Assembly (NCBI GenBank): GCA_015231615.1 | Contig: JADGBE010000012.1 | Location: 1-64,000, forward strand | DNA: 64,000 bases | Origin: Desulfamplus sp. | GTDB taxonomy: Bacteria; Desulfobacterota; Desulfobacteria; Desulfobacterales; Desulfobacteraceae | Direction: 5' to 3' | Shown here: piece after piece, positions 1 through 64,000 of the stretch | Layout: each line of letters starts with the position of its first letter | Numbering within the stretch: the stretch's first letter is position 1 | Translations under genes and position numbers: made by a program | The notes under the pieces: generated by a model | Database searches by the model: none | What the model was told of the DNA's origin: nothing | Seen by the model: only the letters and a program-made list of their open reading frames with translations

Positions 1-747
1 GAAGACCTCATGGATTTAACAGAAGAGATGTTTAGAACCATTGCAATGGAAGTAAACAGCACTCTTGAAATTGAATATCAAGGCAACACAATTGATTTTA
101 GAGGTGTTGCTGTTACGAATGCCGCTGATAGTGAAGGCAATATCTCAAATTTTGTAGTTCATGGGCATGATGGAAAGGAGTCCGAATCCATAAATAGAGG
201 CAGATGGCGTAGAATATCAATGATTGAATCTTTAACAACAATTGGCGGTGTTGATAGCTCAATTATTGGCGACTCTGCAAAGTTACTTGAGTTTGCAGAA
301 GAAAAAGGGATTAAAATTACCAAAAAAGAGCGTTATGGAAAAATTATCACAAAACTTTTTGACACCCTTGTTGAACCAAAACTTATCCAGCCAACATTTA
401 TAACTGGCTATCCTGTTGAAGTCTCACCGCTTTCAAGAAAGAGCGATACAAACCCAGAATTGACTGACAGGTTTGAGCTTTTTATTGCTGGTCGAGAGAT
501 TGCTAATGGATTTTCAGAAATAAATGACCCAGCAGATCAATATGAAAGATTTTTGCAGCAAGCATCACAAAGAACTGAGGGTGATACAGAAGCACATATT
601 ATGGATGCAGATTATGTTGAAGCTCTTGAATATGGTATGCCTCCAACTGCTGGTGAAGGTATTGGCATAGATCGTCTTGTTATGTTGCTTACCGACTCTC
701 CTTCTATCCGAGAAGTTATCTTGTTTCCTCACATGAAGAATGTGTAA
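1..747 (+). CDS. lysS: Lysine-tRNA ligase, class II (C-terminal part)
   Basis: C-terminal half of a class II lysyl-tRNA synthetase, which charges tRNA-Lys with lysine in the cytoplasm. The reading frame is open from the first base, so the start lies outside the window. Motif 2 is seen as [16 protein letters not shown] followed by [10 protein letters not shown], and motif 3 as [20 protein letters not shown] running into the terminal ILFPHMK; these are hallmark LysS signatures. The catalytic core is complete from about the middle of the aminoacylation domain. It stands 12 bases ahead of lolC, an arrangement common in deltaproteobacteria (lysS-lolC-lolD-bamA). Confidence 0.95.
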
Positions 748-759
748 AGGCACGTAACC

Positions 760-2007
760 ATGTCCCTTGAGTTTTTCATAGCTTCTAAATATCTCAAAGC
801 CAAACGAAAAGAGGGGTTTATATCTCTTATCACTCTTCTTTCAGTTGCTGGCGTTACTGTTGGTGTAATGGCGTTGGTAATTGTTATTGCTGTTATGAGC
901 GGTGCTGAGATTGAGTTTAGAAAAAGAATTTTAGGAGTTGAGCCGCATATTCTTATAATGGATTATTCTGGTAAATTCACCAATTATAAAGATGTTGAAG
1001 AAAAACTAAAAAATAGCAGCAATTTCAAGGGTATAAATGCTGTATCTCCTTTAGTGTTTGGACAGACTCTTATTCGCTCTGCATCAGGTCTTTCAGGAGC
1101 GGTTGTAAGAGGAATTGAACCTGCTTCTGGGGTCTCAATAATCAAAGGATTTACAGCAGAGGAACTTGAAGAAAAACTTGGAATAGATAAAAAGTCTGAT
1201 GAAGATTCAGAAAGAGTGTTTCCAAAGATTATAATGGGGCGTGAGCTTGCAAAACATGTTGGAGTTGCTGTTGGAGACAAAGTTGTTTTGATGGCACCGG
1301 GTGGTATGTTATCACCAGTTGGGCAGATGGCATCAATGACACGTTTTATTGTTACAGGCATTTTTGATTCTGGAATGTATGAGTATGATAGCTCTCTTGC
1401 ATATATAAATATTAATGATGCCCAGAAACTTATGGGCATGAGAGGACGGATTTCCGCACTTGGCGTATGGGTCAAAGACCTTTTTCAATCTCCTCAAATT
1501 AAAGATTCTATAGTTAATACACTTGGCTCAACTTTTTATGGAAGAGATTGGATGGAGATAAACAAGAGCCTTTTTTCAGCTTTAAAACTTGAAAAAACAG
1601 CAATGTTTGTAATTCTAACCCTTATTATACTTGTTGCAGCGTTTAACATAGCAAGTACCTTAATTATGATGGTTATGGAAAAGACAAGAGATATTGCAGT
1701 GTTCAAGGCTATGGGTGCAACTGATATGCTCATCAGAAAAATATTTGTGATTCAAGGCATGATAATTGGTTTGATTGGCACTGTTCTTGGAACTTTTGCT
1801 GGTGTTTTTGTATGTATTCTTCTGAAAAAATATCAATTTATTGAACTTCCTTCTGCATATCCATTTTCTACTCTTCCAATTCAACTTGAATATCTTGATG
1901 TAATTGTTATTTCAATCTCATCTATTATTATATGTTTTCTTTCAACAATATATCCTTCCTACAAAGCATCAAAAATGGATCCTGTCGAGGCTCTTCGCTA
2001 TGGATAA
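760..2007 (+). CDS. lolC: Lipoprotein-releasing ABC transporter permease LolC/LolE
   Basis: Inner-membrane permease of the Lol system that extracts outer-membrane lipoproteins from the inner membrane and hands them to LolA. The 415-residue protein has the MacB/FtsX topology: one membrane segment at about residues 20-45, a periplasmic domain to about 270, and three C-terminal segments (about 278-300, 325-350, 375-397). It starts LEFFIASKYLKAKRKEGFIS and ends DPVEALRYG, both typical of LolC/E. Its last 8 bases overlap lolD, implying coupled translation. A single LolC/E-type gene suggests either a homodimeric (LolF-like) complex or a partner elsewhere. Confidence 0.93.
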   Translation: MSLEFFIASKYLKAKRKEGFISLITLLSVAGVTVGVMALVIVIAVMSGAEIEFRKRILGVEPHILIMDYSGKFTNYKDVEEKLKNSSNFKGINAVSPLVFGQTLIRSASGLSGAVVRGIEPASGVSIIKGFTAEELEEKLGIDKKSDEDSERVFPKIIMGRELAKHVGVAVGDKVVLMAPGGMLSPVGQMASMTRFIVTGIFDSGMYEYDSSLAYININDAQKLMGMRGRISALGVWVKDLFQSPQIKDSIVNTLGSTFYGRDWMEINKSLFSALKLEKTAMFVILTLIILVAAFNIASTLIMMVMEKTRDIAVFKAMGATDMLIRKIFVIQGMIIGLIGTVLGTFAGVFVCILLKKYQFIELPSAYPFSTLPIQLEYLDVIVISISSIIICFLSTIYPSYKASKMDPVEALRYG

Positions 2008-2707
2008 TAATAGACTATCCCCTTTGATTTCTCTAAAATCTATCTCAAGAAAATTTAAAAGCAGTGCTAAAGTTACTGAAGAAGATATTGAAATTCTAAA
2101 AGATGTTGATTTTGAGATTTACAAAGGAGAGACTATTGCTGTTGTAGGTGCTTCTGGAACTGGTAAATCAACTCTTCTTCATATTATTGGAACTCTTGAC
2201 CGACCAAATCATGGTTATCTTTTATTTGAAAACAAGAACCTCTTTGATTTAAGTCAAGAAGAACTTGCCCGTTTTAGAAATTCAAAAATTGGATTTGTCT
2301 TTCAGTTCCACCATCTGTTACAGGGATTTTCTGCAATAGAAAATGTTATGATTCCGGGTTTGATTAGCAATTTGTCCAAAAAACAAATTATGATTGATTC
2401 TGAGGCAATTTTAGAAATGGTTGGTTTAAAGCACCGCATTCACCATAGAGCAGAAGACCTATCAGGTGGTGAGCAACAAAGAGTTGCACTTGCAAGGGCA
2501 TTAGTTATGAAACCAGATATTTTGCTTGCTGATGAGCCAACTGGAAATCTTGATAAGATAAACAGTTCTCAAGTTCATAATTTGTTGGTTGAGCTTAATA
2601 AAGAACTTGGAATGACTTTAATGGTTGTAACGCACAACAACGGACTTGCCTCTCTTATGGAAAAGAGAGTAACGATTCAAGATTGCAAGATAGTTGATGT
2701 GGATTGA
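2000..2707 (+). CDS. lolD: Lipoprotein-releasing ABC transporter ATP-binding protein
   Basis: ATPase that powers the LolC permease. The 235-residue protein shows Walker A GASGTGKST at about residues 50-58, Q-loop in FVFQFHHLL, ABC signature LSGGEQQRVALARAL at about 154, and Walker B ILLADEPTGNLD. The frame is open further upstream, but the ATG at 2000 overlaps the lolC stop by 8 bases, has GAGG 9 bases ahead, and gives the usual LolD N-terminus (SLKSISRKFK), so it is the preferred start. The family's LolD/MacB-type short length fits. Confidence 0.95.
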   Translation: MDNNRLSPLISLKSISRKFKSSAKVTEEDIEILKDVDFEIYKGETIAVVGASGTGKSTLLHIIGTLDRPNHGYLLFENKNLFDLSQEELARFRNSKIGFVFQFHHLLQGFSAIENVMIPGLISNLSKKQIMIDSEAILEMVGLKHRIHHRAEDLSGGEQQRVALARALVMKPDILLADEPTGNLDKINSSQVHNLLVELNKELGMTLMVVTHNNGLASLMEKRVTIQDCKIVDVD

Positions 2708-2741
2708 ATAATGGATAAGTGAAATATAAAGATTAATTGCT

Positions 2742-3191
2742 ATGATTAATGGCACTTTTAATAAAGAATATATTACTGAATTAAAGAATAGTGGAAATGG
2801 AGAGTTAGGTTATCTTGTTTCAGACCAACAAGATAATAAAACTATTATGTTTATATTGGAAAATTTAGGCTATTTACCAAAAAACTTTGACGGTAGTTTT
2901 TTAACACCTTTACTCAACCATGAATATAGCAAAATAAGGCTGCTTGCAGCAAAAAATATGGCTAAACTAACCAACCTTGATAATACTCAAATTCTATTAA
3001 ACACTTACAAAAAAGAGACAGATACAAGCGTAAAACGTGAGATTGTTTCAGCAATTGGTAGAATGAGAAACCCTGACAATAAGAAGATATTAGTCAACGT
3101 ATTAAACTTTTCACTGCTATATCATGCTATTACTTTTATAGTAACACAAAAACTGTTAAGAGTCCGTATATTGTTAAAAAATGAAAAATAA
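2742..3191 (+). CDS. HEAT-repeat-like protein, probably frameshifted
   Basis: 149-residue product with alpha-helical repeat character: SFLTPLLNHEYSKIRLLAAK and the following KRE.VSAIGRMRNPDNKK resemble HEAT/armadillo-type repeats often met beside restriction-modification or nuclease genes. From about base 3077 the product loses repeat character. In another frame the sequence from there reads on (..FYSNTKTVKSPYIVKK) and ends at a TGA at 3182-3184 that overlaps the ATG of the next gene as ATGA. That suggests the ancestral gene ended there and that a frameshift near 3080-3110 created the present longer end. Function unknown; role inferred only from repeat type and neighbour. Confidence 0.5.
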   Translation: MINGTFNKEYITELKNSGNGELGYLVSDQQDNKTIMFILENLGYLPKNFDGSFLTPLLNHEYSKIRLLAAKNMAKLTNLDNTQILLNTYKKETDTSVKREIVSAIGRMRNPDNKKILVNVLNFSLLYHAITFIVTQKLLRVRILLKNEK

Positions 3192-4143
3192 ATTTACTGA
3201 TAAAGACAGAATTCTAATGGTTCAAGAATTAGAAAAAATTCAAAAAATAAATATTTTGCCTATTAAACCTTCAAGAAAATTATTTAAAGATACAAACGGA
3301 CTATTATATTTGATATCAGGTGGAACAGAAGATTGGCATGGAATAAATTCTAATTTGATAGAACATCTTAAAGATTTAAATAAAGAAAGTGCTTTTATTA
3401 TTGCAAAAAAATACGAAACACGTATTGAGCTTTACGCTGGCTCTTTAATCGAATTTATTAAAATTAAAGATAAACTTGTTAGAACTAAGCAAGGTGGTTA
3501 TCAATTTCATTGTGTATTAACGGGTAATGGACTCTATCTAAAAGAGGATAATAATTTTTTCTGCAATTTAATTCATATTATTCAATTTCCTGACAGTAAA
3601 AAAAATATTAATAAACTAAATGAAATATCAAGAATAATTAATATAGATATTCAAAATGATGTTCCACTATCTCATAGTGATATTCAAGCTAAACTATTAT
3701 TAATAGGAAGCTACTTGAATTATAGAACGTACACGCCTGATCAATCAAAATTCAGTGCAATATTTAATAAACAACTAGGTGAATTATGTTCTGAAAAACG
3801 AATCCCGGTAGAGTCAATTCCTTCTTTAAGCATTGAAACCGTTAAGTTTGTTGATGTTATTTGGTTTGATGAAGAAGGTTATCCTACTCATGCTTTTGAA
3901 GTAGAGCATACAACAGATATAACTAAAGGGTTGCTGCGATTATATCAAATTTATAAGTTAAGAATAAAAATGTTTGTTATTGCTGATGAAAGCAATAGGC
4001 AAAAATTTAATCGAGAAATTGTAAAAACGCCTTTTACTAAAATAAAAAATGAATTCATTTTTAAAAATTACAATGAATTAGATGATTTTTTTCAATCAGT
4101 AAAATATTTTAGCAAATTACAAGAAAAATTTCTAGGGCTTTAG
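3181..4143 (+). CDS. Hypothetical protein with PD-(D/E)xK nuclease-like core
   Basis: 320-residue soluble protein. No signal peptide or membrane segment is seen. Residues about 222-250 read VDVIWFD..., then FEVEHTTDITKGLLRLYQIY: a D followed by ExE on consecutive strands and a conserved GLLRL helix, the arrangement of restriction-endonuclease-like (PD-(D/E)xK) folds in several uncharacterised restriction-linked families. The end of the HEAT-like gene overlaps its start, so the two were probably co-translated. No DNA methyltransferase is adjacent, so a restriction role is only a suggestion. The gene is distinctly more AT-rich than its bam/lol neighbours, consistent with acquisition. Confidence 0.65.
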   Translation: MKNKFTDKDRILMVQELEKIQKINILPIKPSRKLFKDTNGLLYLISGGTEDWHGINSNLIEHLKDLNKESAFIIAKKYETRIELYAGSLIEFIKIKDKLVRTKQGGYQFHCVLTGNGLYLKEDNNFFCNLIHIIQFPDSKKNINKLNEISRIINIDIQNDVPLSHSDIQAKLLLIGSYLNYRTYTPDQSKFSAIFNKQLGELCSEKRIPVESIPSLSIETVKFVDVIWFDEEGYPTHAFEVEHTTDITKGLLRLYQIYKLRIKMFVIADESNRQKFNREIVKTPFTKIKNEFIFKNYNELDDFFQSVKYFSKLQEKFLGL

Positions 4144-4147
4144 CGTA

Positions 4148-4357
4148 ATGGATAAATTGAAATTAAATAAATCAGATAATATATTTTCTACTGGTGTTTT
4201 TTTGAAACCTGAAAAATGTCTTATCAATGATGTAACGCAGTGGCGATGGATTGCTGTTGGATTTGAAGGTGATACTTATTTGAATGGAAAACCTGTTGAT
4301 GTCTATGATTATGCGAATACCTTACAAGGCTTAATCATTTCAGAAAAAACAAGTTGA
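4148..4357 (+). CDS. Small hypothetical protein (69 aa)
   Basis: Begins 5 bases after the nuclease-like gene and is probably in the same transcript. The short, soluble product contains a WRWIAVGFEGDTYLNGKPVD stretch; no family is recognised. The ribosome-binding site is weak. It may be an accessory subunit of the preceding protein or a remnant; the only support is spacing and an open frame with protein-like composition. Confidence 0.4.
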   Translation: MDKLKLNKSDNIFSTGVFLKPEKCLINDVTQWRWIAVGFEGDTYLNGKPVDVYDYANTLQGLIISEKTS

Positions 4358-4408
4358 CTATTTTTTAATTGGAAATCTTGGCATCCTTCATATCACCCCA
4401 AAAGTAGG

Positions 4409-4464
4409 TTACACTTTTTTTAAGCGATTCCCGAAAATAGGGTATTTGCTGTAAGAAAGTGTAA
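4409..4464. repeat. Short inverted repeat upstream of a small ORF
   Basis: Arms of 12 bases at 4409-4420 (TTACACTTTTTT) and 4453-4464 (AAGAAAGTGTAA) match at 11 of 12 positions around a 32-base centre. It lies in the gap between two small accessory genes. It could be a transposon-end relic or an RNA hairpin; nothing else distinguishes the two. Confidence 0.35.
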
Positions 4465-4472
4465 ATTGGAAA

Positions 4473-4700
4473 ATGAAGGAATGCCGAAATCTTCACAAAT
4501 TATATATTGCTGATAAACTTTCTGATACCAATAAGTCGCAATTAAACAGTTTAAAAATTGAATGGGTCGAGTTACGAAATGAAGTTGGTTGTAAAAGATT
4601 TAAAGGTGTATTGGAGAATTTAAAAATTCCACACAGAGAATTTATTGGAAACCTTGATAATAGAATAGATGAAATTTTATCCGTAATATTTAATACTTGA
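4473..4700 (+). CDS. Small hypothetical protein (75 aa), possible C-terminal remnant
   Basis: 75-residue product, charged and predicted helical (SLKIEWVELRNEVGCKRFKG, then a hydrophilic end). No recognisable family. The ATG at 4473 has no clear Shine-Dalgarno sequence, and the text reads like the end of a larger protein, so this may be the surviving 3' part of a truncated accessory gene. The reverse strand is also open here (4493-4714) but its translation is cysteine- and serine-rich, as expected of a shadow. Confidence 0.35.
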   Translation: MKECRNLHKLYIADKLSDTNKSQLNSLKIEWVELRNEVGCKRFKGVLENLKIPHREFIGNLDNRIDEILSVIFNT

Positions 4701-4759
4701 TTAATAGAAATCATAATAAATTTATGACAATTGCTTTTTTAAAATACCGGACAAACTAC

Positions 4760-7483
4760 ATGCTGAAAATAAATAGAACACAATTAAATATCTTGTTAAA
4801 TGTCATCATTATCTCTTTATTATTGCTTCCTATAACAATCTCAATAGCAATAGCTCAAGATAAAGTTCCAACCGTAACTGAACAGACAGATACCCAAAAG
4901 GTGAAAGTTGGAATTTTACCCTTTCAAATCAATGCCCCATCAAATATGGACTACTTAAAAAAGAGTCTTCCATCAATGCTATCTGAAAATCTTAAAAATG
5001 AAGGTGCTGGAACTATTTTGATGGATTTAGCAGATGTCCAATCAACTGCTTTAAGAGATAAGTTTTTAAATGCTCGGATTGGAGACTATTTAGAACAGGG
5101 TGAAATCCAAAAAATTGGATTAGAAAAAGGAGTTGACTACCTTGTATGGGGTTCTCTTTTTATTGCTGGTGGACAGATAAGCATTGATGCTAAAGTTTTT
5201 AATGTTGTTACATCAGAACCACCAGTTTCATTCTCTGGAAGAGCTGGGGCTGTTGAGAATCTTTTTGGGGCTGTAAATAAAATTAGCAAAGAGATAGGTA
5301 GCGAAATATTTGACAGGCTACTTGTTTCAGATGTTCTAATACAAGGTAATAAACGCATTGAGTCTGACGCTGTTCTAAGGGTAGTTGGGGTTAAAAAAGG
5401 TGATATTTTTAATGCTGAAGCACTATCTAAAGAGCTTAAAAAAGTCTTTGCAATGGGATATTTTGAAGATGTCCGTGTTGATGGAAAAGAGCTTGATAAC
5501 GGTATAGTTGTAATATTTAATGTTTCAGAAAAACCGAGCGTAAGAAAAATAAAATTTCAAGGAAACCATATATATGAGGACAAAGAGATACAAGAGGTTG
5601 TGCAGACAGGCACGGGTTCAATTCTCAATGCCTTTAAGATAAACGAAGATATTGAGAGAATCAAAACACTTTACACTGACAAAAATTATCACAACTGCGA
5701 AATAACATTTACTCCAAAGATGCTTGAGAACAACCAAGCTGACATAACTCTTGAGATCAAAGAGGGTGAAAAACTTAAAATTAAAACAATTGAGTTTGAT
5801 GGTAATAAATTTTTTAAAGCTAAAGCCTTAAAAAAAGTTATGAAAACCGATGAAAAGGGCTTTTTTTCATGGATAACTTCGTCTGGCGAACTTAAACGCA
5901 ATGAGCTTGAGCAAGATGTTTACAGACTTGAATCATTTTATAAAGATAATGGTTTTATTGATGCAAAAATATCTGACCCTGAAGTTGAATTTAAAAAAGA
6001 GAGTATCGCTGTTAAATTCAAAATTCAGGAAGGCAGGCAGTTTAAATTTGGCAAAATTAGCTTCTCTGGTGATCTTATCGTATCTGAAAAAGAGCTTAAC
6101 AAAAAACTTACTATTAAAGCCAGCGATCTTTACAGCCGTGAAAAACTTAGAACAAATGTCTTTGCAATTACAGATATTTATTCAGATAGAGGTTTTGCAA
6201 ATGCTGATATTTCTCCGGGTATTGCTAAAAACGATGAGACAAAGATTGTTGATATAAATTTTAGTATAACAAAAGGGTCTCCTGTATATCTTGAGAGAAT
6301 TCTTATAAGCGGAAATACAAAAACACGCGATAAAGTCATTAGACGTCAACTTGAGGTCTATGAACAAGACCTTTACTCTATGAGCAAAATTCAAAAAAGC
6401 GTCAGAAATTTAAGAAGAATTGACTATTTTGAAAATGTTGACATTAAAACATCTAAGGGTAGCAGTGATGATAAACTTAACATTGACGTTGAAATAACCG
6501 AAAAAGCAACTGGAGCATTTAGTTTTGGTGGAGGTTATAGTAGTGAAGATCAACTCTTTGGAATGATCTCTGTTTCAGAGAGAAACCTTTTTGGGCGAGG
6601 ACAGACAATATCTACAAAAGCTGAAGTGTCAGCAACTTCAGCAAGATATACAATAAGTTTTACAGAGCCTTGGCTTTTTGATATTCCACTCTCTGCTGGT
6701 GTTGATCTATATAACTGGGATAAAGAGTATGACTACTATGATAAAGATAGCAAGGGTGGGGCGGTTCGGTTTGGATATAGAATATTTGATGATACATCGT
6801 TTGGTGTAAGATATGGATATGAAGATTTCACAATTGAGAATGTTCAAGATATATATACAGAGGTAGATCCCGGTCAATATATTACAAGCAGTATCACCAC
6901 GACTTTGAGGTATGACTCAACAAATGCTATGTTTAACCCAACAGAAGGGTCGGATCACAGTATTTCAGTTGAGTATGCTGGAGATTGGCTTGGAGGAGAG
7001 ATTGAATTTACAAAATATATTGCAGAGACTGGCTGGTATTATCCTCTATTTTGGAAATTTACAGGTTTTTTACATGGAAAAACAGGATTTTTAGATGATA
7101 GAGCTGAAGGTATTGAGATTGATTATGAACGTTTTTATTTAGGTGGTATAAACTCTGTAAGAGGTTATGATTGGCAAGATATTAATGCAACTCCAGAAGG
7201 GGAACTTGAACAAAGAGGTGGAGAAAAATTTATTCAGTTTAATGCAGAGGTTATCTTTCCAATTGTTGAAGATATAAATTTAGCTGGTGTTATTTTCTTT
7301 GATGCAGGTGATTCATATTTAAAAGATGAAGATTTTGCATTAGATGAGCTTTATACAAGCTATGGGGGTGGATTTAGGTGGTATTCTCCAATGGGACCAA
7401 TAAGGATAGAGTATGGAAAGATTTTAGATGGTAAAGAATATAGCGGTGGAAGGTGGGAATTTTCTATGGGAGGTGCGTTTTAA
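4760..7483 (+). CDS. bamA: Outer membrane protein assembly factor BamA
   Basis: Central component of the BAM complex, inserting beta-barrel proteins into the outer membrane. With the ATG at 4760 the 907-residue product has a proper signal peptide (hydrophobic LLLLPITISIAIA, cleavage near residue 33). The frame is open back to 4697 (TTG), but this would bury the signal. A pre-POTRA domain (VKVGILPFQINAPSNMDYL, about residues 50-160), common in deltaproteobacterial BamA, precedes five POTRA repeats (from about 189) and the barrel from about 584. The conserved lid-loop motif VRGYDWQDI is at about 800, and the protein ends in a terminal phenylalanine (SMGGAF), the usual outer-membrane sorting signal. 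Confidence 0.95.
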   Translation: MLKINRTQLNILLNVIIISLLLLPITISIAIAQDKVPTVTEQTDTQKVKVGILPFQINAPSNMDYLKKSLPSMLSENLKNEGAGTILMDLADVQSTALRDKFLNARIGDYLEQGEIQKIGLEKGVDYLVWGSLFIAGGQISIDAKVFNVVTSEPPVSFSGRAGAVENLFGAVNKISKEIGSEIFDRLLVSDVLIQGNKRIESDAVLRVVGVKKGDIFNAEALSKELKKVFAMGYFEDVRVDGKELDNGIVVIFNVSEKPSVRKIKFQGNHIYEDKEIQEVVQTGTGSILNAFKINEDIERIKTLYTDKNYHNCEITFTPKMLENNQADITLEIKEGEKLKIKTIEFDGNKFFKAKALKKVMKTDEKGFFSWITSSGELKRNELEQDVYRLESFYKDNGFIDAKISDPEVEFKKESIAVKFKIQEGRQFKFGKISFSGDLIVSEKELNKKLTIKASDLYSREKLRTNVFAITDIYSDRGFANADISPGIAKNDETKIVDINFSITKGSPVYLERILISGNTKTRDKVIRRQLEVYEQDLYSMSKIQKSVRNLRRIDYFENVDIKTSKGSSDDKLNIDVEITEKATGAFSFGGGYSSEDQLFGMISVSERNLFGRGQTISTKAEVSATSARYTISFTEPWLFDIPLSAGVDLYNWDKEYDYYDKDSKGGAVRFGYRIFDDTSFGVRYGYEDFTIENVQDIYTEVDPGQYITSSITTTLRYDSTNAMFNPTEGSDHSISVEYAGDWLGGEIEFTKYIAETGWYYPLFWKFTGFLHGKTGFLDDRAEGIEIDYERFYLGGINSVRGYDWQDINATPEGELEQRGGEKFIQFNAEVIFPIVEDINLAGVIFFDAGDSYLKDEDFALDELYTSYGGGFRWYSPMGPIRIEYGKILDGKEYSGGRWEFSMGGAF

Positions 7484-7651
7484 AACCCTTATGTTTATTG
7501 GGTTCACAGATTATCAAATATTATATCTATAGGTTGAAATATTTGTAATACAAAGAAAAAGTTCGATAGTAGAACAAAAAGTATATTAAGCTAATGATAT
7601 TATTAAATAATAAAATTAAAATTTTGGAATAACTCAAGGATATTTATAAAA

Positions 7652-8203
7652 ATGAAAAAATCAGTAGTGTTTTTCGGTGCGTTGCTTGTCTGTTTTATTA
7701 GTTTTATAGCTTTTAATAATTTTGTGCCAACTGCTAATGCAGCAGGGAGCATGAAAGTTGGAGTTGTTGATTTTCAAAAAATTCTTGCATCATCAAATCA
7801 AGGAAAACGAGCTACAGAGGAGTTGAATAGAAAAGGAAAAGTGATGGAAGACGATATGAAGTCAAAAGAGAATGAGCTTCTTGATCTTCAGAAAAAATTT
7901 GAAAAAGATTCTGTTGTTATGGCAAAAGATAAAAAAGAGGAAAAGCAGAAAGAGCTAAGAGCTAAATTCAATGATTTCAAGGCAATGCGAGCAAAATATA
8001 TGAATGACTTTAAAGATATGCAGGCTGAACATTTTAATAAAATTAGGTCTGGTGTCCTTGCTGTAACAACAGAGATAGGAAGAAAAGAGAATTTTACGAT
8101 GATTATTGAAAAGAATGAAGGTGGGGTAATGTATTTTGATGGTAGTTTAGATATTACAGATAAAGTTATCAGCGAATTTAATAAAAAGCCAGCAAGTAAA
8201 TAA
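7652..8203 (+). CDS. skp: Periplasmic chaperone Skp/OmpH family
   Basis: 183-residue periplasmic chaperone that holds unfolded outer-membrane proteins for BamA. An N-terminal signal peptide (about residues 1-31, ending TANAA) is followed by the typical beta-strand MKVGVVDFQKILASSNQGK and a long basic/acidic coiled coil at about 55-135 forming the tentacles. Length fits the family (about 160-190). A ribosome-binding AAGGA lies about a dozen bases before the ATG. Position between bamA and lpxD is conserved in proteobacteria. Confidence 0.92.
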   Translation: MKKSVVFFGALLVCFISFIAFNNFVPTANAAGSMKVGVVDFQKILASSNQGKRATEELNRKGKVMEDDMKSKENELLDLQKKFEKDSVVMAKDKKEEKQKELRAKFNDFKAMRAKYMNDFKDMQAEHFNKIRSGVLAVTTEIGRKENFTMIIEKNEGGVMYFDGSLDITDKVISEFNKKPASK

Positions 8204-8302
8204 TTTTTCTACTTATACCAATGTTCGAGTCTAAGTTATTAAATTTATAAGCCAATTCAGTTAATAACTATTTAAAACTATAGCCTTCTTGATGTGAAAA
8301 TA

Positions 8303-9421
8303 ATGAAACTTACTCTTAAAGAGATAGCTCATAAGATTGATGGTAAGGTTATTGGAGATGAGACTCTTGAAATTTTTGGGGTCTCATCTTTTTATGATGC
8401 AAAGAAAGGCGAAATAACCTTTGCCTCTGATCCAAAGTTTTTGAAAGCATTAGGTCGCACTTGTGCAGGGGCTGTTATTGTTCCAGACGATTTTGATATT
8501 GTGCCAAAAGAGTCTGTTAATGATAAAGATAACTCAGCTTTAGGATTTGATGAAAAAATAATCCTTCCGTTATCTCTAATAAAGACCCAAAACCCAAAAC
8601 GTAAATTTTTCAGAATTTTATCCTTTTTTCACCCTTCAAAGAAACCCAATCAAACCATTGCTAAAGATAGTGTTATTGGCAACAACTTCATTCATGGCTA
8701 TAATCTCACAATAGGACACCATGTAACCATAGGAGATAGCGTCAAAATTGGGGATAATGTTGAAATAATGCACGGTGTCTATATTGGCGATGAGGTAGTA
8801 ATAGGCAATAATACTTTAATTAAGCCAAATACTACCATAATGGATAGAACCCAAATAGGTTCAAGGGTTATTATAAACTCTGGGACTGTTATTGGAAGTG
8901 ATGGATTTGGATTTACTCAAGATAGCTTAGATATAAAAGATGCCTCTGGTGGAGGTGGGGTAAATGAAAAGATACCTCATGCAGGGTTTGTCCAAATTGA
9001 CGATGATGTTGAGGTCGGAGCTTGCAACACCATTGACAGAGGCACATTTGGACGCACTTGGATTCAAAAAGGGGTTAAGACAGACAATCTTGTCCATATT
9101 GCCCATAATGTGATAGTTGGAGAACACTCTTTAATTGTTGCACAAGTTGGAATTGCTGGAAGCACTGTTATTGGCAAAAGGGTTATTCTTGCTGGGCAGG
9201 CTGGAATATCAGGACACCTTAAAATTGGCGATGGTGCTATTGTTGGACCTGCTGCTGGTGTGTTAAACGATGTGGAATCTGGACAAATCGTTTCGGGCGT
9301 TCCAGCGATGCCTCATAAGTTATGGTTAAAAGTTGCATCTATTTTATCTAAACTTCCTGAAATGCGTAAAAAACTGATAGCGTTAGAGAAAAATATAAAC
9401 CTAAAAAAAATTAATATGTGA
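8303..9421 (+). CDS. lpxD: UDP-3-O-acylglucosamine N-acyltransferase
   Basis: Third step of lipid A synthesis: transfers an acyl chain from acyl carrier protein to the 2-amine of UDP-3-O-acylglucosamine in the cytoplasm. The N-terminal uridine-binding domain (MKLTLKEIAHKIDG...) precedes a left-handed beta-helix of isoleucine-rich hexapeptide repeats (about residues 120-320). The catalytic histidine region reads NLVHIAHNVIVG. A low-complexity insert (KDNSALGFDEKIILPLSL) lies at about residues 75-95. An in-frame GTG at 8294 would add three residues; ATG 8303 matches the usual LpxD start. No clear Shine-Dalgarno helps to decide. Confidence 0.94.
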   Translation: MKLTLKEIAHKIDGKVIGDETLEIFGVSSFYDAKKGEITFASDPKFLKALGRTCAGAVIVPDDFDIVPKESVNDKDNSALGFDEKIILPLSLIKTQNPKRKFFRILSFFHPSKKPNQTIAKDSVIGNNFIHGYNLTIGHHVTIGDSVKIGDNVEIMHGVYIGDEVVIGNNTLIKPNTTIMDRTQIGSRVIINSGTVIGSDGFGFTQDSLDIKDASGGGGVNEKIPHAGFVQIDDDVEVGACNTIDRGTFGRTWIQKGVKTDNLVHIAHNVIVGEHSLIVAQVGIAGSTVIGKRVILAGQAGISGHLKIGDGAIVGPAAGVLNDVESGQIVSGVPAMPHKLWLKVASILSKLPEMRKKLIALEKNINLKKINM

Positions 9422-9483
9422 AACCTGTCACAACAAATTCAAATTAAAAAAAATTTGAAATATAACTAAATGGAGAAATTTTT

Positions 9484-10254
9484 ATGATTCACCCCACAGC
9501 AATAATTGACCCTTCTGCGGAAATAGAATCTAACGTCTCTATTGGTCCTTACGCTATAATTAAAAGCGATGTTCGTATTGGTTCTGGCACTGAGATAGGA
9601 CCTTATACCACCATTGACCAATATGTTACTGTAGAAGAAAACTGTAGAATTTTTCAATACGCATCAATTGGAGCTGCCCCCCAAGACCTTAAATTTCACG
9701 GGGAAAAGACTTTTCTCACAATTAGAAAAGGAACTATTATACGTGAATTTGTAACTATAAATCGTGGCACTGAATTTGGTGGCGGTCATACAGAGGTTGG
9801 CGAACATAATTACCTCATGGCATATACCCACATTGCCCATGACTGTAAAACAGGAAAAGGGGTGATTCTTGCCAACAACGCAACTCTTGGTGGTCATATT
9901 GAGTTGGGAGACTATGTAACAGTAGGTGGGCTTGTTGCAATTCATCAATTTGTAAAAATTGGTGATTATGCCTATATTGGCGGAAAATCGGCAATAGTAA
10001 AAGATATTCCACCTTATGTAATTGCAGCAGGGGATAGAGCAACCCTTCACGGACTTAATAATGTTGGTCTTGGCAGGCAAAATTTCTCAAAAAATACGAT
10101 TGCAAATCTAAAAAAAGCATACAGAATTGTTTTTAGAATAGGACTTACAGTAAAACAGGCATCTGAAAGGGTGAGAGCCGAGGTTGAACAGATACCAGAG
10201 GTTATCAATTTTATCAATTTTATTGAAAATTCAACACGTGGAATTACAAGATAG
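9484..10254 (+). CDS. lpxA: Acyl-ACP--UDP-N-acetylglucosamine O-acyltransferase
   Basis: First committed acylation of lipid A synthesis (cytoplasmic trimer). The 256-residue protein starts IHPTAIIDPSAEIESNVSIG, a beta-helix of hexapeptide repeats, with the catalytic motif THIAHDC; H119 corresponds to the catalytic base H125 of E. coli LpxA. The C-terminal helical region (about 190-256) is present. A clear GGAG lies 9-12 bases upstream. The fabZ gene that often sits between lpxD and lpxA is absent here. Confidence 0.95.
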   Translation: MIHPTAIIDPSAEIESNVSIGPYAIIKSDVRIGSGTEIGPYTTIDQYVTVEENCRIFQYASIGAAPQDLKFHGEKTFLTIRKGTIIREFVTINRGTEFGGGHTEVGEHNYLMAYTHIAHDCKTGKGVILANNATLGGHIELGDYVTVGGLVAIHQFVKIGDYAYIGGKSAIVKDIPPYVIAAGDRATLHGLNNVGLGRQNFSKNTIANLKKAYRIVFRIGLTVKQASERVRAEVEQIPEVINFINFIENSTRGITR

Positions 10255-10344
10255 TAAAAATAATAGCGATATATTCCCTTAATGTCTTAAACTTTTACCA
10301 TTCATCTCAACAGATTATTATAATACCACCTAATATATGAATAT

Positions 10345-11172
10345 ATGAAACCAATTGGACTTATCGCAGGCGGTGGACAATTTCCACTTCTATTTGCTAA
10401 AAAAGCATCAGAAAAAGGATACAAGGTCTGTGCAGCCGCATATATCAAGGAAGCATCAAGAGAGATTGAAAAATATGTTGCTGAGATTGAATGGCTGCAT
10501 CTTGGACAAGTTGGCAGACTATTAAAGTTTTTTAAAAAAAATGGTGTTACTGAATCTGTTATGCTTGGTAGTGTTAAAAAGACAAAAATTTTTACAGATA
10601 TTAAGCCAGATTTTAAGGCAATTGCATTTATTGCTACCAAAGGAAATACCCACGATGATTCTATTTTAACATCATTTGCTGACTTGCTTGAAAAAGAGGG
10701 GATTATCATAAAACCTTCTACATCTCTTCTGCCTGAACTTATCTCTCCAAAAGGTTGCTGGACAAAGAGAAAACCAGATAATTCTGAGCAAAGAGATATT
10801 GAGATTGGTTGGAAAATAGCACGGGAAATTGGCAAACTTGATATTGGTCAATGCGTTGTGATCTCAAATGGCACTGTTCTTGCCGTAGAGGCTATAGATG
10901 GCACAGACGAAACCATAAAAAGAGGAGCTTCCCTTACAGATAAAGGTGCTGTAGTTGTTAAATTTTCCAAACCGCAACAAGATTTGCGATTTGATCTTCC
11001 ATCAGCAGGGGCAGAAACTATAAGAATCATGGCACAATATGGTGCATCAGTTTTAGTTTTAGAGGCTGGAAAAAGTATCACATTTGACAGAGACAAGATG
11101 ATTTTTTTAGCAGATGCTCATAAAATATCGATAATTGCAATTAATGATCACGATTATTCTGTTAAAGATTAA
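10345..11172 (+). CDS. lpxI: UDP-2,3-diacylglucosamine diphosphatase LpxI
   Basis: Removes UMP from UDP-2,3-diacylglucosamine to give lipid X; it replaces the unrelated LpxH in alphaproteobacteria, deltaproteobacteria and others. The 275-residue protein has the N-terminal GLIAGGGQFPLLFAKKA, the central TKGNTHDDSILTSFADLLE with the conserved D-D-x-x-L pair, and the C-terminal GTVLAVEAIDGTDETIKRG and GAETIRIMAQYGASVLVLEA blocks of the former DUF1009 family. Location directly before lpxB supports the assignment. Confidence 0.94.
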   Translation: MKPIGLIAGGGQFPLLFAKKASEKGYKVCAAAYIKEASREIEKYVAEIEWLHLGQVGRLLKFFKKNGVTESVMLGSVKKTKIFTDIKPDFKAIAFIATKGNTHDDSILTSFADLLEKEGIIIKPSTSLLPELISPKGCWTKRKPDNSEQRDIEIGWKIAREIGKLDIGQCVVISNGTVLAVEAIDGTDETIKRGASLTDKGAVVVKFSKPQQDLRFDLPSAGAETIRIMAQYGASVLVLEAGKSITFDRDKMIFLADAHKISIIAINDHDYSVKD

Positions 11173-11231
11173 AAAACACAAATAATATTTGGTTATCCAA
11201 GACAATAAAGATGATGATGTCAGGATTTTAA

Positions 11232-12461
11232 TTGAAAGACAAAAAACATATTATGATCATTGCTGGAGAGCCTTCTGGCGATCTGCACGGTGCTAATCTA
11301 ATCAAAGAGCTTATTAATAGAAATAAAGCTAATGGAGTTGATGATTCTTTTGCAAATCATCAATCTCTAACTATCACTGGTATTGGTGGCGATTTGATGG
11401 AAGATGCTGGTATGAGGCTCTTTTTTCACATAAAAGAGCTATCTGCTATGGGGGTAACTGAAGTTTTAAAGCAGTTCAAGCAAATTAAACAGGCTTTTGA
11501 CCTTTTTCGCAAAAAAATAACCCTTGAAAAACCTGATCTTTTAATACTCATTGATTATCCGGGTTTTAACCTTAAAGCTGCTGAGTACGCAAAAAAAAAC
11601 AAAATCAAAGTTCTCTACTACATAACTCCAAAAGTATGGGCATGGAACAGCTCACGGCTTAAAAAGATAAAAAAATATGTTGATCATGCTGCGATTATAT
11701 TTCCATTTGAGCAGACGATATTTAAAAAGGCAGAAATACCAGCAATTTATGTTGGCAATCCACTTTTAGACTGTTATAGAGAGGTTAAAAGAGAAAAAGA
11801 ATTATCTAAATCGCCTAATAATTCAGATTTACTACCTCCATTAACTATTGGTCTTTTACCTGGTTCAAGAGAATCTGAAATTGCCAATTTACTTGAAATC
11901 ATGCTTCAATCCGCAATTATTATAAATAATCTGGCTAAGAGTGTTATAAATAATCTAAACAATATTAGATTTATTGTTTCTGCGGCTTCATCAGTTAATA
12001 TTAATAAATTCAACAAGATATTAGAGCCATATAATCAAGTTAATATAAATACTCAAGGCGATAACATATTTGAGGTTGTAAGAGGCGATCCCACAGAAAT
12101 TTTTAGACGCTCCGATTTTCTCATTGCCACATCTGGCACTGTAACTCTTGAAGCTGCTATTTGCGGTGTTCCTATGGTTATTATCTATAAGACTTCGCCT
12201 TTTACATATTTTCTTGCAAAAAAATTTGTGAAAATTCCATATATTGGTCTTCCAAATATTGTTGCCAACTGTCCTATTGTTCCAGAACTTCTCCAAAATG
12301 ATGCAACACCTGAAAAAATTGCAAAGCATGTCTTATCTATGCTCAATCCAGAAAAACTTGCATCAACAAAAAAACGTCTTCTTATGATGAAAAGATACTT
12401 AGGAGATGCTGGGGCAGCAGAAAGAACCGCAAAACTCGCCATTAAGATGTTAGAAAGCTAA
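11232..12461 (+). CDS. lpxB: Lipid-A-disaccharide synthase
   Basis: GT19 glycosyltransferase joining lipid X and UDP-diacylglucosamine into the lipid A disaccharide at the inner face of the membrane. Seen are MIIAGEPSGDLHGANLI at the N-terminus, LLILIDYPGFNLKAAEYAKK, YYITPKVWAWNSSRLKKIKK, the LPGSRESEI loop, and ATSGTVTLEAAICGVPMV in the nucleotide-sugar domain. The TTG at 11232 is preceded by AGGA at about 7 bases and is the likely start; an ATG at 11253 would trim seven residues. The middle (about 185-245) is slightly long and asparagine-rich. Confidence 0.94.
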   Translation: MKDKKHIMIIAGEPSGDLHGANLIKELINRNKANGVDDSFANHQSLTITGIGGDLMEDAGMRLFFHIKELSAMGVTEVLKQFKQIKQAFDLFRKKITLEKPDLLILIDYPGFNLKAAEYAKKNKIKVLYYITPKVWAWNSSRLKKIKKYVDHAAIIFPFEQTIFKKAEIPAIYVGNPLLDCYREVKREKELSKSPNNSDLLPPLTIGLLPGSRESEIANLLEIMLQSAIIINNLAKSVINNLNNIRFIVSAASSVNINKFNKILEPYNQVNINTQGDNIFEVVRGDPTEIFRRSDFLIATSGTVTLEAAICGVPMVIIYKTSPFTYFLAKKFVKIPYIGLPNIVANCPIVPELLQNDATPEKIAKHVLSMLNPEKLASTKKRLLMMKRYLGDAGAAERTAKLAIKMLES

Positions 12462-12470
12462 ATTTTTACT

Positions 12471-12498
12471 TTGACATCTATAACATATTTGTTTTAAT
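12471..12498 (+). promoter_or_regulatory. Sigma-70-type promoter for the aap transporter genes
   Basis: A perfect -35 box TTGACA (12471-12476), 16 bases, then TTTAAT (12493-12498; 5 of 6 to TATAAT). It begins 10 bases after the lpxB stop and about 115 bases before aapJ, leaving a moderately long leader. It marks the boundary between the lipid A operon and the amino-acid transporter. Confidence 0.55.
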
Positions 12499-12612
12499 AC
12501 ATTTTTAATGTAGTTTTATTCACTGATGACAATTCATTTTATGAGTCAATTATAGCTCTATTTTATGAATTGTTGTCTTATTTAACCGTTATTTTAAAAG
12601 GAGAGTTTAAAA

Positions 12613-13632
12613 ATGAAGTATTTTAAGATGTTGACAGTTCTATTTACCGCCCTATTTATCCTTGTCTCTGGTAGTTCATTTGCTGGAACACTCGACAATG
12701 TGAAGAAAAAGGGCTTTATTCAAGTTGGTGTAAATGAAGGGCTTTTTGGATTTGCAAGTCCTGATGCAAAAGGTGTGTGGCAAGGGCTTGATATTGATTC
12801 AGCAAAAGCCATATCTTGTGCTGTTTTTGGAACACCTGATAAGCTAAAATTTATCCCTCTTTCATCACAGACAAGGTTTACAGCCCTTCAAGCAGGTGAA
12901 GTTGATGTTTTATGCCGTAATGCAACCAGAAACCTAACAAGAGAATCTCAACTTGGGCTTAATTTTGTTACAGTAAACTATTATGATGGACAAGGTTTTA
13001 TGGTTCCAAAATCTCTTGGAATTAAATCTGCTAAAGAGTTAGGCGGTGCAACTGTGTGCGTTCTTCAAGGAACAACTACAGAGCAAAATGCGGCTGACTA
13101 TTTTAAGAAAAATGGTTTGGAGTGGAAACCAGTTGTAGTTGAAAGCACCACAGCTATTGTTCAGGCTTTCGCGTCAGGCAGATGTGATTGCCTTACCTCT
13201 GATGCGTCCCAACTTGCAAGTCAGCGTGTCAGCACTGGAAAGCCAGCAGATTACATAATTCTTCCAGAGATAATTTCAAAAGAGCCACTTGCACCAGCAG
13301 TAAGACATGGCGATGATCAGTGGTATGATATTGTAAATTTTGCGATTCTTGCCATGATTCAAGCAGAAGAGTATGGAATCACATCAAAAAATGTTGATGA
13401 AATGCTCAAAAGCGAAGACCCACAGATTAAACGTTTCCTTGGTGTAACTCCTGGTAATGGTGCCGCCTTAGGCATTGATGAAAAATTTGCATACAATATT
13501 ATCAAACATGTTGGAAATTATGGAGAATCATTTGAGCGTAATGTTGGTAAAGCTACTCCGCTTGCAATTGAAAGAGGTCTTAATGCCCTCTGGACAAACG
13601 GCGGCTTGATGTATGCCCCACCGTTTAAGTAA
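12613..13632 (+). CDS. aapJ: General L-amino acid ABC transporter, substrate-binding protein
   Basis: Periplasmic binding protein of an Aap/Bzt/YhdW-type polar amino-acid importer. A 339-residue product with signal peptide (about residues 1-24, ending GSSFA) followed by GTLDNVKKKGFIQVGVNEG, WQGLDIDSAKAISCAVFG and RFTALQAGEVDVLCRNATRN, which are typical of AapJ. AGGAG lies 7-10 bases ahead of the ATG. It is separated from the permease gene by a 137-base gap with a strong hairpin, which may raise its relative abundance. Confidence 0.93.
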   Translation: MKYFKMLTVLFTALFILVSGSSFAGTLDNVKKKGFIQVGVNEGLFGFASPDAKGVWQGLDIDSAKAISCAVFGTPDKLKFIPLSSQTRFTALQAGEVDVLCRNATRNLTRESQLGLNFVTVNYYDGQGFMVPKSLGIKSAKELGGATVCVLQGTTTEQNAADYFKKNGLEWKPVVVESTTAIVQAFASGRCDCLTSDASQLASQRVSTGKPADYIILPEIISKEPLAPAVRHGDDQWYDIVNFAILAMIQAEEYGITSKNVDEMLKSEDPQIKRFLGVTPGNGAALGIDEKFAYNIIKHVGNYGESFERNVGKATPLAIERGLNALWTNGGLMYAPPFK

Positions 13633-13705
13633 AATATAAAAGCTAAAATATTATTGTGGAACTAAAATTCCCATAATTATGCTTTTGTTGGAGATTTCTC
13701 TGCAT

Positions 13706-13738
13706 AGATTTGACAACTTTTTAAAAGTTGTCAAATCT
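13706..13738 (+). terminator. Strong hairpin between aapJ and aapQ
   Basis: Two perfectly complementary 16-base arms (13706-13721 and 13723-13738) around a single base; the inner part is T/A-rich. It lies downstream of the binding-protein gene and ahead of the permeases. In ABC import operons such intercistronic stem-loops commonly stabilise the binding-protein mRNA or partly terminate transcription so that the binding protein is made in excess. No long T-run follows, so partial termination or 3'-end protection is more likely than full termination. Confidence 0.6.
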
Positions 13739-13769
13739 CAATTTATGTTAATTGATACAGGGACACATG

Positions 13770-14942
13770 ATGAAGTCTATTAATCAAAAAAACGAATCTA
13801 TATGGACTAACGCAACATTCAGAGCAATTATTTATCAAATTGCTGCTGTATCTATTGTGAGTTTAACCGCATATTATCTTTTCACAAATACCACCGCAAA
13901 CCTTGCCAAACAGTCAATTGCCACGGGATTTGGCTTTTTATCAAGAGAAGCCTCTTTTGAAATTGGCGAATCTATGATCAAATTCTCATCTTCAGACACA
14001 TATCTTAAGGCTCTTATCGTAGGTGCTTTAAATACGATAAAAGTATCGTTTATTGGCATTGTTTTGACTGTAGCTTTAGGAATATTTGTTGGTATTGCAA
14101 GACTTTCAAAAAACTGGCTTGTTTCAAAGATCGCAGCAAGTTATATTGAGCTACTTCAAGATATTCCAGTTCTTCTTCAACTATTTTTTTGGTACACGGT
14201 TTTTAACAATATTTTACCATCACCAAGGCAAGCAATTATTCCATTTCAGGGTATGGTGTTATGCAATCGTGGTGTATATTTTGCTATTCCAGCAGACAAC
14301 CCTGCTTTTACATATATGGGTTATGCTTTTCTTTTTGCCTGCATAATTATATTTTTTATAAACCGTTGGGCAAAAAAGAGGCAAGAGCTTACAGGTCAAA
14401 TCTTCCCCATTTTTACCGTTTCAAGTTCATTAGTTATTCTTTTTCCCCTTGCTGTATGGCTTGTAATGGGTTCTCCTACTGAGATGAATATGCCAGCACT
14501 AAAAGGGTTCAACTTTGAGGGAGGATACAATGTAAGCCCTGAATTTGGCTCTCTTCTTCTTGGACTTGTCCTTTATACCTCAGCTTTTGTTGCTGAAATT
14601 GTAAGAGCTGGGATTCAATCAATTGCAAAAGGGCAACGAGAAGCTGCTGAATCTCTTGGTTTAAAACCAATCTTTATTATGAATCTTGTTATTTTACCTC
14701 AAGCTCTTAGAGTTATTATCCCTCCACTAACAAGCCAGTTACTAAACCTTACCAAAAACAGCTCACTTGCCGTAGCTATTGGTTATCCTGACTTTGTATC
14801 AACTTCAAACACAACCATAAGCCAGACAGGTCAGGCAATTGAAGGTGTCGCCCTGATTATGATAATGTATCTAACGATTAGCCTTCTCACATCTTTGTTT
14901 ATGAATTGGTATAACGATAAAATAGCACTTGTTGAAAGGTGA
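13770..14942 (+). CDS. aapQ: General L-amino acid ABC transporter permease, AapQ type
   Basis: Inner-membrane subunit of the amino-acid importer. The 390-residue product matches the large AapQ/BztB subfamily: an N-terminal membrane segment (about 22-42), the SFEIGESMIKFSSSDTYLKAL periplasmic stretch, then HisM-like segments and the EAA loop QREAAESLGLKPIFIMN...ILPQALRVIIPPL near residues 288-320 that docks the ATPase. ATG 13770 is chosen because CAGGGA stands six bases upstream; an ATG at 13767 and a TTG at 13752 are in frame but poorly placed. Confidence 0.9.
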   Translation: MKSINQKNESIWTNATFRAIIYQIAAVSIVSLTAYYLFTNTTANLAKQSIATGFGFLSREASFEIGESMIKFSSSDTYLKALIVGALNTIKVSFIGIVLTVALGIFVGIARLSKNWLVSKIAASYIELLQDIPVLLQLFFWYTVFNNILPSPRQAIIPFQGMVLCNRGVYFAIPADNPAFTYMGYAFLFACIIIFFINRWAKKRQELTGQIFPIFTVSSSLVILFPLAVWLVMGSPTEMNMPALKGFNFEGGYNVSPEFGSLLLGLVLYTSAFVAEIVRAGIQSIAKGQREAAESLGLKPIFIMNLVILPQALRVIIPPLTSQLLNLTKNSSLAVAIGYPDFVSTSNTTISQTGQAIEGVALIMIMYLTISLLTSLFMNWYNDKIALVER

Positions 14943-15015
14943 TTGGAATTTTTAGGTGTTAAACTCGTCTTTTTGTAAGTGGGTAATAAAATTACGTGAG
15001 ATAGGAATATAAAAA

Positions 15016-15285
15016 ATGCAATTATATGACATTTTGACTGATATTCATTCACTGGAAGAAGAACTACTTGATTTTGAACGCAAATACGGAATCAGATCGG
15101 AAACATTTTACACTGCCTATGCTAAAGGAGAAGAACCAGAAGATGAACGATGGGTTTTGGATTTTGGTGAATGGGCAAGCGTTTATAGAACATGGCTGAC
15201 TCGTCAGGCAGAGTATCGAAATGAACTGGAAAATTTACAAAAATATCCTTTCAGCCTAAAAGGATTAGTGAGAGTTGAAGCATAA
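15016..15285 (+). CDS. TumA-like antitoxin of a TumE/TumA toxin-antitoxin pair
   Basis: 89-residue, acidic, helical protein (SLEEELLDFERKYGIRSETF, ...EPEDERWVLDFGEWASVYRTW) whose stop codon overlaps the ATG of the following TumE-family gene by one base (TAATG). The size, acidity and tight overlap ahead of a DUF6516 protein fit the antitoxin partner of this system. An AGGA about 10 bases before the ATG supports expression. Identification rests chiefly on the neighbour. Confidence 0.65.
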   Translation: MQLYDILTDIHSLEEELLDFERKYGIRSETFYTAYAKGEEPEDERWVLDFGEWASVYRTWLTRQAEYRNELENLQKYPFSLKGLVRVEA

Positions 15286-15713
15286 TGAATCCATTACGAA
15301 CCGCTGAAGATTATGAGTTGTTTATCTATACACTTTCAGAACACTTTTCATCAATTCGTAATTCCACACTCACATTTGTAAGAAAAGGTATCTCTCTTGC
15401 CCGTGTGTCAGGTGAGCTATATTTTAGTCATGGCATCAGATTGGTGGTTCGTGAACGAATTATTTATAATCGTTTGCCGTCAGTTATAGATTGGTATGGA
15501 TATGAAGTGTGGCATGATAACGAAAAACTCTACTGGTATGACTCACAACCTCACCCTGACGATTCAACTCTTGCAAATAATCACCCACATCATAAACACA
15601 TACCACCAAATATGAAACATAATCAAGTAACTGCACTAAAAATGAGCTTCGTACGACCTAATATGCCCTCACTTATTGATGAGATTAATGAATTGATTGA
15701 AAAAATGACCTAA
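15285..15713 (+). CDS. TumE-family toxin (DUF6516)
   Basis: 142-residue protein with the signature of the TumE/DUF6516 family: IDWYGYEVWHDNEKLYWYDS followed by QPHPDDSTLANNHPHHKHIP and a conserved KHN. The dense histidine/aspartate run is the family hallmark and may form the active site. Members are toxins neutralised by an adjacent small antitoxin; the biochemical activity is not certain from sequence. The pair sits between aapQ and aapM in the same direction and therefore inside the transporter operon. Confidence 0.75.
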   Translation: MNPLRTAEDYELFIYTLSEHFSSIRNSTLTFVRKGISLARVSGELYFSHGIRLVVRERIIYNRLPSVIDWYGYEVWHDNEKLYWYDSQPHPDDSTLANNHPHHKHIPPNMKHNQVTALKMSFVRPNMPSLIDEINELIEKMT

Positions 15714-15806
15714 TTGATTAAGATAAAAGGCTGCTCCTTTGCATTTTAAGTATTTGTTACTAACATACTAATAGCCTGATATTAATTCTCTTGATAAAAT
15801 GAAACT

Positions 15807-15876
15807 CCCCGCCGCAGCGGCGGGGTATCTTAAAAACATTACAACGCCCCAAGGGGCGGGTATAAACCCGAGCTTC
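15807..15876. repeat. Pair of GC-rich palindromes in the aap operon
   Basis: Two perfect GC palindromes stand out in AT-rich DNA: 15807-15825 (CCCCGCCGC / GCGGCGGGG arms of 9) and 15845-15858 (CGCCCC / GGGGCG arms of 6), followed by a CGGG...CCCG hairpin to about 15871. The block lies between the TumE-like gene and aapM. It resembles the hairpin-bearing ends of IS200/IS605-type elements or PATE/REP-like sequences, but no transposase is present. It may also act as a partial terminator or mRNA stabiliser. Confidence 0.55.
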
Positions 15877-15994
15877 GCAATCAAAAACCAAATAGAATCA
15901 TTGATGCACTCTGTTTTTTGCTATTCAAATGAGATACTTGAAAAAACAGCAAGATCAATTCTTGATTGAGAGATGATGGAGAGATAACTTAAAT

Positions 15995-17095
15995 ATGAAT
16001 AATGTTGTTCAAATTGCTAAAAAAGAGATTTTAAAACCACCAGTTACTGAAACTGGTGTTATTGGTTGGCTTAAATCTAACCTTTTTAACTCACCTGTTA
16101 ATACAGTGATAACTGTGTTGATACTTTTTGCATTTTACAAGTTGATTCCTCCTGTTTTTAGGTGGGCATTTATTGATAGTGTGTGGTTTGGACCATCATC
16201 TGGCTGTCAAATTGGAGTTGGTGCTTGTTGGGCTTATATTCCTGCAAATATAAGGTTCGTTGTGTTTGGTCTTTTTCCAGCAGAAGAGCAGTGGCGTGCA
16301 TTTATTGCCATTATAATTATGATATGGACAGTTGTTTACAGCAGAAAAAGAGAGAGGTGGAACTTATCTCTTGCTTATGTCTGGTTTGGCAGCGTAGTTG
16401 TTGTAGCGATTCTTATAAAAGGTGGAATTTTTGGGCTTGAACCTGTTGAAAGTACTAAATGGGGTGGTCTTCTTCTTACATTGATGCTATCAGTTGTTGG
16501 TATGACGGCTGCATATCCGTTAGGTATTGTGCTTGCGTTAGCAAGACGTTCAAAAATGCCTGCAATCAGAACAATGGCGGTTGTCTATATTGAAGTCATA
16601 AGAGGGGTTCCTCTCATTAGTATGCTCTTTATGTCTGCTGTAATGTTCCCGCTTTTTCTTCCCGAAGGCGTTACAATCAATAAAATCTTTAGGGCACAAG
16701 TTGCAATCATAATGTTTACAGCAGCATATATTGCAGAGGTTGTAAGAGGTGGATTGCAGGCAATGCCAAAAGGTCAATATGAGGCAGCAGAGTCGTTGGG
16801 ACTTAACTATTTTCAGATGATGAAGTTAGTAATATTACCTCAAGCATTAAAAATTGTAATTCCACCAACTGTTGGTATTTTGATTTCAGCTTTTAAAGAT
16901 ACTTCTCTTGTTGCAATTATTTCGCTATACGATCTTTTAAAAACCTGTCAATCAACCCTTTCAGATCCAAGATGGATGGGATTTAGTACAGAGGCATTTA
17001 TTTTTATCTCTCTTATCTATTTTGTTTTCTGCTACTCCATGTCAAGCTATTCAAGACGCCTTGAAAAAGAGCTGAGTGCGGGGCAGTCTCATTAA
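15995..17095 (+). CDS. aapM: General L-amino acid ABC transporter permease, AapM type
   Basis: Second inner-membrane subunit of the amino-acid importer, 366 residues. Features of AapM/BztC: N-terminal basic tail, membrane segment at about 40-62, RWAFIDSVWFG..., and a C-terminal half with the EAA loop QYEAAESLGLNYFQMMKLVI followed by LPQALKIVIPPTVG and a FKDTSLVAII motif. GGAG lies about 18 bases before the ATG, so initiation may be moderate. It is separated from aapQ by the toxin-antitoxin pair and palindromes. Confidence 0.92.
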   Translation: MNNVVQIAKKEILKPPVTETGVIGWLKSNLFNSPVNTVITVLILFAFYKLIPPVFRWAFIDSVWFGPSSGCQIGVGACWAYIPANIRFVVFGLFPAEEQWRAFIAIIIMIWTVVYSRKRERWNLSLAYVWFGSVVVVAILIKGGIFGLEPVESTKWGGLLLTLMLSVVGMTAAYPLGIVLALARRSKMPAIRTMAVVYIEVIRGVPLISMLFMSAVMFPLFLPEGVTINKIFRAQVAIIMFTAAYIAEVVRGGLQAMPKGQYEAAESLGLNYFQMMKLVILPQALKIVIPPTVGILISAFKDTSLVAIISLYDLLKTCQSTLSDPRWMGFSTEAFIFISLIYFVFCYSMSSYSRRLEKELSAGQSH

Positions 17096-17166
17096 TATAA
17101 AGTTTCCCCCCATTAAAATTAAAAATAACAATTGAAATCAACTGATAACCTGACGGGCTAAATACA

Positions 17167-17949
17167 ATGAATATAAACAGCACAATTAAACAAACAGATA
17201 CTGATATAAACAATCAAGATTATATAATCAAAATAAAAAACATGCACAAATGGTATGGTGAGTTTCACGTTCTAAATGACGTAAACCTCAATGTTACCAA
17301 AGGTGAAATAATTGTAATCTGCGGGCCTTCTGGCTCTGGAAAATCAACTCTTATCCGCTGCATTAATAGACTTGAACAGCATCAAAGAGGGAGCATAAAT
17401 GTTGATGGAATTGAGCTTACAGATAACCTTAAAAATATTGAAAAGGTTAGAACAGAAGTCAGTATGGTGTTTCAACACTTCAATCTCTTTCCACACTTAA
17501 CCATTCTTGAAAATCTTACGTTAGGTCCAATTTGGGTAAGAAAAATGCCTAAAAAAGAGGCTGAAGAGATTGCTATGCTATATCTTAAAAAGGTACAAAT
17601 TTCCGAACAGGCTAAAAAATACCCAGGACAGCTTTCGGGCGGACAACAGCAAAGAGTTGCAATTGCCAGAAGTCTTTGTATGCAGCCAAGAATAATGCTC
17701 TTTGATGAACCGACATCAGCTCTTGACCCTGAAATGGTAAAAGAGGTTTTAGATGTTATAATCTCACTTGCTAAAGAGGGAATGACCATGCTTGTTGTAA
17801 CACATGAGATGGGGTTTGCAAAATCTGTTGCTCACAGGGTAATTTTTATGGACGGAGGAATGATTATTGAAGAAAACAACCCTGAATCATTCTTCTCTAA
17901 CCCTCAAAATGAGAGAACAAAGTTGTTTTTAAGCCAGATACTTTATTAA
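17167..17949 (+). CDS. aapP: General L-amino acid ABC transporter ATP-binding protein
   Basis: 260-residue ATPase of the importer. Walker [10 protein letters not shown] at about residues 56-64, Q-loop FQHFNLFPH, signature [15 protein letters not shown], Walker [13 protein letters not shown], and the H-loop VVTHEMGFA are all intact. The [15 protein letters not shown] start is standard for the GlnQ/AapP branch; the first 20 residues form a polar extension. It closes the transporter gene set. Confidence 0.94.
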
Positions 17950-17998
17950 TTTTTCTAATTGATGTATATTTTGAGGTGTATATGTAAAGTGCTTTTAA

Positions 17999-18080
17999 TC
18001 AACCTGTATTTGCTGCGGTTCAGGTTGAGTCAATTCCCCATTTAAGATTTAAGGGATATCGGAGGTCATAAAATTCCTCC
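17999..18080. other. Two short hairpins after aapP
   Basis: An 8-base inverted repeat (17999-18006 TCAACCTG and 18021-18028 CAGGTTGA) and a second hairpin (18061-18080, GGAGG ... CCTCC). No T-run follows either one. They may end or stabilise the transporter transcript before the next gene at 18123. Confidence 0.3.
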
Positions 18081-18122
18081 AAGCAGCAAGAACTTTAAAA
18101 ATGAGGTAAACAAACTTTTTAT

Positions 18123-19433
18123 ATGTCACTTAATGTGATTTTGCTTGTAATATGTCTTTTATTGTCCGCTTTCTTTTCAGCTTCCGAAACTTCCCTCTTT
18201 TCCATCAGTAAATTCAAAGCCCTTCTCCTTGCAAAAGAGGGAAGAAAAACAGATAAGCTTATTTGCAGAATGAAAGATAACCCCCAGAGGCTTCTTTCTA
18301 CTATCCTCATTGGCAATAATCTTGTTAATATTGCTGCTTCTTCATTGGGAACCGCTATTGCCATTGATTATTTTGAGTCAAATGCAGTTGGAATTGCAAC
18401 AGGTGTTATGACCATTTTAATCCTGATATTTGGAGAAATATTTCCAAAATCCTTTGCAGCACAAAATAAAATAGCAGTTGCAAGGTTTGCTGTTTATCCT
18501 CTGATGTGGTGTTCAAGACTCTTTACTCCAATTATATTTTTACTTAACTTTATACCAAGAATGGTTGGAAAAGTCGATCAATCACCTTCTGTTACTGAAG
18601 ACGAATTAATGACAATGGTTGAAGTGGTTGAAGAAGAGGGAGAGATAAAAGAGGAAGAAAAAGAGCTTATTTCAAATATTTTTGAGTTTGACGATACAAG
18701 TGCTTACGAAATAATGACACCAAGGGCTGATATGTATGTAATTGACATTAATGATTCTATTAATATAAAGGAGATACTAAATTCTGGTTTTACCCGTATT
18801 CCAGTGATTGATAACAGTATTGATAATGTTATCGGTATATTGAATATAAAAGACCTATTTGCAAGATACCATGATAGTTGCTCACATAATATTTCTATTA
18901 CCAATGAAGATAGCGTTGATAAAGCTCTTGATAATGTAGCAGATGATAACAGTTATGGTTCAATAAGTGCCGAAGCACTTGGGATTAGAGATATAATGAG
19001 AGAACCGTTTTTTATACCTGAATCTAAAAAATTGGACTCATTACTTCACGCTTTCAAGCAGATGAAAAACCATATAGGAATTGTTGTAGATGAACATGGT
19101 GGAGTCTGTGGTATTGTAACAATGGAAGATGTGCTTGAAGAGCTTGTAGGGGAGATAAATGACGAAACTGATAGGAATAATGAACCAAATATCGTAAAAC
19201 TTCATGATGACAAATGGATAGTTCTTGGCAAAACAGATATTTGGGAACTAAATAAAACTCTTGACCTTTCTATACCCGAATCCCCTGATTATGATACTTT
19301 TTCTGGATTTATCCTTGATAAAATTGGCAAAATCCCAAAGGTTGGCGAGACAATTACAATTGATAGATACGCAGCAACAGTTAAAGAGAGAGATGGCAAC
19401 CGTATCAGGACTTTTGTGTTCAAGTTATTTTAA
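18123..19433 (+). CDS. DUF21/CBS-pair/CorC-HlyC family membrane protein
   Basis: 436-residue HlyC/CorC (CNNM-like) protein. An N-terminal DUF21 membrane domain with three to four segments (about 1-150, including FFSASETSLFSISKFKA and LLSTILIGNNLVNI) is followed by a CBS pair (about 195-330, IMTPRADMYVID and VVDEHGGVCGIVTMEDVLEE) and a C-terminal FAD-binding-PCMH-like CorC_HlyC domain (about 350-436). Family members take part in divalent cation (Mg2+/Co2+) efflux or homeostasis; substrate is not evident here. No good ribosome-binding site lies close to the ATG. Confidence 0.88.
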   Translation: MSLNVILLVICLLLSAFFSASETSLFSISKFKALLLAKEGRKTDKLICRMKDNPQRLLSTILIGNNLVNIAASSLGTAIAIDYFESNAVGIATGVMTILILIFGEIFPKSFAAQNKIAVARFAVYPLMWCSRLFTPIIFLLNFIPRMVGKVDQSPSVTEDELMTMVEVVEEEGEIKEEEKELISNIFEFDDTSAYEIMTPRADMYVIDINDSINIKEILNSGFTRIPVIDNSIDNVIGILNIKDLFARYHDSCSHNISITNEDSVDKALDNVADDNSYGSISAEALGIRDIMREPFFIPESKKLDSLLHAFKQMKNHIGIVVDEHGGVCGIVTMEDVLEELVGEINDETDRNNEPNIVKLHDDKWIVLGKTDIWELNKTLDLSIPESPDYDTFSGFILDKIGKIPKVGETITIDRYAATVKERDGNRIRTFVFKLF

Positions 19434-19472
19434 TAACTTTTGAACATAAATAACAAAAATAAGGAGACTATT

Positions 19473-20273
19473 ATGGCAGAGCCAGCATTTGAAGAGAGAT
19501 TAAGTTCATTAGAAATTGTGTTAGAAAGCTTTATCATGTCAACTCACGTCATGATTCGGGAGATGAAAAACGAAAGTGCAAAGATGAGGCAGGATACCGC
19601 TCAGATGAAAGCCGAAATGAGGCAGGATACTGAAAAAATGAAAGCCGAAATGAGGCAAGACACTGAAAAAATGAAAGCCGAAATGAAGCAAGATACTGAA
19701 AAAATGAAAGCTGAAATGAGGCAAAGTATTGCAAACATGGAGCAAGACACTCAAAAGATGAAAGCCGAAATTGGGAAGAGTATTGCAAACATGGAGCAAG
19801 ACACCAAAAATATGAGAAAAGAGATGAACAAGAAGTGGGGTGAGCTTGCCAATAAAATGGGAACTATTTCAGAAGATATTGTTGCTCCAAATATTCCCGG
19901 AGTAGCAAGACAATACTTTAATGTGGAGAAACTTCTATTTTTTGCACTTAATGTAAAGTGTCAGAATATTTCTAAACCAGAGATTATAAGAGAGTTTGAT
20001 GTCATTGCAGTGTCAGATGAGTTCTTTTTTCTTAATGAAACTAAATCTACTCCCAAAATAAGCTATGCAAATGATTTTATAGAGCTTCTCCCAAATATTT
20101 ATGACTATTTTCCACAGTATAAAGAAAAGAGACTAATTCCCATTTTTTCAGCTCTGCACATTCCTGATGAAATTAAAAACTACCTAACCAAACACAAAAT
20201 TTATGCAATGGCTATGACAGATGAAACTATGGATTTGATCAATTTTGAAGATTTATCTAAATCTGAAGAATAA
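19473..20273 (+). CDS. Coiled-coil protein with C-terminal nuclease-like domain (DUF3782-like)
   Basis: 266-residue protein. An AAGGAG 7 bases ahead selects ATG 19473 over the upstream in-frame TTG. Residues 38-81 are four tandem 11-residue repeats (MRQDTEKMKAE), followed by two SIANMEQDT units, making a long charged coiled coil. The C-terminal 130 residues (VARQYFNVEKLL..., REFDVIAVSDEFFFLNETKS) have the D...ExK pattern of PD-(D/E)xK folds, as in the DUF3782 family common in filamentous or multicellular bacteria. Function unknown. The tandem 33-base DNA repeats suggest a length-variable coiled coil. Confidence 0.7.
   Translation: MAEPAFEERLSSLEIVLESFIMSTHVMIREMKNESAKMRQDTAQMKAEMRQDTEKMKAEMRQDTEKMKAEMKQDTEKMKAEMRQSIANMEQDTQKMKAEIGKSIANMEQDTKNMRKEMNKKWGELANKMGTISEDIVAPNIPGVARQYFNVEKLLFFALNVKCQNISKPEIIREFDVIAVSDEFFFLNETKSTPKISYANDFIELLPNIYDYFPQYKEKRLIPIFSALHIPDEIKNYLTKHKIYAMAMTDETMDLINFEDLSKSEE
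19584..19715 (+). repeat. Tandem 33-bp repeats encoding a coiled coil
   Basis: Four near-identical 33-base units within the coiled-coil gene, each encoding M[RK]QDT[AE][QK]MKAE. Downstream a second duplicated stretch (around 19725 and 19779, encoding SIANMEQDT) continues the pattern. The period is a multiple of three, so copy number can change without a frameshift. Confidence 0.8.
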
Positions 20274-20350
20274 ATTATGTAAATTTATCAATAGTTATCA
20301 ACAGAATTGAAATATGATATCGAGCAATCAATAAAGGACTGTTTGCTGAA

Positions 20351-21265
20351 ATGATAAAAGAAATAACTCCAGCAACTAAACTATATTGCATTTTTGGAAA
20401 ACCCGTAAGCCACTCAATGAGTCCGTTAATTCACAATATGCTTTTTAATAAATTTGACATAGATGCTGTATATTTAGCATTTCAGATAAATGATATAAAA
20501 CATGGAGTTGATGCCGTAAGAAGTCTTGGAATTAAGGCTGCTTCTATTACTATTCCGTTTAAAGAGGCTATTCTTGAACATCTTGATGAGATTGATGAAA
20601 CTGCAAGGCAAATTGGTGCTGTAAACACAGTTATTAACAATGATGGTTACCTTTGGGGTTGCAATACTGATTGTGCAGGAGCAGTTGAACCTTTAAAAGA
20701 GGCGTTATCAGAGGGTTTGTCTGTCGTGCCAGAAGATTTGTTTGCTTTATCAAAAGGCTCGTTAGATGGGAAAAATGTCTCTATTATTGGAGCTGGAGGG
20801 GCTGCAAGAGCTGTTGTTTTTGGAATTAAAAAAGAGGGTGCGAATATAACGATTGTTAATAGGTCAAAAGACAAAGGAGAACAGCTTGCTATTCAGGTAA
20901 ATGGACAATACCTCTCTTTATCAGCGTATAATGAATTAACTTATGATGATAGTATGAGTAACCATCTGGAACAGACAGATATTATTATAAATACAACATC
21001 TTTCGGCATGACTCCAAATATTGATGAAAGCCCTGTTAATCCTTTAATTTTAAATAAAAAGATGACCGTGATGGATATAGTTTATAATCCTCTTAGAACC
21101 AAATTGCTCAAAGATGCTGAAAATTCTGGATGTAAAATAGTTGACGGGCTTTCTATGTTTATACATCAAGGGGCAGCTCAATTTGAGTTATTCACAGGTA
21201 TTAAACCGCCTCGTCAGATTATGAGAGAATATGTTTTAAAAAATATGACAAAAAAACATCAATAG
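20351..21265 (+). CDS. aroE: Shikimate dehydrogenase
   Basis: NADP-dependent reduction of 3-dehydroshikimate to shikimate, chorismate pathway, cytoplasm. The 304-residue product shows the substrate-binding GKPVSHSMSPLIHN, catalytic lysine in ITIPFKEAI, catalytic aspartate in GCNTDCAGA, the nucleotide-binding IIGAGGAARAVVFG, and the C-terminal GLSMFIHQGAAQFELFTG. It is slightly longer than usual owing to an insert at about 110-135 (EALSEGLSVVPEDLFALSKG). It leads an aro gene group with aroA and aroC. Confidence 0.94.
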   Translation: MIKEITPATKLYCIFGKPVSHSMSPLIHNMLFNKFDIDAVYLAFQINDIKHGVDAVRSLGIKAASITIPFKEAILEHLDEIDETARQIGAVNTVINNDGYLWGCNTDCAGAVEPLKEALSEGLSVVPEDLFALSKGSLDGKNVSIIGAGGAARAVVFGIKKEGANITIVNRSKDKGEQLAIQVNGQYLSLSAYNELTYDDSMSNHLEQTDIIINTTSFGMTPNIDESPVNPLILNKKMTVMDIVYNPLRTKLLKDAENSGCKIVDGLSMFIHQGAAQFELFTGIKPPRQIMREYVLKNMTKKHQ

Positions 21266-21328
21266 ATAATCTATTGAAATAATTAATCAAGAAAATGAAT
21301 AGATATTGAATTTCAAGGGTAACTTCAA

Positions 21329-22741
21329 ATGAAATCCATAAAAACAAAAATAACTTCTGATAAATCTATAACAATACCCGGTTCAAAGAGTGTTTCCCAC
21401 AGAATGCTTATATGTGCCTCTATGGCTAATGGCACTTCTATAGTTAGAAATGTTTTGCAAAGTGAAGATATTTCTCATACAACCTCTGCTCTTTCAAAAA
21501 TGGGAGCTTTAATTGAGAAAATGCGGGATAAATTAACAGGAGACTCTTTTTTAAGAATTACGGGCTTTAATTGCAAACCAAAACCTTTTGATGGAGAGAT
21601 ATATCTTGGTAACTCTGGAACTTCAATGAGGCTTCTTGCTGGAACTGCTGCACTTGGGCAAACTCCTTACATTCTTACAGGTGATAAAAGAATGCAGGAG
21701 CGTCCAATGGGTGATCTTCTCAATGCCTTGAATATGGCTGGTGCAGAGGCTATATCAAAAAAAGGTAATGGAACGCCACCAGTTATAATTAAAGGTGGAA
21801 ATCCTAATCATGCTGGTAATGTTAAACATATCGGGAATTCTAAACACTGCAATACTATCGGCGGAACAATCTCCCTTGATTGCTCTCAAAGTAGTCAATA
21901 TCTATCTTCTATGCTTATGATGGGGGTAGTTTTACCTGAAGGTCTGCTAATTAATCTTCCAGGTCCAACGGTTTCAGCACCTTATGTTGATCTTACAATT
22001 GATATTATGAAAAAATTTGGTGTTTATGCTGAACGGCTTGACGATAAAACATATCGTGTTGCTGGAAATCAAACATATCATGCAGGTGATTTTGCAGTTG
22101 AGCCTGATATTTCAAATGCCAGCTATTTTTGGGCTGCTGGTGCTGTTACAGGTCATAAAATCACTGTAAATGATATTAACAAAAATTCACTTCAAGGAGA
22201 TAAACGTCTTCTTGAGATTTTAGAACAGATGGGTTGTGAAATTGATTATAGCTCAAATGGTATTGGTGTGCGTGGTAAAGATTTTAATGATGACAATTCA
22301 AATTCAACAGCTTCTATAAGTTCAAATTTAAAACGTTCTTTAAATTCCGTTGAAGTCGATATGTCAGATATTCCTGATGTGGTGCCAACTCTTGCAGTAG
22401 TTGCAGCTTTTGCAAAAGGAACAACAAAAATAGTTAATATTGAGCATCTTAGAGAAAAAGAGTGTGATAGAATCTCTGCTGTTGTTTCTCAGTTGAGAAA
22501 AATTGGGATAGAGGCATCAGAGGGAAAAGATTGGCTCTCAGTAACTGGAGTTGGTGTTAATAGAGATGAAATTAATAAAATGCTGCACAAAGCTATAATA
22601 GAAACATTTAATGATCACAGAATTGCTATGGCATTTTCAATTATTGGCTTAGTGGTTGATGGTATTGAGATAGAAAATGAAGGTTGTGTGGCAAAATCAT
22701 TTCCAAATTATTGGGAAAAATTTGATTCTTTAGGAGTTTGA
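21329..22741 (+). CDS. aroA: 3-phosphoshikimate 1-carboxyvinyltransferase (EPSP synthase)
   Basis: Forms 5-enolpyruvylshikimate 3-phosphate from shikimate 3-phosphate and PEP. The 470-residue protein has PGSKSVSHRMLICASMANG, the PEP/glyphosate loop LGNSGTSMRLLAG, the KRMQERPMGDL motif and the C-terminal EHLREKECDRISA and NDHRIAMAFS blocks. Two inserts (about residues 150-175 with NHAGNVKHIGNSKHCNT, and 315-345, serine/asparagine-rich) make it about 40 residues longer than common AroA; catalytic residues are kept. Confidence 0.94.
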   Translation: MKSIKTKITSDKSITIPGSKSVSHRMLICASMANGTSIVRNVLQSEDISHTTSALSKMGALIEKMRDKLTGDSFLRITGFNCKPKPFDGEIYLGNSGTSMRLLAGTAALGQTPYILTGDKRMQERPMGDLLNALNMAGAEAISKKGNGTPPVIIKGGNPNHAGNVKHIGNSKHCNTIGGTISLDCSQSSQYLSSMLMMGVVLPEGLLINLPGPTVSAPYVDLTIDIMKKFGVYAERLDDKTYRVAGNQTYHAGDFAVEPDISNASYFWAAGAVTGHKITVNDINKNSLQGDKRLLEILEQMGCEIDYSSNGIGVRGKDFNDDNSNSTASISSNLKRSLNSVEVDMSDIPDVVPTLAVVAAFAKGTTKIVNIEHLREKECDRISAVVSQLRKIGIEASEGKDWLSVTGVGVNRDEINKMLHKAIIETFNDHRIAMAFSIIGLVVDGIEIENEGCVAKSFPNYWEKFDSLGV

Positions 22742-22789
22742 GTTTTTCTTTACTTTTAAATTTATAGTTCAAAGTGCTGTGATATAGAG

Positions 22790-23851
22790 ATGAATTTAAA
22801 CAAATTAGGCTTTAATAAGTGGTTTGAAGATAACATAGATTCTTCAAAATTAGCCAATTATCAAATAGCAAGAGTTACTGCTGTAAATAAAGATAGCTTC
22901 CAAATAAAAAGCGGAGAAAAAGATGTTTTTGCTGAAGTAACAGGAAAGCTACTTTTTGATGCTGATTCTCCAACAGATTTCCCTACAGTTGGGGATTTTG
23001 TATATGCACAATTTTATGATAATGACTCTTTTGCAGTCATTAATGAAATAATTCCGCGAAAATCGCTTTTAAAGAGAAAAACAGCAGGTAAAAAAACAGA
23101 TTACCAGTTGATCGCTGCAAATATTGATACCGCATTCATTATTCAATCATTTGGTGCAGATTATAATATGAGACGGTTGGAAAGGTATCTTGTTATGGTT
23201 AATGAAGGCAATATTGAACCTGTTGTTCTGCTCAGTAAAAGCGATTTGACAACTGATATGGAACGAAATAAAAAAATTGCCGATATTAAGGCGTTAATGC
23301 CAAATATTGAGGTTGTTGAGTTCAGTAACTTAACCCATTATGGAATCAACAGAATCAAAGAGATGCTTATTCCCGGAAAAACATTTTGTCTGCTTGGCTC
23401 GTCAGGAACAGGGAAAACAACTTTGTTAAACAATCTCACTGATGATTATAAATTTGACACAAATGAGATCAGAGAAAAAGATGGCAAAGGCAGACACACC
23501 ACGACAAGGCGTCAATTAATCAGCTTAAAAAATGATGCAATGATAATTGACACTCCAGGTATGCGAGAGCTTGGAAATATAGCAGTTTCAGCGGGTATTA
23601 ATGAAACATTCAATGAAATAGCTGATTTATCAAATCAATGTTTATATAAAGATTGCTCTCACACTAATGAAAATGGGTGTGAGATACTACAGGCTTTAAA
23701 AGATGGGATAATTTCAGAAGAGCGTTATCAAAATTTTGTCAGAATTAGCAAAGAGACGGCTTACAATGAAATGTCTTATTTTGAAAAAAGAAAAAAAGAT
23801 AAAATTTTTGGGAAATTGTGCAAATCAGTAATGCAAAATAAAAAAAAATAG
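22790..23851 (+). CDS. rsgA: Small ribosomal subunit biogenesis GTPase RsgA
   Basis: Circularly permuted GTPase of 30S subunit maturation (YjeQ/EngC). The 353-residue protein contains an N-terminal OB-fold (about 20-95), the permuted G motifs with G4-like LLSKSDLT first, then Walker A GSSGTGKTTL and G3 DTPGMREL, and a C-terminal zinc knuckle CLYKDCSHTNENGCEI. It lies between aroA and aroC in the same direction, so it is probably co-transcribed with the shikimate genes. Confidence 0.92.
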   Translation: MNLNKLGFNKWFEDNIDSSKLANYQIARVTAVNKDSFQIKSGEKDVFAEVTGKLLFDADSPTDFPTVGDFVYAQFYDNDSFAVINEIIPRKSLLKRKTAGKKTDYQLIAANIDTAFIIQSFGADYNMRRLERYLVMVNEGNIEPVVLLSKSDLTTDMERNKKIADIKALMPNIEVVEFSNLTHYGINRIKEMLIPGKTFCLLGSSGTGKTTLLNNLTDDYKFDTNEIREKDGKGRHTTTRRQLISLKNDAMIIDTPGMRELGNIAVSAGINETFNEIADLSNQCLYKDCSHTNENGCEILQALKDGIISEERYQNFVRISKETAYNEMSYFEKRKKDKIFGKLCKSVMQNKKK

Positions 23852-23874
23852 AAGATAAAGGAGAATATACATAA

Positions 23875-25056
23875 ATGTCTGGCAGCACTTTTGGAAAAGC
23901 ATTTCAAGTAACAACTTGGGGAGAGTCTCATGGAAAGGCTCTTGGAGTTGTTATTCAAGGTTGTCCTTCTGGAATTGAGTTAAATGAAGAGATTTTGCAA
24001 AAGGCATTAGATAAGCGAAAACCTGGTCAGGGTTCTGCCAGCACAAAAAGAAAAGAGCCAGATATTCCTGAGATTCTTTCAGGAGTTTTTGAAGGAAAAA
24101 CTACAGGCACTCCTATTAGCATTATGATTGTAAATCACGATGCTAAATCAAGAGATTATTCACAAATAGCAGATATTTTTAGACCTGGACACGGTGATAT
24201 AACTTATCAAGCAAAATATGGAATTAGAGATTATCGAGGAGGAGGAAGAGCATCTGCAAGAGAAACTGCTGCAAGGGTTGCTGCTGGGGCAGTTGCTGAG
24301 GCATTTTTGAACCAATATGGAATCTCTGTAGAGAGTTGTACTCTTGAAATTGGTGGAATTAAAGCAGGTAATATTAATGGGAGAGTTGATAAGCAAACTG
24401 TCTTAGATAGAGAATTTGCAAAAACCAATTATCTTGAATGCCCTGATCCAGAAGCTCTTCTATTAATGGAACGAAGAATTGAAGAGATTAAAAAAGAGGG
24501 AGATTCTTTGGGTGGAGTGGTTGAGATAACAGCAAAGAATGTTCCAGCAGGTCTTGGTGAGCCTGTATTTGATAAGTTAGATGCAGATATTGCCAAAGCT
24601 CTTATGAGTATTGGAGCAGTAAAAGCCGTTGAGATTGGTGCTGGCTGCAATGCTGCTAAAATGACAGGGTTTGAAAATAATGACCAGATATTGCCCGAGC
24701 CATCAAGATTTGAATTTGATACAAGCTCAGCACCAATAATACCAGCAAAGAGACCACCATCATCAACATCAGCAGCAGAATCGATTAAACGGGCAAGATT
24801 TGAAACAAATAACAGCGGAGGTATTCTTGCTGGTATTTCAAATGGTGATGATATTGTTGCCCGTGTTCATGTTAAACCCATACCATCTATACTAAAAGAG
24901 CAGATGACCATTGATATTAATGGAAATCCACACCCAATTTCAACTCAAGGAAGACACGATATTTGTGCAATACCAAGGATAAATCCTGTGTGTAAAGCAA
25001 TGGTATATTTAGTTATTGCAGATCATATTCTTAGACAGGTTGTCTATACCACCTAA
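23875..25056 (+). CDS. aroC: Chorismate synthase
   Basis: Final step of the shikimate pathway: 1,4-elimination of EPSP to chorismate with reduced FMN. The 393-residue protein has all three family signatures: GESHGKALGVVIQGCPSG near the start, GHGDITYQAKYGIRDYRGGG and GRASARETAARVAAGAVAE in the centre, and the C-terminal SRFEFD...RHDICAIPRINPVCKAM. AAGGAG lies about 11 bases before the ATG, 23 bases after rsgA. Length is somewhat over the usual 360. Confidence 0.95.
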   Translation: MSGSTFGKAFQVTTWGESHGKALGVVIQGCPSGIELNEEILQKALDKRKPGQGSASTKRKEPDIPEILSGVFEGKTTGTPISIMIVNHDAKSRDYSQIADIFRPGHGDITYQAKYGIRDYRGGGRASARETAARVAAGAVAEAFLNQYGISVESCTLEIGGIKAGNINGRVDKQTVLDREFAKTNYLECPDPEALLLMERRIEEIKKEGDSLGGVVEITAKNVPAGLGEPVFDKLDADIAKALMSIGAVKAVEIGAGCNAAKMTGFENNDQILPEPSRFEFDTSSAPIIPAKRPPSSTSAAESIKRARFETNNSGGILAGISNGDDIVARVHVKPIPSILKEQMTIDINGNPHPISTQGRHDICAIPRINPVCKAMVYLVIADHILRQVVYTT

Positions 25057-25467
25057 AAAATTCTTTTTGTGAAACTATCGAAAAATTATAAATATTTAAT
25101 CTAAAATTATAAAATAGGAATAAATCGAAGAAAAAAGGAGATAATTTGATAAATTATAGAAAGATACAGATTCCTTTCAATCAATTATATTCACTAAAAT
25201 TCTAATATTTCATGTAATAACAAGCAATTGGCAAAGTAGTTATAATTTAAGGCTGTTGGGCTGTTTCACATTAAAAACATTAATAAATACAAATATTTAC
25301 AATCTCAATCACAATATAATCCTAATATAATCCTAACAAAGTAATATCAGATTTGACTTAAAAAATAATATGCAATAGAGCTTAATTCATTAGATGAATA
25401 AAAGTTAATCGTTTTAGCTGCAATAGTAGCAGATTGAGATTAATTGCAATCCAATGGTTTTTTAAAC

Positions 25468-25513
25468 AATATCCCCACCCCAGCAAAGTATTTATAGCAG
25501 CGGTGGGGATATT
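25468..25513. repeat. Perfect 12-bp inverted repeat
   Basis: Arms AATATCCCCACC (25468-25479) and GGTGGGGATATT (25502-25513) are perfectly complementary around a 22-base loop. The GC-rich arms stand out from AT-rich surroundings. It has the look of the other intergenic hairpins in this window. Confidence 0.7.
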
Positions 25514-25621
25514 TAGTGGTTTAGCAAATCAAATGAGTGTAGCCTTTTTATACTTAACAAGGCCTTAATTTGAGCTTTTAATTTATTTTTTCGCCAGAGC
25601 TAAAGCCAGGGCGAATTCTCC

Positions 25622-25645
25622 AAGTCCTCTTAAGAGGACTTTTTT
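25622..25645 (+). terminator. Rho-independent terminator before dnaA
   Basis: A 20-base hairpin (AAGTCCTC and GAGGACTT arms around TTAA) runs directly into six T residues. It should end the aro-rsgA transcript about 90 bases before dnaA. A second, perfect 9-bp hairpin (25652-25660 and 25663-25671, CCGATGGTT / AACCATCGG) follows at once and belongs to the dnaA leader. Confidence 0.7.
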
Positions 25646-25734
25646 AACTTGCCGATGGTTTTAACCATCGGTAAAAGATTGAATAAAAACTCAACAAAAC
25701 TACTCTCAAATCCAATTATGAATCTGGAGACTTT

Positions 25735-27168
25735 ATGGAATCTGTCTGGAATCAAGTCAAAGCAAACTTAAAGGAACTTTTGCCTGATCACAGCTTTAGA
25801 ATGTGGATTCAACCAATGCAGTTTCTAAATAGTCAACCCCTTGATTCGGCAGAATCTGTTTTGGTAACACTTACGTGTCCAAACTCATTTTCTAAAAAAC
25901 GAGTTAAAGAGAACTATATTTCTGGTATAACACAAGAGTTTTTAAAACTTTCTTTAGCGTTAGGTATATCAGATGTGCATCTTGCAATTGATATTGCCAA
26001 TGATCATAAGGTAGATGTAGATAAAATAGATAATCCAAAAGTGGAAATTAAAAAAGATTGCGGCCCCAAAAAAGAACCTCGTAAAACAAATAAGATAGAT
26101 GATCAGCTTCCTCTACCAGGATTGCCTCGCATATTTGACACTGGTAGAATGTTAAAAAAGGATTACACATTTGATCAATTTGTTGTTGGAAATAATAATG
26201 ATTTTGCATACTCTGCCTCACTATCATTAGCTCAAGGCGGTAATAACGCTAATAAGGCAATATATCTACTTGCTGGAACAGGGCTTGGAAAGAGTCATCT
26301 ATCTCAAGCTGTGGGGCATCATGTTATAAATCAGGGTATTACAAACAAGGTCTTTTATATTACTGCTGAAGATTTCACTAACGAGATGGTTAATTCTATT
26401 CAAAATCACACTATCAGCAACTTTAAAGAAAAATATAGAAAAAAATGCGAAGTTCTTATCCTTGAAGATATACATTTTCTCTCAGGAAAAGAGGCAACCC
26501 AAAAAGAGCTTGCCGTAACACTTGACCATCTGCTTGATGCTGATAAAAAAATTATCTTTAGTGGTTGCTATCTTCCTGATGATATTCCCAAGATGAATGA
26601 CCAGCTAAAATCAAGACTAACTATGGGACTTGTTACAAAGATAGAAGCTCCTGATTTTTCAACCAGATTTAAAATAGTCAAAAAAAAATCTCAGATTAAT
26701 GGCTATAATATTCCAAATGATGTTGCCGAATATATTGCTCAAGAGCTTTGTGATAACGTCAGGCAATTAGAAAGCGGGCTTACAGGAGTTGTTGCCAAAG
26801 GCTCACTCATGGGGGAAAAGATCGATCTTGCTCTTGCCCGTCAGGTTATTGAAAATATATCTAAAAGTAAGAAAGAGATCACAATAGATGCTATCAAAAA
26901 ACTTATCTGTATAGAGTTTGGAGTCTCTGAAGTTGATCTTATCTCAACATCAAGGAAGGCAAAACTTGTTCACCCAAGACAGGTTGCTATCTATCTATCT
27001 CGTAAATATACAGACCAATCAATTAAAATAATTGGCAAGAGCTTTAATCGTTATCATGCTACAGCTATTCACTCAATAAACGCCGTTGAAAAGGCTATTC
27101 AGCAGCAAGGGGCGTTTTCTGAACAGCTAAACTATTTGTATAAGAAAATTGAGACTGGAAAAATTTAA
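25735..27168 (+). CDS. dnaA: Chromosomal replication initiator DnaA (divergent)
   Basis: 477-residue AAA+ initiator. Domain I (ESVWNQVKANLKELLPDHSF), a polar linker (about 95-130), Walker A as GTGLGKSHL and Walker B as ILEDIHFLSGKEATQKEL are visible; the usual DD before I is ED. Domain IV keeps the helix-turn-helix layout, but the DnaA signature GRDHTTVLHA reads NRYHATAIHS, changing residues that contact the DnaA box in E. coli (D433 to Y, T435 to A). dnaN, gyrB and rpmH are not adjacent. It could be the sole DnaA with lineage-specific binding or a second paralogue. Confidence 0.85.
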   Translation: MESVWNQVKANLKELLPDHSFRMWIQPMQFLNSQPLDSAESVLVTLTCPNSFSKKRVKENYISGITQEFLKLSLALGISDVHLAIDIANDHKVDVDKIDNPKVEIKKDCGPKKEPRKTNKIDDQLPLPGLPRIFDTGRMLKKDYTFDQFVVGNNNDFAYSASLSLAQGGNNANKAIYLLAGTGLGKSHLSQAVGHHVINQGITNKVFYITAEDFTNEMVNSIQNHTISNFKEKYRKKCEVLILEDIHFLSGKEATQKELAVTLDHLLDADKKIIFSGCYLPDDIPKMNDQLKSRLTMGLVTKIEAPDFSTRFKIVKKKSQINGYNIPNDVAEYIAQELCDNVRQLESGLTGVVAKGSLMGEKIDLALARQVIENISKSKKEITIDAIKKLICIEFGVSEVDLISTSRKAKLVHPRQVAIYLSRKYTDQSIKIIGKSFNRYHATAIHSINAVEKAIQQQGAFSEQLNYLYKKIETGKI

Positions 27169-27209
27169 TAAAAACGCAATTTATGAACGTTGAAAGTATA
27201 TTAAATTAA

Positions 27210-28595
27210 GTGAAGTTCCATTTAAAAGAATCTCTCCATAAATCATTTCATAAAATAACCAGCGGTCATGCCACAGTTGAGCCAGAAGAGCTTTGTTGTT
27301 ATGCTTATGACGCAACTGGTCAGACTTTTATGCCAGATATTGTTGTTTTTCCGAGTTCAACTTCAGAAGTTTCACAAATTCTCGAAATAGCATCTCAAGA
27401 GAAAATTCCAGTTATTCCGCGTGGTAGTGGTTCAGGCATGACTGGAGGTTCGCTTGCTGTTCAAGGCGGAATTGTCATGGCAATGAGCAGAATGAACCGT
27501 ATTATTGAGATTGATTGCGACAACCTTATTGCAAAGGTTGAACCTGGAGTTATTACTGGAGAGTTTCATAAGGCAGTAGAGAGACATAAACTTTTTTACC
27601 CACCTGATCCCGCAAGCTCTGCTTTTTGCACAATTGGAGGAAATCTTGGTGAATGTGCGGGCGGTCCTAAGGCTGTCAAATATGGTGTTACACGAGATTA
27701 TGTGCTGGGGCTTGAGGCTGTTCTTTCATCAGGGCAGATTATAAATACTGGCGTTAAAACTGCAAAAGGGGTTGCTGGTTATGATCTTACCCGTCTTATT
27801 GTTGGGTCAGAAGGTACTCTTGCTGTTATAACTCAAGCAACATTAAAACTTTTACCTCTGCCAGAATCTGTAAAAACAATGGCTGCTCTCTTTCCAACTA
27901 TTGATCATGCTGCAAAGGCTGTATCTGCAATTATAAAAGAGTCCGTTGTGCCAAGATGTCTTGAATTTTTGGATAAATCCTCTATTGATTGTGTCAGAAG
28001 CCAATTTGGCTTTGATGTTCCTTATGATATAAATGCAATTTTGATTATTGAAGTTGATGGCACGACTCAAGTTGTAGCTCAAGATGCTCGGAAAATAAGA
28101 GAATTTTGTATCTCTAAAGGGGCGGTTAAGGTTATTATTGCTGCTGATTCAAAAGAGGCAGCAACTCTTTGGAGTGCAAGAAAAGCTTTATCAGCCGCTC
28201 TTTTTAAAATTGCCCCAAACAAAATCAATGAAGATATTGTTGTACCAATTAGCCTTATTCCAGAGATGGTTAAGAGGATTGAACAGATTAAAAATAGGAC
28301 ACAGCTTAGAATTGTAAGTTTTGGACATGCGGGCGATGGTAATATTCACTGTAATATTATGTATAATAAACAAGATGAAAAACAACTTACCCTTGCTGAA
28401 TCTGCTATGGACGAACTTTTTGCCCATACTCTTGAACTTGGAGGAACAATTACTGGAGAACATGGGGTTGGAATTACTAAAATGAAGTATCTTCCAAAAG
28501 AAGTTAAAGAGAGTGAGATGGAGATTATGAGGGGAATTAAGAGAGTTTTTGATCCCTACAATATCTTAAATCCTGGTAAGATTTTTAGAGTCTGA
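27210..28595 (+). CDS. glcD: FAD-linked glycolate/D-lactate oxidase subunit, GlcD-like
   Basis: 461-residue flavoprotein of the GlcD/D-lactate dehydrogenase family, oxidising 2-hydroxyacids. The FAD-binding domain shows PVIPRGSGSGMTGGSLAVQG, TIGGNLGECAGGPKAVKYGV and GSEGTLAVITQATLKLLP; the C-terminal cap has FGHAGDGNIHCNIM and GTITGEHGVGITKMKYLP. The GTG at 27210 is the only start consistent with the family's N-terminus, and an upstream ATG frame is closed by a stop. No Shine-Dalgarno is evident. A partner iron-sulfur GlcF is not in the window. Confidence 0.9.
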   Translation: MKFHLKESLHKSFHKITSGHATVEPEELCCYAYDATGQTFMPDIVVFPSSTSEVSQILEIASQEKIPVIPRGSGSGMTGGSLAVQGGIVMAMSRMNRIIEIDCDNLIAKVEPGVITGEFHKAVERHKLFYPPDPASSAFCTIGGNLGECAGGPKAVKYGVTRDYVLGLEAVLSSGQIINTGVKTAKGVAGYDLTRLIVGSEGTLAVITQATLKLLPLPESVKTMAALFPTIDHAAKAVSAIIKESVVPRCLEFLDKSSIDCVRSQFGFDVPYDINAILIIEVDGTTQVVAQDARKIREFCISKGAVKVIIAADSKEAATLWSARKALSAALFKIAPNKINEDIVVPISLIPEMVKRIEQIKNRTQLRIVSFGHAGDGNIHCNIMYNKQDEKQLTLAESAMDELFAHTLELGGTITGEHGVGITKMKYLPKEVKESEMEIMRGIKRVFDPYNILNPGKIFRV

Positions 28596-28674
28596 GGAAT
28601 GGGAATTTAATAACGTCATAAATTATTCAAAATTGATGTTCAATATCAGCATCTACATTTTTGCCAGTTCTGGA

Positions 28675-28896
28675 TTAATTCATTCTTGCCTGATAAATAT
28701 CCATCGTTAAAATCTGCTCAAGAATATCAAAATTAGGATTCAAGCTGTGTTCAATAGCACAAGATATTGAGTCAGAACAGTATTTTGTGCAGATGATATT
28801 GTGTTTATTGAACTCTCCGAAACAATCAAGACTGTCTCTTGAATCTTCAATCAGTTCACCATCTGTTATGAATTGATCATTTTGGTAGAATTTCAT
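28675..28896 (-). CDS. Small cysteine-containing hypothetical protein
   Basis: 73 residues from ATG 28896, chosen because AAAGGG lies about 9 bases upstream; an ATG at 28914 is in frame without such a site. The product is acidic with four cysteines (DCFGE, NIICTKYC, SISCAIEH) but no recognised domain. It is convergent with the glcD-like gene. Coding status is supported only by the ribosome-binding site and plausible composition. Confidence 0.45.
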   Translation of the reverse strand: MKFYQNDQFITDGELIEDSRDSLDCFGEFNKHNIICTKYCSDSISCAIEHSLNPNFDILEQILTMDIYQARMN

Positions 28897-29001
28897 GTTG
28901 TTTCGCCCTTTCAAATATATTTTGCCATCAATTCATCAATAATCATCTGTTATAAACCATCTATTACCTTACCGTTTAAAGTCTATCAATTGCTGATAAT
29001 A

Positions 29002-29100
29002 TAATAGATGCCCATAGCATGGTCAACCTGTTTATTTCAATATATAAGTTAATTGCGGCTAATAGATGCCATAGCATGGTCAACCTGTTTATTTCAATAT
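29002..29100. repeat. Direct repeat including the 3' end of hflX
   Basis: A sequence of about 41 bases occurs at 29002-29043 and again at 29060-29100, differing by one inserted C, with a 16-base spacer. The second copy contains the last codons and stop of hflX (29089-29100). It is a tandem duplication of the gene's 3' end into the downstream gap. Confidence 0.85.
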
Positions 29101-30732
29101 TTTACCCTTAATCTTCATAACCATATCCTCAAGATGGCTAATTAGAGTTTTTAGCGTCTCCTGATCTTTTGCTGAAACAGTAAATCCTTGATTTAAAAGC
29201 CAAGTATTATCAAAGGTGCTTATATCAATTTTATCTTGTTTATTAAATACATATACAACTGGTATTTTTTCTAATTTCAATTTTTGAATTATATGATCAA
29301 CAGATTTCATCTGCTGGTCATATCTTGGGTTACTTATATCAACAACATGAAGCAAAATATCGGCATCTTCAAGCTCTTCAAGCGTTGCGTGAAAAGCCTC
29401 CATTAATTCCTCTGGAAGATTTTGGATAAATCCAACAGTGTCTGTAATTATAACCTCAATATCTTTTGGAAATCTAAGTCTTCTGCTTGATGGATCAAGG
29501 GTTGCAAATAATTTATCTTCTGCTGTAATTTCGCTTTTAGTTAAGGTGTTTAGCAATGTTGACTTACCCGCATTTGTATAACCTACAATCGAGATAACAG
29601 GCACCTGTTTTCGGTTTCTTTTTGCCCTCTGCTGATTTCTCTGCTTTCTTATCTTTTCTATCTCTTTTCCAAGAAAGGTTATCTTTTCACGAACTCTTCT
29701 GCGGTTTATCTCAAGTTTTGTCTCCCCAGGTCCTCTTCCACCTATACCACCAGTTAGCCTTGACATTGCTGTATTTTTTGTGATGAGTCTTGGCATAAGG
29801 TATTTTAGTTGGGCAAGCTCAACTTGAAGTTTTCCCTCACGACTTTTAGCCCGTCTTGCAAATATATCAAGTATAAGCTGTGTTCGATCAATGACCTTCA
29901 TCTCAACAAAATCTGTAATTGAACGTATCTGAGCAGGGGTAAGCTCTGTGTCAAAGATCATCATAGTTGCGTATTTTTGAATAGCACTAATGGTGAGATC
30001 AGCAAGTTTTCCTTTACCAACAACAAACTTTGGATCAATAATCTTCCTCTTTTGTATTGCTGTGCCAATAACCTGAATATCGCTTGTTCTGCAAAGCTCT
30101 TCAAGCTCATCTAATGAGAATATAGAGTCTTGTAACTTTGTCTCTGTGGCAACATGTATTAAAAGAGCCTTCTCTTCACCTACCTCTGCTTTGTAAAGTG
30201 AGTTGTTTTTTGCAAGTTCTGACTCAAGGGCAAGAACCATCTCTTTGCAATCAATTGATAGAGCTTCGATTGAGATGGATTCCATGACCTGATAAGGCTC
30301 ACCTTCATCTGAAGGGAGAATAGTGGCAGGATAAATTTTATCAACAGAGCCGTTTTCAGTAATGGTAACTGCTGCCATAAAATCTAATCTTAGTAGTGCA
30401 AGGTCAGTGAGATCATCTTTAGAAAGTGGCTCTCTATTAAGGTGAGTATGGATACATCTCAAACCTTTAAGTTGTCCTGGTCTTGCCCTGTATTCAGGAG
30501 TTTCTGGTATTACAATACCTTGAGCATCTCCAACAATTACATAGACAGTTTTTCCGTCTCTATTAATCAAAAGAGCAACTTGTCGTCTTATTTCATAGGA
30601 GATCGAAACAAGTGCCTCAAGCTGAGACTCTGAAACAAGCTCTTCAGGAGGCGTTCTGTAAAGATATAGATTTTCAAGCTCTTTTATCTGTGTTGCTTTA
30701 AGTCCATTTGTATTTTCAATATTTTTTTTCAT
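29089..30732 (-). CDS. hflX: Ribosome-associated GTPase HflX (long form)
   Basis: 547-residue TRAFAC GTPase that binds and splits stalled or hibernating 50S/70S ribosomes. The HflX core has an ATP-binding-like N-domain (about 180-360, KFVVGKGKLADL...DTELTPAQIRSI), the glycine-rich MSRLTGGIGGRGPGETKLE linker, G1 GYTNAGKST, G3 DTVGFIQNLPEELMEAF and G4 NKQDKID. An extra N-terminal domain of about 180 residues, seen in deltaproteobacterial HflX, contains CIHTHLNREPLSKDDLTDLA. An AGAGAG lies ahead of the ATG. Confidence 0.93.
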   Translation of the reverse strand: MKKNIENTNGLKATQIKELENLYLYRTPPEELVSESQLEALVSISYEIRRQVALLINRDGKTVYVIVGDAQGIVIPETPEYRARPGQLKGLRCIHTHLNREPLSKDDLTDLALLRLDFMAAVTITENGSVDKIYPATILPSDEGEPYQVMESISIEALSIDCKEMVLALESELAKNNSLYKAEVGEEKALLIHVATETKLQDSIFSLDELEELCRTSDIQVIGTAIQKRKIIDPKFVVGKGKLADLTISAIQKYATMMIFDTELTPAQIRSITDFVEMKVIDRTQLILDIFARRAKSREGKLQVELAQLKYLMPRLITKNTAMSRLTGGIGGRGPGETKLEINRRRVREKITFLGKEIEKIRKQRNQQRAKRNRKQVPVISIVGYTNAGKSTLLNTLTKSEITAEDKLFATLDPSSRRLRFPKDIEVIITDTVGFIQNLPEELMEAFHATLEELEDADILLHVVDISNPRYDQQMKSVDHIIQKLKLEKIPVVYVFNKQDKIDISTFDNTWLLNQGFTVSAKDQETLKTLISHLEDMVMKIKGKILK

Positions 30733-30806
30733 TAACTCTCTTTTGTTCGTAGCAATCCAATTTAAGACGATTCTTTGTGGAAATTAATGCTCAAAGAATA
30801 GAAATT

Positions 30807-30908
30807 AGGAATGGAAATTTAATAACACAAGTAGTAGGGAACAACGATCGTTGTTCCCTACTATGACCTTGCTGGGTATAATTTAGGCATTATTAAATTT
30901 TGATTCCT
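30807..30908. mobile_element. MITE-like element with 19-bp terminal inverted repeats
   Basis: 102 bases between hflX and dnaB. Terminal arms at 30807-30825 and 30890-30908 match at 17 of 19 positions. Inside lies a perfect 32-base palindrome (30832-30863) centred on CGATCG. Non-autonomous elements have this build. A 20-base sequence nearly identical to the left arm also occurs alone at 28595-28614, just after glcD, which suggests a dispersed family. No transposase is encoded. Confidence 0.65.
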
Positions 30909-30942
30909 TATAAGTGGCGTTAAGACTAAAGCAATAGCAAAA

Positions 30943-32343
30943 TTAATAGGTTTGATATGACTCATCTGCAAGCTCTTCAAATCGTGTTAATTCGTTTCTA
31001 AATACCATGTGAGCTGTTCCAATCGCCCCATTTCTGTTTTTAGCAATAATTATCTCTGCTTTACCTTTATTTTGGTTTCCCTCTTCTTTATTATAGACTT
31101 CATCTCGATATATAAAGGCAACAATATCAGCATCTTGCTCCAAAGCACCTGATTCCCTAAGATCAGATAGCAAAGGACGTTTTTCAGCACGTTGCTCCAG
31201 CAGACGATTGAGCTGGGAAAGGGCAATAACAGGAATATCAAGCTCTTTTGCAAGCCCTTTTAAAGCCCTTGAGATTTCTGCAATCTCAAGATCACGCCTA
31301 TCAGACCTAAAGGGGGCTTTCATCAACTGAAGATAATCTATTATTATGAGACCTAACCCTTTATCTGCTTTAAGTTTTCGGGTTTTAGATTTTATCTCCA
31401 TTACTGTAATATTAGCGGAGTCATCAATAAATATGTGAAGTTTTTCTAATGCTGAAACTGCTGCTGTAATACGGGCCAACTCGTTATCATCAAGAAAGTT
31501 ACCCCTCAGCCTTTTTGAATCAACTTTTGCCTCTGATGTCAAAAGGCGCATAGATAACTGGATATTTGACATCTCCAAAGAGAAGACAGCTACTGGCACC
31601 CCCTCTTTAAGTGCTACATTACGGGCAATATTAAGAGCAAAAGCGGTCTTTCCCATACTCGGTCTTGCAGCAATAATTATAAGGTCTGATTTCTGAAGTC
31701 CAGATGTTATATTATCTAAATTTCTATAGCCTGTTGTAAGACCTGCTGAAAATCCCTGATTATTATCCTTGCTATCTTCAATACTTTTAAGATTTATTTT
31801 TACAAGCGACCCGAGAGTTGCAAAAGAGCTACTTGCTTTTAGCTCAGAAATTTTAAAAACAGCGTTCTGGGCAAAATCAATTATATCTGCAAAATCACCT
31901 CTATCCTTCATACACCTATCTATCATCTCCATAGAACTATGTATGAGTTTGCGTAATGTTGACTTGCCCCTGACTATTCTTGCATAGTGTTTTGCATTTA
32001 CGGCAACTGGTGCAGAGTCAGCAATTGAAGCCAAGAATGCTGCACCTCCAATCTCTTCAAGCTCCCCTTTCTCTTTCAAACGTGTGGCAAGAGTAACAAG
32101 GTCAGCAGGAAGGTTTTTATATAAAAGCTCCGTAATAGCCATGAATATCTTTTCATGGGCTTTTTTATAAAAATCCTCGGGTTTCAGAATTTCAAGAACT
32201 TCCGAAGTATTATCATTGTCAATTAATATCGCACTAATTAGCGCCTCTTCTGCATAAATGTCGTTTGGAGGAACCTTATCCAAGAGAATATCTGTTATTT
32301 TTTTTGTTGAATTTATCGCAGTAGTAGTATCTAAATTTGACAT
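30943..32343 (-). CDS. dnaB: Replicative DNA helicase DnaB
   Basis: 466-residue hexameric 5'-3' replicative helicase. The N-terminal domain (VPPNDIYAEEALISAILIDN...) precedes the RecA-like domain with Walker A ARPSMGKTAFALNIA, Walker B LGLIIIDYLQLM, and SQLNRLLEQRAEKRPLLSDL with its RESGALEQDADIVAFIYRDE. Length is normal and no intein is present. It is downstream of the rpsF-rpsR-DUF2232-rplI group, the usual order, but a terminator separates it. Confidence 0.95.
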   Translation of the reverse strand: MSNLDTTTAINSTKKITDILLDKVPPNDIYAEEALISAILIDNDNTSEVLEILKPEDFYKKAHEKIFMAITELLYKNLPADLVTLATRLKEKGELEEIGGAAFLASIADSAPVAVNAKHYARIVRGKSTLRKLIHSSMEMIDRCMKDRGDFADIIDFAQNAVFKISELKASSSFATLGSLVKINLKSIEDSKDNNQGFSAGLTTGYRNLDNITSGLQKSDLIIIAARPSMGKTAFALNIARNVALKEGVPVAVFSLEMSNIQLSMRLLTSEAKVDSKRLRGNFLDDNELARITAAVSALEKLHIFIDDSANITVMEIKSKTRKLKADKGLGLIIIDYLQLMKAPFRSDRRDLEIAEISRALKGLAKELDIPVIALSQLNRLLEQRAEKRPLLSDLRESGALEQDADIVAFIYRDEVYNKEEGNQNKGKAEIIIAKNRNGAIGTAHMVFRNELTRFEELADESYQTY

Positions 32344-32386
32344 GGATTAAATTTTAATATTAAAATTGTTAAAGATTGGGTTTGAA

Positions 32387-32425
32387 ACAAAACAAAATCA
32401 GCCGAACAATTTACTGTCCGGCTGA
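32387..32425 (-). terminator. Terminator of the ribosomal protein group
   Basis: On the minus strand a hairpin (arms 32398-32404 TCAGCCG and 32419-32425 CGGCTGA, extended by three further pairs after one mismatch) is followed by a T-rich run (TTTTGTTTTG). It lies between rplI and dnaB and fits a rho-independent terminator for the ribosomal protein transcript. Confidence 0.6.
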
Positions 32426-32506
32426 CCCATTTTAAAATTTGGCAGTTTTTAAAATCCGTTAAATCTAACGCTAACTAATTTTCTTTATTATGTATAATAA
32501 ATATAA

Positions 32507-32962
32507 CTAAGCTGTAGCCTTCTCGCCAACCACTTTAACTGTGATTTCAGGTTCAACATCTTTGTAAAGACGGACAGGAACCTTATATTCGCCAGCAAGT
32601 TTAATTGGTTCTGGCAAAAGTATTGAGCGTCTCTCTATGCTAATGTTCTGAGCATCAAGAGCAGCTTTTATATCATGTGTTGTTACAGAACCATATAGTT
32701 TGATCTCTTCATAAACTTTGGCTTTAATTACACATTCAATCCCTTTAACCCTTTCAGCCATCTCCTGTGCAAGCTGTTTCTCTTTTGCTATTTGGAGATC
32801 AAATTTCAATCTTGCCTGCTCAATAATTTTTTTATTTTGGGGTGTTGACAAAATAGCTTTTCCCTGTGGAAAAAGATAGTTTCTTGCATATCCTGGTGCT
32901 ACTTTACACTCTGTACCAACAATGCCAAGTGTGTCTATGGTCTCTTTAAGTATTACTTTCAT
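32507..32962 (-). CDS. rplI: Large ribosomal subunit protein bL9
   Basis: 151-residue L9, spanning the 50S subunit near the L1 stalk. The N-terminal MKVILKETIDTLGIVGTECK...APGYARNYLFPQGKA signature is complete, followed by a long connecting helix and the C-terminal domain (YGSVTTHDIKAALDAQNISI). GGAGG eight bases ahead fixes the start at 32962; an in-frame ATG at 32977 would place the Shine-Dalgarno inside the gene. Confidence 0.95.
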   Translation of the reverse strand: MKVILKETIDTLGIVGTECKVAPGYARNYLFPQGKAILSTPQNKKIIEQARLKFDLQIAKEKQLAQEMAERVKGIECVIKAKVYEEIKLYGSVTTHDIKAALDAQNISIERRSILLPEPIKLAGEYKVPVRLYKDVEPEITVKVVGEKATA

Positions 32963-33105
32963 ATTAGCAACCTCCAATAAAGGTTCATCCTGATAACAGG
33001 TTTGTTTTTAAAGTTAAATTCTGTTTAAATAGAACCCACGTAGCAAGCTACGGGGTATTTGCTTGCAATAAATTTGTTTTTTTCCAAAAAATCTGATTTG
33101 TGTTT

Positions 33106-34158
33106 TTACCCATCTAATGATTGTTCATCAGAGTCATTTAGTATCCCTATTTTCCTGAAGTTTATCCATGTATCAAAAAAACCAAGTCCTATAATTACCA
33201 GAATAAATATTTGCTGGATAGCAATTATGATATAGATAGAAACTTTTAACAAAGGTGGAAATTTTTTGCGTTCAAATATGAATGACATGATTGCAATACC
33301 TTGGAAAAAATATATTGGCATCAGAATCATAATGCAGTTAAGTGCCACAATCTTCAAGTTTTTTCCGGGTATTATCATAAGCAAAACTAAAACAATAACA
33401 ACCCATACCAAGTGTTCTGGAGCTTTCCATTGGTTTAGGTTTTCAAGTTCTGCAATAGAAATCCCCTTTTTTGTTAAAATTTTCTTAATAAAAAGAGTAT
33501 TTACCCATATAACAAAAACAAGCAAAGTGGTTATTAAAGCAGGTAGCATTCTTATTAAGACATATTGAATCGCCTCTATTGAGTTCTCTATAATATCTAT
33601 ATTTTCTGGAGACATCCCCATATCTTCATAAAGAGCAAGGGTTAGCTTAAGGTTATCAGAGATATATCCTGAAACTATAGAGCCTATCCCCTGCCCTGTT
33701 GATAATGCATATAAAAAAAATAGAGCAGAGCCTACCCCAAGTGTTGAGATAACAGTATAGATAAAACTTTTTTCAATAGAGAGCCTAAGCTCAAGAGACT
33801 CTCCAAGAGCAAAACCTGTTAGAAGCAAAGAGCCATAAAAAAGCAGATCAATTGAGATAGAGAATCTATCAGAAACATCTTGCAAACTACCTGTAATTTC
33901 TGATTGGCCACCACCTGAAAATAGTTCTGTTGCTACAAAGGTCATTGCAAAGACGACAAACATTATCAACGCACCCGAATTTCTTCCAAGTTTTAACCTG
34001 AAATAGAGAATCGGCATGGGCAATATGAACGCCGTGAAGATTCCAAAAATAGGAAAATAAGTTGTTAGGAAGATGATCAGCATGGAGATGGCTATTGCGG
34101 AAAATATTTCCATAACAAGCCTATGTTTTTCTATACTATTATCCATTTTAATCTCCAT
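33106..34158 (-). CDS. DUF2232 family membrane protein
   Basis: 350-residue multi-pass inner-membrane protein with about eight hydrophobic segments (for example MEIFSAIAISMLIIFLTTYF near the start and VVIVLVLLMIIPG in the second half). It belongs to the DUF2232/YybS-like group that sits between rpsR and rplI in many Desulfobacterota and other bacteria. The biochemical role is unknown. A small GTAGC/GCTAC hairpin (33040-33051) lies between it and rplI. Confidence 0.75.
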   Translation of the reverse strand: MEIKMDNSIEKHRLVMEIFSAIAISMLIIFLTTYFPIFGIFTAFILPMPILYFRLKLGRNSGALIMFVVFAMTFVATELFSGGGQSEITGSLQDVSDRFSISIDLLFYGSLLLTGFALGESLELRLSIEKSFIYTVISTLGVGSALFFLYALSTGQGIGSIVSGYISDNLKLTLALYEDMGMSPENIDIIENSIEAIQYVLIRMLPALITTLLVFVIWVNTLFIKKILTKKGISIAELENLNQWKAPEHLVWVVIVLVLLMIIPGKNLKIVALNCIMILMPIYFFQGIAIMSFIFERKKFPPLLKVSIYIIIAIQQIFILVIIGLGFFDTWINFRKIGILNDSDEQSLDG

Positions 34159-34293
34159 CGCCTAATCCTAATAATGACTCTTATTTTAGCAACTTAAAAT
34201 AACTCCACTTGTTTTAACAACTTAATAATCACAATTGAAAAATTGAGAATACAGCAGCTATTATAAGTGATGAAACCCTCAAACCATAAAACA

Positions 34294-34545
34294 TTAGCTT
34301 AGTTTTCCAACGTATGGCAAAAGGGCAATAGTTCTTGCCTGTTTTATTGCTGTTGAAAGAAAACGCTGATGTTTAGCACAAGTTCCCGTGATCCTTCTTG
34401 GAATAATTTTACCTCTTTCTGTGATGAATGATCTTAAGTTTTTGGAGTCTTTATAATCAATTTCAATTGAGGTATCTGCACAAAATCTGCATACTTTACG
34501 CCGCTGATAAAATTTCTTTTTGGTGTTTTTTTTCTGAAATACCAT
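34294..34545 (-). CDS. rpsR: Small ribosomal subunit protein bS18
   Basis: 83-residue S18, which pairs with S6 on the 30S platform. [19 protein letters not shown] and the conserved [20 protein letters not shown] stretch are diagnostic; CRFC retains a metal-binding-type pair. The ATG overlaps the rpsF stop (TAATG), so translation is coupled. Confidence 0.96.
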
Positions 34546-35003
34546 TACTCTTCCTCCTCCTCCTCATCATCATCAAGATCATCGTCATCTTCAATTTCGT
34601 CTTCATCATCTAAAGAGTCATTTGAAGAATCTTCGTTCGCATCTACAGCATCAAGTGATTTGACTTTATATTCTGGTCCTGAGGCTATCTCCTTTTTAAG
34701 AGCCTCTTCATCAATATCCTTTTCAAGAAGAATAGTCATAAACTTCATGATCTTTTCATCTAAACGTAGATTTCTCTCTAACTCTTTAACAATATCTCCG
34801 TTACCACCATAGGTAAGACAAAGATAGTGTCCACGAGATTTTTTCTTAATCTCATAAGCAAGTTTTCTGTTTCCCCAATCTTCAATTTTTACAAGAAGCC
34901 CACCTGTTTGGGTCAATAGGTTTGTAAACTTCTTAAAAAGGGTCTTTCTGGCTTCCTCGTGAAGATCAGGATCAGCAATAAAAACGGTTTCGTACCTTCT
35001 CAT
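34545..35003 (-). CDS. rpsF: Small ribosomal subunit protein bS6 with acidic tail
   Basis: 152-residue S6. The core ([39 protein letters not shown]) is complete by about residue 95. The remaining 55 residues are an acidic tail of aspartate and glutamate, ending in six glutamates. E. coli S6 also carries a C-terminal glutamate tail, added after translation by RimK; here much of the acidity is genome-encoded. AGGAGAC lies ahead of the ATG. Confidence 0.95.
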
Positions 35004-35064
35004 ACTTGTCTCCTTGCGGATAATAAAGCCCCAAAATATGTCAGGGCAAGGATTAAAATTACCA

Positions 35065-35083
35065 CCTGAAGCATCTTTTCAGG
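35065..35083 (-). promoter_or_regulatory. Leader hairpin upstream of rpsF, candidate S6:S18 autoregulatory site
   Basis: On the minus strand the rpsF leader forms a hairpin with arms CCTGAA and TTCAGG around a 7-base loop, flanked by GGTCG and TGGTA, about 60 bases before the start codon and just after the proposed promoter. Many bacteria carry a structured rpsF leader bound by the S6:S18 dimer to repress translation. Position fits that motif; the critical bulge was not verified. Confidence 0.35.
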
Positions 35084-35101
35084 CGACCATTAAAATTGGG
35101 C

Positions 35102-35131
35102 AATATATCACTCTGAATTTCATGTGGTCAA
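35102..35131 (-). promoter_or_regulatory. Promoter for the rpsF ribosomal protein group
   Basis: On the minus strand TTGACC (35131-35126), 18 bases, then TATATT (35107-35102); each box matches the sigma-70 consensus at 5 of 6 positions. It is about 100 bases before the rpsF start and directly upstream of the leader hairpin. Confidence 0.5.
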
Positions 35132-35311
35132 GTATTTTCAACCAATGAAATTAATACAAATTTTATTTCAAACAGCCATCGCCTCAAACAAAAGCTCTTG
35201 CATAGCAAGAAGGTTCGTTATATTTATAGTTATATTTAATTATAGTTTCGAACATTGACCAATTTCATTCACAATTTACAAATCTGAGCTGGTAATAATT
35301 AAGAGGTATTT

Positions 35312-35749
35312 ATGCCAAAAATAACATGGTCAGAACTTTTAAGCGTTGGAAATGAGGAGATCGATAATCAACACAAAAGATGGATTGAGATATTTAACAC
35401 ATCTTATGATAAAATGATGTGTGATGACTACTCTCTACTATCTAATATTGGAATTGATGCTTTAAAACAGATGATGGAATATGCACAGATGCACTTTGAA
35501 TTTGAAGAGAAATATATGCAGCAGATCAACTATCCTGCTCTGGTTGAGCATAAATTTCAGCATGATCTTTTCAAAGTGCAGCTTCATAAGATAAATCAAA
35601 ATTTCGAGAACGGTATATCAAAACTCAACTCTGAAATTATGAAAATGATTGAAAACTGGCTTATTGGGCATATTCAAACAGAGGATCAAAAATACAAATT
35701 TTTCACAACCAACCTTGGTAACAAAGACGATAGTAAATCTGGTCTCTAA
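35312..35749 (+). CDS. Bacteriohemerythrin
   Basis: 145-residue oxygen-binding di-iron protein. The metal ligands of the hemerythrin four-helix bundle are all visible: H in IDNQHKRW, H and E in MHFEFEEKYM, H and H in VEHKFQHDLF, and H and D in IGHIQTEDQKY. It starts ITWSELLSVGNEEID, typical of bacterial single-domain forms that sense, store or scavenge O2 in microaerophiles and sulfate reducers. AAGAGG precedes the ATG. It is not obviously in an operon. Confidence 0.93.
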   Translation: MPKITWSELLSVGNEEIDNQHKRWIEIFNTSYDKMMCDDYSLLSNIGIDALKQMMEYAQMHFEFEEKYMQQINYPALVEHKFQHDLFKVQLHKINQNFENGISKLNSEIMKMIENWLIGHIQTEDQKYKFFTTNLGNKDDSKSGL

Positions 35750-35921
35750 ATATATGGCTTCTACAGAAATATATTTTCCATAGAAGCCTATTAACACTAT
35801 TCCAATTTACATTAAACAACTTTATTTTAAGGGTTTTGCCAATCTATTTATAGCCCTAAGCTAAAGCTATGGGCTAATTTATAAATTACCTGTCAACCTG
35901 ACAGGTTGTTTACTTTCTCAT

Positions 35922-36068
35922 TCATGAACCGCATGAAGCACCTATTTCTGATGCTTTTTTAGCTCCTTTTGCAATCCAATTCAAAAATCGCTTAAACAGA
36001 TTCTCTTTTTTATTATTGCAAGACGCTTCTTTATAGCCATCTGCTTTATTAAATCTATCTTCTGACAT
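35922..36068 (-). CDS. Small 48-residue peptide with strong ribosome-binding site
   Basis: An ORF too short for usual gene finders. AGGAGG lies nine bases before the ATG at 36068, the best Shine-Dalgarno in this gap, and a TATAAT box sits on the same strand at 36107-36102. The peptide has a polar N-terminal half with one cysteine (C17), an amphipathic basic helix (FKRFLNWIAKGAKKASEIG) and ends ASCGS with C46 two residues from the end. The lack of membrane or known domain plus a cysteine near the C-terminus fits a secreted or modified precursor peptide or a small regulatory protein. No family is recognised. Confidence 0.6.
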   Translation of the reverse strand: MSEDRFNKADGYKEASCNNKKENLFKRFLNWIAKGAKKASEIGASCGS

Positions 36069-36564
36069 TATTCTATACCTCCTACTTTGCTGTTAATTAA
36101 CATTATAATAGCCATTAGCACTCATTGAAAGATTATACTTCTTGATATATAAGCATTTATAAATAAAAATAAATAACCATTACTCTATATTTTTTAGTGA
36201 ACTGCCTCTAATCTAAATGGATAAAGTTTTTTTACGCCATTCTTATAAAAATTTTCATAGGTGTATTCTTGGGAATGAAATCAGACACAGAGATAAAATC
36301 CAAGTTCCTGTAAATAATTTTGTGCTACTCTACCAAAGTTTTTTGTGATGCTGGTAAAACTATTTGCAGTGGTCGTATGGAAAAAGGAGTAGATATTGTT
36401 ATCGGCGTAGGCAGAAAGATATATGGTATGGTTGGAGTGAATAGGGAAGTAAAGCTCTTGGGATACTTAAAGTTAATGGTTAAACAAACGCATTAAACTA
36501 TTCGACTCTGACTCGCTTTTAGCTGGTAGTAGCACGGATTTATTTACAGTAGGATAAAAGGTGT

Positions 36565-36675
36565 GTTATTGATAATTTGACTCTCTGCTCTGGAGATTTT
36601 ATTAGCATAGATGGACACGAAGGAGCAATTTTTAAAGGGGAGCTTCTTATTAATATTACTAACCAAACATTGTAA
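36565..36675 (+). pseudogene. Possible remnant of a PEP-utilising (PpdK/PpsA-like) enzyme
   Basis: 36 codons ending in a stop at 36673-36675. The translated stretch LCSGDFISIDGHEGAIFKGE resembles the strand-turn pattern G-D-x-I-x-I-D-G-x-x-G-x-[IV]-x-x-G at the end of the phosphohistidine domain of pyruvate phosphate dikinase and PEP synthase. The match is short and there is no start codon, so it is offered only as a weak reading of a decayed region. Confidence 0.25.
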
Positions 36676-36693
36676 ATTGAGTTATGCCTAACT

Positions 36694-36721
36694 GTAGAGA
36701 CGCACAATTGTGCGTCTCTAC
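36694..36721. repeat. Perfect 28-bp palindrome (GTAGAGACG type)
   Basis: A 28-base perfect palindrome centred on AATT with outer arm GTAGAGACGCAC. The same outer arm occurs at 45621-45649 with a different centre. Palindromes of this GTAGAGACG...CGTCTCTAC form are known as dispersed repeats in several bacterial phyla. It lies about 80 bases before moxR. Confidence 0.8.
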
Positions 36722-36799
36722 TTAAAATAAAAGGTCAACACCCACTTAGAATACAAACAACAAAATATTAACAAAAATAATTGCTATGAGGAATTTTTT

Positions 36800-37657
36800 A
36801 TGACACATCAAAATGAATCAACAATACGTTTTTCAGGTGCTACAAAGTATGTTTTAGATAGTGAACTCGCATCTATTGTCAATATTTCAATGGCTCTTGA
36901 GATGCCGCTTTTGCTCAAAGGTGAACCAGGAACAGGCAAAACTATGCTTGCCTATGCAATCGCTGAAAATCTTCAAATGCCGCTGATTATCTTAAATGTA
37001 AAATCAAGCATGAAACTTGTTGAGGCATTGTATCAATATGACACATTGACAAGGCTAAATGACAGCCGTTTTGGTGATTCCAAAAGAGATGTCAGTAACA
37101 TTAACGAGTATATTAAAATGGGGAAAATTGGTCAGGCGTTTACGGCAGAACATAGAACAGTTCTCTTAATTGATGAGATAGACAAAGCAGATACAGATTT
37201 TCAAGATGATATGCTTGATGTTCTTGACCAGATGCAGTTTGACATAATTGAGACCGACCAAACTATAAAGGCAAAACTAAGACCAGTTATTATCATTACA
37301 TCAAATGCGAAAAAAGACCTATCAGACCCATTTCTTGGAAGGTGTAATTTTCACCATATTGCCTTTCCTGATCCCAAAATGATGAGAAAGATAATATCTG
37401 TTCACTTTCCCTCAATTGACAGCAAACTTGCTGAAAATGCCATTACAGCATTTTATTCAATGCGTGAACTTGACGGCATTGAGAAAAAACCTGCAACAAG
37501 GGAACTTATCAACTGGATACGCGCACTTAACGCTGACCCTGATTTTCGTGCAAAAGATATTGTAAAAGGCGAACTACCATTTCTTGGTGTTCTTTTTAAG
37601 AAAAGCCCAGACTACGAGAGGGCACAGAGCATTACATCAAGGCGTAAATTCTTTTAA
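36800..37657 (+). CDS. MoxR/CoxD-type AAA+ ATPase
   Basis: 285-residue AAA+ chaperone-like ATPase. YVLDSELASIVNISMALEMP precedes Walker A GEPGTGKTMLA, with Walker B VLLIDEIDKAD, sensor 1 VIITSNAKKDLSDPFLGR, and the arginine-bearing C-terminal helical domain. This N-terminus is typical of the CoxD-like branch that works with a von Willebrand A-domain partner (CoxE) in metalloenzyme maturation. The expected VWA gene is missing: after the stop come only tandem repeats and then a sensor kinase. GAGGA precedes the ATG. Confidence 0.88.
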   Translation: MTHQNESTIRFSGATKYVLDSELASIVNISMALEMPLLLKGEPGTGKTMLAYAIAENLQMPLIILNVKSSMKLVEALYQYDTLTRLNDSRFGDSKRDVSNINEYIKMGKIGQAFTAEHRTVLLIDEIDKADTDFQDDMLDVLDQMQFDIIETDQTIKAKLRPVIIITSNAKKDLSDPFLGRCNFHHIAFPDPKMMRKIISVHFPSIDSKLAENAITAFYSMRELDGIEKKPATRELINWIRALNADPDFRAKDIVKGELPFLGVLFKKSPDYERAQSITSRRKFF

Positions 37658-37813
37658 AAAATTGGTTGTTCTCTTACCATACAAGACGTAAATTCTTTTC
37701 ACAAATTGGTTGTTCTGATACCATACAAGACGTAAATTCTTTTCACAAATTGGTTGTTCTGATACCATACAAGGCGTAAATTCTTTTCACAATTTTTTTG
37801 TTCTCATACCATA
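37638..37813 (+). repeat. Four tandem 44-bp repeats starting at the 3' end of moxR
   Basis: Units begin at 37638, 37682, 37726 and 37770, each exactly 44 bases and nearly identical. The first unit includes the last codons (RRKFF) and stop of moxR; the others carry copies of that gene end. The array stops 22 bases before the start codon of the next gene, filling almost the whole intergenic gap. There are no spacers, so this is not a CRISPR array. Confidence 0.92.
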
Positions 37814-37835
37814 GATTTATAAAAAAGGTAGAAAA

Positions 37836-40800
37836 ATGAAAATCTACTCGTTAAGATATTGCCATAAATATTATTTACCTATAATCGTTGTTGTATCTTT
37901 ATTATCTATTACAACAGGTCATTTATACGCTAACACTCAATCTAAAATATTTATCCTTGACGATGGGCTTACAAAACAAGAAATCACACAATATCTTTAC
38001 TATTATATTGACGATACCTCTAAAGATGACAGCAATAAAAACAACACATCTAATAAAGAGAATATCTATAAAATTGCTAACAAAGAGAATATCCATAAAT
38101 TAGATATTAAAACTATTGCATCAGAGCAATTTTCATCATCTTTCAAACTGTTAGAAGGTAAATCAAGTTTTGGCTACTCTCCTTTATCATATTGGTTTAG
38201 GCTAACTGTTGAGAATTCAACTTCCCACCCGATTGAGTGGTTTATTGAGTATCCTTACGCAGTGGTGGATAAATTTATTTTCTATAAACCAATTGATAAT
38301 GAAAATGGCAACTCTCAAGGTTCAACCTTAAAAAATTTAACTTCTACAGATTCAGCTTCTCTTGATTTAAACAATACTAAGCCAATAGGGCAGCTTTTTT
38401 CTATAATCAAAAGCGGGGATAAATATCCTTTTTCTGAACGACCAGTCAACTTTCGCACAACCATTATTCCAATACTCCAAAATCCCGGACAAACTACATT
38501 TTATTTTAATATAATCTCAGATGGCTCTATCGTTGTTCCTCTATTAGCTTGGGGAAAAAAACGATTTGAAAGCCATGTGAATGCTGATTCTGCTGTAAAT
38601 TGGCTCTATTATGGAATAATGTTTGCCGCTATTTTGTATAATTTTTTTATCTTTTTATCTGTCAGGGAGCTAACATATCCATATCTGATTATATTTATAG
38701 TAGGTGTCTCTTTATTCACAATGACACATAACGGGCTATCTTTTCAATATCTCTGGCCCAACTCTATGTGGTGGGCAAATGCTTGCCACCCATTCTCAGG
38801 TTTTCTAACGTGGATTGGTGCTATTATGTTTACCATATCCTTTTTATCAACAAAATTAACTCTTCCGCGTCTCCACATCTTTTTAATTATAATGGTATAT
38901 TGCGACATTCTAATGCTATTCACCTCTTTTGTTCTGCCATACCATATTGCAAGTCAATCTATGGTTATTTTTACAGCTATCAACGTGTTTGCTATGTTAT
39001 CAAGTGGGTTGATTCTCTCATTTAAAGGGCAGCGTCAAGCAAAATTCTATATTTTAGCATGGTCAAGCATGTTGACAAGTTCACTTATATTAGCATTAAA
39101 GGCTTTTGGATTTCTTGAGAGTAATGTTTGGACAGATTCAGGTGTTCAGATGAGCATCGCCCTTTTTGTTACCATACTCTCTTTTGGACTTGTAGATAAA
39201 ATAAATACTATTAAGAAAGAGAGGCAAAAAGCTCTTGAAGAAAAACAGAACGCTCTTGAAGAGAAGCAAAAGGCTTTTGAAGAGAAAGAGATTGCTTTAG
39301 AGATGGTTAGTGCATCTGAAAAACAGTATCGCCTTCTTGCCAATAGTGTCAAAGAGGTTATATGGACATTGGATTTAAGAACTTTGCAAATGAGCTATAT
39401 AACACCTTCTATATTTCAGATGACTGGCTATACTGCTGAAGAGGCAAAAAAAGAGTTTAGTTTTAAAAAGATGCTATCTCCAGACTCTGCTAAAAAGACG
39501 ATGGAAGCTATTAAAGTGGCAACCGCTATTAGTAATAATGATAATAGAAGGCAAACTTTTGAAGAGATGCCACAGATTGAGGCTGAATTCTATACAAAAT
39601 CAGGGGATGTAATATGGGTAGAAACCAATCTCACGTTTTTGCGTGATGAAGATGGTAAACCCTTTGAGATGCTTGGAGTTACCCGCGATATTACTAAACG
39701 GAGACGAACAGAAAGAGAGAAGAAAAAACTTGAAGAGAAGCTCATTCAATCCAATAAACTTGAAGCAATTGGAACGCTTGCAGGTGGTATCTCCCATGAT
39801 ATGAACAATATCTTAACTGCAATTATGGGTTATGTAGAGATTTCGCTTTCAGATGTGCCTGAAGGATCAAGAATCCGACAGAGACTTGATAGGGTTCTAA
39901 ATGCCTGTTATCGGGCAAGAGACCTTGTAAAACAGATACTTACATTTAGCCGTCAAGATAGTCAGGAGAATATCCCTGTAAATATAAACATTATGATAAA
40001 AGAGGTGTTAAAGTTAATAAGAGCCTCTCTTCCCGCAACCATTAAAATCCAACAAAATATTCCAAAGGATAAATATATCCTCATAGCTGACCCAACAAAA
40101 ATCCATCAAATAATAATGAATCTTTGCTCCAATGCTGGCTATGCTATGCAAGAAGAGGGCGGGACTCTTGCCGTTTGCACCGAACTTATGGAGCTTGATC
40201 CAGATAGTGCTGGTAAATACCTTGATCTTAAACCCGGAACATATATTCGTATGACAGTAAGCGATACGGGTCATGGTATGAACAAAGAGATAATAGAACG
40301 AATATTTGAACCTTTTTTCACTACAAAACCAAGAGGAAAAGGCACTGGTATGGGGCTTGCGATGGTTCATGGCATTGTTCAAAATCTTGGGGGCAATATT
40401 TATGTTTATAGCGAAGTTGGAAAAGGTACCACATTTCACCTCTTTTTTCCAAAAGCACCAGAAGGAAGTCAAGTAGGCACTATTGAAGCAGTGTCTATTG
40501 CAACTGGAGATGAGACTATTTTGTATGTTGATGATGAGATTCCAATTGTAGAGATGGCCCAAGAGATGCTCACAACACTTGGCTACAAGGTTGAGGGGGT
40601 AGTTGGAAGCGTTCAGGCACTTGAAAGATTCAAACAAAATCCTGAAAAATTTGATATAGTCATAACAGATCAGACAATGCCTAACTTGACTGGTTGCGAG
40701 CTTGCAAAGAGAATATGGGAAATTCGTTCTGAAATACCTGTTATTCTATGCTCAGGATTTAACGATCTTGTAAACCCTGAATTTGCCAAAAGTATTGGTA

Positions 40801-40892
40801 TAAGTCAGTATGTTATGAAACCTTACAGTAAACAGGAAATATCAGTTAAAATAAGAAAAGCACTACAAAGAGAGCAGATTGCACACAACTAA
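37836..40892 (+). CDS. Hybrid sensor histidine kinase with 7TMR-DISM sensor, PAS and receiver
   Basis: 1018 residues. A signal peptide (about 1-31) leads to a 7TMR-DISMED2-like extracytoplasmic domain (to about 235), a seven-helix DISM membrane domain (about 255-450), a glutamate/lysine coiled coil (about 465-495), a PAS/PAC domain (about 500-625), HisKA with phospho-acceptor H654 in GGISHDMNNILTA, HATPase_c with N, G1 and G2 boxes (MNLCSNAGYAMQE, DTGHGMNKE, GKGTGMGLAMVHG), and a receiver with phospho-acceptor D945 in VITDQTMP. DISM domains are thought to bind carbohydrates or similar ligands. No output regulator is adjacent. Confidence 0.93.
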   Translation: MKIYSLRYCHKYYLPIIVVVSLLSITTGHLYANTQSKIFILDDGLTKQEITQYLYYYIDDTSKDDSNKNNTSNKENIYKIANKENIHKLDIKTIASEQFSSSFKLLEGKSSFGYSPLSYWFRLTVENSTSHPIEWFIEYPYAVVDKFIFYKPIDNENGNSQGSTLKNLTSTDSASLDLNNTKPIGQLFSIIKSGDKYPFSERPVNFRTTIIPILQNPGQTTFYFNIISDGSIVVPLLAWGKKRFESHVNADSAVNWLYYGIMFAAILYNFFIFLSVRELTYPYLIIFIVGVSLFTMTHNGLSFQYLWPNSMWWANACHPFSGFLTWIGAIMFTISFLSTKLTLPRLHIFLIIMVYCDILMLFTSFVLPYHIASQSMVIFTAINVFAMLSSGLILSFKGQRQAKFYILAWSSMLTSSLILALKAFGFLESNVWTDSGVQMSIALFVTILSFGLVDKINTIKKERQKALEEKQNALEEKQKAFEEKEIALEMVSASEKQYRLLANSVKEVIWTLDLRTLQMSYITPSIFQMTGYTAEEAKKEFSFKKMLSPDSAKKTMEAIKVATAISNNDNRRQTFEEMPQIEAEFYTKSGDVIWVETNLTFLRDEDGKPFEMLGVTRDITKRRRTEREKKKLEEKLIQSNKLEAIGTLAGGISHDMNNILTAIMGYVEISLSDVPEGSRIRQRLDRVLNACYRARDLVKQILTFSRQDSQENIPVNINIMIKEVLKLIRASLPATIKIQQNIPKDKYILIADPTKIHQIIMNLCSNAGYAMQEEGGTLAVCTELMELDPDSAGKYLDLKPGTYIRMTVSDTGHGMNKEIIERIFEPFFTTKPRGKGTGMGLAMVHGIVQNLGGNIYVYSEVGKGTTFHLFFPKAPEGSQVGTIEAVSIATGDETILYVDDEIPIVEMAQEMLTTLGYKVEGVVGSVQALERFKQNPEKFDIVITDQTMPNLTGCELAKRIWEIRSEIPVILCSGFNDLVNPEFAKSIGISQYVMKPYSKQEISVKIRKALQREQIAHN

Positions 40893-41011
40893 AATAGAGT
40901 TCCTGCAAAACTTGAATATATCCCTTGAGTTTATTAGATATGAAATGGGTTTCGCATTAGATCAAATCCCTAAAATTTCAATTCAACTATCTTGGAATTA
41001 GTTATTTTTAC

Positions 41012-42184
41012 ATGAAAATAAATCCATTAACAAAAAAAAGATGGAGACGATTTATCTCCATAAAAAGGGGATTTTTCTCATTTATTGCATTAATGGCGAT
41101 GCTAACTATCTCCATATTTGCGGAATTATTTATAAATAGCAGGGCAATTGTTGTCTATTATAATGGAGAGTTATGGTTTCCTACCTACCAAAGCATGATT
41201 CCCGGAAAAACTTTTGGTCTTGATTATGAATATGAGACAAATTACAGGGAACTGAAAAAAAAATTCCAAGAAGAGAAAGATCGTGAACTTACCCCCTATA
41301 AGAATATTAGCCCCACCCCCCACCCCCTCCCCAATGGAGAGGGGAATAATAAACGCCCTCCCCTTGGGGAGGGGCAAAATAATTATCTGGAAAGCTATAG
41401 CAATATTAGAAAAAATTTTGTCATAATGCCTATCGTGCCATACAACCCCTATGAAAACGACCTTAAAGAGAATAGTTACCCTCCTTTTCCGCCATCATTT
41501 TCAGAGAGGCATTTTTTTGGAACTGATAATGTTGGAAGAGATATTTTAGCAAGATTGGTCTATGGTTTTAGAACTGCTATGCTCTTTTCTTTTGTGCTTC
41601 TGATTTTAGATTATGTAATTGGGATAACGCTTGGGTGTTCTATGGGCTACTTTGGTGGCAAGTTTGATCTCTTTTTTCAAAGAGTTCTTGAGATATGGAG
41701 CAATATTCCATTTCTTTATGTAGTGATTATTGTCTCATCAATCTTAGTACCCAATTTTACTGTGCTTCTTTTGATTATGGCATTTTTTGGCTGGATAAAT
41801 ATGACATGGGTAATGCGAACAATGACCTATAAAGAGAAAGAGAGAGAGTATGTTCTTGCTGCAAGATCGATTGGTGCATCACATTTTAGGGTTATTTTTC
41901 ATCATATAATTCCAAATACCCTCTCTATTATTGTAACTTATGCCCCATTTTCAGTATCAGGAGGTGTTGTTGCCTTAACCTCTCTTGATTATTTAGGATT
42001 TGGGCTTCCCGCCCCTACACCAAGCTGGGGAGAACTCTTACAGCAAGGTTGGAGCAATATGAGTGCATGGTGGATTTCGGCTTCTGTAGTATCAGCTCTT
42101 GTTATAACTCTTATGACAGTAACTTTTACAGGGGAAGGTATAAGAGAGGCTTATGATCCTAAGATGTACTCTTTTTATGAGTAA
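41012..42184 (+). CDS. ABC transporter permease, OppC/YejE family, with in-frame repeat insert
   Basis: 390-residue inner-membrane subunit of an oligopeptide/microcin C-type importer. An N-terminal membrane segment with RRFISIKRGFFSFIALMAML and the RHFFGTDNVGRDILARLVYG signature of YejE/OppC lead into five further segments and the EAA loop VLAARSIGASHFRVIFHHII. Residues 100-124 (SPTPHPLPNGEGNNKRPPLG...) are encoded by a GC-rich palindromic element and are absent from the family; they lie in the periplasmic loop, where an insert can be tolerated. Partner permease, binding protein and ATPases are not in the window. Confidence 0.88.
   Translation: MKINPLTKKRWRRFISIKRGFFSFIALMAMLTISIFAELFINSRAIVVYYNGELWFPTYQSMIPGKTFGLDYEYETNYRELKKKFQEEKDRELTPYKNISPTPHPLPNGEGNNKRPPLGEGQNNYLESYSNIRKNFVIMPIVPYNPYENDLKENSYPPFPPSFSERHFFGTDNVGRDILARLVYGFRTAMLFSFVLLILDYVIGITLGCSMGYFGGKFDLFFQRVLEIWSNIPFLYVVIIVSSILVPNFTVLLLIMAFFGWINMTWVMRTMTYKEKEREYVLAARSIGASHFRVIFHHIIPNTLSIIVTYAPFSVSGGVVALTSLDYLGFGLPAPTPSWGELLQQGWSNMSAWWISASVVSALVITLMTVTFTGEGIREAYDPKMYSFYE
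41309..41383 (+). mobile_element. GC-rich double-hairpin element inside the permease gene
   Basis: C/G-rich block in an AT-rich gene: AGCCCCACCCC start, hairpin 1 (CCCCTCC... to ...GGAGAGGGG), a short AATAATA linker, hairpin 2 (CCCTCCCC / GGGGAGGG). It is read in frame as SPTPHPLPNGEGNN... Related copies occur at 54551-54628 (intergenic) and 63609-63691 (inside the NRPS). The length keeps the permease frame open. Confidence 0.8.
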
Positions 42185-42278
42185 TATTTTTATGAATTAT
42201 AATAGTGAATTGTTATCGTCAGGGGATTCATCAAAATTAGACGAGTTGCGTGATAAGCAGTTTTAGGAATTGATATTT

Positions 42279-42776
42279 ATGAAGATGACACCCATTGTAA
42301 TGGTTATCATAGTAATGTTTATGCTTAATGGTTGTAGCTCTGTAGTAGATGATGTAGAGGGGCCTGCTGATACCTATATTGATACTGGAAAACGTGATTT
42401 TAACAATCCAGTATTTGTAAAAAATGAACTATATGAACAGCACAGCTTGTGGAGAGGGACAAAGTATCGAATTGGTGGTCTAAATAGAGATGGTATTGAT
42501 TGCTCTGGCTTTGTTTATATGACATTTAAACATAGATTTGGTCTTATTTTGCCAAGATCAACAGAAGAGCTTGAAGATATTGGAGAAAGTGTTGAAGAAG
42601 GTCATTGGCGTCCAGGCGATCTTCTCTTTTTTAAAACAGGTATTGTTACAAGACATGTGGGTATTTATATAGAAGATGGGCGTTTTTTGCATGTATCAAG
42701 CATAAAAGGTGTAATAATATCAAGCCTTAATAACAACTACTGGCGTAACACCTATTGGAAGGCAAAGAGAATATAA
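42279..42776 (+). CDS. NlpC/P60 family lipoprotein (cell-wall peptidase)
   Basis: 165-residue lipoprotein cysteine peptidase likely cleaving peptide cross-links in peptidoglycan. A signal peptide ends in lipobox LNGC (acylated C). The NlpC/P60 domain has its catalytic triad visible: C in GIDCSGFVY, H in TRHVGIYI, and a polar third residue in FLHVSS. ATG 42279 is chosen since TAGGAA is about 9 bases ahead; an in-frame TTG at 42270 also exists. It may be co-transcribed with the upstream permease. Confidence 0.9.
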   Translation: MKMTPIVMVIIVMFMLNGCSSVVDDVEGPADTYIDTGKRDFNNPVFVKNELYEQHSLWRGTKYRIGGLNRDGIDCSGFVYMTFKHRFGLILPRSTEELEDIGESVEEGHWRPGDLLFFKTGIVTRHVGIYIEDGRFLHVSSIKGVIISSLNNNYWRNTYWKAKRI

Positions 42777-42945
42777 TTTGCTTTGAATTTTCATATCTGA
42801 TAGAAAGCACGGCTCAATAAAATAATTTACTGTTTGATTTCTAAATTAAAAAACAGCTTTTATTTCAATCAGATTCAATTAAATTTAATGGAAATTGAGA
42901 AAATAGCAATTTTACCTATATTTGCTTAAACAGGAGGATTTTTAA

Positions 42946-44418
42946 ATGAGTAACATACTACCTGAATTTGGATTGTCATTTGATGATGTTCTGCTTATCC
43001 CTGAATATTCAGCCATTTTGCCTGACGCTGTCCAAACACATACACGATTGACCCGTGATCTAAATATAAATATACCAATTGTAAGTGCTGCAATGGATAC
43101 CGTAACAGAAGCATTGACATCAATTAGTATGGCAAGAGCTGGTGGACTTGGATTTATCCACAGAAATTTAAGCATTGAGGAGCAGGTAGTTGAAGTTGAT
43201 AGAGTAAAAAAATCTGAAAGCGGTATGATTGTTGATCCAATAACAATCTCCCCTGATGCCCCTATTGCAAGTGTTCTTGAGATCATGGCAAAATACAGAA
43301 TTTCAGGAATTCCAGTAACTGAGGGTGATAAATTGGTCGGCATTGTTACAAACCGTGATTTACGATTTGAAACAGAGCTTCAAAAGTCTGTTCACAAAGT
43401 TATGACCAAAGAAAATCTTGTTACTGTGCTTGAAGGGTGTTCTCTTGAAGAGTCAAAGAAGATGTTGCATCAACACAGAATCGAAAAGCTCCTTGTTGTT
43501 GATAAAGAGGGAAAACTCAAAGGTCTTATTACAATAAAAGATATTGAAAAGATAAAAAAATATCCAAATGCCTGTAAAGACTCAATGGGGCGTTTAAGAA
43601 CTGGGGCTGCAATTGGAGTTGGCTCTGATATGATGAGTCGTGTTGAGGCTCTTTTAAATGCTGGTGCTGATGTTCTTGTAATTGACACATCACACGGACA
43701 CTCCATGAATGTTATAAATGCCGTAAAAAATATAAAACACTCTTTTCCAGATTCACAAGTTATTGCTGGCAATGTTGCAACTGCTGCTGGTGCAAAAGCT
43801 CTTATTGACGCTGGCTCTGATGCAGTCAAAATTGGAATTGGACCGGGTTCTATTTGCACAACCAGAATTGTAGCTGGTGTAGGTGTGCCTCAGTTCTCTG
43901 CAATCTTAAACTGTAAAGAAATATCTGATGAGACTGGTGTGCCTATAATTGCAGATGGAGGTATTAAGTTTTCAGGAGATATTACAAAGGCAATTGGTGC
44001 TGGTGCCCACTGTGTAATGCTTGGCAGCCTTCTTGCTGGAACACAAGAGAGTCCGGGTGAAGTTGTAATTTTTCAAGGAAGAAAATATAAAGCCTATCGT
44101 GGTATGGGTTCTGTAGAGGCTATGAAAAAGGGAAGTAGCGATAGGTATTACCAAAAAGACCATAAAGATGATGAGACTCTTGTGCCAGAAGGTATTGTTG
44201 GAAGAATTCCATACAGAGGGACAATAAGAGAAAATCTTGTTCAGATGCTTGGTGGGCTTAAAGCTGGAATGGGCTATCTTGGTGCATTGACTATTCAAGA
44301 GTTACGAGAAAAAGCATCTTTTGTTAAAATCACTGCTGCAGGTTTAAGAGAGAGCCATGTACATGATGTAATTATAACTAAAGAGGCTCCAAACTACAGT
44401 GTTGATAATATGAAGTAA
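42946..44418 (+). CDS. guaB: Inosine-5'-monophosphate dehydrogenase
   Basis: Committed step of guanine nucleotide synthesis, IMP to XMP with NAD. The 490-residue protein has [20 protein letters not shown] at the N-terminus, a CBS pair (about 95-205), the catalytic-cysteine loop [18 protein letters not shown], the IMP-phosphate site [10 protein letters not shown], and the flap [12 protein letters not shown] strong AGGAGG stands 7-12 bases before the ATG. It is likely a single-gene unit, followed by terminator-like hairpins. Confidence 0.96.
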
Positions 44419-44437
44419 GGATTTTATTTCGTATTAC

Positions 44438-44505
44438 ATGACCTAAAAAGGTCATAAAGTTAATTTTAATCTTTCAGCCGTAGGTTAAAAGCCATCGGCT
44501 GAAAT
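44438..44505 (+). terminator. Two hairpins after guaB
   Basis: ATGACC/GGTCAT (44438-44455) and a longer TTTCAGCCG/CGGCTGAAA hairpin (44473-44505, 15-base loop). They fall between convergent guaB and msrAB, a natural place for a bidirectional terminator. T-runs are weak. Confidence 0.45.
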
Positions 44506-44593
44506 GGAAAGCTCTCTATAAAATCCTTTAACATCTCTAACTTAAGGACAATAAATGAAATCAAAAACCCAAATTATAGCCTGTAAAGTATAA

Positions 44594-45535
44594 TTAGAAT
44601 TTCTTTTTATAAACATGACAATATGGTTGCTTGTTTTTCTTGTCGTAGTAGTCTTGATGATACTCTTCAGCTTTCCAAAATATACTCGTGGGACGTAGTT
44701 TTGTAACAACGTCATATCCCATATTTTTGAGTATATTGATCAATTTATTAGCAGTCATTTTTTCATCTTCATTATTGAAAAATATAGCAGATAGATACTG
44801 TTCGCCAATATCTGGTCCCTGTCCATTATCTTGTGTCGGATCATGAATTTCGAAAAAAAACTTAGCAAGTTCTTCATAACTCACTTTATCTACATCATAA
44901 GCTACCTCTACAACCTCTAAATGCCCAGTTTTTCCGTAACTCACATCTTGATAGGAAGGATTCTCTTTACTACCTCCCATATAACCCGATACAGCAGAGA
45001 TAATTCCCTCTTTTTGCCCAAAGAGATACTCTACCCCCCAAAAACACCCTCCCGCAAAATAGGCTTTTGCTATTTTAGAATCTCTTTTTTCAGGCACAAA
45101 TATCATGGAGATGGAATTTACACAGTGTCTGACATTTTTTTCTGTGAATTTTTCTCCTTCAAAAACATGACCCAGATGAGCACCACAATTTGCACATAAA
45201 ATTTCAGTTCTCTGTCCATCAACATCTATTTCTCTTCTGATAGCTCCTTTAATTTCATCATCAAAACTTGGCCATCCGCATGAAGATTTAAACTTATCGT
45301 CTGAACTATAAAGCAAGGCTCCGCATCTCTTACAAAGATATGAACCTTTTTCATAAAAATCGTTGTATGTGCCACTGAATGGCAACTCTGTCCCTTTATG
45401 AATGATTACGCTTTCTTCTTCTGTAGAGAGTTTGTTATATTTTTGTTTATCCATAGTTGTATTCTCCTTACATGATGAGATAAAACAAACCATTAAACCC
45501 GTAAAAATCAAGGTTATCAAAATATAGATTTTCAT
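44594..45535 (-). CDS. msrAB: Bifunctional methionine sulfoxide reductase MsrB-MsrA, lipoprotein
   Basis: 313 residues. The signal peptide ends in a lipobox (ISSC), so the enzyme is probably membrane-anchored in the periplasm. The MsrB domain comes first (about 35-155): zinc pairs CKRC and CANC, SCGWPSFDD, and catalytic cysteine in RHCVNSISM. MsrA follows (about 160-300): catalytic GGCFWGVEYLF, GYMGGS, and EYHQDYY. Together they repair both epimers of methionine sulfoxide in proteins. The B-then-A order is the less common arrangement. Confidence 0.94.
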   Translation of the reverse strand: MKIYILITLIFTGLMVCFISSCKENTTMDKQKYNKLSTEEESVIIHKGTELPFSGTYNDFYEKGSYLCKRCGALLYSSDDKFKSSCGWPSFDDEIKGAIRREIDVDGQRTEILCANCGAHLGHVFEGEKFTEKNVRHCVNSISMIFVPEKRDSKIAKAYFAGGCFWGVEYLFGQKEGIISAVSGYMGGSKENPSYQDVSYGKTGHLEVVEVAYDVDKVSYEELAKFFFEIHDPTQDNGQGPDIGEQYLSAIFFNNEDEKMTANKLINILKNMGYDVVTKLRPTSIFWKAEEYHQDYYDKKNKQPYCHVYKKKF

Positions 45536-45620
45536 AATGCTCTCCTTTGATCAAACAGAACATTTTTAATGCTATAGTACTCCTATTCCATTCGTGTGTA
45601 TTTGTTTTGTTATGATTGGA

Positions 45621-45649
45621 AGTAGAGACGTACGGCTGACGTCTCTACT
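45621..45649. repeat. GTAGAGACG-type inverted repeat
   Basis: Arms AGTAGAGACGT (45621-45631) and ACGTCTCTACT (45639-45649) are perfect complements around a 7-base centre. The outer arm is shared with the palindrome at 36694-36721 while the inner bases differ. It lies in the msrAB-iorB gap. Confidence 0.75.
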
Positions 45650-45706
45650 CGTAAATATTGATTATTTATATTTCCACGAATAGTATATATATTAAATATT
45701 ACAGTT

Positions 45707-46306
45707 TTAGAGAGCAACTCCTTGAGCCGCATCAAAGCCCAAATTAAACGCCTTGATATTCATATCAACAAAACCTTTTTTAGTTCTAAGAGTTATTGCC
45801 TCTTCAACTGTTTCACGGGTAAGTGGAAGAACATTAGATTGAACTAAAGCACCTACAAGAACAATATTGAGAGTCATTGGGTTTCCAGCTTCTTTAGCAA
45901 GTTTCATCGCATCAAATGCTACCAAAGATGGCGTTCTTTCACGGATAAGCGAAACAATGTTCTCAATTTCAGGATAAACCCCTCTTCCAATTGCAGCAGT
46001 AAAAGGCGGAACTGGCGATAGGCTTGTGATTACCTTTGTATTAACATTACACCTATTCATGGCACGAAGTGTCTCGGCTGGCTCAAAACCAACAAGCATA
46101 TCTGCCTCACCATCTGAAATAATGGAGCTTTGGGCATCACCAAATACAATAGCAGATTCAACAACACCTCCACGCTGTGCCATTCCATGAATTTCACTCA
46201 TACGAACAGACACGCCAGAGAGAAGAGCTGCCTCTCCAAGAACTTTTGAGGCTAATAAATTTCCCTGCCCACCAACAGCAACAATAATCAATCTTTTAGT
46301 ATCCAT
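45707..46306 (-). CDS. iorB: Indolepyruvate ferredoxin oxidoreductase, beta subunit
   Basis: 199-residue gamma-type domain subunit of the 2-oxoacid:ferredoxin oxidoreductase superfamily. IIVAVGGQGNLLASKVLGEA, SEIHGMAQRGGVVESAIVFG and the ADMLVGFEPAETLRAM stretch are the IorB signatures. With IorA it oxidises aryl pyruvates from aromatic amino acids to aryl-acetyl-CoA, reducing ferredoxin, in anaerobes. It follows iorA, with 163 bases of palindromes between them. Confidence 0.93.
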   Translation of the reverse strand: MDTKRLIIVAVGGQGNLLASKVLGEAALLSGVSVRMSEIHGMAQRGGVVESAIVFGDAQSSIISDGEADMLVGFEPAETLRAMNRCNVNTKVITSLSPVPPFTAAIGRGVYPEIENIVSLIRERTPSLVAFDAMKLAKEAGNPMTLNIVLVGALVQSNVLPLTRETVEEAITLRTKKGFVDMNIKAFNLGFDAAQGVAL

Positions 46307-46341
46307 ATTTTATAAAATCCTCTAAATTTGTAAATTTGCAA

Positions 46342-46454
46342 TTAGCCCCGAAATAAATTTCAGGGCTAAAATAAGAGAAGTCGGCTAAAGCCGACTATAA
46401 TAGTCCACTTTAGTGGACTATATTATAATTTAGCCGTGCGATTTATCGCTCGGC
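46342..46454. repeat. Cluster of four palindromes between iorA and iorB
   Basis: Four consecutive hairpins in 113 bases: 46342-46369 (13-base arms, one mismatch), 46379-46396 (AGTCGGCT/AGCCGACT, perfect), 46400-46421 (ATAGTCCACT/AGTGGACTAT, perfect), 46433-46454 (GCCGTGCGAT/ATCGCTCGGC, one mismatch). They lie within an operon and could stabilise or attenuate its transcript, or be stacked REP-like repeats. Confidence 0.85.
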
Positions 46455-46469
46455 TGCTAATAATCTGCA

Positions 46470-48422
46470 CTATTGCTTAAGTGGCAAGATAGCATTATCA
46501 GGACATATTTGGGCACAAACAGCACATCCAACACAGGTATCAGCGTCAATTTTAACTCGTCCATTTTCTATATAGAAAGATGGGCAGGCAATCTGATTTA
46601 TGCAATCTCTATGATCCACACATTTTGCTGTTATGTGAAATGGTCGAGGTTTTAAAATTTTGATGCTCTTTGCAAACAAGGTGCATGGTTCTTGAGATAT
46701 AATAACTGACACGCCTTTGAATGCAAGAGCCTCTTTAATTGCTTCAATGCTCTTTCTAACCTTAAACGGCTTAATAACAGTAATATGCTCAACGCCAATT
46801 GCCCGAACTAATTTCTCAATTGAGATGGGCTTATAGCCCTCAAAGTTCATCTGTGTCATATCAACACCAGGGTTTGGCTGATGCCCTGTCATTGCAGTAA
46901 TTCCATTATCAAGTATCACTAAGGTGAAATTGTGGTTGTTAAATACCGCATTTACAAGACCCGTGATTCCAGAGTGGAAAAACGTTGAATCTCCGATAAA
47001 AGATACAACTTTATGGTCAGTTGCCTTTGAAAATCCGCAAGATGTGCTAACAGACCCACCCATGCAAATTACAAAATCGCCCATTGAAAGAGGAGGAAGA
47101 AAGCCTAAGGTGTAACAGCCAATATCAGAGGGAAAAATAACGTCCATACCTTGTGAAGCCTTTTTAACCTCATAAAATGTTGCTCTGTGAGAACAGCCAG
47201 AGCATAAATTTGGTGGACGTTGTGGAATATCAGGTATTCCTTTTGTGTCAACGGGTTTAAGATGTGTGTAGGTATCTTCAATTCCAAAAAATGAGGCGAT
47301 TTTTCTACGCACCATAGCAGGATCAAACTCATAGAGCCTTGAGAATAGAGGCTCTTGTTCTGATGGAAGAAGACACCCTTCAGTTTGTTCGCTTGAAGAT
47401 GAGATACAAGGAGGAGCTACCTCTTCACCATTTTTGCCACTTATTGGAACAAAAATAGAAGCCTCCTGTGCAAAGGCTTTAACCGCCTCTTCCATAAAAG
47501 GTTCACCCTCTTCAATCACAAGAATTTTTTGGCAATCTTTTGCAAATGATTTAATCAAATTTGCTGGCATAGGGTTTGAAAAACCAATACGCAAAATTTT
47601 TGTTCTATCTTCAATACCCAAATCTTTTACAGCATCTGAGGCGTATAAATAACTTACTCCATTGCAAATTATCCCCAATTTGTTGGCATTGCAGGTTGAA
47701 CTGTTGGCACTAACAACAAAATTGTGGATTGAAGACTCTGACATCTCGGCAGCTTTTTTAAGGTTTGCGAGTAATTTTACATGGAGTTTTCGAGAGACTG
47801 CTGGCACAGTTACATAGCTCATTTGATCTTTTTTAAAAAATCCCTTTGTATTTCTTGTTTTTATTTCACCTGTTTTTACAAACGCACTTGAGTGGTTGAT
47901 TCGTGTTGTAGTTCTTAAAATTACAGGTTCTTGAAGTGCTTCTGACAACTCAAATGCGGCAATGGTCATCTCTTTAGCTTCGCTTACTGAAGATGGCTCA
48001 AGCATAGGAAGTCCTGCAAGTTTGGCATAATAACGGTTATCTTGCTCATTTTGGCTTGAAAACATTGAAGGGTCATCAGCAGTTAAAATAACCATGCCGC
48101 CTTTAACGCCAATGTATGCAAGTGTCATCAAAGGGTCGGCTGCCACATTTAGTCCAACGTGCTTCATTATACACATTGTTCTAAGCCCAGAGTTAGCAGC
48201 AGCAGCAGCTACCTCCATTGCAACTTTCTCATTTGTGCTATATTCAAAGTAGAGGTCAGTCTCTTTTGAAATCTGAAAAAGATTTAAAGATAACTCAGAA
48301 GATGGTGTTCCGGGATAGGTTGTAGCAAAGGCAACTCCTGCCTCAATAGCACCTCTTGCAATTGCCTCATTACCCAAAAGCATTATCTCTTCACCGATTT
48401 TATCGCTCAATAATTTGTGCAT
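46470..48422 (-). CDS. iorA: Indolepyruvate ferredoxin oxidoreductase, alpha subunit
   Basis: 650-residue catalytic subunit. The pyrimidine-type domain comes first (GNEAIARGAIEAGVAFATTY then PGTPSSEL), then a linker and the thiamine-diphosphate domain (PPNLCSGCSHRATFYEVKKA, DIGCYTLGF, SFIGDSTFFHSG, VILDNGITAMTGHQPNPG). The C-terminus has a cysteine set in DHRDCINQIACPSF and a complete 4Fe-4S motif CVGCAVCAQICP. All elements of active IorA are present. It is transcribed ahead of iorB. Confidence 0.95.
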   Translation of the reverse strand: MHKLLSDKIGEEIMLLGNEAIARGAIEAGVAFATTYPGTPSSELSLNLFQISKETDLYFEYSTNEKVAMEVAAAAANSGLRTMCIMKHVGLNVAADPLMTLAYIGVKGGMVILTADDPSMFSSQNEQDNRYYAKLAGLPMLEPSSVSEAKEMTIAAFELSEALQEPVILRTTTRINHSSAFVKTGEIKTRNTKGFFKKDQMSYVTVPAVSRKLHVKLLANLKKAAEMSESSIHNFVVSANSSTCNANKLGIICNGVSYLYASDAVKDLGIEDRTKILRIGFSNPMPANLIKSFAKDCQKILVIEEGEPFMEEAVKAFAQEASIFVPISGKNGEEVAPPCISSSSEQTEGCLLPSEQEPLFSRLYEFDPAMVRRKIASFFGIEDTYTHLKPVDTKGIPDIPQRPPNLCSGCSHRATFYEVKKASQGMDVIFPSDIGCYTLGFLPPLSMGDFVICMGGSVSTSCGFSKATDHKVVSFIGDSTFFHSGITGLVNAVFNNHNFTLVILDNGITAMTGHQPNPGVDMTQMNFEGYKPISIEKLVRAIGVEHITVIKPFKVRKSIEAIKEALAFKGVSVIISQEPCTLFAKSIKILKPRPFHITAKCVDHRDCINQIACPSFYIENGRVKIDADTCVGCAVCAQICPDNAILPLKQ

Positions 48423-48478
48423 ATCTCTTTATAATTCCCTATTTTTTTGTTTTTATTAATAACCACCATATTTACTGT

Positions 48479-49645
48479 TTATATTGATAAGATTGCTGGT
48501 TTAAGCGATAGATAATCAACTGTTCCAACGCCATTTGCTGAGGCTTGAATAAGGTGAGGTAAATCTTGATGGTTTTTTCCAAGAAGAGTTACCCCAAAGC
48601 TATCAACTGCAACTGGGTCAGTTCCAACAATCAATGTGTGCGTTGGCTTTAAATCAGATAGTGATCCGCCTGTTGGACCGTTAGTCATCATTGTATTTGT
48701 TCCATCAAGAACAACTAAAGTTGATTTTACCATTCTTGCAAGTTCAGTGATAATGGTATGAATATCTTGATGAAAAATATTTCTACGCCCCCCAAGTAAA
48801 CCATATCCATTTTTCAAAATCATTGATGCCCCGCTCCTGTGGTGATCTTTTATTGGGGCCATACTGATAAGTTTTGTTACTCCATCAAATGGAGTTTTAA
48901 GAACTGGCCACTCTTTTATAAGACGACCATTTTCCAGAGTAAGATTTTTGAAATACTCATCTCTTGGTAAAATGAGAGTCGCACCATTTTGTTTGGTTGC
49001 GGCCTCAATTCCTGTAAGAAGAAAACAGCTTGCAGGGTCATTGATAGGATTATCAGTTACTTTTACCTTTTTTGCCCCCGCGTTGTAGCAAATACGAATC
49101 ATTTTTGAGAGAAGGTCAGGGTGTGTTGTTGCAGATAAAATTGGTGATACTGCAAATGCGGCATTTACTTTTATTAAAACAACATCACCATCTTTAATAA
49201 ATTTATCTATTCCGCCAAGAGCTTTTAATGCAACCTCAAGCGTTTTAGTTCTATCCTCACCCCTTACAATGGCAAGTTTTCCTGCTTGCTCAGGAATTGA
49301 AAAATCAGGAATGGTCCACATATCACTACGTTGGGTTGAGTTTGAGTTATTATTACCTGAATCTGAATTAATAGATTTTAAAGAAGTTACATGATCTGCG
49401 TTAAGATTGATAGAGCTTGTAGAACTTACCCTTGGATCTGGATCGTGAAATAGATAACCAACAGCTCCTACAGATGTTACAGCTACTCCTGTACGAATAG
49501 ATCGAGATAAAAATTGCCTACGGTTTATGTCTATCTGATTTGAATTCTCATTACGGTTTATGTCCGTCTGATTTGCATTCTCATTTTTGCCTTGATCTGT
49601 TTTGCGTTGCTCTATTTTGCTTTGGTCGATTTTATCTCTTTTCAT
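48479..49645 (-). CDS. Tat-exported DUF362 protein
   Basis: 388 residues. The N-terminal 40 residues are hydrophilic with a duplicated NxTDINR/NQIDINR segment, followed by a twin-arginine signal NRRQFLSRS and a hydrophobic stretch (TGVAVTSVGAVGYLF), so export in folded form is likely. The rest is DUF362: GDVVLIKVNAAFAVSPILSA, KVTDNPINDP, and GTDPVAVDSFGVTLLG. No iron-sulfur cysteines are seen, unlike DUF362-ferredoxin fusions. Function unknown. It sits between iorA and a membrane-anchored DUF6599-like gene, probably one transcript. Confidence 0.82.
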   Translation of the reverse strand: MKRDKIDQSKIEQRKTDQGKNENANQTDINRNENSNQIDINRRQFLSRSIRTGVAVTSVGAVGYLFHDPDPRVSSTSSINLNADHVTSLKSINSDSGNNNSNSTQRSDMWTIPDFSIPEQAGKLAIVRGEDRTKTLEVALKALGGIDKFIKDGDVVLIKVNAAFAVSPILSATTHPDLLSKMIRICYNAGAKKVKVTDNPINDPASCFLLTGIEAATKQNGATLILPRDEYFKNLTLENGRLIKEWPVLKTPFDGVTKLISMAPIKDHHRSGASMILKNGYGLLGGRRNIFHQDIHTIITELARMVKSTLVVLDGTNTMMTNGPTGGSLSDLKPTHTLIVGTDPVAVDSFGVTLLGKNHQDLPHLIQASANGVGTVDYLSLKPAILSI

Positions 49646-49707
49646 CTTCTTCCACCAACCTTTGGGTCTTTACTTTTTATCTTCAACTCTCTTGCTATCC
49701 TCGCTCT

Positions 49708-51168
49708 TTAGTTTTTACCTTCAATTTTCTTGCTATCCTTGCTATTTAAAGCAATTTTGGCATAAAGCTGATTTGCAAGACTATTTGCTGTTTCTAAACT
49801 TTCTGTCTCTCTCACACCAGCAAGATATATTCCTGATGAAAATACAAACTCAAATGTATCCATAATTTCAACCCCATAGAAAATTCTTTCTATTTTGGAA
49901 TTGGTTAGCCCCTCTTTTGAATTAATTGGATTATTTTTTGAATCAATTGAATGATCCTTTAACTCAATTAGCTTACCTCCAAAGTTTACAAGAAACTTTG
50001 AATATTCTTGTGCAAGAGTTGCTGCCTCCTCAATAGAACTTCTCTTAGATATAAAGGCTGTAGCAGATATTTTGTTCAGTGTGTAGCTTGCAGTATAAAT
50101 ATTATCAAAGCCATCAAAGCCAAAAGCATCTGAAGTTATGAGCGTTATGCTTTCTTTATCAAGGATTAGAGAATTTTTATCAATGGTTAAGCTATCTTTC
50201 TCAAGGTTTAAATTTAAACTATCTTTATCAAGGTTTAACCGTAAACTATCTTTATCAAGGTTTAACCGTAAACTATCTTTATCTATTGCCTCTGTTGGAA
50301 AGAGATCAGGCACATCCATTTTTTTGGGTTCAAGATTTGGGTGATCGTTTATAAAAGCTTTTGCTAAATCGATCATCGATTTAGCGGCATCAGAAGAAGG
50401 AGATGATGCTATAATTTCGATATAAAAATGCCCATGAACAAAAAATAGTGCATTTTCTGTTTGATAGGAATATTGAGCTATTGAAGTTGAGGTTGAGTTT
50501 TCCCTTCTTTGACGGCTAAATACTGCAAAAGCGTTATCTGAAAGAGTCATATCATAAATAAAAACCTCAATCCACAAATCTGGATCAATGCTGGTTTTAG
50601 GAGAGATATTTGATAAATCCACAGTGTTATTTGAATCTAAAGATTGGGCAGCATTGCTAATTTCAAAAGAATTAGAGTAATTTTGATCGAAATCATTATC
50701 AGAATCAAGGTTTGGATCTATTTTAAAACGTTGACACTTTAGGCTCTTAAAACCAGCAGGCAAATATAGTTCTGCTTTGCCATTTATCTTATCTGAAAGA
50801 GTTGCGTTATCAAAAAATTCTGGAACTGACATAGGTTCAAATGGGGGAATAAGCTTTATTATAGAGTTTAATTTTTTATCTACTACATCAGAATTCAGTT
50901 TAGTTTCTGATAGATTGACTTGTGGCTTAGTTAGTAAATCATCTTGTAATGTTGTCATATCGACTTGAGGTGTAGGTGTAGCGGCAGGTGGCAAATCAAC
51001 TTGCTGGGTGGCGGATGGTAAAACAGGTTTTGAGTCAAAAATTTTTACTGCTGGATTAAACTCAAACTGTTGATTAAATATGGTTATTGCAATGACTATA
51101 AGAAGTCCGATAATGGTCATACTTATTATCGAGGATTTAATAGAGGATTTTGAATTTGGTTGAGACAT
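49708..51168 (-). CDS. Membrane-anchored DUF6599-like protein with internal repeats
   Basis: 486 residues. One N-terminal membrane anchor (about 14-34) leads to a long extracytoplasmic part. Two similar halves carry the pattern of DUF6599: a short LYLPAGFKSLKCQRF-like opening, then LWIEVFIYDMTLSDNAFAVF and FVHGHFYIEIIA; the second half is more diverged. Between them (about 295-335) tandem KDSLRLNLD repeats form an acidic linker. Function unknown. It is upstream of the DUF362 gene and may be its partner at the membrane. Confidence 0.65.
   Translation of the reverse strand: MSQPNSKSSIKSSIISMTIIGLLIVIAITIFNQQFEFNPAVKIFDSKPVLPSATQQVDLPPAATPTPQVDMTTLQDDLLTKPQVNLSETKLNSDVVDKKLNSIIKLIPPFEPMSVPEFFDNATLSDKINGKAELYLPAGFKSLKCQRFKIDPNLDSDNDFDQNYSNSFEISNAAQSLDSNNTVDLSNISPKTSIDPDLWIEVFIYDMTLSDNAFAVFSRQRRENSTSTSIAQYSYQTENALFFVHGHFYIEIIASSPSSDAAKSMIDLAKAFINDHPNLEPKKMDVPDLFPTEAIDKDSLRLNLDKDSLRLNLDKDSLNLNLEKDSLTIDKNSLILDKESITLITSDAFGFDGFDNIYTASYTLNKISATAFISKRSSIEEAATLAQEYSKFLVNFGGKLIELKDHSIDSKNNPINSKEGLTNSKIERIFYGVEIMDTFEFVFSSGIYLAGVRETESLETANSLANQLYAKIALNSKDSKKIEGKN
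50180..50285 (-). repeat. 27-bp tandem repeats encoding DSLRLNLDK
   Basis: At least three near-identical 27-base units, plus degenerate ones, inside the DUF6599-like gene, encoding nine-residue repeats (KDSLRLNLD, KDSLNLNLE, KDSLTI). Multiples of three keep the frame. Confidence 0.8.
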
Positions 51169-51257
51169 AAATCACTCCTATACGTTTTTCATTGTAAAAT
51201 ACTACCGATAAGTAGCAAATTTCACAACCTGCATAATTGTTTAAGCAATTATGGGAG

Positions 51258-51947
51258 TTATTCTTTCATGATTTTTACAATCCTGTTATCCATGCAAGAT
51301 CGCATAAAGATATTCATAGCCTTTTGATCGCCAGTTTTATAAAAATCCAACATCAAATTATTAAACTCTAATTGCCTTTTTGCAGAAAGATTTATAGCAG
51401 GGTAGCCACTATTTAATAAAAGTCCGTTCATAACAAAACGCCCCATTCGCTTGTTGACATCATAAAAGAATTGACATCTTGCCATTGTAAGAAATAGATG
51501 GATAGCTTGATCATATATATCGCTCATTTTAGATAGCTCATCAACCATTTTGCTAAATAGATCAGGTAGTAAAATCGAATTTGGTGGAATGTAATCCGTG
51601 CCTGATATAATAACTCCACCAGAGCGAAATTTACCCCAATCAAGAGACTCTTCTTTACCTGCTATATGGTGAAGTTTGCAAACTTGTTCAGAGGTGATTT
51701 TAAAATCATCTGTCTCAACCCATTTAAACAAAGTCCGCCATGAATTAGCTTGATTAATAGCAATTTGTTGATCGGTAAGTTTATGTCCACCTACAGTGAT
51801 TCCATCCAACAAAGTCTGAATTTCAGGCAGTGTAAAATTTATACCTTCTAAATTAACAGCATCGCATACAAACTCTGCTAATTGCCGTTTAGCAACCATT
51901 ATTGCTTTAGACTTATTTGGTTTCATTTTCCAATAGTTATCTTTCAT
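51258..51947 (-). CDS. Fic-family protein lacking the catalytic histidine
   Basis: 229 residues with the Fic fold: LEGINFTLPEIQTLLDG near the N-terminus, RSGGVIISGTDYIPPNS (the flap), and the Fic loop region at about 165-178 reading CQFFYDVNKRMGRF. The canonical motif H-x-F-x-x-[DG]-[AG]-N-[GK]-R has glutamine instead of histidine, while the N-K-R anion hole and distal R remain. It is therefore unlikely to AMPylate by the standard mechanism. It stands alone between rpmB and the DUF6599-like gene. Confidence 0.85.
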   Translation of the reverse strand: MKDNYWKMKPNKSKAIMVAKRQLAEFVCDAVNLEGINFTLPEIQTLLDGITVGGHKLTDQQIAINQANSWRTLFKWVETDDFKITSEQVCKLHHIAGKEESLDWGKFRSGGVIISGTDYIPPNSILLPDLFSKMVDELSKMSDIYDQAIHLFLTMARCQFFYDVNKRMGRFVMNGLLLNSGYPAINLSAKRQLEFNNLMLDFYKTGDQKAMNIFMRSCMDNRIVKIMKE

Positions 51948-52079
51948 AAGCTAATCCAAACAGAGTTTTAGGAGGGTTTTCAAGTTATTTATTAGAAAAA
52001 ATAATATATAGGATATCAAGGGTAGGAGTGATCAGCAGAGTAGAATTCTCTGCTGATTCAAATACGAAATCTATCAAAA

Positions 52080-52271
52080 TCAGGGAGCTTTAACTACATA
52101 GCCTGATTTAATACATTTTGTGCAAACATCAATTCTTTTGACCTGTCCGCTAACAAAAGCCCGAACTCTCTTGAGATTAGGGTTAAACCTACGCTTATTA
52201 ACATTGTGAGCATGGCTTATATTAGAGCCAACCATAGGTTTTTTGCCGCATATTTTACACTCTTTTGACAT
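52080..52271 (-). CDS. rpmB: Large ribosomal subunit protein bL28
   Basis: 63-residue L28: MSKECKICGKKPMVGSNISH, the RRFNPNLKRVRA core and a C-terminal CTKCIKSGYV; both cysteine pairs of the zinc-binding form are present. AAGGAG eleven bases ahead fixes the start at 52271 although the frame is open to 52301. Confidence 0.95.
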   Translation of the reverse strand: MSKECKICGKKPMVGSNISHAHNVNKRRFNPNLKRVRAFVSGQVKRIDVCTKCIKSGYVVKAP

Positions 52272-52392
52272 TTTTATTCTCCTTAAAAAAAATATTGCCA
52301 ACTATTTAAAACTCGGTTTTATATATCTTATCAGGTTTAATGTAAAGTATAATCATTGAGTTTTTGCTCTACAAAAGAACTAAAAGAATAAG

Positions 52393-53043
52393 TTAAATCC
52401 GATCTCTTAGCCTCGTTATGGTCTCTTTGTAATTAGCGGTTTTAAATATTGCAGAACCAGCCACAAAAGATGTTGCTCCAGCAGATGCAACTTTGGAAAT
52501 AGTCTCAAAACCTATACCTCCATCAATTTGAATTATAGCCTTTGAATTTTTCTCTTTTATCATTTTTGAAAGTGCTTTTATCTTTTCAATGCTTGAATCT
52601 ATGAATTGTTGCCCGCCAAATCCAGGATTTACACTCATAATCAGAACAAAATCAACATCATTTATCACCCACTCAATAGCACTCAATGGTGTTGCTGGAT
52701 TCAAGGCAACACCAGCTTTTATATTTAAAGATTTTATGAGCTGGATTGTTCTATGAAGATGGGTGCAGGCTTCAGCATGAACAGAGATAAGATCAGCCCC
52801 AGCATTTGCAAATTCTGGTATCATAAGATCAGGCTTCTCAATCATCAAATGAACGTCAAGAGTTAAAGAGGTTGCTTTTTTGCAAGCATCTACAATTATT
52901 GGACCATAAGAGATGTTAGGAACAAAGTGTCCGTCCATAACATCAATGTGTATCCAATCTGCCCCTGCTTTTTCCACATCATTTAGTTCCTGACCAAGTT
53001 TTGTGAAATCTGCTGACAATATTGATGGTGCAATTATACCCAT
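52393..53043 (-). CDS. rpe: Ribulose-phosphate 3-epimerase
   Basis: 216-residue TIM-barrel enzyme interconverting ribulose 5-phosphate and xylulose 5-phosphate. [35 protein letters not shown] with catalytic D, the [11 protein letters not shown] histidine, [13 protein letters not shown] and IQIDGGIG are all intact. It begins 32 bases after the rsmB stop, within the rpe-rsmB-fmt-def-ribF cluster. Confidence 0.95.
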
Positions 53044-53075
53044 TTTATCTATTCTCTCCTTTTTATCTTTCTCTT

Positions 53076-54461
53076 CTAACTAACATTTCGTTTCATAATT
53101 GCAGCAAAAAATCCGTCCATTTCAATATATTCGGGATATGTTTTAAAATAGCCATTATCTTCCACCATAGCACTATTAGAAAATTGTAATTGACTGCTTA
53201 AATAATAGCTCAAAGTTTGATTACCCACAAAACTATGCTTTTTAAAATCAGGTCTCTGTTTTAAAAAATTATCAACAACATCTTCATTTTCTCTTTTTTC
53301 GCAAGAGCAGACGGCATATAGCAAAATTCCACCATTTTTTACTAAATCTGCAACACTTAAAAGCATCTTCTCCTGCCTAATAGCAAGACGGGCTATATCT
53401 TTTTTATCACGCTTCCATTTTGTATCTGGATTACGCCTTAAAACACCCATACCAGAACATGGAGCATCAACAAGAACGCGATCAAAAAGGGGCTCATCTA
53501 TTTCACTTTTCGCAATATCTTTACAAAGTGTCTTTACAATACTAATACCAAGCCTATTCATCTCTTTTTCAAGACTTGCAAGTTTTTCAGAGTCAATATC
53601 ACAAGCAACGACCAACCCTCTGTTTTCCATAAGCTGTGCAATATGACCTGTTTTGCCTCCAAGACCAGCACAGGCATCAAGAACTCTCTCTCCTGAAAGA
53701 GGATTTAGCATTGAAGTTATAAGTTGGGCTGCCTCATCTTGAACCTGAAAATAGCCTTTTTTAAAAGGTTCGCTCTCATGTATTGGAGTTGATGGTTTTG
53801 TAAAGTTTATACCATGTATCGAATAGTTGGTTTTAGCAATATTATCAACACCAGATGAGTAAAGAGATATAAGGGTATCTCTATCTATTTTTAAGGTGTT
53901 TGTCCTTATTGTGATAGGCGGAATAGTGTTTATAGTATCACAAAGCCTCAATGTTTTATCAAAACCATATTCAGCTATCCATTTTCTGACAAGCCATAAA
54001 GGCATAGAATGTTTAATTGATATGTAGTTATCAGGATTTGACTTTGAATCTGGAAGAGAAACAGAAGAGAAATTTATAGAAGCCTTTCTAAGAACCGCAT
54101 TTACAAATCCAGCAACTCCTTGATGAGAGATTTTTTTCGCTAAATTTACAGCACTATTTACAGCCGCAGAAACAGGAATTTTGTCCATAAAAGCTATTTG
54201 AAATATGGCAATACGAAGTATGTAGATGATTTCGGTTTTTAGAGTTTCTAATTTTCTGTCTGAAAAAGGCTGAATAACCCAATCAAGATATGCCTGCCAC
54301 CTTAAAGTTCCATAAACAATTGCATTTGCAAGGGATCTGTCAAGTTTTGAAAGGGTGGCAAGTTGTGATGAAAATTGGTCAAGAATGGTATCAAGAGGTC
54401 TTCTTGTTTGACTATTTTCTGTCAAAATTAAAAGGGCTATGTAGCGGGGGTCATGTTCCAA
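53076..54461 (-). CDS. rsmB: 16S rRNA (cytosine(967)-C(5))-methyltransferase
   Basis: 461 residues. An N-terminal NusB-like RNA-binding domain (about 1-145) leads to the SAM methyltransferase domain: [19 protein letters not shown] (SAM binding), [18 protein letters not shown] (first catalytic-type Cys) and [15 protein letters not shown] (nucleophile Cys motif). Length and order match RsmB/Sun. It is commonly next to fmt and def, as here. The 201-base gap to fmt contains the GC-rich element. Confidence 0.94.
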
Positions 54462-54550
54462 AATGGTTTAATCTCCATAAGTATTTCTACTTTATTAGGT
54501 TACCTATTTACATGTATTTTTAAAAGAATTGTGTGCAATCAATGCCTGAT

Positions 54551-54628
54551 AGCCCCACCCCGCCCTCCCCAAAGGGAGGGAGTTATATTATTCCCCTCTT
54601 CTAAGGAGAGGGGTTTAGGGGTGAGGCG
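54551..54628. mobile_element. Intergenic copy of the GC-rich double-hairpin element
   Basis: About 78 bases: AGCCCCACCCC opening, hairpin CCCTCCCC.../GGGAGGG, a TTATATTATT linker, hairpin CCCCTCTTCT.../GGAGAGGGG, and a closing GGGGTGAGGC. It matches the copy at 63609-63691 block for block and in the same + strand orientation, including the TATATTATT linker. It lies between rsmB and fmt without disturbing a gene. Confidence 0.8.
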
Positions 54629-54662
54629 AAGTAATATAACAAAGTAGAAGCATGGTGTTTAA

Positions 54663-55622
54663 TCAAAGAAAGCACTCTCCAGTATCAAGACGATTTCCAC
54701 GAAGAAAATCATCAGAGCATAGACATTTGCCAGATTCACCCTGAAGTTGGAGAATAGCAATAGATCGGCTTCCAGCAGCTACTCTTATTTCACTACAATC
54801 GCATGAAAACAGAGTTCCAGCAGGAAGGTCAGTTTTTATATCCATAACTCTTACAGCCATAACCTTAATCCGCCGACCATTAAGAAATGTAAAAGCACCA
54901 GGCCACGGTGTCATTGCCCGAACGTGTGCAAAAATCTCTTCAGGCTCTTTACACCAATCAATTTTACCATCTTCTTTTTTTAACATTCGAGTATGAGTTG
55001 CCATTAAATGATCTTGTGGTTGAGGAGTAATTTTACCTTCTAACAAAGCGTCAAGAGTTTTAACTATCAAATCCCCACCCATTAGTGAAAGCCTATCATG
55101 AAGCGTTTGAGCTGTCTCATCCTCATTTATAGGGGTTGTCGATTTAAGAAGAATATCACCTGTATCAAGCTCTGTATCCATAACCATTGTAGTTACGCCA
55201 GAAACTTTATCCATATTCATAATAGCAGCTTGAATTGGAGAAGAGCCTCTGTATGCTGGTAAAAGTGAAGCGTGAATGTTGATTGGATAAATTGAAGGAA
55301 TATCAAGAAGCTCTCTGCTTAATTTGTGTCCAAATGCAACTACCACAAAAAAATCAGGATTAAGTTCTAAAAGTTTCTCTTTAATATCAGAGCCTTTCAT
55401 AGTTTCAGGCTGAAAAACCTCAAGCCCAAGTTCTAATGCAGCTTGTTTAACTGGTGGAGGCATCATTTTTTTGCCTCTTCCTTTTGGTCTGTCAGGCTGA
55501 GTAATCACAAGGCTGATTTTATATTTGTCGCCTCTTGGCAGGCTATATTGAGCCAAAGCATTTAAGGCTGGGACTGAAAACTCAGGCGTTCCCATAAATA
55601 TTATATTAATTGGTCTGTTCAA
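54663..55622 (-). CDS. fmt: Methionyl-tRNA formyltransferase
   Basis: 319 residues; formylates initiator Met-tRNA with 10-formyl-THF. INIIFMGTPEFSVPALNAL, QPDRPKGRGKKMMPPPVKQA, the catalytic ..YPINIHASLLPAYRGSSPIQ with N/H, and VMDTELDTGDILL are clear. The C-terminal tRNA-binding domain (about 205-315) is present. It is 81 bases downstream of def. Confidence 0.95.
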   Translation of the reverse strand: MNRPINIIFMGTPEFSVPALNALAQYSLPRGDKYKISLVITQPDRPKGRGKKMMPPPVKQAALELGLEVFQPETMKGSDIKEKLLELNPDFFVVVAFGHKLSRELLDIPSIYPINIHASLLPAYRGSSPIQAAIMNMDKVSGVTTMVMDTELDTGDILLKSTTPINEDETAQTLHDRLSLMGGDLIVKTLDALLEGKITPQPQDHLMATHTRMLKKEDGKIDWCKEPEEIFAHVRAMTPWPGAFTFLNGRRIKVMAVRVMDIKTDLPAGTLFSCDCSEIRVAAGSRSIAILQLQGESGKCLCSDDFLRGNRLDTGECFL

Positions 55623-55703
55623 CTTTTAACCCTTTGGCATCAATATTTAATATTAGCATATATTTGAATTTTTTTCAAAAGTGGAGACTTACAGCCGGCA
55701 TAT

Positions 55704-56384
55704 CTACTTAGTTTGAGACTGCTTTTTAATCTTTTTTTTATACATATTACGTTTTAACATGCTGATTCTATCAATATAGAGAACACCTTCAAGGTGATCA
55801 ATCTCATGCTGAATAATTACCGCCTGTATGTCTTCGGTAGTAAATTGAATTTTTTTCCCGTCAACATTTAATCCTCTCACAGTAATTTTGCTGAAACGTT
55901 TTACATCAGCAGAGTAATCTGGAACGCTTAAACACGCCTCATTTTCAGATATTAGCGAACCAGATGCAGCTATAATTTCAGGGTTGATAATTGCTCTATA
56001 TTCTTCGTTATGTTTGTTATCTTTTACAGATTTAGAATTTTTTGCAAAGTTGGCGTTATCTTCACTCTCTTCATTTGCCAAAATATCTCCATCTGTTTCA
56101 TCAATATCAGAATCAGTTTGCTCAAAATCATCTTCATCTATTTCATTTTCATCACAATTATCATCATCTTCACTTCTTTTTTCATTGCCTGCATTTGGGT
56201 TATAAACAATAACTCTTTTATCGCTTCTAACTTGCGGGGCGGCAAGTCCAACGCCCGGGGCATTGAACATTGTATCTGCCATATCTTTTATAAGTTTCAA
56301 TATTTCTTCATCTATATTCTCAACAGGCTTTGCTTTAAGAGTAAGAAATGGGTCTGGGTATTCAATTATTTTTAATATTGTCAT
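55704..56384 (-). CDS. def: Peptide deformylase with acidic insertion
   Basis: 226 residues, about 55 longer than usual. All three motifs are intact: [18 protein letters not shown] (metal-binding Cys) and [15 protein letters not shown] (metal-binding HExxH). Between motifs 1 and 2 lies a block of about 60 residues (roughly 70-130) dominated by D and E ([19 protein letters not shown] and on). The insert replaces a surface loop rather than the active site, so deformylase activity on nascent proteins is expected to remain. It follows ribF by 35 bases. Confidence 0.93.
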
Positions 56385-56419
56385 GGTTTATATTCACATT
56401 CTTAGTTTGAATTTATAGC

Positions 56420-57361
56420 TTAATTTAGTATTTTTTTTGCAGTTTCAATGTCAGATTTTATCTGTGCAGATAACTCCTCAATAGAACCAAACTTTTTTTC
56501 ATCTCTTAGACGCTTTATCATATTTACTCTAATCCTTGTTCCGTAAATATCTGCTGCAAAATCAAGAATATGCACCTCAATAGTGAACAGATGATCGTCA
56601 AATGTTGGGCTGTAGCCAATATTTGCCACTCCTTTGAAATTTCCTTTTACAGTTTCAACAGTTACTGCATAAACGCCCATCTTGGGGCAAAGCTCATCAT
56701 GGAGTTTTATGTTTGCAGTTGGAAATCCAAGTTTACTGCCACCTCTTTCTCTTCCTTTAACAACTTTTCCGCGAATTTGATAGTGTCTGCCAAGAAATCG
56801 TTTTGTCTCATCAACTCTGCCGTCCATAACAAGGTTGCGAATCATAGTGCTGCTAATTCTATCTTTTTCAGAGCCGTTAGAGACATCAGGGTCTTTGACC
56901 CAATCTGGAATAACAACATTAAAACCCTTTTCTCCACTGATTTTGATAAGAAACTCTATATTGCCTTCTCTATTTTTCCCAAAAGAGTAATCAGGTCCAA
57001 CTACAATGGTTTTCATGCCGATCTTTTCAATAAGAAACTTATCAATAAACTCTTTTGCAGATATATCAGCAAACTCTCTTGTAAATGGGATAGATATAAG
57101 TTTATCAAGCCCTGATAAAGAGATAAGCTCAAATTTTTGGTCTCGTCTTGTAATTAGAGGGGGAGATTTTTTTCCAAGCACCTTTAAAGGATGAGGTTCA
57201 AATGTTATAGCGATTGATGTTCCTGCTATTTTTTCAGATTCTTCTATAACTTGTTGAAAAAGAGCTTGATGCCCCTTATGCACTCCATCAAAATTTCCAA
57301 TGGTAATTACCGCATTTTTAAAAGGTTTTTCTATTCTACTAATATTTTCTATAATTTCCAT
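56420..57361 (-). CDS. ribF: Bifunctional riboflavin kinase / FAD synthetase
   Basis: 313 residues. The N-terminal FAD-synthetase nucleotidyltransferase domain has ITIGNFDGVHKGHQALFQQV and VVGPDYSFGKNREGN with SSTMIRNLVMDG; the C-terminal riboflavin kinase domain has GKVVKGRERGGSKLGFPTAN and VYAVTVETVKGNFKGVANIG. It makes FMN, then FAD. It is the first gene of the leftward ribF-def-fmt-rsmB-rpe group and is divergent from tRNA-Leu. No FMN riboswitch is visible. Confidence 0.94.
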   Translation of the reverse strand: MEIIENISRIEKPFKNAVITIGNFDGVHKGHQALFQQVIEESEKIAGTSIAITFEPHPLKVLGKKSPPLITRRDQKFELISLSGLDKLISIPFTREFADISAKEFIDKFLIEKIGMKTIVVGPDYSFGKNREGNIEFLIKISGEKGFNVVIPDWVKDPDVSNGSEKDRISSTMIRNLVMDGRVDETKRFLGRHYQIRGKVVKGRERGGSKLGFPTANIKLHDELCPKMGVYAVTVETVKGNFKGVANIGYSPTFDDHLFTIEVHILDFAADIYGTRIRVNMIKRLRDEKKFGSIEELSAQIKSDIETAKKILN

Positions 57362-57403
57362 AAATCCTACACGTCAACCCTTTGTTTTCTAAGAATAATA
57401 GGC

Positions 57404-57432
57404 TTGACAAAGCCCAGAAACGCATATATATA
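57404..57432 (+). promoter_or_regulatory. Promoter for tRNA-Leu
   Basis: Perfect TTGACA (57404-57409), 17 bases, then TATATA (57427-57432), about 50 bases before the tRNA. The region between ribF and the tRNA is divergent, so this box serves the + strand. Confidence 0.55.
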
Positions 57433-57482
57433 AACTACTTATAGTTTCAAAGCAATCCTTTTTCTGGATTATGGAAATTGTA

Positions 57483-57569
<87 letters not shown>

Positions 57570-57633
57570 CTGAAGAACATAAGCAGCTTCGCTGCAATTA
57601 TTGTTGACCGATTCATGTTGAAATCTCTATACT

Positions 57634-58798
57634 ATGAAGATGGAGACGATCAAAAGCAAAAATATATCCATCCGCCAGATATTCCTGTGCCGCAGAGCAT
57701 GGCTTTTTTTCTGGACAGCCAACATTATGCTTTTGCGATGGAGCATAGTGTGGAATGTTGCCAAAATGCTTTTATGCCGCAACGGTTTGGGATACCATGA
57801 GTATAGCTGCCCGAAATGCGGTTCTAAAAAACGCATTCCTCATACATGTAAATCCCGTTTCTGCCATCGTGTGGAAAAGTGGCAACAGACCGATGGGTAG
57901 AAACTTCCTTGGCCAGCTACTTGATGTGGAATACAAACATCTGGTTTTTACCCTGCCTGAACAATTCCGTGACTGGTTTCTGCAAAACCGCAAAGCTTGC
58001 CTTGATGCTTTTTTCATTGCGGTCAAAGATACTCTTCTGGATTATGGTGAACAGAAGGGCTTTCGTCCCGGAGTTATTTGTGTACTGCATACATTCGGGT
58101 CAGACCTGAACTGGAATGCCCATATTCATGTTATTATCACTGCCGGCGGTCTCCCCAACAATGATGAATGGATAAAACATCCATTCTTTCCGCAGGAAGT
58201 CATCAAACCAATGTTCCGCTACCGTTTTCTTGAACAGTTCAAGAAACTTTTTAAAAAGGGACTCCTGACCTCCCCTCCTGTTTGCAAAAATATTAAATCT
58301 TACGAAACTTTTAATTCGTGGTTGACACGGTTTTATAAAACAGGTGGTATGTAAATATCGGGCGGACTCTTAAAAAATCAGGTCATACCATCAGATATGT
58401 AGGGCGATACACCAAACGCCCCGTCATGGCTGAATCCAGAATAGAATCTTTTGACGGCAACTTCGTTACATTTTCATATAAAGACTATTCTGATAACACG
58501 GTTGTCTCAACTACTGTGAGTGTTGAAGAGTTTATCTCAAGACTTATCCGCCATATACCTGACCAACACTTCAGAAATATCCGTTACCAGGAATTTTTGC
58601 TAATCGGTGGAACAAAGTGTATAGCTACGGCCGTCTGTTGCCAAGCAAACTCCAAAACAAAAACCTCTTCCTCTTTCTTTTCAACAGAGATACAAAAAAA
58701 CCTTTAACATTGACCCTCTTGCCTGCAATAATTGCGGGACCCCGATGATTATCTCCGCTGTTGTTATTGTCCATACAAAAACCGTCGGGAACGTGTAG
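57634..58798 (+). pseudogene. IS91-family transposase, decayed by multiple frameshifts
   Basis: Remnant of a Y2/HUH rolling-circle transposase. Pieces appear in order in different frames: a zinc-binding N-terminus (GYHEYSCPKCGSKKRIPHTC, KSRFC), CGKVATDRWVETS, LGQLLDVEYKHLVFTLPEQF with HTFGSDLNWNAHIHVIITAG (the HUH motif), then YVNIGRTLKKSGHTIRYVGR and YTKRPVMAESRIESFDG, and a terminal CNNCGTPM zinc pair. At least five single-base shifts (near 57858, 57907, 58346, 58598, 58705) separate them, so it cannot make an active enzyme. It begins 65 bases after the tRNA-Leu gene. Confidence 0.88.
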
Positions 58799-59237
58799 AG
58801 AATAAACATCAGGAACTGATTGAAAATTATCATGCCAAAAAAGAAGAACAGGAAAAAAACAGAGTATCCAAACCACGTTTTCCATAAATCTCAATTAGTG
58901 ACATTATCTGTTTCATCATGCAAACGGACTGAAAAGATTCCGACGGGCGTACTGTTGTCTTTTGACTTTATTGATGATGGTTTTCCTGCATTTTCACCAC
59001 GTTTTTCATCTCAATTCTGCCCAAATACTCTTATGACTCCTTTTAAAGTTGTTGATCATAAGTGAGACTCCTACATTACCGACCTAAAAGAACTATATGT
59101 ATCTCTTTAACACCATATTCACTGATGAATTGAAATTCCTGAGTAACAAAATAGACCCTATGGATAAAACCAACCACAGAGTCTATTGAGTAAGTCTATT
59201 TGTATAAGATGATATGTTAAACTATAAAACTTTTTGT
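58799..59237. other. Gap downstream of the IS91 remnant
   Basis: 439 bases with no convincing gene. A short + strand open frame at 58820-59065 has basic, low-complexity composition and no ribosome-binding site, so it is treated as noise. The segment may hold the outer end of the IS91-type element, but no clear terminus is seen. Confidence 0.4.
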
Positions 59238-61232
59238 TTATTTAGTAAAAATATCAAGCGTCTTGAATACAATAACATCTTTTATCTGGATATTTTTGCC
59301 CTGAAATTTCCAAATATCTGGAATTTCATCAGATTTCTCAGGGGTACCAAAAGTGCGGTTTGCACATGCACCTACTGCCACTTCATTGTCGATATCATAA
59401 GTTGCATTAACATCATATCCAGTTGAATTTCCAGATATTGTATACCTTTTATCAGTTCTATTATGATAAACATTAGCACCAACTGTAAGTGTAGGCTCAC
59501 CTTTAGAATTTTGAGAAAGAGGAAAAAAAAGTTTATCATATTCATCATCATTTTTAGAGGTATCATCATTTAACCAGTCTAATGTTTTTACAAACTCACC
59601 ATTTTCTATTTTTCCAAACATACCATCTTCGTTGCCTGTATTTGCAATAAGTTTTATCCATTCACGTAAATCTGGGGCGGTTCCAATAATACTTCCAGCA
59701 GAGTTAAAAAAAGATGGCTCTTGTATATCTCGCTTGGTCAGTCCAACTACATCTTTACCGTACAGTCCTTCTGTAACACCAGCAAGGTTTAGGTATCCAT
59801 AGGCATAGTCATCAGTAGGCATAGGATCATAGGGAGAGTAATAATTTATATTATTGATTGACTCTGTAATTGATGCTTTGCCTATTTCAGGTATTATAGT
59901 ATCGGTAAGTCCGTAAGGTTCTATGATCTCTTCACGAACTACCTGTTCCCAAGATTTTCCTGTAATATTTTCAAGCATAAGACCTAAAATAGTATAAGCT
60001 GTGTTAGAATAATCCCAGCCTTGACCTGGTGGAAACTCAAGTCCTTTGTTTAATTCAGTTTCTACAAGTTCAATAATTTTATCAACATTCCATTGCATTT
60101 CCGGGTGAAAAAGAAGGTCAATAAACCATGCTCCTTCGCCCTCTTCAATTTTCCCAAGTTCGGGTACTCTATAAAAATTTGGAATACCAGCAGAGTGGTT
60201 CATAACCTGTGCAATGGTAATTGTATTTCCAGCCGCAAACTCTTTAAAAGTATCTTTAATTGATGCTGGCAGATAATCAACTACAGGGTCGTTGAAACTC
60301 TTTATTTTTCCATTCTCAACTAACTTTAATATAGTTATTGCAACAAAAGATTTAGTTAAACTGCAAATTCTAAAACGAGTATCTACTGTCATTGGACGCT
60401 TATTTTCAAGGTCAGAATATCCAGCAGCAAAATCCCAGATATAAGCATGTGAAGCTTTATCATAGCTCACAACCCCATCAACAACTCCAGAGTCGATACA
60501 TTCGGTGTCTTTTGGATCGCAAGGACAGGGGGTTTCAACTGACATGGTAACACCGGGGCTTTCATAGTGGTTAAGGGCGTTATCAATCTGGTTGTTTATT
60601 AATTGAAGTATAAAGTGATGTTGGGCTGCAAGTTTTGGAATAAGAGGACGATATTCATCTGTTAAGTCACTTATTACGGTTTCCGCAGCTTTTTCAAAAT
60701 CTGCTTCGCTTAAGTTGAAATTTAGAGTTCCTTTGAAATTTGCAGCATTTTTAATAACAGTATCTGAAAGATAGATACCGTTTGCAGCGTTATCTATATT
60801 ATCATATAAGTTGTAATCATTATCTAATGTTTGCAAAAATCTTAAAATATTTGCAACTACAGGATCACGATTTTTTGCATTTGGAATTAGCATCCGTGGA
60901 GTGAATACCCAAACATCGGGTAAAATATCACCCATAGGAACACCAGAAACCACAGGAACAGTCTCACCAATTTGAATGTTTCCAAGCCTAAAAGTTATCT
61001 CTTTACCACGTTCAAATGTAAACATACCATCTTTATCTGTAGTTCCTGACTGTCCGCCACAGATATAATCCAAACCACGAACAGGGGCATCAAGAAATTG
61101 TCCTTGATGGGTAAGAACAAAAGGATCATCATCTCCAGAAGAGCAACCACTTGTGATCAAGATAATCAATGACAGCATAGAGAAAAATGCTAAACGCAAA
61201 GTTTTTTTCTTGTTTTGATTACAAAAATCCAT
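59238..61232 (-). CDS. Serine hydrolase lipoprotein, beta-lactamase/DD-peptidase fold
   Basis: 664 residues from ATG 61232, selected by AAGGAG six bases ahead; upstream in-frame ATGs would mask the signal. Lipobox TSGC places it on a membrane surface. Residues about 40-95 form a small domain (FLDAPVRGLDYICGGQSGTT...) seen at the start of some surface proteins. The beta-lactamase (PF00144-type) domain follows: nucleophile in CSLTKSF (S near 290), WDYSNTAYT (Y-x-N near 405), and a third motif STGYD near the C-terminus in place of K/H-T-G. The family includes DD-peptidases, esterases and D-aminopeptidases; substrate unknown. Confidence 0.85.
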   Translation of the reverse strand: MDFCNQNKKKTLRLAFFSMLSLIILITSGCSSGDDDPFVLTHQGQFLDAPVRGLDYICGGQSGTTDKDGMFTFERGKEITFRLGNIQIGETVPVVSGVPMGDILPDVWVFTPRMLIPNAKNRDPVVANILRFLQTLDNDYNLYDNIDNAANGIYLSDTVIKNAANFKGTLNFNLSEADFEKAAETVISDLTDEYRPLIPKLAAQHHFILQLINNQIDNALNHYESPGVTMSVETPCPCDPKDTECIDSGVVDGVVSYDKASHAYIWDFAAGYSDLENKRPMTVDTRFRICSLTKSFVAITILKLVENGKIKSFNDPVVDYLPASIKDTFKEFAAGNTITIAQVMNHSAGIPNFYRVPELGKIEEGEGAWFIDLLFHPEMQWNVDKIIELVETELNKGLEFPPGQGWDYSNTAYTILGLMLENITGKSWEQVVREEIIEPYGLTDTIIPEIGKASITESINNINYYSPYDPMPTDDYAYGYLNLAGVTEGLYGKDVVGLTKRDIQEPSFFNSAGSIIGTAPDLREWIKLIANTGNEDGMFGKIENGEFVKTLDWLNDDTSKNDDEYDKLFFPLSQNSKGEPTLTVGANVYHNRTDKRYTISGNSTGYDVNATYDIDNEVAVGACANRTFGTPEKSDEIPDIWKFQGKNIQIKDVIVFKTLDIFTK

Positions 61233-61354
61233 TTTAGACTCCTTGTTTTTATAATTGTTTTGCATAACGCCTCCCAACATTAGTAGTTAAAAAAATACGG
61301 TTTTTAATTTAATGTATAATTATTTAAAAATACAGTTTTAAATTTATTGATATT

Positions 61355-64000
61355 TTAATTTCTTAACAAATAGGTTTCCAAAAAGTTTGAAAAATCATTA
61401 ACCATTTTACGGATACGCTCTTCTGCAAAACGCTTTGTGTTATAATTCCAGATAATTTGCAATTTCCCATCAGCAATTGCACCGTTTATATCTAAATCAT
61501 GTATTATCGCAACCCCGCTTGCTACCTGTGATCCAGTCTCTTCCGAAGCTTGTTTAAACATATCTTTACTATATGCCTCAAATTCTCCAAGATAGTTAAA
61601 ATTTATCTCAGGATATGGTTCATTTTCTCTATTAATCCAAGAGTTAATGTCAGAATAAAGCCCCATTTTTAAGGGCGTTAGATACTTCAATAATCCCCAG
61701 CCAATGCCATTGTTTGGAACAACTTTTAACGCCTTATCAATGGCTGATATTGACTCTATTGCATCTCTATTTGCATTAATACTTATTATAGATAGATAAG
61801 TTGCTGTAAACCACCCGACAGTGCGTGATACGTCAATATCGTCAAATAGTTCAGGGCGACCGTAGCTCTCAAGAGAAATGAGTGTTGAACTATGACCATG
61901 CTGACAATGACACGACCAAGCTAATGCTGCAAGAAGAAACCTATCCAATCCTACACCGCCTGCTCTTTTATTAAAATTGGTTTCAACACCTGCACTTACG
62001 TCTAACCTTTTATTAAAATTGCTTGCAATTTGCCTTAATTGCCGAGTTTTCTCTATGTCCCATTGAATCTCTACAATATCCATATCAGCCATAACAGCAG
62101 TTTGAGCTGAAAAATCTGATGGCAGGCGACCAAAAGGCTGCTGGATAACTTCAAGCCAGTATTGCTTTTCAGATTGAAGAGCATCGCTTGAGGCATATTT
62201 TTCCAAAGCCAAAGCCCATGTTGCAAAATAATCAGTTTTGTATGGTAATTCTATCAACTCTTTTGCTGATTTCTTTTGTGTTACACTATCTTCTGTTACT
62301 CCATCTTTTGATAATTTCTCTTTTACTGATTTTGCGTTAAAATTAAAATGTTGATTATATGCAGATTCCAAATCTTCCAATATAATCCGCCATGAAACAG
62401 CATCACCAAGAAGATGGTGCATAACTATAAATAATCTATCTCCATCAGCAAGCTGAAAATGGATAGCTTTAAAAAGAGGCTGTTTAAAAAGATCAAAGGA
62501 ACATTGAGCATCATTAGCTATACGTGAGAGGGTGGAAGCTGCCTCTGAAAGTGGTAAATGCCGCAAATCAACTACTTGAAATATCTTTGATTTTAAATCA
62601 GCCGATTCTGGTGGAATAAAAAGTTGAATCCCTTTAGTGGTCTCTTTACAGGCTAAACGCAGCATATCATGGTGTTCAACTACAGCATTAACAGCAAAAT
62701 ACAGTGAATCTGGGTCTAACTCTGTTTGGCTGTAAAATAGATCAGCATGGTTAAAATGGCTGGCATAATTTTTAAAATGATCAAAAAACCAGCGATAAAT
62801 TGGAGTTTGAACAACATCACCGCTTAATTTATCAATATTTTTAATTATGCTGATCTCTTTGCTGCTGCCATCTTTATTATTTTCTTCATTGAACTCTTTT
62901 GGGTTAAATTCTTTAACCCCATATTTTGCAAGTTCACTAATTGTTGTCCATTTAAATATATCTTTAACTTTAACAATAAAACCATTCTCTCTAAGCAATG
63001 CCACCATTCTTATTGCTTTTATTGAATCTCCTCCTAAATTGAAAAAATCATCATTGGAGCTTATATCTTTACGATTAAAAAGAGTCTGCCAAATTTTAAG
63101 CACTTCTTTTTCTAACGATGTCATAGAAAAGTTTGATGATGCTTTATTTGAATTTTTTTCGATCTGCTCTTGCATCACTTGAGCTGGATTTGGCAAAGCT
63201 CTTTTATCGATTTTACCATTTATTGTCATTGGAAAAGATTTTAATGATATAAAAACTGTTGGTATCATGTAGGCTGGAACACGCTCTGATAGGTGTCTTC
63301 TCAACTCTGATGATAGTGGTTTAGATTTAGTTACAATATAAGCTGCCAAATGGTTATTTTTTTCAGACTCATCTTGCCAAACAGTTACAAGAGCATCTTC
63401 AATACCTGCAAAGGTCTTTAAGGCAGAAGCAATTTCACCCGGTTCAATCCTAAAACCTCTTATTTTTACCTGTTCGTCAACACGACCTAAAAATTCTATA
63501 TCTCCAGTTGGCAGCCATTTTCCTAAATCACCAATGCGATACATTCGGGTTAAGTCTTTGATACGGCAACTTTGACCTTGCTCTATTTTACTAATAGATT
63601 TTACACACAGCCCCTCCCCAGACCTCCCCACGGGGGAGGGAGTGATATTATTTCCCCTCTCCTTATGGGGAGGGGGCAAGGGGGTGGGGCTAAAAGGATT
63701 TGAAATAAATTTTTGAGAAGTAAGTTCAGGACGGTTTAGATAACCGCGGGCAACCCCGACTCCAGCAAAACAAAGCTCACCCGCAACACCTATTGGCACA
63801 GGGTTAAGATGTTGATCAACGATAAATACAGCGTTGTTTGCAATTGGAGAACCAACTGGAATTGTATCGCCATAAAAAGCATCTGGATTAACCTTATGAA
63901 AAGAGGTGCAGACAGCAGTTTCTGTTGGTCCGTAAGCATTAAAATAGTTCTTTGTTCTGCCATAAAATAGAGCATCTTCTTTAATTGCTGGCTCACCAGC
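61355..64000 (-). CDS. Non-ribosomal peptide synthetase, terminal A-PCP-E module (partial)
   Basis: At least 881 residues; the 5' end is beyond the window. The frame is open to base 64000, upstream of a tempting GTG at 63799. Adenylation core motifs: NAYGPTETAVC (A5), GELCFAGVGVARGYLNR (A6), YRIGDLGKWLPTGDIEFLGR (A7), VDEQVKIRGFRIEPGEI (A8), and NGKIDKRALP (A10). The carrier domain has NLGGDSIKA (S326 of the visible part takes phosphopantetheine). An epimerisation domain follows: HHLLGDAVSWRI, TVGWFTATYL, NGIGWGLLKYL, FNYLGEF. It ends with no thioesterase, so it yields a D-configured residue passed on to another protein. Confidence 0.93.
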   Translation of the reverse strand, partial: AGEPAIKEDALFYGRTKNYFNAYGPTETAVCTSFHKVNPDAFYGDTIPVGSPIANNAVFIVDQHLNPVPIGVAGELCFAGVGVARGYLNRPELTSQKFISNPFSPTPLPPPHKERGNNITPSPVGRSGEGLCVKSISKIEQGQSCRIKDLTRMYRIGDLGKWLPTGDIEFLGRVDEQVKIRGFRIEPGEIASALKTFAGIEDALVTVWQDESEKNNHLAAYIVTKSKPLSSELRRHLSERVPAYMIPTVFISLKSFPMTINGKIDKRALPNPAQVMQEQIEKNSNKASSNFSMTSLEKEVLKIWQTLFNRKDISSNDDFFNLGGDSIKAIRMVALLRENGFIVKVKDIFKWTTISELAKYGVKEFNPKEFNEENNKDGSSKEISIIKNIDKLSGDVVQTPIYRWFFDHFKNYASHFNHADLFYSQTELDPDSLYFAVNAVVEHHDMLRLACKETTKGIQLFIPPESADLKSKIFQVVDLRHLPLSEAASTLSRIANDAQCSFDLFKQPLFKAIHFQLADGDRLFIVMHHLLGDAVSWRIILEDLESAYNQHFNFNAKSVKEKLSKDGVTEDSVTQKKSAKELIELPYKTDYFATWALALEKYASSDALQSEKQYWLEVIQQPFGRLPSDFSAQTAVMADMDIVEIQWDIEKTRQLRQIASNFNKRLDVSAGVETNFNKRAGGVGLDRFLLAALAWSCHCQHGHSSTLISLESYGRPELFDDIDVSRTVGWFTATYLSIISINANRDAIESISAIDKALKVVPNNGIGWGLLKYLTPLKMGLYSDINSWINRENEPYPEINFNYLGEFEAYSKDMFKQASEETGSQVASGVAIIHDLDINGAIADGKLQIIWNYNTKRFAEERIRKMVNDFSNFLETYLLRN
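63609..63691 (-). mobile_element. GC-rich double-hairpin element inside the NRPS adenylation domain
   Basis: 83 bases bounded by an AGCCCC.CCCC / GGGGTGGGGCT inverted repeat, with two inner hairpins and an ATATTATT linker. Read on the coding strand it gives SPTPLPPPHKERGNN..., about 29 residues placed between the A6 and A7 motifs. It corresponds to the copies at 54551-54628 and 41309-41383. Confidence 0.82.

Follow-up and report, generated by a model that had tools for sequence, protein, structure and literature searches.

A dispersed family of short palindromic DNA elements occurs in Desulfamplus sp., characterized by inverted ends, a TA target read at two sites, survival in frame within genes, a sense bias restricted to the genic copies, and empty sites in relatives. 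The best reading of this element is that it is MITE-like, non-autonomous and TA-targeting, and that it belongs to the genus Desulfamplus; further, it is highly probable that the copies surviving within genes are those that are translated through, with the host protein carrying the product as a disordered loop. The window, i.e., the whole 64,000-nt stretch of DNA analysed here, represents contig 33 of a 3.86-Mb draft genome (200 contigs, ~90% complete) and contains three copies, while a fourth copy is located just beyond it. Sequence comparison of HypF supports the assignment to this genus, since its best named matches are Desulfamplus MAGs (54-85% identity), with a Thermodesulfovibrionales MAG at 39%.

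The NRPS insert and the family it belongs to

The first-pass annotation described an 83-base GC-rich palindrome that interrupts the adenylation domain of a non-ribosomal peptide synthetase (NRPS), and we could confirm its position, strand, fold, open frame and the intactness of the motifs around it. The core (63609..63691, minus strand; AGCCCC...GGGGCT) is read in frame as SPTPLPPPHKERGNNITPSPVGRSGEGL inside the open NRPS frame (61355..64000, minus strand; the A-PCP-C part of an ORF that runs on past the window), the flanking adenylation motifs, GVARGYLNRPEL and MYRIGDL, are both intact, and, as RNA, the core folds more strongly than 200 out of 200 shuffled sequences (z = -3.3). The insert extends beyond this core, however. 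Orthologues in two close relatives (G005 and G007), with flanks of 88-93% identity, do not have the segment and differ by 120 nt net, which places the whole insert at ~63572..63691 (minus strand; edges accurate to a few nucleotides). The ~37 nt below position 63609, past the core, match no recognised source, and the copy consists of the core only, with both arms absent, as opposed to a clean full copy. Since the arms were lost and these ~37 nt have no known source, the history of this particular copy is not that of a clean insertion. The inserted peptide was also claimed to be foreign to the NRPS family, and the alignment of homologues agrees: besides the two close relatives, the element is absent from this site in all 11 further A domains of the alignment, and there are 49 residues at the insert vs. 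4 in gramicidin synthase. An AlphaFold2 model of the A domain has a mean pLDDT of 80, with insert residues 409-450 below 50, and the insert is accordingly predicted to be disordered. The fourth copy, beyond the window, is found in the same NRPS gene and is read in antisense. Other Desulfamplus NRPSs (L172, L173, L180) have unrelated fillers in the A6-A7 loop, one of them with GNQFT-type repeats, which suggests that this loop is a permissive site and a hot spot for added sequence.

The second copy in the window, composed of the core and a right arm ending in TTATCTGGAAAGCTATA (41305..41399, plus strand), is in frame within an ABC transporter permease gene (41012..42184, plus strand; PF00528). 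This copy, which had been recognised previously, is genuine and in sense orientation, but reaches farther than thought, to ~41399, because its right arm is kept; the insert is present in G007 and its site is empty in G001, G004, G008 and G009. The proposal that the NRPS and permease copies are read in the same frame holds for the frame of their SPTP start, whereas indels shift the two frames apart in mid-core. The third copy (54552..54638, minus strand) is intergenic, between two minus-strand ORFs. Separate from the element, the window contains a 44-bp unit repeated four times in tandem (37638-37813), immediately upstream of a 1018-aa ORF, and 33-bp repeats within an ORF (19577-19793).

Searching the same genome with the segment by BLAST returned 43 matches, among which a few copies are counted once per strand. 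In 68 regions selected by means of the end pattern and a covariance model, an HMM search (model built from five full copies) then provided, after merging, at least 78 copies, a minimum because the first covariance-model pass scored 150 of 982 candidates. With this many matches and copies in a single genome, the family is not a chance finding. The 78 copies total 8,213 bp and have a GC content of 51% vs. 37% in the surrounding regions; 12 of them fit the HMM end to end, and the length of these 12 ranges from 79 to 141 bp (mostly 129-141 bp). The 83-bp palindrome represents the GC-rich core (a double hairpin) of a larger element with a full length of ~130-141 bp. In aligned copies (alignment A1 includes 28 of 30 loci, with L003 and L019 omitted), the core is often bounded by AT-rich arms with terminal inverted repeats, TATAGTATTTCAGATAA...TTATCTGGAAAGCTATA, and the inverted ends of full copies read TATAG(T/C)(A/T)TT(C/T)CAGATAA...TTATCTGGAAAGCTATA. 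The end pattern TTATCTGGAAAGCTATA, allowing up to three mismatches, was matched 112 times vs. 17 times for the reversed control. Three properties of a MITE were thus observed, namely short dispersed copies, terminal inverted repeats, and duplication of a TA target, the latter at two sites.

DNA matches were obtained in 10 of 39 genomes, namely the source genome, its congeners G001-G008, and G034, which belongs to the same order. Element copies are present in G004, G005, G006 and G007; for G001, G002, G003 and G008, the matches listed cover the first 25-38 bases (the arm) only, and the core matches in G034, at 76-79% identity, may reflect convergence. Searching the insert peptide against 395 genomes of the phylum, a sample with few or no congeners, provided a match in the source genome only (E-value threshold 1e-5). 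In G001, G002 and G008, we also observed elements of ~90-170 bp with the same ends and different interiors (L114, L115, L122, L124, L125), so one set of ends seems to enclose different cargo cores. Inserts in different genes of two species (L078 2977-3060 and L139 3819-3902) have an internal duplication (...GDNYSFPNGEGDNYS...) in common, suggestive of either a mobile subtype or conversion. A search for an autonomous element sharing the ends of the family, at 13 DDE_3 (PF13358) loci of seven genomes, gave none; contigs are frequently cut at these loci, the ends do not occur there in pairs, and single matches amount to four weak ones (2-3 mismatches). Two lone end-like sequences (L040, L244) are located beside ordinary genes, with no transposase ORF recognised there.

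Copies within genes, their reading frame and orientation

Defining genic copies as those in frame within an ORF with at least 40 aa on each side, 33 of the 78 copies are genic, and these are distributed over 31 ORFs. Most host ORFs encode recognisable proteins (26 of the 30 scanned pass a Pfam cut-off), including MnmE, MutL, CarB, HypF, PBP1c, NRPSs, a CobB-type enzyme, a MiaB-like radical SAM enzyme, an M1 aminopeptidase, an aldehyde ferredoxin oxidoreductase, an adenine deaminase, an ABC exporter, FapA proteins and histidine kinases, among others. Many inserts are placed between Pfam domains, as judged by inspection. CarB has 33 residues at the insert vs. 5 in E. coli CarB. Of the remaining 45 copies, 41 lie within intergenic gaps or at their borders, with five of these overlapping the end of an ORF by 1-56 nt and one having a flank beyond the stretch examined; two further copies break an ORF and two are ambiguous. 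The two ORF-breaking copies (L061 and L072:976) are both antisense, and joining their flanks restores the ORF; this number is a minimum since broken genes decay. Of the ambiguous copies, one is a doubtful breaker (L084:2979) and the other is located close to where an ORF of 269 aa ends (L076). Hence, the genome-wide tabulation called for by the first-pass annotation revealed copies that are neither in random frames nor confined to broken genes. Assuming that about one third of intact-copy placements stay open, an approximation because trimming leaves a copy with more open frames and because broken genes are lost from view by decay, the in-frame excess has p = 5e-14 (33 of 35) or p = 4e-13 (33 of 36). 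All 25 genic full-core copies have an open frame vs. 19 of 39 others, and all eight full genic copies (seven distinct sites) have a length that is a multiple of three vs. 3 of 14 others, although both counts are partly built into the genic definition and are thus not independent tests. An alpha-2-macroglobulin-like gene carries the element at different positions in its orthologues from the source genome (L042) and G007 (L141), i.e., there were two independent insertions in one gene.

The orientation of the genic copies is strongly skewed, with 29 sense vs. 4 antisense (p = 1e-5), so that the orientation noted as shared by the NRPS and permease copies describes most of the genic copies, with four exceptions. 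Copies between co-directional genes are 11 sense and 22 antisense (Fisher 1e-5 vs. genic), and therefore insertion has no general sense bias. Nor do stop codons dictate the sense excess: in 25 of the 29 sense genic copies, one or more antisense frames are open as well. What differs is the character of the encoded peptide: the sense peptide is hydrophilic and enriched in P, G, N and S, with a mean GRAVY of -0.75 vs. -0.05 for antisense, and is the more hydrophilic of the two in 22 of 25 copies (p = 2e-4). The copies of the relatives, drawn from the better BLAST matches, revealed a similar picture, with 20 of 45 being genic (14 of 24 in G007, 4 of 12 in G005, 1 of 4 in G004, 1 of 3 in G006 and 0 of 2 in G034) and 18 sense vs. 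2 antisense. When shared sites are counted once, there are 46 genic sites, 42 sense and 4 antisense. Based on 47 sense copies from five genomes, five of which are orthologous repeats, the idea of a single reading frame applies to the arms, with a common phase for 26 of the 27 left arms scored and for 43 of the 44 right arms scored, but not to the left core, which is split among phases (25, 17 and 1; n = 43).

Empty sites, shared sites and competing explanations

Homologues without the insert exist for the NRPS, MnmE, MutL, methylase, permease and HypF genes, and TA duplication could be read cleanly at two of the sites only. In the PF00590 methylase gene, the empty site reads GGAAA-TA-GTTTAG in both G007 and G005, and the source genome has the element between two TAs, with a net gain of 129 nt; the mutL gene of G007 has an empty TA site (135 nt net), with TG at that place in G005. 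The MnmE insert is present in G007 and its site is empty in G005. For HypF, the insert is absent in six relatives and the loop itself is variable, so the insert seems to have replaced a variable loop, with no clean gap. Six measured inserts are common to species, all of them in frame (PBP1c, permease, ABC exporter, adenine deaminase, kinase and MnmE), and a seventh is found in an NRPS; shared inserts other than that of MnmE were chosen as open ORFs and hence their lack of stops is not a separate test. Pooled over the six, i.e., six of eight computed pairs, the other two repeating the same genes, dN/dS was 0.21 for the hosts and 0.50 for the inserts, with the latter value differing both from 1 (Fisher p = 0.034) and from the host value (p = 0.012). 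In the ABC exporter (L078 in the source genome, L130 in G007 and L150 in G005), the insert and some of its flank are identical between G007 and G005 despite about one fourth of the synonymous sites of the host gene differing between these two genomes, and gene conversion or local transfer is a possible cause.

We consider tolerance under selection to be the most likely explanation for these patterns. According to this explanation, a transposase acting in trans, perhaps of the IS630/Tc1-mariner type given the TA target, would place the element at TA sites regardless of genes. Selection would then purge most genic insertions, when the gene is broken, the frame is lost, or the insert is hydrophobic, and the survivors would be those with one stop-free frame, a length that is a multiple of three, and a hydrophilic, disordered peptide at a linker or surface-loop site. 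The host gene would be translated straight through such a copy, resulting in a protein with a loop of 25-46 residues, and copies may afterwards lose their arms while keeping the frame, the core-only copy of the NRPS probably being an example. It is also conceivable, if rather unlikely, that the mobile lineage itself has been shaped to be safe for genes, such that a full copy at a TA in the right register adds 138 nt net, a number divisible by three, and is stop-free and hydrophilic. If so, coding sequence, which makes up most of the genome, would become usable landing ground, and the genic copies would be part of the breeding stock, beyond mere survivors.

The first-pass annotation left open whether the element is tolerated or selected as protein-coding; our data favor tolerance with weak constraint, and support a selected peptide less. 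An inserted peptide co-opted as a functional loop or linker, its sequence kept by selection, could account for the six inserts common to species and for the difference between nonsynonymous and synonymous rates within inserts, but the latter p value is marginal and comes from six pooled genes, the protein sequence of the inserts evolves faster than that of their hosts, the host proteins are unrelated to one another, close relatives manage without the insert, and the insert is predicted to be disordered; we therefore regard this explanation as improbable. Even less credible is that the segment is part of the gene and absent from the protein, due to RNA or protein splicing or ribosomal bypass. 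The segment does form strong hairpins, as bypassed segments can, but such removal needs neither an open frame nor a coding orientation, as opposed to the nearly uniform phase of the arms and the predominance of sense copies; in addition, no known RNA family (Rfam) was matched in four sources, and the inteins and self-splicing introns known to us are all far larger than the insert. Finally, the 200-contig, incomplete draft status of the genome might raise the concern that the hosts are broken or dispensable relics or that the inserts are metagenome assembly errors. This concern is already contradicted, and we give it almost no weight, because the hosts are under purifying selection between species, most of those scanned have Pfam domains above the cut-off, they include MnmE, MutL and CarB, and the same inserts are present in independently assembled genomes.

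Relation to known palindromic elements and significance

The likeness to Rickettsia palindromic elements, proposed in the first-pass annotation, is borne out by the in-frame insertion in unrelated conserved genes with insert-free homologues, and the earlier interpretation of the element is supported overall. The Rickettsia elements (Ogata and others 2000, 2002) are described as palindromes of 105-146 or ~150 bp in many copies, about half of which are located in conserved protein genes, in frame, and translated as an extra peptide, with intergenic copies as well (PMC2229807, PMC10969869, PMC3733652). The Desulfamplus element is likewise short, palindromic, multicopy, in frame in conserved genes and in part intergenic. 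It differs in that its host is another bacterium, its sequence is different, as judged from the peptide and not base by base, and it has a TA target duplication at two empty sites, whereas target duplication is given as unknown for the Rickettsia elements in PMC2229807. Palindromic repeats in protein-coding genes are also described for Wolbachia (Ogata 2005, cited in PMC2229807, PMC3733652), another member of the Rickettsiales, the likeness here being one of description.

Other MITE-like elements share part of these features. The enterobacterial RU-1 (ERIC), RU-2 and RU-3 elements have open frames and occur inside annotated genes, but are described as mainly intergenic with some gene fusions (PMC2759123); for Desulfamplus, 33 of 78 copies are genic, most of them are placed within single genes that are conserved, and relatives have empty sites. 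The pneumococcal RUP (~107 bp) has inverted ends and a TA target, like the element described here, and RUP and other TA MITEs are thought to be moved by IS630; however, RUP is described as intergenic and has stops in its reading frames (PMC2229807), whereas the Desulfamplus element has one sense frame open. The Coxiella QMITE1 and QMITE2 have dozens of copies, some of which extend or enter ORFs in frame, but these are described as mostly at gene ends or in hypothetical ORFs and with variable direct repeats, as opposed to TA (PMC5896051). The RU elements and Coxiella QMITEs are milder cases of the same behaviour. The best reading is that the Desulfamplus element works like the Rickettsia palindromic elements and represents a separate family, as far as its peptide shows. 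The literature searched provided no paper linking Desulfamplus with miniature inverted elements, and the two papers that combine Desulfamplus with palindromes concern, by title, other subjects. A new family of an established, rarely seen kind, outside the best-known groups, is well supported.

Protein-coding palindromes are best known in Rickettsia and Wolbachia, for which weak selection in an intracellular host offers an easy explanation. Unlike Rickettsia, which is obligately intracellular, Desulfamplus is not known to have such a lifestyle. A 2024 review of MITEs considers the same route conceivable in other prokaryotes (PMC10969869). Our results show that one bacterial genome of nearly 4 Mb has at least 33 such insertions, including in enzymes that modify tRNA, repair mismatches or take part in pyrimidine synthesis. 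For genome annotators, the odd P/G/N-rich segments in these Desulfamplus proteins are transposon-derived. Further, the empty sites, the shared sites and the contrast between sense and antisense copies make the selection filter acting on new protein loops measurable within one genus.
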